Below are positions 1-14,758 of a DNA stretch of 14,758 nt, piece after piece. Positions within the stretch are counted from its first letter, which is position 1, and the number at the start of each line of letters is the position of its first letter. A program made the translations under genes and the position numbers. The notes beneath the pieces were generated by a model. The model made no database searches. It was given only the letters and a program-made list of their open reading frames with translations, and was not told the origin of the DNA. Origin of the DNA: Accumulibacter sp. (GTDB lineage Bacteria > Pseudomonadota > Gammaproteobacteria > Burkholderiales > Rhodocyclaceae); the NCBI GenBank assembly GCA_003538495.1, contig DPSD01000420.1, positions 3,830 to 18,587 on the forward strand. The letters are read 5' to 3'.

Positions 1-1068
1 CATACGATCGCTTGCTTCCGCCCTGCCACCACCGGCGCCGTCTGCCCTGTCGCGTGTGGCGGTACCCGCTCTGCGGTCCGCGCTCTGTACGCGACTGTTC
101 AACTCGCCGCGATCCATTCCTTTTAGTTCCGAACGTCCGGTTTCCGCGCGGCCGCGGAAATTTTCCCGTGCCTGGGTGGCGGAGGCATTGCCTCCGCGGT
201 TGTACTGGCGGGCCACGTTCTGATCCTTGTAGGCAACGCCTCCGCGATGCTGGACGTTGTGATTCCAGTTGCTGTTGCGGATATTGGTCCGGTTGAACGA
301 GTTGTAGCGGTTCACGTTGACGTCGACGCTGCTGCGCCCCCAGCCCCAGTTGCAGGAACCCCAGATCGCGGCACCGACGAGGAGGCCAGTGGCAAACACC
401 AGTCCCGGCGGATAGACGTAGGCAGGCGGGTACATGTAATAGGGCGGCGTCGGATACCACCAGGTGCCGTAGACGACGCTTGGGTTGTAGGTCGGCACAT
501 AAACCACGTCCGGCTCCGGTGACTCGACGACGTAAATTGTCTGGCTACCCTGCGTCTCGGTCTTGACAACCTGCTGTGGCGTGGTCTTGAGATTGCCGGT
601 GGCATCCGCCTTGGCGCGCAGCGCCTGGACGGTGTTCATTACGTCTTGCTGCTGCGCCAGGAAAGCGTCGCCCAGGCCTTGCGTCCAGCTCAGGTTGTCG
701 CTCATCTGGGTCAGCACTTGCGGTACCGAAGTCAGCGCCTTGACTGCCGGATCCCACGACTGCTTGGTCATCGCGTTCTCGAGCGCGCTGCCGGTGACCT
801 TGGGATTGGCCTTGGCCCAGCGCGCCGCCTCGACCACTTCCAGGGGGTAGGTGGAGGCCATCAGAATCTGCGCCAGCAAGGCATCCGGGTACAGCGCGAT
901 CGGAGCCAGCAGCCGATCCAGATCCTGCTGCGCGAAGGTCTTCGTTCCGGGCTGAGCCGCTGTGGCTTCCGGCGCCGAAGTGGTTTGCGCTTGCTGCGCC
1001 ATGGTCGGTGACCAGGCGAGCATCAGTGCCGTCAGCAGCGCACAGGATCGGGAGTATTTTGAGTTCAT
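1..1068 (-). CDS. DUF3300 domain-containing exported protein (3' end beyond the left edge)
   Basis: The minus-strand frame stays open from the ATG at 1068 to base 1: 356 codons with no stop, so the C-terminus lies outside the window. The start fits an SD-like GAGGA about 10 bases upstream. Residues 1-24 look like a Sec signal peptide: short basic start, hydrophobic core ALLTALMLAW, then SPTMA before QQAQ. The mature part begins with the typical DUF3300 stretch (DLDRLLAPIALYPDALLAQILMAS..YPLEVVEAARW). A Tyr/Pro-rich segment follows (VVYVPTYNPSVVYGTWWYPT, then PPYYMYPPAYVYPPG), then a glycine-rich CNWGWGR patch and an Asn-rich, later Arg/Gly-rich tail. DUF3300 proteins are envelope proteins of unknown function. 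It stands alone here, 248 bases downstream of the PEP-CTERM gene and on the same strand. The family call is firm; I infer no biochemical role. Confidence 0.88.
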   Translation of the reverse strand, partial: MNSKYSRSCALLTALMLAWSPTMAQQAQTTSAPEATAAQPGTKTFAQQDLDRLLAPIALYPDALLAQILMASTYPLEVVEAARWAKANPKVTGSALENAMTKQSWDPAVKALTSVPQVLTQMSDNLSWTQGLGDAFLAQQQDVMNTVQALRAKADATGNLKTTPQQVVKTETQGSQTIYVVESPEPDVVYVPTYNPSVVYGTWWYPTPPYYMYPPAYVYPPGLVFATGLLVGAAIWGSCNWGWGRSSVDVNVNRYNSFNRTNIRNSNWNHNVQHRGGVAYKDQNVARQYNRGGNASATQARENFRGRAETGRSELKGMDRGELNSRVQSADRRAGTATRDRADGAGGGRAEASDRM

Positions 1069-1315
1069 CAAGCATCCTCGCAGACGAAAGAAGGAAGAAT
1101 TCACGAGACAACCCGCAAGGCCGGACCGATCTGGTCTTGCCGGGAGACGCGCGAAAGGCGGGTGCGTACGGGGACAGCATATCCGTTGGCGCGCCGGTTT
1201 GCCAAGTCGACCGCGACCACTGGCGAAAAGGCAGGGCTCGCCTACAGCATTCGGGCGATGATCCTTCCTGCCCGTGAAATAAGCAATGACACCGCGCGCG
1301 GTGTGCTGTGCGATG
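1069..1315. other. Intergenic region between the DUF3300 and PEP-CTERM genes
   Basis: No credible gene is seen in these 247 bases; the short open frames here have no RBS and no recognisable protein. It should contain the DUF3300 promoter on the minus strand, but I cannot pick clear -35/-10 boxes. A perfect 16-bp palindrome (ACACCGCG/CGCGGTGT, 1289-1304) lies just past the PEP-CTERM stop and could form a hairpin at the end of that transcript. Confidence 0.5.
1289..1304 (-). terminator. Possible hairpin after the PEP-CTERM gene
   Basis: The 16-bp perfect palindrome ACACCGCG/CGCGGTGT starts 12 bases past the PEP-CTERM stop codon. On the minus strand a moderately T-rich stretch (CATTGCTTATTT) follows, but there is no clean U-tract. 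The position suits a transcript end; the missing loop and weak tail make this only a tentative terminator. Confidence 0.3.
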
Positions 1316-2359
1316 TCACTGTCCGTCCTCGACTTCACCGCGGGCACGGGATCGGCCACGCGGCTGGTCTTGCGGATCCCGCATCGTCTCGATCTCGACA
1401 GCGGCTTGCAGGCGACCTGCTCGGCGCCGGACCAGGCCGAGCGCGGCCAGGCCGACGCCGAGCAGGCCCAGACTGGCCGGTTCGGGCAGCGGCGGACCGA
1501 AGATTCCTTCGATGTCTTCGATGTGGTTGGCCGTAACCAGCACCTTGTCGAGAACGTTGCCGCTGAAGTCGGTGATCAGGAAGGAGTCGAAGTCGCACTG
1601 AATGACCAGGGTGGTCGGGCCGGCGTCGACTCCGGTCGCCTGTCCACAGGGAACGGTGAAGCCCTGGCCCACAGCCGCGCCGGTGATGGAATCGAATTCC
1701 TGGTAAGTAGGCGACGCGTCGCCGGTATTGACCAGGAAGTTGCCGTTCGGCAGCACCGTAAACCCATCCGAATCCGGTGCGGCAGGGGCTTGCAGGACCA
1801 CCGGCAGGCCGATCACGTGTCCGTCGAAGCGCGAGAGCCGGAACACTGTTGGCGCGCCGGACGGGTATCCGGTCAGCGCGTAGAGTGATGCGTTCACGCT
1901 ATACGGGTCGCCGAACAGATCGAAGACGTCGAGATCCTGGATCCCCCAGCCGGGATTCGGGTTGGCAAAGACCTTGACGTCGTGTTTCATCGGATCCGAA
2001 ACGCTGATCACGTGGATCCCGTCGCTGGGCCCGAAACCACTACTCAGTTCCGTGTAGTAGAGGAAGAACTGGTCAGCAGCCAAGGCCCGGCCATTGGCCC
2101 CAGGTACGAACGCCGCGTCGGGGACGAATTGCACATCGGGAGCGGCGGGAAAAGGAGCGGCCGGAAGGCCCACCGCCCACTGCTGGATCGGTCCGGTGGG
2201 ACCCGCGTTGTTGCCGGACACGTACAGAAAAGCCGCTCTTGCCGGGGTGGCGCCGAGCGTGCTGGCGAGGGCGGCGAACATCACCAGCCTGGAGAAACAG
2301 TGCGCACCGGTGAAGACCCCGTTCAGGCGAGGGATCGCAGCGCTGATGGAAAATTTCAT
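1316..2359 (-). CDS. PEP-CTERM sorting domain exported protein
   Basis: This 347-residue protein starts at the ATG at 2359, which is preceded by a strong GGAGGTG ribosome site. The open frame extends further upstream, but only this start has an SD and puts a signal peptide at the N-terminus (hydrophobic core to about residue 36, then TPARA, cleavage near residue 42). The middle part is Gly/Pro/Asp-rich with regular hydrophobic strands and repeated turn segments. That looks like a beta-propeller or beta-sandwich secreted domain, but I do not recognise a catalytic family. The C-terminus carries the PEP-CTERM signal: PLPEPASLGLLGVGLAALGL at about residues 290-309, followed by RRR. Such proteins are exported and processed by an exosortase, usually in exopolysaccharide-producing Gram-negatives. 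Normally the protein ends within a few residues of the Arg cluster; here a charged tail of about 34 residues follows, which is odd. Confidence 0.88.
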   Translation of the reverse strand: MKFSISAAIPRLNGVFTGAHCFSRLVMFAALASTLGATPARAAFLYVSGNNAGPTGPIQQWAVGLPAAPFPAAPDVQFVPDAAFVPGANGRALAADQFFLYYTELSSGFGPSDGIHVISVSDPMKHDVKVFANPNPGWGIQDLDVFDLFGDPYSVNASLYALTGYPSGAPTVFRLSRFDGHVIGLPVVLQAPAAPDSDGFTVLPNGNFLVNTGDASPTYQEFDSITGAAVGQGFTVPCGQATGVDAGPTTLVIQCDFDSFLITDFSGNVLDKVLVTANHIEDIEGIFGPPLPEPASLGLLGVGLAALGLVRRRAGRLQAAVEIETMRDPQDQPRGRSRARGEVEDGQ

Positions 2360-2449
2360 GAACACCTCCGATTGGGTCGGCAGCACGATTCGGTCCACGC
2401 AGCGAGCGGAACGGTGGTCGGGTAAGCGACAGGCAATGGCACCAATGGC

Positions 2450-2479
2450 ACTATATTTGCTCCCAGCAGGCGCCGTCAA
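2450..2479 (-). promoter_or_regulatory. Sigma70-type promoter for the PEP-CTERM gene
   Basis: Read on the minus strand, TTGACG (2479-2474) and TATAGT (2455-2450) are separated by 18 bases. Each matches the sigma70 consensus at five of six bases. The predicted start of transcription near 2443 would give a leader of roughly 85 bases before the ATG at 2359. No competing boxes of similar quality were seen for the divergent dioxygenase gene. Confidence 0.6.
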
Positions 2480-2595
2480 TCGTTGATTTTCGGAGACAAT
2501 CCGGCAACCGACCGGATGCCGGGGCGTTTGCCGGCGTTGCCAACGGAATCATGCGCGGCGGACCCGGTCGAAAGGCCGAAGCCCTGGAGAACCGC

Positions 2596-3252
2596 ATGTC
2601 GCATTCTGCTCGCCGCCGCATCCTGCTGGCCACCGCCTCGGTCACCGGACTCGCGCTTGCCGTGGCCGCCTGGGCGGGGCTGTTGCGCACCCCGCCGCAG
2701 GCGCTGGGGCCGTTCTATCCGCAGCAACTGCCGCTCGACGATGACAACGATCTGGTCAGCGTCGCCGGGCAGAGTGGCATCGCGCGCGGCGAGATCTGCA
2801 ACCTGCATGGCCGCATCGTCGACGAGACCGGTCAGCCGCTGGCCGCTGCCCGGGTCGAAATCTGGCAGTGCAACGCCTTTGGCCGCTACCACCATCCCGG
2901 CGATCGCGGTGAGCGCCCTCTGGACCCCAACTTCCAGGGCTACGGGCGCTTCGTGACCGGCAGCGACGGCGGCTACCGCTTTCGCACCATCAAGCCCGTG
3001 GCGTACCCTGGCCGCGCGCCGCACGTCCATTTCGCGATCACGGTCGCCGGCCAGCCGCCGCTGATCACCCAGATGTACGTCGCCGGGGCGGCCGAGAACG
3101 TTGGCGACGGACTGCTCCAGAGCGTCCGTGACCCGCTGGCGCGGGCAGCGCTGATCGTCCCGTTCGAGCAACCGGCGGGCGGCGGCAATCTGCTCGCCCG
3201 CTTTGACATCGTTCTGGCAAAGCCTGGGCGGGCCGAGCCGGGCAGCCGGTGA
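2596..3252 (+). CDS. Exported intradiol ring-cleavage dioxygenase (protocatechuate 3,4-dioxygenase-like)
   Basis: This 218-residue protein resembles the intradiol dioxygenase family, which opens catechol-type rings between the two hydroxyls with a non-haem Fe(III). The four expected iron ligands can be placed: Y98 (in FGRYHH), Y137 (in VAYPG), and H143 and H145 (in APHVHF). The family's LGPFYP, LDPNFQGYGR and YRFRTIKP segments are also present. I chose the ATG at 2596 because GGAGA precedes it and the N-terminus then reads MSHSARRRILLATASV followed by a hydrophobic stretch to about residue 30. That looks like a Tat-type signal or membrane anchor, unlike the cytoplasmic catabolic enzymes. An upstream in-frame ATG at 2551 is less likely. 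The substrate cannot be read from sequence, and no other ring-degradation genes are nearby. Its stop overlaps the GTG of the transporter gene, so the two are probably co-transcribed. Confidence 0.85.
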   Translation: MSHSARRRILLATASVTGLALAVAAWAGLLRTPPQALGPFYPQQLPLDDDNDLVSVAGQSGIARGEICNLHGRIVDETGQPLAAARVEIWQCNAFGRYHHPGDRGERPLDPNFQGYGRFVTGSDGGYRFRTIKPVAYPGRAPHVHFAITVAGQPPLITQMYVAGAAENVGDGLLQSVRDPLARAALIVPFEQPAGGGNLLARFDIVLAKPGRAEPGSR

Positions 3253-4562
3253 CCGCACCGGCGGCGTCGGCCGCGCGCTGGGCGCGGCTGGTCGATTGCC
3301 GCCCGGGCGAGGGGCGAGCGCTGTGGTGGTCATTTTCCGGCTTCTTCCTGCTGCTTGCCGGGTATTACGTGCTGCGCCCGGTGCGTGAGGAGATGGGCGT
3401 CCAGATCGGTCCGGAGAAGCTGCAGTGGGCGTTCTCCCTGACCCTGGCCGGGATGCTGGCGATCGTCCCGCTCTATGGCTGGGCGGCGGCGCGGCTGCCA
3501 AGGCGCGCGCTGCTGGCGACGGTCTTCGGCATCACGGCGCTGGTGCTGGCAGGATTTCAGGCCTGGATCGCCGGTGGCGCTTCGCCCGCGGCGGCGCTGG
3601 CGCTCTTTGTCTGGGTCAGCGTCTTCAACCTCGTCGTCGTTTCGCTGTTCTGGACCGCGATGGCCGACAGCTTCGCGCACGCGCAGGCGCGTCGCCTGTT
3701 CGGGATGATCGCCGCCGGCGGCAGCAGCGGTGCGCTGGTTGGCCCGCTGATCACCGCCTTCGCGGTGCACGCGGTCGGCGTGCATGGCCTGCTGCTGGTG
3801 TCGGCCGCCTTGATGATGCTGTCGCTGCTGTGCATCCTGCGGGTGGTGGGTGGCCATTCCCGGCCCGAGGTGGGCCGGCCGCTCGGTGGCAACATCCTGG
3901 CCGGGCTGGCGGAGGTCGCCGCTTCGCCTTACCTGCTGATGATCGCGCTGGTGATCGTCTTGCAAAGCGTCGTTGGCACCTTGGTGTATTTCGAGCAGGC
4001 GCGGCTGGTCAAGGCGGCCGCCCTGACCACCGAGACGCGCACCCAGCTCTTTGCCGTGATCGATCTGGCGGTGAACCTGCTGGCGCTCGGGCTGCAGGCG
4101 ATGGTCGCCGGCCGTCTGATGCACAGGCTGGGCCTCGGCATCACGCTGGCGGCGGTGCCGCTACTGCTGGCGGTTCCGCTGGCGGTGCTGGCGGCGATTC
4201 CGGTGCTGACCGTGGTGCTGATCACCCAGGTCATTTCGCGGGCCGGCGGCCATGGCCTGATGCGCCCGGCACGCGAGGCGTTGTTCACGGCCGTCGATCG
4301 CGAAGCGCGCTACAAGGCCAAGAACGTTCTCGATACCCTGGTGTCGAGAGCTGGCGACGCCCTTGGCGGCTGGTTGTACGCGGCGGCCGGACTGAGCACC
4401 TCGGGCGTCGCGCTGGCGGCGATTCCCGGGGCCCTGGCGCTCGGCTGGCTGGGGCTGCGGCTTGGCAGGCGTTACCGGCAGCAGGTAGACGCGACAGCGG
4501 GCGCAGGCTCTATTGAGCAAGCGGGGCACGGCGCACTGGCGGCGACGTCGGCGCTGAAATGA
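3249..4562 (+). CDS. MFS transporter of the NTP/NDP exchange (ADP/ATP translocase-like) family
   Basis: A 437-residue integral inner-membrane protein with about 12 hydrophobic segments. The start is GTG at 3249, overlapping the dioxygenase stop (GTGA), a common form of translational coupling. The opening GRALWWSFSGFFLLLAGYYVLRPVREEMG, the motif FWTAMADSFAHAQARRLFGMIAAGGSSGALVGP and the late segment LMRPAREALFTAVDREARYKAKNVLDTLVSRAGD are typical of the MFS subgroup usually named Npt1/Npt2 or ATP/ADP translocase-like in free-living bacteria. In obligate intracellular bacteria relatives exchange ATP for ADP; in free-living hosts the substrate is unknown, and I would not infer energy parasitism. 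An AKR gene follows 12 bases after its stop. The linkage suggests transport of a metabolite handled by the two exported enzymes, but that is inference. Confidence 0.82.
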   Translation: MTAPAASAARWARLVDCRPGEGRALWWSFSGFFLLLAGYYVLRPVREEMGVQIGPEKLQWAFSLTLAGMLAIVPLYGWAAARLPRRALLATVFGITALVLAGFQAWIAGGASPAAALALFVWVSVFNLVVVSLFWTAMADSFAHAQARRLFGMIAAGGSSGALVGPLITAFAVHAVGVHGLLLVSAALMMLSLLCILRVVGGHSRPEVGRPLGGNILAGLAEVAASPYLLMIALVIVLQSVVGTLVYFEQARLVKAAALTTETRTQLFAVIDLAVNLLALGLQAMVAGRLMHRLGLGITLAAVPLLLAVPLAVLAAIPVLTVVLITQVISRAGGHGLMRPAREALFTAVDREARYKAKNVLDTLVSRAGDALGGWLYAAAGLSTSGVALAAIPGALALGWLGLRLGRRYRQQVDATAGAGSIEQAGHGALAATSALK

Positions 4563-4574
4563 AAGGAGAGCGTG

Positions 4575-5543
4575 ATGCAGGCAGGCGATAGCGGGTCGGC
4601 TGTTGATGGGCGGCGCGCCGCGCTGAAAGCGCTTGCCGCCGCCGGGCTGGCGCTGGCCGGGGGCGGCTTGGGTGCGGCAGCCGAGACGAAATCCGGCACG
4701 GCATCCGGCACGGCTGACAGCGGCATGCTCAGGCGCCGTATCCCCTCGTCGGGGGAGCTGATTGCCGCCGTCGGGCTTGGCACCTACCAGAGTTTCGACG
4801 CCGCCGATTCAGCTGACCCGGCGCTGGAGCAGGTGCTGGCGCGCTTCGTCGCGCGCGGCGGGCAGGTGGTCGACAGCTCGCCGATGTACGGATGCTCCGA
4901 ATCGGTGGTCGGCGATCTGTCGGCGAAACTCGGATTGCGCGAGCGGCTGTTCCTCGCCACCAAGGTCTGGACCAGCGGACGCGCTGATGGCATCCGGCAG
5001 ATGGAGACGTCGCTGACCCGCTTGCGGACCCGGCAGATCGATCTGATGCAGGTCCACAACCTGCTCGACTGGCGACTGCAGCTGCCGACGCTGCGCGAAT
5101 GGAAGCAGCAAGGACGAATTCGCTATCTCGGCGTGACGCACTACCACGAAGGCGCCTATCGCGAAGTGGAAGCGGTGCTGCGTGCCGAAAAGCCGGATTT
5201 CGTCCAGATCAACTACAGCATGGCCGAACGCGACGCCGAATCGCGCCTGCTGCCGCTGGCGCAGGAACTGGGGATCGCGGTGATCATCAACCGGCCTTTC
5301 GCCAAGGCGTCGTTGTTCGCGCGCGTGCGCGGCCAGCCGCTGCCTGAATGGGCGGTGGAATTCGACTGCGCCAGCTGGGCCCAGTTCTTTCTCAAGTTCA
5401 TCCTCGCCCAGCCGGCGGTAAGCTGTGCCATCCCGGCGACGAGCAAGCTGCAGCACCTGGAAGACAACCTCGCGGCCGGCCACGGCCGGCTGCCCGATGC
5501 GCGACAACGCGCCAGGATGTCCGAGTACCTGGCGCGGATCTGA
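4575..5543 (+). CDS. Tat-signal aldo/keto reductase
   Basis: A 322-residue NAD(P)H-dependent oxidoreductase with an (alpha/beta)8 barrel. The AKR catalytic tetrad is visible: D100 and Y105 (VVDSSPMYG), K130 (LATKVW) and H161 (QVHNLLD). Later family segments also fit: IRYLGVTHY, FVQINYSMAERDAE, and near the end SCAIPATSKLQHLEDNLAA. The ATG at 4575 follows AAGGAGAG; a GTG one codon earlier lies too close to that SD. The N-terminus DGRRAALKALAAAGLALAGGGLGAAA is a clear twin-arginine signal, so the enzyme probably acts in the periplasm after folding with its cofactor, as do other Tat-exported AKRs. It is the last gene of the dioxygenase-transporter-reductase unit. The natural substrate is unknown. 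Confidence 0.87.
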   Translation: MQAGDSGSAVDGRRAALKALAAAGLALAGGGLGAAAETKSGTASGTADSGMLRRRIPSSGELIAAVGLGTYQSFDAADSADPALEQVLARFVARGGQVVDSSPMYGCSESVVGDLSAKLGLRERLFLATKVWTSGRADGIRQMETSLTRLRTRQIDLMQVHNLLDWRLQLPTLREWKQQGRIRYLGVTHYHEGAYREVEAVLRAEKPDFVQINYSMAERDAESRLLPLAQELGIAVIINRPFAKASLFARVRGQPLPEWAVEFDCASWAQFFLKFILAQPAVSCAIPATSKLQHLEDNLAAGHGRLPDARQRARMSEYLARI

Positions 5544-5565
5544 ACACCGTCGAGTTTGGCGGTGT
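5544..5565 (+). terminator. Weak hairpin after the aldo/keto reductase gene
   Basis: ACACCG (5544-5549) pairs with CGGTGT (5560-5565) around a 10-base loop, directly after the AKR stop codon. Only a short pyrimidine stretch (CCGTCTT) follows, so it is a marginal intrinsic terminator. The 131-base gap lies between convergent genes, where a terminator is expected; nothing better is visible. Confidence 0.25.
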
Positions 5566-5674
5566 CCGTCTTCAGCGTGCCGAACAGCGGTCAAGCCAGC
5601 CGGTGGCAGAGGGGGCCGGCCAACGTCGGCTGTGCGGCGTCGGTCAGCAGAGAAACCCTGGCCCGGGTCAGCCC

Positions 5675-6118
5675 TCACTCCGGACGATCCAGCTTGGTCG
5701 ACAGGACGATCGTGGAAAAGGTATCGACCACCCCCTTGATGGCGCGAATCTTGTCGATGACGGCATCGAGCTCCTGGGTCGACTCGGTGGTCAGGATCGC
5801 GCACAAATCGTAGCGGCCGCTGATCGAATAGAGTTTGACGATCTCGTGCCGCCGGATCAGCCCCTTGATGACGTCGAATTCGGTCTTGGAATCGCTCGAT
5901 ATCAAGACCATCGCCCGGATGCTCGAATCGTGCCGCCGGGCCTTGAGGCTCACCGTGTAACCCGAAATGACCCCGCTGTCCTCCAGCGCTTTCAGGCGCA
6001 GCTGCACGGTGCTTCGGGCACAACCCAGCGACCTGGCCAGCGTGACGACCGGCAGGCGGGCATTGACCTTGAGCAGTTCAATCAGCCGCCGATCGAGATG
6101 GTCCAGGGTCCTCGCCAT
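5675..6118 (-). CDS. Lrp/AsnC family transcriptional regulator, divergent from kamA
   Basis: A 147-residue protein of standard Lrp/AsnC length. The N-terminal winged helix-turn-helix is clear (LDHLDRRLIELLKVNARLPVVTLARSLGCARSTVQLRLKALEDSGVISGYTV, about residues 5-56). It is followed by the ligand-sensing RAM domain (GRYDLCAILTTESTQELDAVIDKIRAIKGVVDTFSTIVL). Such proteins form octamers or dimers that bind amino acids and AT-rich palindromes. The start at 6118 has GAAGGAAAG upstream on the minus strand. It is transcribed away from kamA across a 160-base gap, the usual layout for a local regulator controlling the neighbouring pathway. I infer that it senses lysine or a pathway intermediate and controls the kam operon; the ligand cannot be read from the sequence. 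Confidence 0.9.
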   Translation of the reverse strand: MARTLDHLDRRLIELLKVNARLPVVTLARSLGCARSTVQLRLKALEDSGVISGYTVSLKARRHDSSIRAMVLISSDSKTEFDVIKGLIRRHEIVKLYSISGRYDLCAILTTESTQELDAVIDKIRAIKGVVDTFSTIVLSTKLDRPE

Positions 6119-6150
6119 GCGCTTTCCTTCACATTGTCGCCAGATCGGTC

Positions 6151-6180
6151 AGTATGACTGATTTGCGCACGGCATTTCAG
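6151..6180 (-). promoter_or_regulatory. Possible promoter of the Lrp/AsnC gene
   Basis: On the minus strand CTGAAA (6180-6175) and CATACT (6156-6151) are spaced by 18 bases and match sigma70 boxes at four and five of six positions. The -35 box lies inside the palindrome at 6171-6190, which would suit self-repression by the regulator. The boxes are weak and the call is tentative. Confidence 0.35.
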
Positions 6181-6190
6181 GCGAAATGCC
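6171..6190. promoter_or_regulatory. Perfect 8-4-8 palindrome, candidate Lrp/AsnC operator
   Basis: GGCATTTC (6171-6178) and GAAATGCC (6183-6190) are perfect inverted repeats around AGGC, placed between the divergent regulator and kamA starts. Size, symmetry and an A/T-rich inner part fit the sites bound by Lrp/AsnC proteins. It overlaps the likely -35 of the regulator and lies about 90 bases upstream of the kamA ATG, upstream of a weak TTTCCG-17-TAAACT pair (6193-6221) that could be the kamA promoter. A second, shorter inverted repeat (TTGAT 6239-6243, ATCAA 6253-6257) lies closer to kamA. Confidence 0.5.
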
Positions 6191-6278
6191 TGTTTCCGCC
6201 GGCTCGACTGGTCCCTAAACTGCGCCTCTGTCGTCGCCTTGATCGAAATTCAATCAATCGCACCGGGGAGGAAATCGC

Positions 6279-7460
6279 ATGCTCCAGACCGTCGAATTCA
6301 ACATCCAGAACAAGTTGCTGACCCGCGAAGCCCTGGACGCCTACGATCCGTCCGCAGAATCGTGGCAGAAGCAGTTTGCCCGTCGCTACACCCATCACTG
6401 TGACCTCAACGGGGTCCTCAACCACGTCGAGGACGTCGATCAGACGGTGTATGGCAAGTTCGCCGTGTCGATCACGCCGTACGTGGCGCAGCTGATGGAT
6501 CGCGATGACCCGAAGTGCCCGATCCGTGTGCAATACCTGCCGACCTTTGCCGAAGAGACCAGGCCCGGCTTCGCCACCATGCTGGATCAGCTGGGAGAAG
6601 AGGGCGACACCGTCCCCGGCACCAGTATCGTGCATCGCTATCCGCGCCGCGTGCTGTTTCTCGTTTCCAACACCTGCGCCACGCTGTGCCGCTTCTGCAC
6701 CCGCAAGCGCATGGTCTCGCAACCGGCCGGTTCCGTGCACAAGGACGAGATCGAACGTTCGATCGACTACATCGCTGCCAACACCCAGATTCAGGACGTG
6801 CTGCTTTCGGGTGGCGATCCGCTGACCTTTACCGACGAACGACTCGACTACATCCTCGGCGAAATCCGCCGTCGCGCGCCACACGTCCGCTTCCTGCGCA
6901 TGGGCTCGCGGATGGTCGTTCAACTGCCTACCCGGATCACACCCGAACTCTGTGCGGTGCTCGAAAAGCACCGCTTGCAGATGGTCAATACGCACATCAA
7001 CCACCCCAAGGAAATCACGCCGCTGCTCCGCGAGCGGGTCAAGATGCTGCAGAAGGCCGGCATCATGATGGGTCTGCAAACGGTTTGTCTGAAAGGCGTC
7101 AACGACGATGTCGAAGTGATGCGCGAACTCTTCCTGCAAGCCATTGAAATGGGTATTCGTCCCTACTACGTTTACTCGACCGACATGGTCGAAGGCGCCC
7201 ACCACTTCATCGTTCCGTATCACCGGATGCTGCAACTGTACGAAGGCCTGCGTGGCTGGATCAGCGGTCCGGCGGTCCCGACCTTCATCGTTGATGGTCT
7301 TGGTGGCCTCGGCAAGCTGCCGATCATCCCGAGCTACGTCAGGGAAGAAGACCTGCTGGACGGATCGGGAACGACGGTGAGGTGCCGCAACTACGCCGGC
7401 AAGACCGTCGAGATGCCGGGGCTGGGCCGCGACTACGCGCTACCGACGCACAGCAACTGA
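6279..7460 (+). CDS. kamA: L-lysine 2,3-aminomutase
   Basis: A 393-residue radical SAM/PLP enzyme converting L-lysine to L-beta-lysine, the first step of the 3,5-diaminohexanoate pathway. The 4Fe-4S/SAM motif is C133-ATL-C137-RF-C140. R142, two residues after the last Cys, fits the substrate carboxylate-binding Arg of the clostridial enzyme. D302 (YSTDMVEG) and D339 (IVDGLGG) are spaced exactly like the two Asp residues that bind the lysine side-chain amine, which favours lysine over glutamate or arginine as substrate. The PLP lysine is K346, but its motif reads GLGGLGK where the family usually has PGGGGK. ATG 6279 follows GGGGAGGA with six bases between. The protein is slightly shorter than the 416-residue clostridial enzyme. 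It is the first gene of the operon and is followed by a large palindrome before kdd. Relatives such as EpmB and glutamate 2,3-aminomutase are less likely given the residues and neighbours. Confidence 0.95.
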   Translation: MLQTVEFNIQNKLLTREALDAYDPSAESWQKQFARRYTHHCDLNGVLNHVEDVDQTVYGKFAVSITPYVAQLMDRDDPKCPIRVQYLPTFAEETRPGFATMLDQLGEEGDTVPGTSIVHRYPRRVLFLVSNTCATLCRFCTRKRMVSQPAGSVHKDEIERSIDYIAANTQIQDVLLSGGDPLTFTDERLDYILGEIRRRAPHVRFLRMGSRMVVQLPTRITPELCAVLEKHRLQMVNTHINHPKEITPLLRERVKMLQKAGIMMGLQTVCLKGVNDDVEVMRELFLQAIEMGIRPYYVYSTDMVEGAHHFIVPYHRMLQLYEGLRGWISGPAVPTFIVDGLGGLGKLPIIPSYVREEDLLDGSGTTVRCRNYAGKTVEMPGLGRDYALPTHSN

Positions 7461-7464
7461 TCGC

Positions 7465-7504
7465 CGCCAGACACCGGGCGCAGCGCTGCGCCCGGTGTCT
7501 GGCG
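7465..7504. repeat. Perfect 40-bp palindrome between kamA and kdd
   Basis: Two 20-base arms (7465-7484 and 7485-7504) are exact reverse complements with no spacer, centred on AGCGCT. It starts five bases after the kamA stop and ends 35 bases before the kdd start. In RNA it would form a very stable GC-rich hairpin. No U-tract follows (next bases ACTCCCCTTCG), so it is not a classical terminator. It could stabilise or partly end the kamA transcript and so set kamA expression apart from the downstream genes. Confidence 0.9.
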
Positions 7505-7539
7505 ACTCCCCTTCGTGAGGTCTGACCAGGTTTACTACC

Positions 7540-8577
7540 ATGCAACACGGCTCTCCCTGTGGCACGCACCGCGTGCTCGAACCGCTCGGTGTTCTCCCGC
7601 AAGGCGCGTGGAAGATCGACAACTCGATGGCGCTTTACGACAACGAAATCCTCATTGACGTGGCGGTGCTGAACATTGACGCGGCCAGTTTCACCCAGAT
7701 CAAACGCGAAGCGGCCGACGACCGCGCCAGCATCGCCAGCATCGTTCGTGGCATCGTTGAACGGCGTGGCAAACACCACAATCCGGTTACCGGATCGGGC
7801 GGCATGCTGATCGGGCGGGTTGCCGAGATTGGCCCGGCACTGACCGACAAGGTCGACCTCAGGGTGGGCGACAGGATCGCCACGCTGGTTTCGCTATCGC
7901 TCACGCCGCTGCAAATCACGACGATCAAGGAGATTCACCTCGACAGGGACCAGATCGAGGTCGAAGCGCAGGCGATCCTGTTTGAAACTGGCCTGTACGC
8001 CAAGCTGCCTGGCGACATTCCCGAGAAGGTCGCCCTGGCGATCCTCGACGTCGCCGGTGCGCCGGCGCAGACCGCGCGCCTGGTCCGTCCCGGCGACACC
8101 GTGGTGGTCGTTGGCGGTGGCGGCAAGTCGGGCACGCTTTGCGTTTACGAAGCACGCAAGCGCGCCGGCCCGGCGGGTCGCGTGATCGGCGTGTCGCCGT
8201 TTGCCAAGGACTGCGAGCGGATGCGCAAACTCGGCTGGGTCGATCACGCGCTGCAGGTCGATGCCACCGATGCGGTGGCGATGATGGACGCCATCGCCAG
8301 GGTGACCGCGGGCCGCATGGCCGACGTGGTGATCAACTGTGTCAACATCCAGAACACCGAAATGGGCAGCATTCTGGCCGCCCGCGACCGCGGCAAGGTC
8401 TACTTCTTCTCGATGGCGACGAGTTTTACCGCCGCCGCACTCGGTGCCGAGGGCGTCGGCAAGGACGTCGACATGATCGTCGGCAACGGCTACGCCAGGG
8501 ACCATGCGCTCTTCGCCCTGGCCCTGCTGCGCGAAAGTCCGAAGCTGCGGCAGCTGTTCGAAGAGTGGTACGTCTGA
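7540..8577 (+). CDS. kdd: L-erythro-3,5-diaminohexanoate dehydrogenase
   Basis: A 345-residue NAD(P)-dependent dehydrogenase that oxidatively deaminates 3,5-diaminohexanoate to 5-amino-3-oxohexanoate and ammonia, the step after the B12 mutase. The N-terminus (GTHRVLEPLGVLPQGAWKIDN, then YDNEILIDVAVLNIDAASFTQIK) is characteristic of Kdd. The nucleotide-binding fold is marked by VVVVGGGGKSGTLCVYEARKRAG, with the glycine-rich turn at about residues 192-197. The length equals that of the usual family member. The ATG at 7540 matches the conserved N-terminus, although no strong SD precedes it (an ACCAGG lies 9 bases upstream). kamB starts seven bases after its stop. Confidence is high from sequence and from the complete pathway around it. 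Confidence 0.93.
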   Translation: MQHGSPCGTHRVLEPLGVLPQGAWKIDNSMALYDNEILIDVAVLNIDAASFTQIKREAADDRASIASIVRGIVERRGKHHNPVTGSGGMLIGRVAEIGPALTDKVDLRVGDRIATLVSLSLTPLQITTIKEIHLDRDQIEVEAQAILFETGLYAKLPGDIPEKVALAILDVAGAPAQTARLVRPGDTVVVVGGGGKSGTLCVYEARKRAGPAGRVIGVSPFAKDCERMRKLGWVDHALQVDATDAVAMMDAIARVTAGRMADVVINCVNIQNTEMGSILAARDRGKVYFFSMATSFTAAALGAEGVGKDVDMIVGNGYARDHALFALALLRESPKLRQLFEEWYV

Positions 8578-8584
8578 CCGTCGC

Positions 8585-9688
8585 ATGGGGGAACAGGCTT
8601 TTCACGTGAACCGGCAGGCAGTCACGGGCGGCAGCGCCCTCTGGCACCAGATTCGCCAACGTCGTCTGACGACGCTGGCGGTCGTCGGGATGACCAAGAA
8701 CACCGGCAAGACTGTGGCCTTGAATCATCTTCTGGTCTGCGCTGCAAGGGATGGCGTGGCCACTGGCGTGACCTCGATCGGGCGCGACGGAGAAGAACGC
8801 GATCAGGTCTTCTCCATCCCGAAACCGCCGGTGCTGGTCTGCTCGGGTACCATCGTCGCCACCGCCCGCCACACGCTGCCGCGCGCCAAGGCGCGATGGA
8901 AACTGCTCGCCGGCACGGGATTGGCCAGCCCGATGGGCGAGATCGTCATCGTCCGGGCGCTGGAGCACGGCGCGATGGAAGTCGCCGGCGCGTCGCGCGG
9001 TTCCGATCAGCAAGAAGTGCTCGCGCAATTGAGGCAGTGCGGTTGCGCACTGATCGTCCTTGACGGAGCCCTTGGTCGTAGCCAGCACGCTTCGCCAGCG
9101 ATCGCCGAGGGAATGATTCTGGCCACCGGTGCGGCCCTCGGCGGCGGCGTTCCGGATGTCATCCGCAAGACGCGCGACCGGCTGGCCATTCTGGACATCC
9201 CCCAGGCTGGTCCGGAGATTCTGGCGCGCTGCGCTGCCGTTTTCGAGCACCGGGGCGTCGGCATCTGGGATCGCACCGGCAGGCCGCTGTTTCGCGCCGA
9301 CATCGCGACGCTCAACGCCGGACCGGCGTTGCTCGCCTTTGCCGGCCGGGAAGTCGCCACGATTGCCGTCAGCGGCGCCGTCGGCAAGGCGCTCTGGCTG
9401 ACCATCGACGCGCTCCTCGCAAGGCACCCCGGGCTGACGCTGGTCGTTGCCGACGGCACCAAGCTGTTCATCGAACACGCCGATGTCACGCGTTTCCGCA
9501 ACCAGGGCGGCAGCCTGCTGGCATCTCGGCGCATCACCATTGCCGGCATCACCGTGAATCCCTGCTCGCCGCATGGCGGCCATCTCGTCGCCGAAGAGCT
9601 TCTCGGCGCAGCCCGTCTGGCGTTTCCCGAACATCAGGTGGCCGACGTGATTCTCGAACGAGCACCTACGAAAACAGGAGTCTGTTGA
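8585..9688 (+). CDS. kamB: KamB-like P-loop protein, probable lysine 5,6-aminomutase reactivation subunit
   Basis: A 367-residue protein encoded directly before kamD; its TGA overlaps the kamD ATG by one base. It has a Walker A motif, VVGMTKNTGKTVALN (P-loop at about residues 35-43, K42), and a C-terminal half ending in LVVADGTKLFIE... ITVNPCSPHGGHL. I recognise this layout from the KamB proteins of clostridial and fusobacterial lysine fermentation loci. There KamB and the MutS-like KamC are thought to reactivate the B12-inactivated lysine 5,6-aminomutase. The product name comes from that family knowledge and not from a motif that proves function. No kamC gene follows here, so either KamB works alone or a KamC is encoded elsewhere. 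The ATG at 8585 has no clear SD; an in-frame GTG at 8606 is a possible alternative start. Confidence 0.78.
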   Translation: MGEQAFHVNRQAVTGGSALWHQIRQRRLTTLAVVGMTKNTGKTVALNHLLVCAARDGVATGVTSIGRDGEERDQVFSIPKPPVLVCSGTIVATARHTLPRAKARWKLLAGTGLASPMGEIVIVRALEHGAMEVAGASRGSDQQEVLAQLRQCGCALIVLDGALGRSQHASPAIAEGMILATGAALGGGVPDVIRKTRDRLAILDIPQAGPEILARCAAVFEHRGVGIWDRTGRPLFRADIATLNAGPALLAFAGREVATIAVSGAVGKALWLTIDALLARHPGLTLVVADGTKLFIEHADVTRFRNQGGSLLASRRITIAGITVNPCSPHGGHLVAEELLGAARLAFPEHQVADVILERAPTKTGVC

Positions 9689-11244
9689 TGACGCGTCTGC
9701 ATCTCGACCAGGAACAAATCGACCGCGCCCGGGACTCGGCACGGCGCATCGCTCGCCGTGTCTTCGAGCAAACGAAGCCGTTCACCACCACCACCGTCGA
9801 GCGCGCCACCGTTCGTCTGCTCGGCGTCGATGGCGTCGATGAAAACATGGTGCCGCTCCCCAACCGGCTGGTCAGCCATTTGCAGGAGCGCGATCTGCTG
9901 CAACACGGTGCCGCGACGAGCGTTGTCGGCGCGATGATCGAACGCGGCTGGACGGCGCAGCAGGTCGCCGAAGCGGTCGCCGCCGGCACGCTGACGATCG
10001 GGCGCTGCCAGGATGAACAGGATGAAGCGGCGCTGCGCGCGGCCACCACCGCCGAAGCGCGCAAGATGCGCGATCACATCGCCCGGCAGCGCGCACACCG
10101 GGATCGCGAAATCGAATCGGTCGGCGAAAGCCGTAGGCCGTGGCTTTACCTGATCGTCGCCACCGGCAACATCCACGAAGACGTGCTGCAAGCGCGCGCC
10201 GCTGTCGAGCAGGGCGCCGACATCATCGCCGTGATCCGCTCGACCGGCCAGAGCCTGCTCGACTATGTGCCCTACGGCGCGACCAGCGAAGGGTTCGGCG
10301 GCACCTACGCCACCCAGGAAAACTTCCGCCTGATGCGCTCGGCGCTCGACGAGGTGGGTGCCAGCGTTGGTCGCTACATTCGCCTGACCAACTACTGTTC
10401 GGGTCTGTGCATGCCGGAGATCGCTGTCATGGGCGCGATCGAACGGCTCGACATGATGCTCAACGATTCGATGTACGGGATCATCTTCCGCGACATCAAC
10501 ATGCAGCGGACGTTCATCGACCAGTTCTTCTCGCGGATGGTCAACGCCTACGCCGGGATCATCATCAACACCGGTGAAGACAACTACCTGACCACCGCCG
10601 ATGCCTGCGAAGCGGCGCACACCGTGCTCGCCTCGCAACTGATCAACGAGCAGTTTGCGTGTCTGTCGGGCCTCAAGCCGGAGCAGATGGGGCTGGGTCA
10701 CGCCTTCGAGATCGATCCCGAAATGGAGAACGGTTTCCTCTGGGAAATTGCCCATGCGCAGCTGGTCCGTCAGGTGTTCCCCGACGCGTCGCTCAAGTAC
10801 ATGCCGCCGACCAAACACATGACCGGCAACATCTTCCGGGGCCACGTCCAGGACGCGCTGTTCAACGTCGTCAGCACGGTGACGCAGCAGGACATCCACC
10901 TGCTCGGGATGATGACCGAAGCGATCCACACACCGTTCATCCAGGACCGTTTCCTGGCGATCCAGAACGCCAGGTACGTCTTCAACAGCATGCGCGATCT
11001 GCACGCCGAAATCGAGTTCAAGCGCGGCGGTCAGATCGAGCGTCGTGCGCAGGCCGTGCTCACCGAGACCGAGCAGCTTCTGGCGCAGATCGAAGGCATC
11101 GGCCTGCCGGCAGCCATCGGCAAGGGCATCTTTGCCGATATCTCGCGCCAGCCGGACGGCGGCAAGGGTCTCGATGGCGTGATTGCCAAGTCCGGCGACT
11201 ATTTCAACCCATTCCCGCATCTGATGTTCGAAGGAGGGCACTGA
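9688..11244 (+). CDS. kamD: Lysine 5,6-aminomutase alpha subunit
   Basis: An 518-residue large subunit of the adenosylcobalamin- and PLP-dependent mutase that moves the terminal amino group of beta-lysine (or D-lysine) to carbon 5. The fold expected is a TIM barrel holding PLP and the deoxyadenosyl side of B12. Residues I recall as PLP contacts in the Clostridium sticklandii enzyme fall at the same numbers: R184 and S189 (AVIRSTGQSLLDYVP), S238 (NYCSGLC) and Y263 (NDSMYGI). The length also matches that enzyme closely. ATG 9688 is preceded by ACAGGAG with seven bases between and overlaps the kamB stop (TGATG), indicating translational coupling. A TTG one codon upstream is not needed. It acts as a complex with KamE, encoded one base downstream. 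Confidence 0.95.
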   Translation: MTRLHLDQEQIDRARDSARRIARRVFEQTKPFTTTTVERATVRLLGVDGVDENMVPLPNRLVSHLQERDLLQHGAATSVVGAMIERGWTAQQVAEAVAAGTLTIGRCQDEQDEAALRAATTAEARKMRDHIARQRAHRDREIESVGESRRPWLYLIVATGNIHEDVLQARAAVEQGADIIAVIRSTGQSLLDYVPYGATSEGFGGTYATQENFRLMRSALDEVGASVGRYIRLTNYCSGLCMPEIAVMGAIERLDMMLNDSMYGIIFRDINMQRTFIDQFFSRMVNAYAGIIINTGEDNYLTTADACEAAHTVLASQLINEQFACLSGLKPEQMGLGHAFEIDPEMENGFLWEIAHAQLVRQVFPDASLKYMPPTKHMTGNIFRGHVQDALFNVVSTVTQQDIHLLGMMTEAIHTPFIQDRFLAIQNARYVFNSMRDLHAEIEFKRGGQIERRAQAVLTETEQLLAQIEGIGLPAAIGKGIFADISRQPDGGKGLDGVIAKSGDYFNPFPHLMFEGGH

Positions 11245-11245
11245 G

Positions 11246-11986
11246 ATGGCCCAACGACTGGTCAAGCCCTATGGCGACACCCTCAACGACGGCCGCGTCC
11301 AGCTCTCCTTCACGCTGCCGGTCGCCCTTGACGACACCGCCAGGGAAGGCGCCAGGCAACTGGCCCTGATGATGGGCCTCGAAAATCCCGCGGTGGCGCA
11401 CGCGGAGGCGATGGGTCCGGACTTCAGCCTCTTCATCGTCTATGGCCAGTGCACGCATCAGCTCGACCTGTCGACAATCACCGTCTCCCGGCCCGAGTTC
11501 GAGACCCTCGACAAGGATCGCATCGACCGTCTGATCGCCGACAAGATGGGCCGCAAGATGGTGGTCATCGGTGCCTGCATCGAAACCGATGCCCATACCG
11601 TCGGCATCGATGCGATCATGAACATGAAAGGCTGCAACGGCCACAAGGGTCTGGAGAGCTATCACCAAATGATCGCCATCAACCTCGGCGCGCAAGTCGA
11701 TTCGGAAGATCTGGTCGCCAGGGCCATCGAAGAGCAGGCCGACGTCATTCTGGTGTCGCAAGTCGTGACCCAGAAGAACATCCACCTCGATAACCTGACC
11801 AGGCTCGTCGATCTGCTCGAAGCCGAAGGTTTGCGTGACCAGGTGATCCTGATCGTCGGCGGCCCGCGGATCAGTCACGAGCTGGCCAAGGAACTCGGTT
11901 ACGACGCCGGCTTTGGCACCAGGACCTATGCCGAAGACGTCGCGTCGTTCGCCATCCACGAATGGATCAAGAGAAATGCCGCCTGA
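11246..11986 (+). CDS. kamE: Lysine 5,6-aminomutase beta subunit (B12-binding)
   Basis: A 246-residue small subunit carrying the cobalamin-binding Rossmann domain. The base-off/His-on motif is D115-A-H117-T-V-G120; H117 is the lower axial cobalt ligand. K128 in MNMKG is exactly 11 residues after that His, the spacing seen for the PLP Schiff-base lysine of the clostridial beta subunit, so the cofactor-bridging lysine is conserved. The downstream [11 protein letters not shown] and IVGGPRIS segments match the remaining B12-domain signature (S171, G205-G206). An N-terminal dimerisation region of about 100 residues precedes it. The start has AAGGAGGG at 11231-11238, the best SD in the operon, and lies one base after the kamD stop. 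kal follows after 10 bases. It forms the active heterotetramer with KamD and likely depends on KamB for recovery after inactivation. Confidence 0.95.
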
Positions 11987-11996
11987 GGAAATCACC

Positions 11997-12395
11997 ATGC
12001 AGGAACTCACCAGCCTGATACGTCTGCGGATCAGCGCGCACGATGCTCATTACGCCGGCGGACTGGTCGACGGTGCAAGAATGCTGAACCTGTTTGGCGA
12101 TGTCGCCACCGAGCTGCTGATCCGCAGTGACGGCGACGAAGGCTTGTTCGTCGCCTACGACCGTATCGAGTTTCTCGCCGCGGTCCATGCCGGCGACTTC
12201 ATCGAAGCCAGCGGGCGTATCGTGTCGTTTGGCCGGACCTCGCGCAAGATGGTTTTTGAAGCCCGCAAGATCATCGCATCGGCCGGCATCGCCGGTCAGC
12301 CGTCGGCCGCCGACGTGCTCACCGAGCCGATCGTCGTCTGCCGAGCTTCCGGTACCTGCGTGGTTCCGGCTGACTGCCAGCGTATTCCGCGCTGA
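11997..12395 (+). CDS. kal: 3-aminobutyryl-CoA ammonia-lyase
   Basis: A 132-residue hotdog-fold enzyme that eliminates ammonia from L-3-aminobutyryl-CoA to give crotonyl-CoA, the last dedicated step of the pathway. The N-terminal [36 protein letters not shown] and the central [24 protein letters not shown] are typical of Kal; the family length is about 130 residues. I chose the ATG at 11997, although the frame is open further upstream, because it gives the conserved N-terminus, follows TGAGGAAATCACC (GAGGAA as SD) and does not overlap kamE. kce begins nine bases after its stop. A generic thioesterase is the main alternative for a small hotdog protein, but the sequence and location make Kal much more likely. 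Confidence 0.92.
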
Positions 12396-12404
12396 ACAGC
12401 GGCA

Positions 12405-13228
12405 ATGGACCAGCTGATCATCACCGCGGCCCTGACCGGCGCCGAAGTCACCCGCGAACAGCAGCCGGCGCTACCGCTGACGCCGGACGAGATCGCCGCC
12501 GCCACCGAGAGGCCTGCGTCGAGGCGGGCGCGTCGATCGTTCACCTGCATGCGCGTCGTCCCGACGGCACGCCGACCCAGGACCCGGTCGTCTATCGCCA
12601 GATCATCGCGGCGATCCGCGCCCGTTGTGACGTGATCGTTCAGGTGTCGACCGGCGGTGCGGTCGGCATGACGCCTGCGGAGCGGCTGGCGCCGGTGGCC
12701 GTGGCACCCGAAATGGCCACGCTATCGATGGGTTCGGTCAACTTTGGCGGTGACGTCTTTCTCAACCATCCGGCGGACATGGAGGAGTTCGCGCGGAAGA
12801 TGAAGGAACTGGGCGTCAAGCCGGAACTGGAGATCTTCGATTCAGGCATGCTCACCACCGCCGAGCGCTGGATCAGGCAGGGACTGCTCGATTCGCCGGT
12901 TCATGTCGACTTCGTCCTCGGCGTTCCCGGCGCCATGGCGGGCACGCCCGAATCGCTGATGTTCCTGCGCTCGCAACTGCCGCCGCGTGCGACCTGGACG
13001 GTGGCCGGCATCGGGTCGGCCCAGCTGCCCCTGGGCGTGATGGCCATCGTTCTGGGTGGCCATGTCCGCGTCGGCTTCGAAGACAACGTCTTCTTCCGCA
13101 GGGGGGAACTGGCGACCAGCAATGCCCAGCTGGTCGCCCGCATCGCCAGGATCAGCCGCGAGATGGACCGTCCGGTGGCGACACCCGACGAAGCACGCAG
13201 CATCCTCGGGCTCGCGCGCCCGCGTTAA
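12405..13228 (+). pseudogene. kce: 3-keto-5-aminohexanoate cleavage enzyme, interrupted by a one-base frameshift
   Basis: Kce (a DUF849 family Zn enzyme) condenses 5-amino-3-oxohexanoate with acetyl-CoA to give 3-aminobutyryl-CoA and acetoacetate. The frame from ATG 12405 encodes the conserved start MDQLIITAALTGAEVTREQQPALPLTPDEIAAATE, then breaks near 12510. From 12512 the protein continues in the next frame (ACVEAGASIVHLHARRPDG... to the stop at 13226-13228). Restoring one missing base near 12510 gives about 274 residues, the usual length. All key features are then present: E14, the Zn ligands H47 and H49 of VHLH, S82 of QVSTGG, and the late R/E/D group of HVRVGFEDN with the third Zn ligand E226. 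Codon use stays clean after the break, so this is either a sequencing or assembly error or a very recent mutation. As written, no active enzyme would be made unless ribosomes shift frame. Confidence 0.88.
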
Positions 13229-13422
13229 ACCTGCGAGCGGGTGCATAGCGGCGACACCAAAAAGGTGAGCGCCAGACAATCTGAAAACGCCAGTGATCTG
13301 CAGGCGTTTCAGCCGGAAACGAGCGGTCAACTGCCGTTTCCAGGATGAACACCTGCCTGGCCCACGTCAGGTGTGTACTGCGCGTGGTGCGCTCGAACAG
13401 TTGCACATCCAGGTCGTACTCA
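13229..13422. other. Non-coding stretch after kce
   Basis: No credible gene is visible. The only notable structure is the hairpin at 13281-13312. The remainder, up to the tRNA-like fragment, shows no SD-preceded frame and no recognisable protein. Confidence 0.5.
13281..13312 (+). terminator. Hairpin at the end of the kam operon
   Basis: CTGAAAACGCC (13281-13291) pairs with GGCGTTTCAG (13303-13312) with one bulged A and an 11-base loop, 52 bases past the kce stop. No U-tract follows, so it is at best a weak terminator or an RNA 3'-end protecting hairpin. A much stronger terminator lies 160 bases further on. Confidence 0.35.
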
Positions 13423-13463
13423 CAATCCAGAGGTCCAGGGTTTAAGTGCCTGCGGGCCCACCA
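13423..13463 (+). other. Decayed 3' end of a tRNA gene
   Basis: The stretch AGGTC, T-arm CAGGG-TTTAAGT-GCCTG (13436-13452), acceptor strand CGGGCCC (13453-13459), A and CCA (13461-13463) has the shape and order of a tRNA 3' half. The T-loop has lost the conserved TTC (it reads TTT) and one stem pair is broken. No matching 5' acceptor strand (GGGCCCG) is found about 70 bases upstream. A strong intrinsic terminator follows six bases later, as after many tRNA genes. I read it as a truncated tRNA remnant, possibly left by integration at a tRNA gene. The amino-acid identity cannot be assigned safely. Confidence 0.42.
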
Positions 13464-13469
13464 AACCAG

Positions 13470-13502
13470 AAGACCAACCCCTCATCGGGTTGGTCTTTTT
13501 TT
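13470..13502 (+). terminator. Strong rho-independent terminator
   Basis: A perfect 11-bp stem (AAGACCAACCC, 13470-13480, with GGGTTGGTCTT, 13487-13497) encloses the loop CTCATC and runs into seven consecutive T bases (13496-13502). It lies just after the tRNA-like fragment and would also stop any transcript reading through from kce. Confidence 0.88.
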
Positions 13503-14203
13503 GACTACTCCCGCGTGTTGGCGCGGGTTCGTGGGGGTTCCTGTGGACTTCGGCTTTTCGCTCGGGCGCCCGGATTTGGCCGTTTTCACTCTCTCCGGGC
13601 CGTTTTCTCTCCGGGGTCGCTGCCCTTGGAGACTCGAAGTCCACGAGTTCGCGAAATTGCACCGTTATGAATGAACAGCTTATATGTGGTCCAATCAAGC
13701 GGTTGATTGGTGGCATTGGTAGGCGGTGGAAACAGCGGCGCCAGACCAGAGAGCGAAGACTGCTGGGTCCATGACTGGTTGGCGGGTCGCTTGCCGGCCA
13801 GCTGCCGGCCTTCAGTATCGTCGGTCCGAGCGTTTGCTCGGCGGCAGGTGCTGCCATTGAAGCGCTTCTCGAAGCTCCGAACCGACGAATCACCGCTTCC
13901 AAATTCGCTGCAGGACTGCTCGCGACCCAGACCTGCCTGATGCGTTTATCGTGGTTCATGGCGGCTTCCTGATCCGCAAGCCGCCGGTGACGGGAATATG
14001 ACGTCGGCCCGCTCGTCGGCCGAAGCCGCCAGCGGGTATATGGACTGATTGGGCCCGCACTGCATCAGTTAACCGGCATTATGGAGCAGCCACCCCAACC
14101 CCCTGGGGCCTTCCCGGTGCCAACGATTCTTTCCAGCAGGCGCATTCTGTGAGCCCGGCCACGGATAAGCTGGTGTGCATGACGTACACCGTGAGCCGAT
14201 GCG
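13503..14203. other. Non-coding, hairpin-rich region before the transposase
   Basis: About 700 bases without a credible gene; the longest frame (minus strand, 13420-13959) crosses the terminator and tRNA fragment and has low-complexity, unrecognisable protein. Structures seen: CCCGCG/CGCGGG (13510-13527); a 10-bp inverted repeat GTGGACTTCG/CGAAGTCCAC (13543-13552 and 13635-13644); an imperfect duplication of GGCCGTTTTC..CTCTCCGGG (13578-13599 and 13598-13616); an 8-4-8 palindrome at 13691-13710; and CCGAGC/GCTCGG (13826-13841). It should also contain the left end of the insertion sequence, but I could not identify a terminal inverted repeat because the right end is outside the window. Confidence 0.5.
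13691..13710. repeat. Perfect 8-4-8 palindrome CCAATCAA/TTGATTGG
   Basis: CCAATCAA (13691-13698) and TTGATTGG (13703-13710) are perfect inverted repeats around GCGG in the gene-free stretch. It could be an operator, a small hairpin or an insertion-related remnant; no neighbouring gene explains it. Confidence 0.6.
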
Positions 14204-14758
14204 ATGAGTCTGCATTTCCTGCTGAAAGCCGAAGCCCGTACTTTGTCCCTGGTGGAGGTCCTGGGCATGAGCGACGATGACGCTTTTGCCCTGTTCCGGC
14301 GCGTGCGCTGGGGCGATGGGGAGGAAGTGGTCTGCCCGCACTGCGGTATGGTGCACCGGCACTACTTCCGGCCGGCCCGCAAGATTTGGCGCTGTGCAGG
14401 CTGCGAGGGAGATTTCTCGGTCACGTCCGGGACGATTTTCGCCTTCCACAAGCTGCCCTTGCGCCTGTACCTGGCGGCGGTGATCCTGTTCGTCAACGCC
14501 GTGAAGGGCATTTCCGCGCTGCAGGTGGGCCGCGATCTGGGCGTGTCCCACAAGACCGCCTACGTCCTCCTGCACAAGATCCGGGAGAGCTTGCTGGTGG
14601 GCCGGGAGGAATCCGCTCTGCAGGGCGAGATTCACGTGGATGGAGCGTATGTCGGCGGGAAGGTGCGACCGGAGAACAAGAAGGAAGACCGGGTGGACCG
14701 GCGCCTGGCGGAGAATCAAGACCTGGACAAGCGCTGCATCCTGGTGATGCGCGAGGCG
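14204..14758 (+). CDS. IS1595-family (ISXO2-like) transposase, N-terminal part, runs off the right edge
   Basis: The frame is open from ATG 14204 to the last base: 185 residues with no stop. An in-frame TGA at 14192 makes 14204 the first possible start. Residues 44-67 form the zinc ribbon expected in this family (C44-PH-C47 and C64-AG-C67, with YFRPARKIWRC between). Then come FSVTSGTIFAFHKLPLRLYLAAVILFVNAVKGISALQVGRDLGVSHKTAYVLLHKIRESL, a helix-turn-helix-like part, and the start of the DDE-type domain at GEIHVDGAYVGGKVRPENKKEDR, where D146 is the first catalytic acid. The remaining catalytic residues lie outside the window, so activity cannot be judged. The family call is confident. Full members are usually about 300 residues or more. 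Confidence 0.88.
   Translation, partial: MSLHFLLKAEARTLSLVEVLGMSDDDAFALFRRVRWGDGEEVVCPHCGMVHRHYFRPARKIWRCAGCEGDFSVTSGTIFAFHKLPLRLYLAAVILFVNAVKGISALQVGRDLGVSHKTAYVLLHKIRESLLVGREESALQGEIHVDGAYVGGKVRPENKKEDRVDRRLAENQDLDKRCILVMREA
14204..14758 (+). mobile_element. Partial IS1595-type insertion sequence
   Basis: The element is recognised only from its transposase. The left terminal repeat should lie between about 14040 and 14203, but I could not define it without the right end for comparison, so the start given is that of the transposase gene. No target duplication could be checked. Confidence 0.65.

Follow-up and report, generated by a model that had tools for sequence, protein, structure and literature searches.

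How a set of genes for lysine fermentation comes to lie in the DNA of a relative of Accumulibacter, a wastewater bacterium that stores phosphorus, and whether it could still work there, is the question raised by this locus. In clostridia and fusobacteria the 3,5-diaminohexanoate route of lysine fermentation is encoded by kamA, kdd, kamB/C, kamDE, kal and kce, a lysine-breakdown gene set known mainly from fermenting bacteria of guts and mud. We analyzed a stretch of 14,758 nucleotides (hereafter the window) from an Accumulibacter sp. contig, DPSD01000420.1. The reading that we prefer, with a probability of roughly 0.8, is that of an Lrp-linked, horizontally acquired lysine-catabolism cassette.

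Gene content and organization

The kam run comprises seven consecutive genes on the + strand, from 6279 to 13228 (Table 1). A sequence-only reading had reported these seven genes at those positions as a route from lysine to crotonyl-CoA and acetoacetate. All seven are found there and five of them exceed the NCBIfam equivalog cut-offs, but kamA and kce fall below theirs, and the minus-strand Lrp gene of the same unit had been left outside; the whole unit, the Lrp-family gene plus the seven genes, extends from 5675 to 13228. That reading had also made no mention of the divergence of KamA, the frame break in kce or the cassette junctions. Other parts of it held, namely high GC (0.60-0.71), a neighboring PEP-CTERM protein (TIGR02595, 20.2 against a cut-off of 16; PF07589, 22.3 against 20.7) and a neighboring DUF3300 protein (275.8 bits against 25).

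Of 35 betaproteobacterial loci, 27 have the full gene order, identical in each, and the remaining eight are cut by contig ends; lrp adjoins kamA in all 27 complete loci. The complete order is also carried by Dechloromonas sp. CZR5 (L025), a genome without a MAG label. Homology to the locus of Ca. Accumulibacter necessarius (L001) was restricted to 5666-13223, a single-piece DNA alignment (86.5%) that begins at 5666 and so covers lrp. No neighbor family (clusters without family annotation) was common to more than 8 of the 35 loci; conserved downstream acetoacetate genes were rejected on this count, and acetoacetate or crotonyl-CoA genes are therefore not regular companions of the cassette. To judge by its sequence, the cassette appears to be a self-contained block, apparently inserted.

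Table 1. Features of the window, with the evidence for each
Feature	Coordinates	Strand	Evidence
Dioxygenase_C-domain protein, MFS-family protein, aldo/keto reductase (left-flank host genes, outside cassette)	2551..5543	+	Pfam
Lrp/AsnC-family regulator, divergent from kamA, cassette member	5675..6118	-	PF13404, PF01037 over cut-off
Candidate operator TCGGTCA-GTA-TGACTGA between lrp and kamA	6145..6161	.	Motif match across loci
kamA-like radical SAM aminomutase, separate subfamily	6279..7460	+	Over TIGR00238 cut-off, under TIGR03820; own clade
kdd, 3,5-diaminohexanoate dehydrogenase	7540..8577	+	NF052381 271.7 vs 200
kamB, lysine 5,6-aminomutase reactivase subunit	8585..9688	+	NF052386 309.7 vs 210; start codon read
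kamD, lysine 5,6-aminomutase alpha	9688..11244	+	NF052384 860.5 vs 600
kamE, lysine 5,6-aminomutase beta	11246..11986	+	NF052385 380.6 vs 280
kal, 3-aminobutyryl-CoA ammonia lyase	11997..12395	+	NF052388 184.5 vs 160; start codon read
kce, interrupted	12405..13228	+	Two frames (tblastn, L001 protein); PF05853 from 12509; L001 alignment ends 13223
Right junction: degenerate tRNA(CAU) 3' exon, terminator and downstream sequence	13413..13844	+	DNA identity to six loci
IS1595-family transposase, cut by window end, outside pathway	14204..14758	+	PF12760, PF12762 over cut-off

Host and junctions

Both flanks of the cassette match genomes of the genus Accumulibacter, which bears out the earlier view of the host as a betaproteobacterium, here an Accumulibacter relative, and lends no support to a Firmicutes or Fusobacteria origin of the contig. 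On the left, 12 contigs from the genus align inside 2528-5555 with a DNA identity of 77-83%; one comes from G002, and the other 11 belong to genomes that lack KamD. Nine of the 12 reach the aldo/keto reductase gene and stop at 5534-5555, five of the nine doing so even when longer stretches were compared.

The cassette sits between the aldo/keto reductase gene and a degenerate 3' fragment of a tRNA(CAU) gene that starts 185 bases after kce. Six loci match this tRNA region along 49-434 bases with a DNA identity of 81.8-89.2%, and only the L160 alignment reaches 13844. Attempts to read the fragment as an ordinary tRNA or tmRNA failed, and Rfam gave no match on the whole window or on the right flank alone; ARAGORN with introns allowed settled its nature, finding in those six loci a tRNA(cat) split by an intron of 247-261 bases. 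As in a tRNA-associated island, the junction lies at a tRNA 3' end and the cassette is absent from most sister genomes. Integration at this tRNA gene may be how the block was inserted. No integrase gene was seen among the ORF families scanned in this short window. The part of the IS1595 transposase that is present scored 61.7 bits to NF033547, under the cut-off of 75.

Since the neighbors of the cassette differ from those of L001, we considered whether the contig could be an assembly error or a piece of a Firmicutes genome. We regard this as very improbable: both sides are Accumulibacter-like, the left genes with 73-89% protein identity and the right tRNA region with 81.8-89.2% DNA identity, lrp and kamA are 94% and 93% identical to those of Ca. 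Accumulibacter necessarius, and GC shows no break at the cassette junctions.

Distribution and origin

The cassette is rare in both genus and family, KamD being present in two of the 28 genus genomes and the cassette in 8 of 297 genomes of the family sample. The initial surprise at a betaproteobacterial occurrence was warranted only in part, as several betaproteobacterial genera are represented among at least 120 KamD homologues; the matches listed include Accumulibacter, Rhodoferax, Azospira, Azoarcus, Aromatoleum, Undibacterium, Paucibacter and Noviherbaspirillum. A KamD phylogeny, which the sequence-only reading had proposed as a check, placed the betaproteobacterial clade inside Bacillota (SH-aLRT 97-99). 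KamD thus descends from within Bacillota, although the flanks do not support a Firmicutes host. The source of the horizontally acquired cassette would be a Bacillota-type operon, and the cassette carries its own divergent KamA in place of the usual one. Carriage on plasmids was rejected, as a search of 72,556 plasmid records with KamD (tblastn) gave two matches, one Acetoanaerobium and one Fusobacterium record, both chromosome-sized (2.1-2.6 Mb).

Comparison with known lysine fermentation systems

By family models the window encodes the same reaction set as clostridial and fusobacterial lysine fermentation, and its KamD is 62% identical to that of Acetoanaerobium noterae and 59% to that of Fusobacterium vincentii. 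KamD aligned to structure 1xrs_A with 687 bits, and KamE, aligned to 9q1a_A, carries DAHTVG and NMKG motifs, whose roles concern cobalamin and PLP. The window differs from the clostridial and fusobacterial system in its divergent KamA, Lrp gene, betaproteobacterial host and interrupted kce, and in that no kamC was found. A kamC-like gene was seen in none of the 35 betaproteobacterial loci within the DNA available for each, and kamB stands without an adjoining kamC, departing from the paired KamB/KamC reactivase; a literature search on this reactivase found nothing relevant.

Two Bacillota loci, L035 (Sporomusaceae) and L037, have the order kamA-kdd-kamB-kamD-kamE-kal-kce without kamC, as in the window. 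Their KamD, Kdd and Kal are 67-79% identical to those of the window, whereas their KamA is only 40-41% identical and, unlike the window, they gave no lrp match. A variant described from Ca. Cloacamonas has Kat instead of Kal and shares kamA, kamD, kamE, kdd and kce with the window (PMC3149608). The window, in contrast, has kal, and no aminotransferase family matched among its scanned ORFs.

A divergent KamA-like aminomutase

The window KamA exceeded the cut-off of the broad KamA-family model TIGR00238 (267.6 against 199.2) and scored 324.5 bits against TIGR03820 (AblA), about 200 short of the cut-off of 525.4. Four further betaproteobacterial KamA proteins were also under this cut-off (317-326 bits), and the KamA of the Sporomusaceae operon (580.1) and of a Bacteroidales operon (L048; 625.4), used as controls, passed it. 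Mean identity of betaproteobacterial KamA to the Bacillota and Bacteroidota operon proteins is 0.41, while the latter two groups are 0.65 alike; KamA is the sole outlier among the seven proteins in this respect, and in the KamA tree the betaproteobacterial proteins form their own clade on a long stem.

The top structure match of the predicted KamA fold, a moderate model (pLDDT 72.5), was the Clostridium subterminale lysine 2,3-aminomutase 2a5h, at 39-40% identity. Seven catalytic positions of that enzyme (C125, C129, C132, R134, D293, D330 and K337), which we take to be FeS cysteines, the PLP lysine and substrate-contact residues, are kept in the window KamA and in 32 of 32 betaproteobacterial rows. 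They are also kept in 34/34 operon rows and 49/49 other KamA-family rows, and are therefore weakly discriminating and no proof of a lysine substrate. Unlike 2a5h, all 32 betaproteobacterial rows lack both C268 and the C-terminal CxC/CxxC-type cysteine cluster, which are presumably zinc ligands. The cluster is present in 32 of 34 operon rows and in 17 of 49 other KamA-family rows; since it is absent from the other 32 of these 49, its loss is not unique.

These sequence features set the window KamA apart from ordinary lysine 2,3-aminomutases. Its low TIGR03820 score, its distance from the operon proteins, the long stem and the missing cysteine cluster would all suit another aminomutase, with the route starting otherwise, perhaps with beta-lysine or D-lysine taken up by the cell. 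We consider this unlikely, because kamA opens the + strand run in all 27 complete betaproteobacterial loci, the protein is highly conserved among these loci (0.86), TIGR03820 is still the best-scoring family for the window KamA and the four further proteins scanned, and the cluster is missing elsewhere in the KamA family as well. We propose that the KamA-like enzyme converts L-lysine to beta-lysine.

Candidate donors of the betaproteobacterial KamA type were rejected in Pseudomonadota (398 genomes, G001 aside) and in Bacillota (299 genomes), where the best identities among the matches listed were 46% and 48%. In the class of G008, 380 genomes gave no KamA match at E <= 1e-88, in a search that had no positive control and whose limit hides canonical types. 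A literature search on KamA subfamilies found nothing relevant.

The interrupted kce gene

The kce gene is broken in this sequence. The 198-amino acid ORF is its C-terminal part only, scoring 299.8 against NF052387 (cut-off 382) with a match that begins at position 74 of the model. The N-terminus, 35 amino acids that are 80% identical to L001, is read in another frame from the gene start at 12405; the frame breaks near 12509, from which the remaining 238 amino acids (90% identical) follow. In L001, kce is one frame of 275 amino acids. With its two parts in two reading frames, kce is not open here, and the pathway is incomplete as read. The break is either a recent mutation or a sequencing error.

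Were the break real, the pathway could be dead in this organism and the block a decaying passenger, a reading that is also consistent with the junction beside a degenerate tRNA fragment and with the IS transposase gene further on. This is the likeliest of the alternatives, though we hold it to be less probable than the reading that we prefer. Against decay, lrp, kamA, kdd, kamB, kamD, kamE and kal are all open against L001, kce past the break is no worse conserved than its neighbors, full-length Kce relatives of 278 amino acids exist (P0122 and P0123, 94-95% identical to the 198-amino acid part), and a single break equally fits a sequencing or assembly error.

Candidate control sites

The Lrp-family product may regulate the cassette from the intergenic region between lrp and kamA. 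The candidate operator (Table 1) was found, matching at 11 or more of its 14 positions, in 20 of the 31 such regions, against 0.21 expected in base shuffles, the motif having been picked after viewing 9 of the 31. A sigma-70 scan of 5500-14758 gave no promoter-like site.

Proposed pathway and fate of the products

In an Lrp-linked, horizontally acquired cassette with kce open, flux would run from lysine to beta-lysine through the KamA-like enzyme, and on to 3,5-diaminohexanoate through KamDE, which would use adenosylcobalamin and PLP and be reactivated by KamB. Kdd would oxidize this compound to 3-keto-5-aminohexanoate, from which Kce, with acetyl-CoA, would form 3-aminobutyryl-CoA and acetoacetate, and Kal would release ammonia from 3-aminobutyryl-CoA to give crotonyl-CoA. 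Host enzymes outside the cassette would then turn these products into acetoacetyl-CoA and acetyl-CoA and, probably, into polyhydroxybutyrate (PHB) rather than butyrate.

The PHB link in this host is one that we infer. PHA synthase matches were present in all seven betaproteobacterial kam genomes tested and in none of three Bacillota-labelled ones; five of the seven exceeded the TIGR01838 cut-off, and the two from Accumulibacter were under it. Acetoacetyl-CoA synthetase was over cut-off in 6/7 kam-bearing and 3/5 kam-less genomes, and butyrate kinase was found in none of these 12. Crotonyl-CoA reductase was over cut-off in 1/7 kam-bearing against 4/5 kam-less genomes, and is therefore not tied to the cassette. 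In an enrichment of Ca. Accumulibacter similis SCELSE-1, lysine is reported to have led to no measurable phosphate release (PMC12766714), which would count against the reading that we prefer if that strain carries the cassette.

Implications

It is tempting to speculate, although we think it rather doubtful, that the KamA proteins of betaproteobacteria constitute a new aminomutase subfamily with a function of its own, which took the place of the clostridial type within the operon and lacks the C-terminal cysteine (zinc) module, and that this subfamily, together with a KamC-free reactivase, fits lysine fermentation to the life of facultative respirers that store PHB, Accumulibacter among them. 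With its divergent sequence, this KamA is a natural test case for what the C-terminal cysteine module does in lysine 2,3-aminomutase, and KamB without KamC a test of how the 5,6-aminomutase gets reactivated. The rare cassette is a simple genetic marker predicting which Accumulibacter strains could differ in their response to lysine and, if the adaptation proposed here is true, strains bearing it would be able to draw carbon from lysine under anaerobic conditions.

The gene set and the break in kce

The sequence-only reading had proposed seven consecutive genes for lysine fermentation through 3,5-diaminohexanoate. All seven were located and five exceeded the NCBIfam equivalog cut-offs; kce falls under its cut-off because its frame breaks. 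The high GC content also claimed was found across the whole window (0.60-0.71).

Features of the kam cassette and its left flank
Feature	Position	Strand	Basis
Dioxygenase_C-domain protein, MFS-family protein, aldo/keto reductase	2551-5543	+	
lrp	5675-6118	-	
kamA, kdd, kamB, kamD, kamE, kal, kce	6279-13228	+	ORF reading and family models

With the Kce protein of L001 (the Ca. Accumulibacter necessarius locus) as query, residues 1-35 matched 12405-12509 in frame 3 (80% identical) and residues 35-272 matched 12509-13222 in frame 2 (90% identical), and a DNA alignment placed two extra bases in the window relative to L001 at the break. Since both parts are this similar to L001, kce bears no sign of long decay, and the break may be either a mutation or a sequence error. 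The His-x-His zinc ligands of Kce lie between the break and an internal GTG at 12632; the 198-aa ORF, which starts after them, would therefore be expected to lack activity.

Conservation and distribution of the cassette

L001 and the window shared a single alignment (5666-13223, 86.5%), from the end of lrp to the end of kce, and nothing outside it. The best 80 of 352 confirmed genome loci were sampled, 35 of which were taken as betaproteobacterial by record title (one titled Gammaproteobacteria and two Proteobacteria). The arrangement lrp (minus strand), kamA, kdd, kamB, kamD, kamE, kal, kce was complete in 27 of the 35, some of which have kamD and kamE joined into one gene, and the remaining eight lacked genes only at contig ends. 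Single KamD-KamE proteins of about 790-815 aa included P0007, P0013 and P0015, among others, and occurred at loci L010, L014, L015 and L036. A kamC-like gene, resembling the one that separates kamB from kamD in the Bacteroidales operon L048, was present in 35 of the 80 loci, in none of the 35 betaproteobacterial loci, and was absent from L034, L035 (Sporomusaceae) and L037. The Lokiarchaeota-labelled contig L065 carried kce, kdd, kamA, kamB, kamD and kamE, with kal unmatched.

Neighbours were not common to the betaproteobacterial loci, the commonest neighbour family being found in 8 of 35. Eight loci (L005, L006, L007, L008, L010, L014, L015 and L017) had a minus-strand gene (~320 aa) 3' of kce, to which seven added a second gene (~385 aa) and five a further Lrp-like gene; this sharing suggests a wider amino-acid catabolism block.

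KamD was found in 2 of 28 genomes of the genus; the family sample of 297 genomes had 8 carriers, and the order sample of 399 had a single one, the centre genome. By these tallies, which are of samples and no census, KamD is rare, yet the cassette does recur, as the 35 loci in GTDB species genomes indicate.

Of 31 intergenic regions between lrp and kamA, 20 held a palindrome near TCAGTCA-NNN-TGACTGA with at least 11 of 14 matches, where base shuffles predict 0.21 regions; the count is inflated by kinship of the sequences and was made with a motif picked after inspecting nine of the 31. We infer that Lrp may bind this candidate operator.

A divergent KamA

In a 74-row KamA tree, the 11 betaproteobacterial rows grouped as a single clade (100), the stem of which measured 3.06 changes per column; the clade has no firm attachment point and long-branch effects are possible. 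Among the matches listed, the best reached 46% in 398 Pseudomonadota genomes, the centre genome aside, and 48% in 299 Bacillota genomes. Of the positions of 2a5h, the lysine 2,3-aminomutase structure, C125, C129, C132, R134, D293, D330 and K337 were retained in all 32 betaproteobacterial rows and C268 in none. Since these seven catalytic positions were also retained in 49 of 49 other KamA-family rows, they support a predicted active aminomutase, not one for lysine in particular. Each of the 32 rows had one cysteine C-terminal to the PLP lysine, and none had the CxC/CxxC cluster seen there in 32 of 34 operon KamA rows; as only 17 of the 49 other rows carry this cluster, its lack is not unique. 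The AlphaFold2 model has a pLDDT of 72.5, with low values near the active site, and 2a5h stood clearly first among its structure matches (E 2.2e-30; next protein 1.7e-6).

Origin of the genes

In a KamD tree of 45 rows, built by a quick search with SH-aLRT as its sole support measure and a Bacteroidota outgroup that left two rows on the wrong side, the 23 betaproteobacterial rows including the window formed one clade (97), sister to L032, labelled Negativicutes (99), and both lay inside other Bacillota (99). L032 is a 3.6-kb contig in a 1.3-Mb bin, and its label could reflect misbinning. Mean identity between betaproteobacteria and Bacillota, versus Bacillota and Bacteroidota, was 0.63 versus 0.59 for kdd, 0.31 versus 0.28 for kamB, 0.65 versus 0.62 for kamD, 0.61 versus 0.59 for kamE, 0.73 versus 0.69 for kal and 0.61 versus 0.52 for kce. 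KamA ran opposite (0.41 versus 0.65), its Bacillota figure coming from four of eight loci, the others being unmatched or below 80% length, and was the most conserved of the seven within betaproteobacteria (0.86).

Host and probable insertion setting

The nearest named loci by KamD were L001 (87-88%) and L003 of Accumulibacter sp. (84%), and the left flank aligned with contigs of L001's genus, which upholds the proposed betaproteobacterial host. Twelve contigs, 11 of which belong to genomes lacking KamD, aligned within 2528-5555 at 77-83% DNA identity. Those nine that include the aldo/keto reductase gene stopped aligning at 5534-5555, and the end was unchanged in the five compared over longer stretches. 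Half of the 28 genus genomes (14) had a match to the MFS gene, 12 at 76-87%, one fragmented at 72-87% and one at 44%; the genome of L003 had one match and that of L001 none.

Right of kce, from 13413 onward, the window matched a tRNA(CAU) gene over its 3' exon and terminator and on into the sequence that follows; the 3' end of this gene occurs as a single copy in each of 22 of 28 genus genomes. Identity to six Accumulibacter-genus loci (L158-L163) was 81.8-89.2% across 49-434 bases; only L160 reached 13844, and L162 had a second, weaker matching place (73.7%). With introns allowed, ARAGORN found a tRNA with anticodon CAT and a 247-261-base intron in all six loci and none in the window; without introns it found no tRNA. 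The window copy is degenerate, and the intron sequence had no match in the window. The Rfam group I intron model at lax limits gave 38.9 bits for L160 and 31.7 for L163, below the cut-off of 50, and Rfam at gathering level returned nothing on L159 and L163; the arrangement resembles the Azoarcus tRNA intron. In G023, the sole comparable genome, the MFS gene and tRNA(CAU) lie ~2 Mb apart on one contig, and in the others they are on different contigs. From these alignments we infer that the cassette probably inserted at, or recombined with, the tRNA gene. The window ORFs scanned matched no integrase family. An IS1595-family transposase, truncated by the window end, lies at 14204-14758, ~1 kb right of kce.

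Fate of the products and standing of the operon

PHA synthase (TIGR01838) was matched in 7 of 10 genomes, all seven betaproteobacterial and five above cut-off; the two Accumulibacter genomes scored 490 and 496 (cut-off 622.65). Acetoacetyl-CoA synthetase (TIGR01217) exceeded its cut-off in six of the seven kam-bearing genomes and three of the five kam-less ones, 9 of 12 altogether, and in none of 14 controls. Butyrate kinase (TIGR02707) did so in 0 of 12 genomes and 4 of 14 controls, and crotonyl-CoA reductase (TIGR01751) in 5 of 12, only one of them kam-bearing, and 1 of 14 controls. These tallies make acetoacetate activation and entry to PHB or acetyl-CoA possible in relatives, and butyrate via the kinase unlikely.

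Since database records of homologues already name these genes, betaproteobacteria have been annotated with the pathway before. The literature text available, from which subscription journals were mostly missing, described neither the betaproteobacterial KamA subfamily nor the pathway in betaproteobacteria (passages of PMC3149608, PMC12766714 and PMC9723799 included); those of PMC9723799 held nothing on lysine catabolism. The operon is real and its core ordinary; what sets it apart from known operons of this pathway is its KamA, the missing kamC, the insertion setting and the host.
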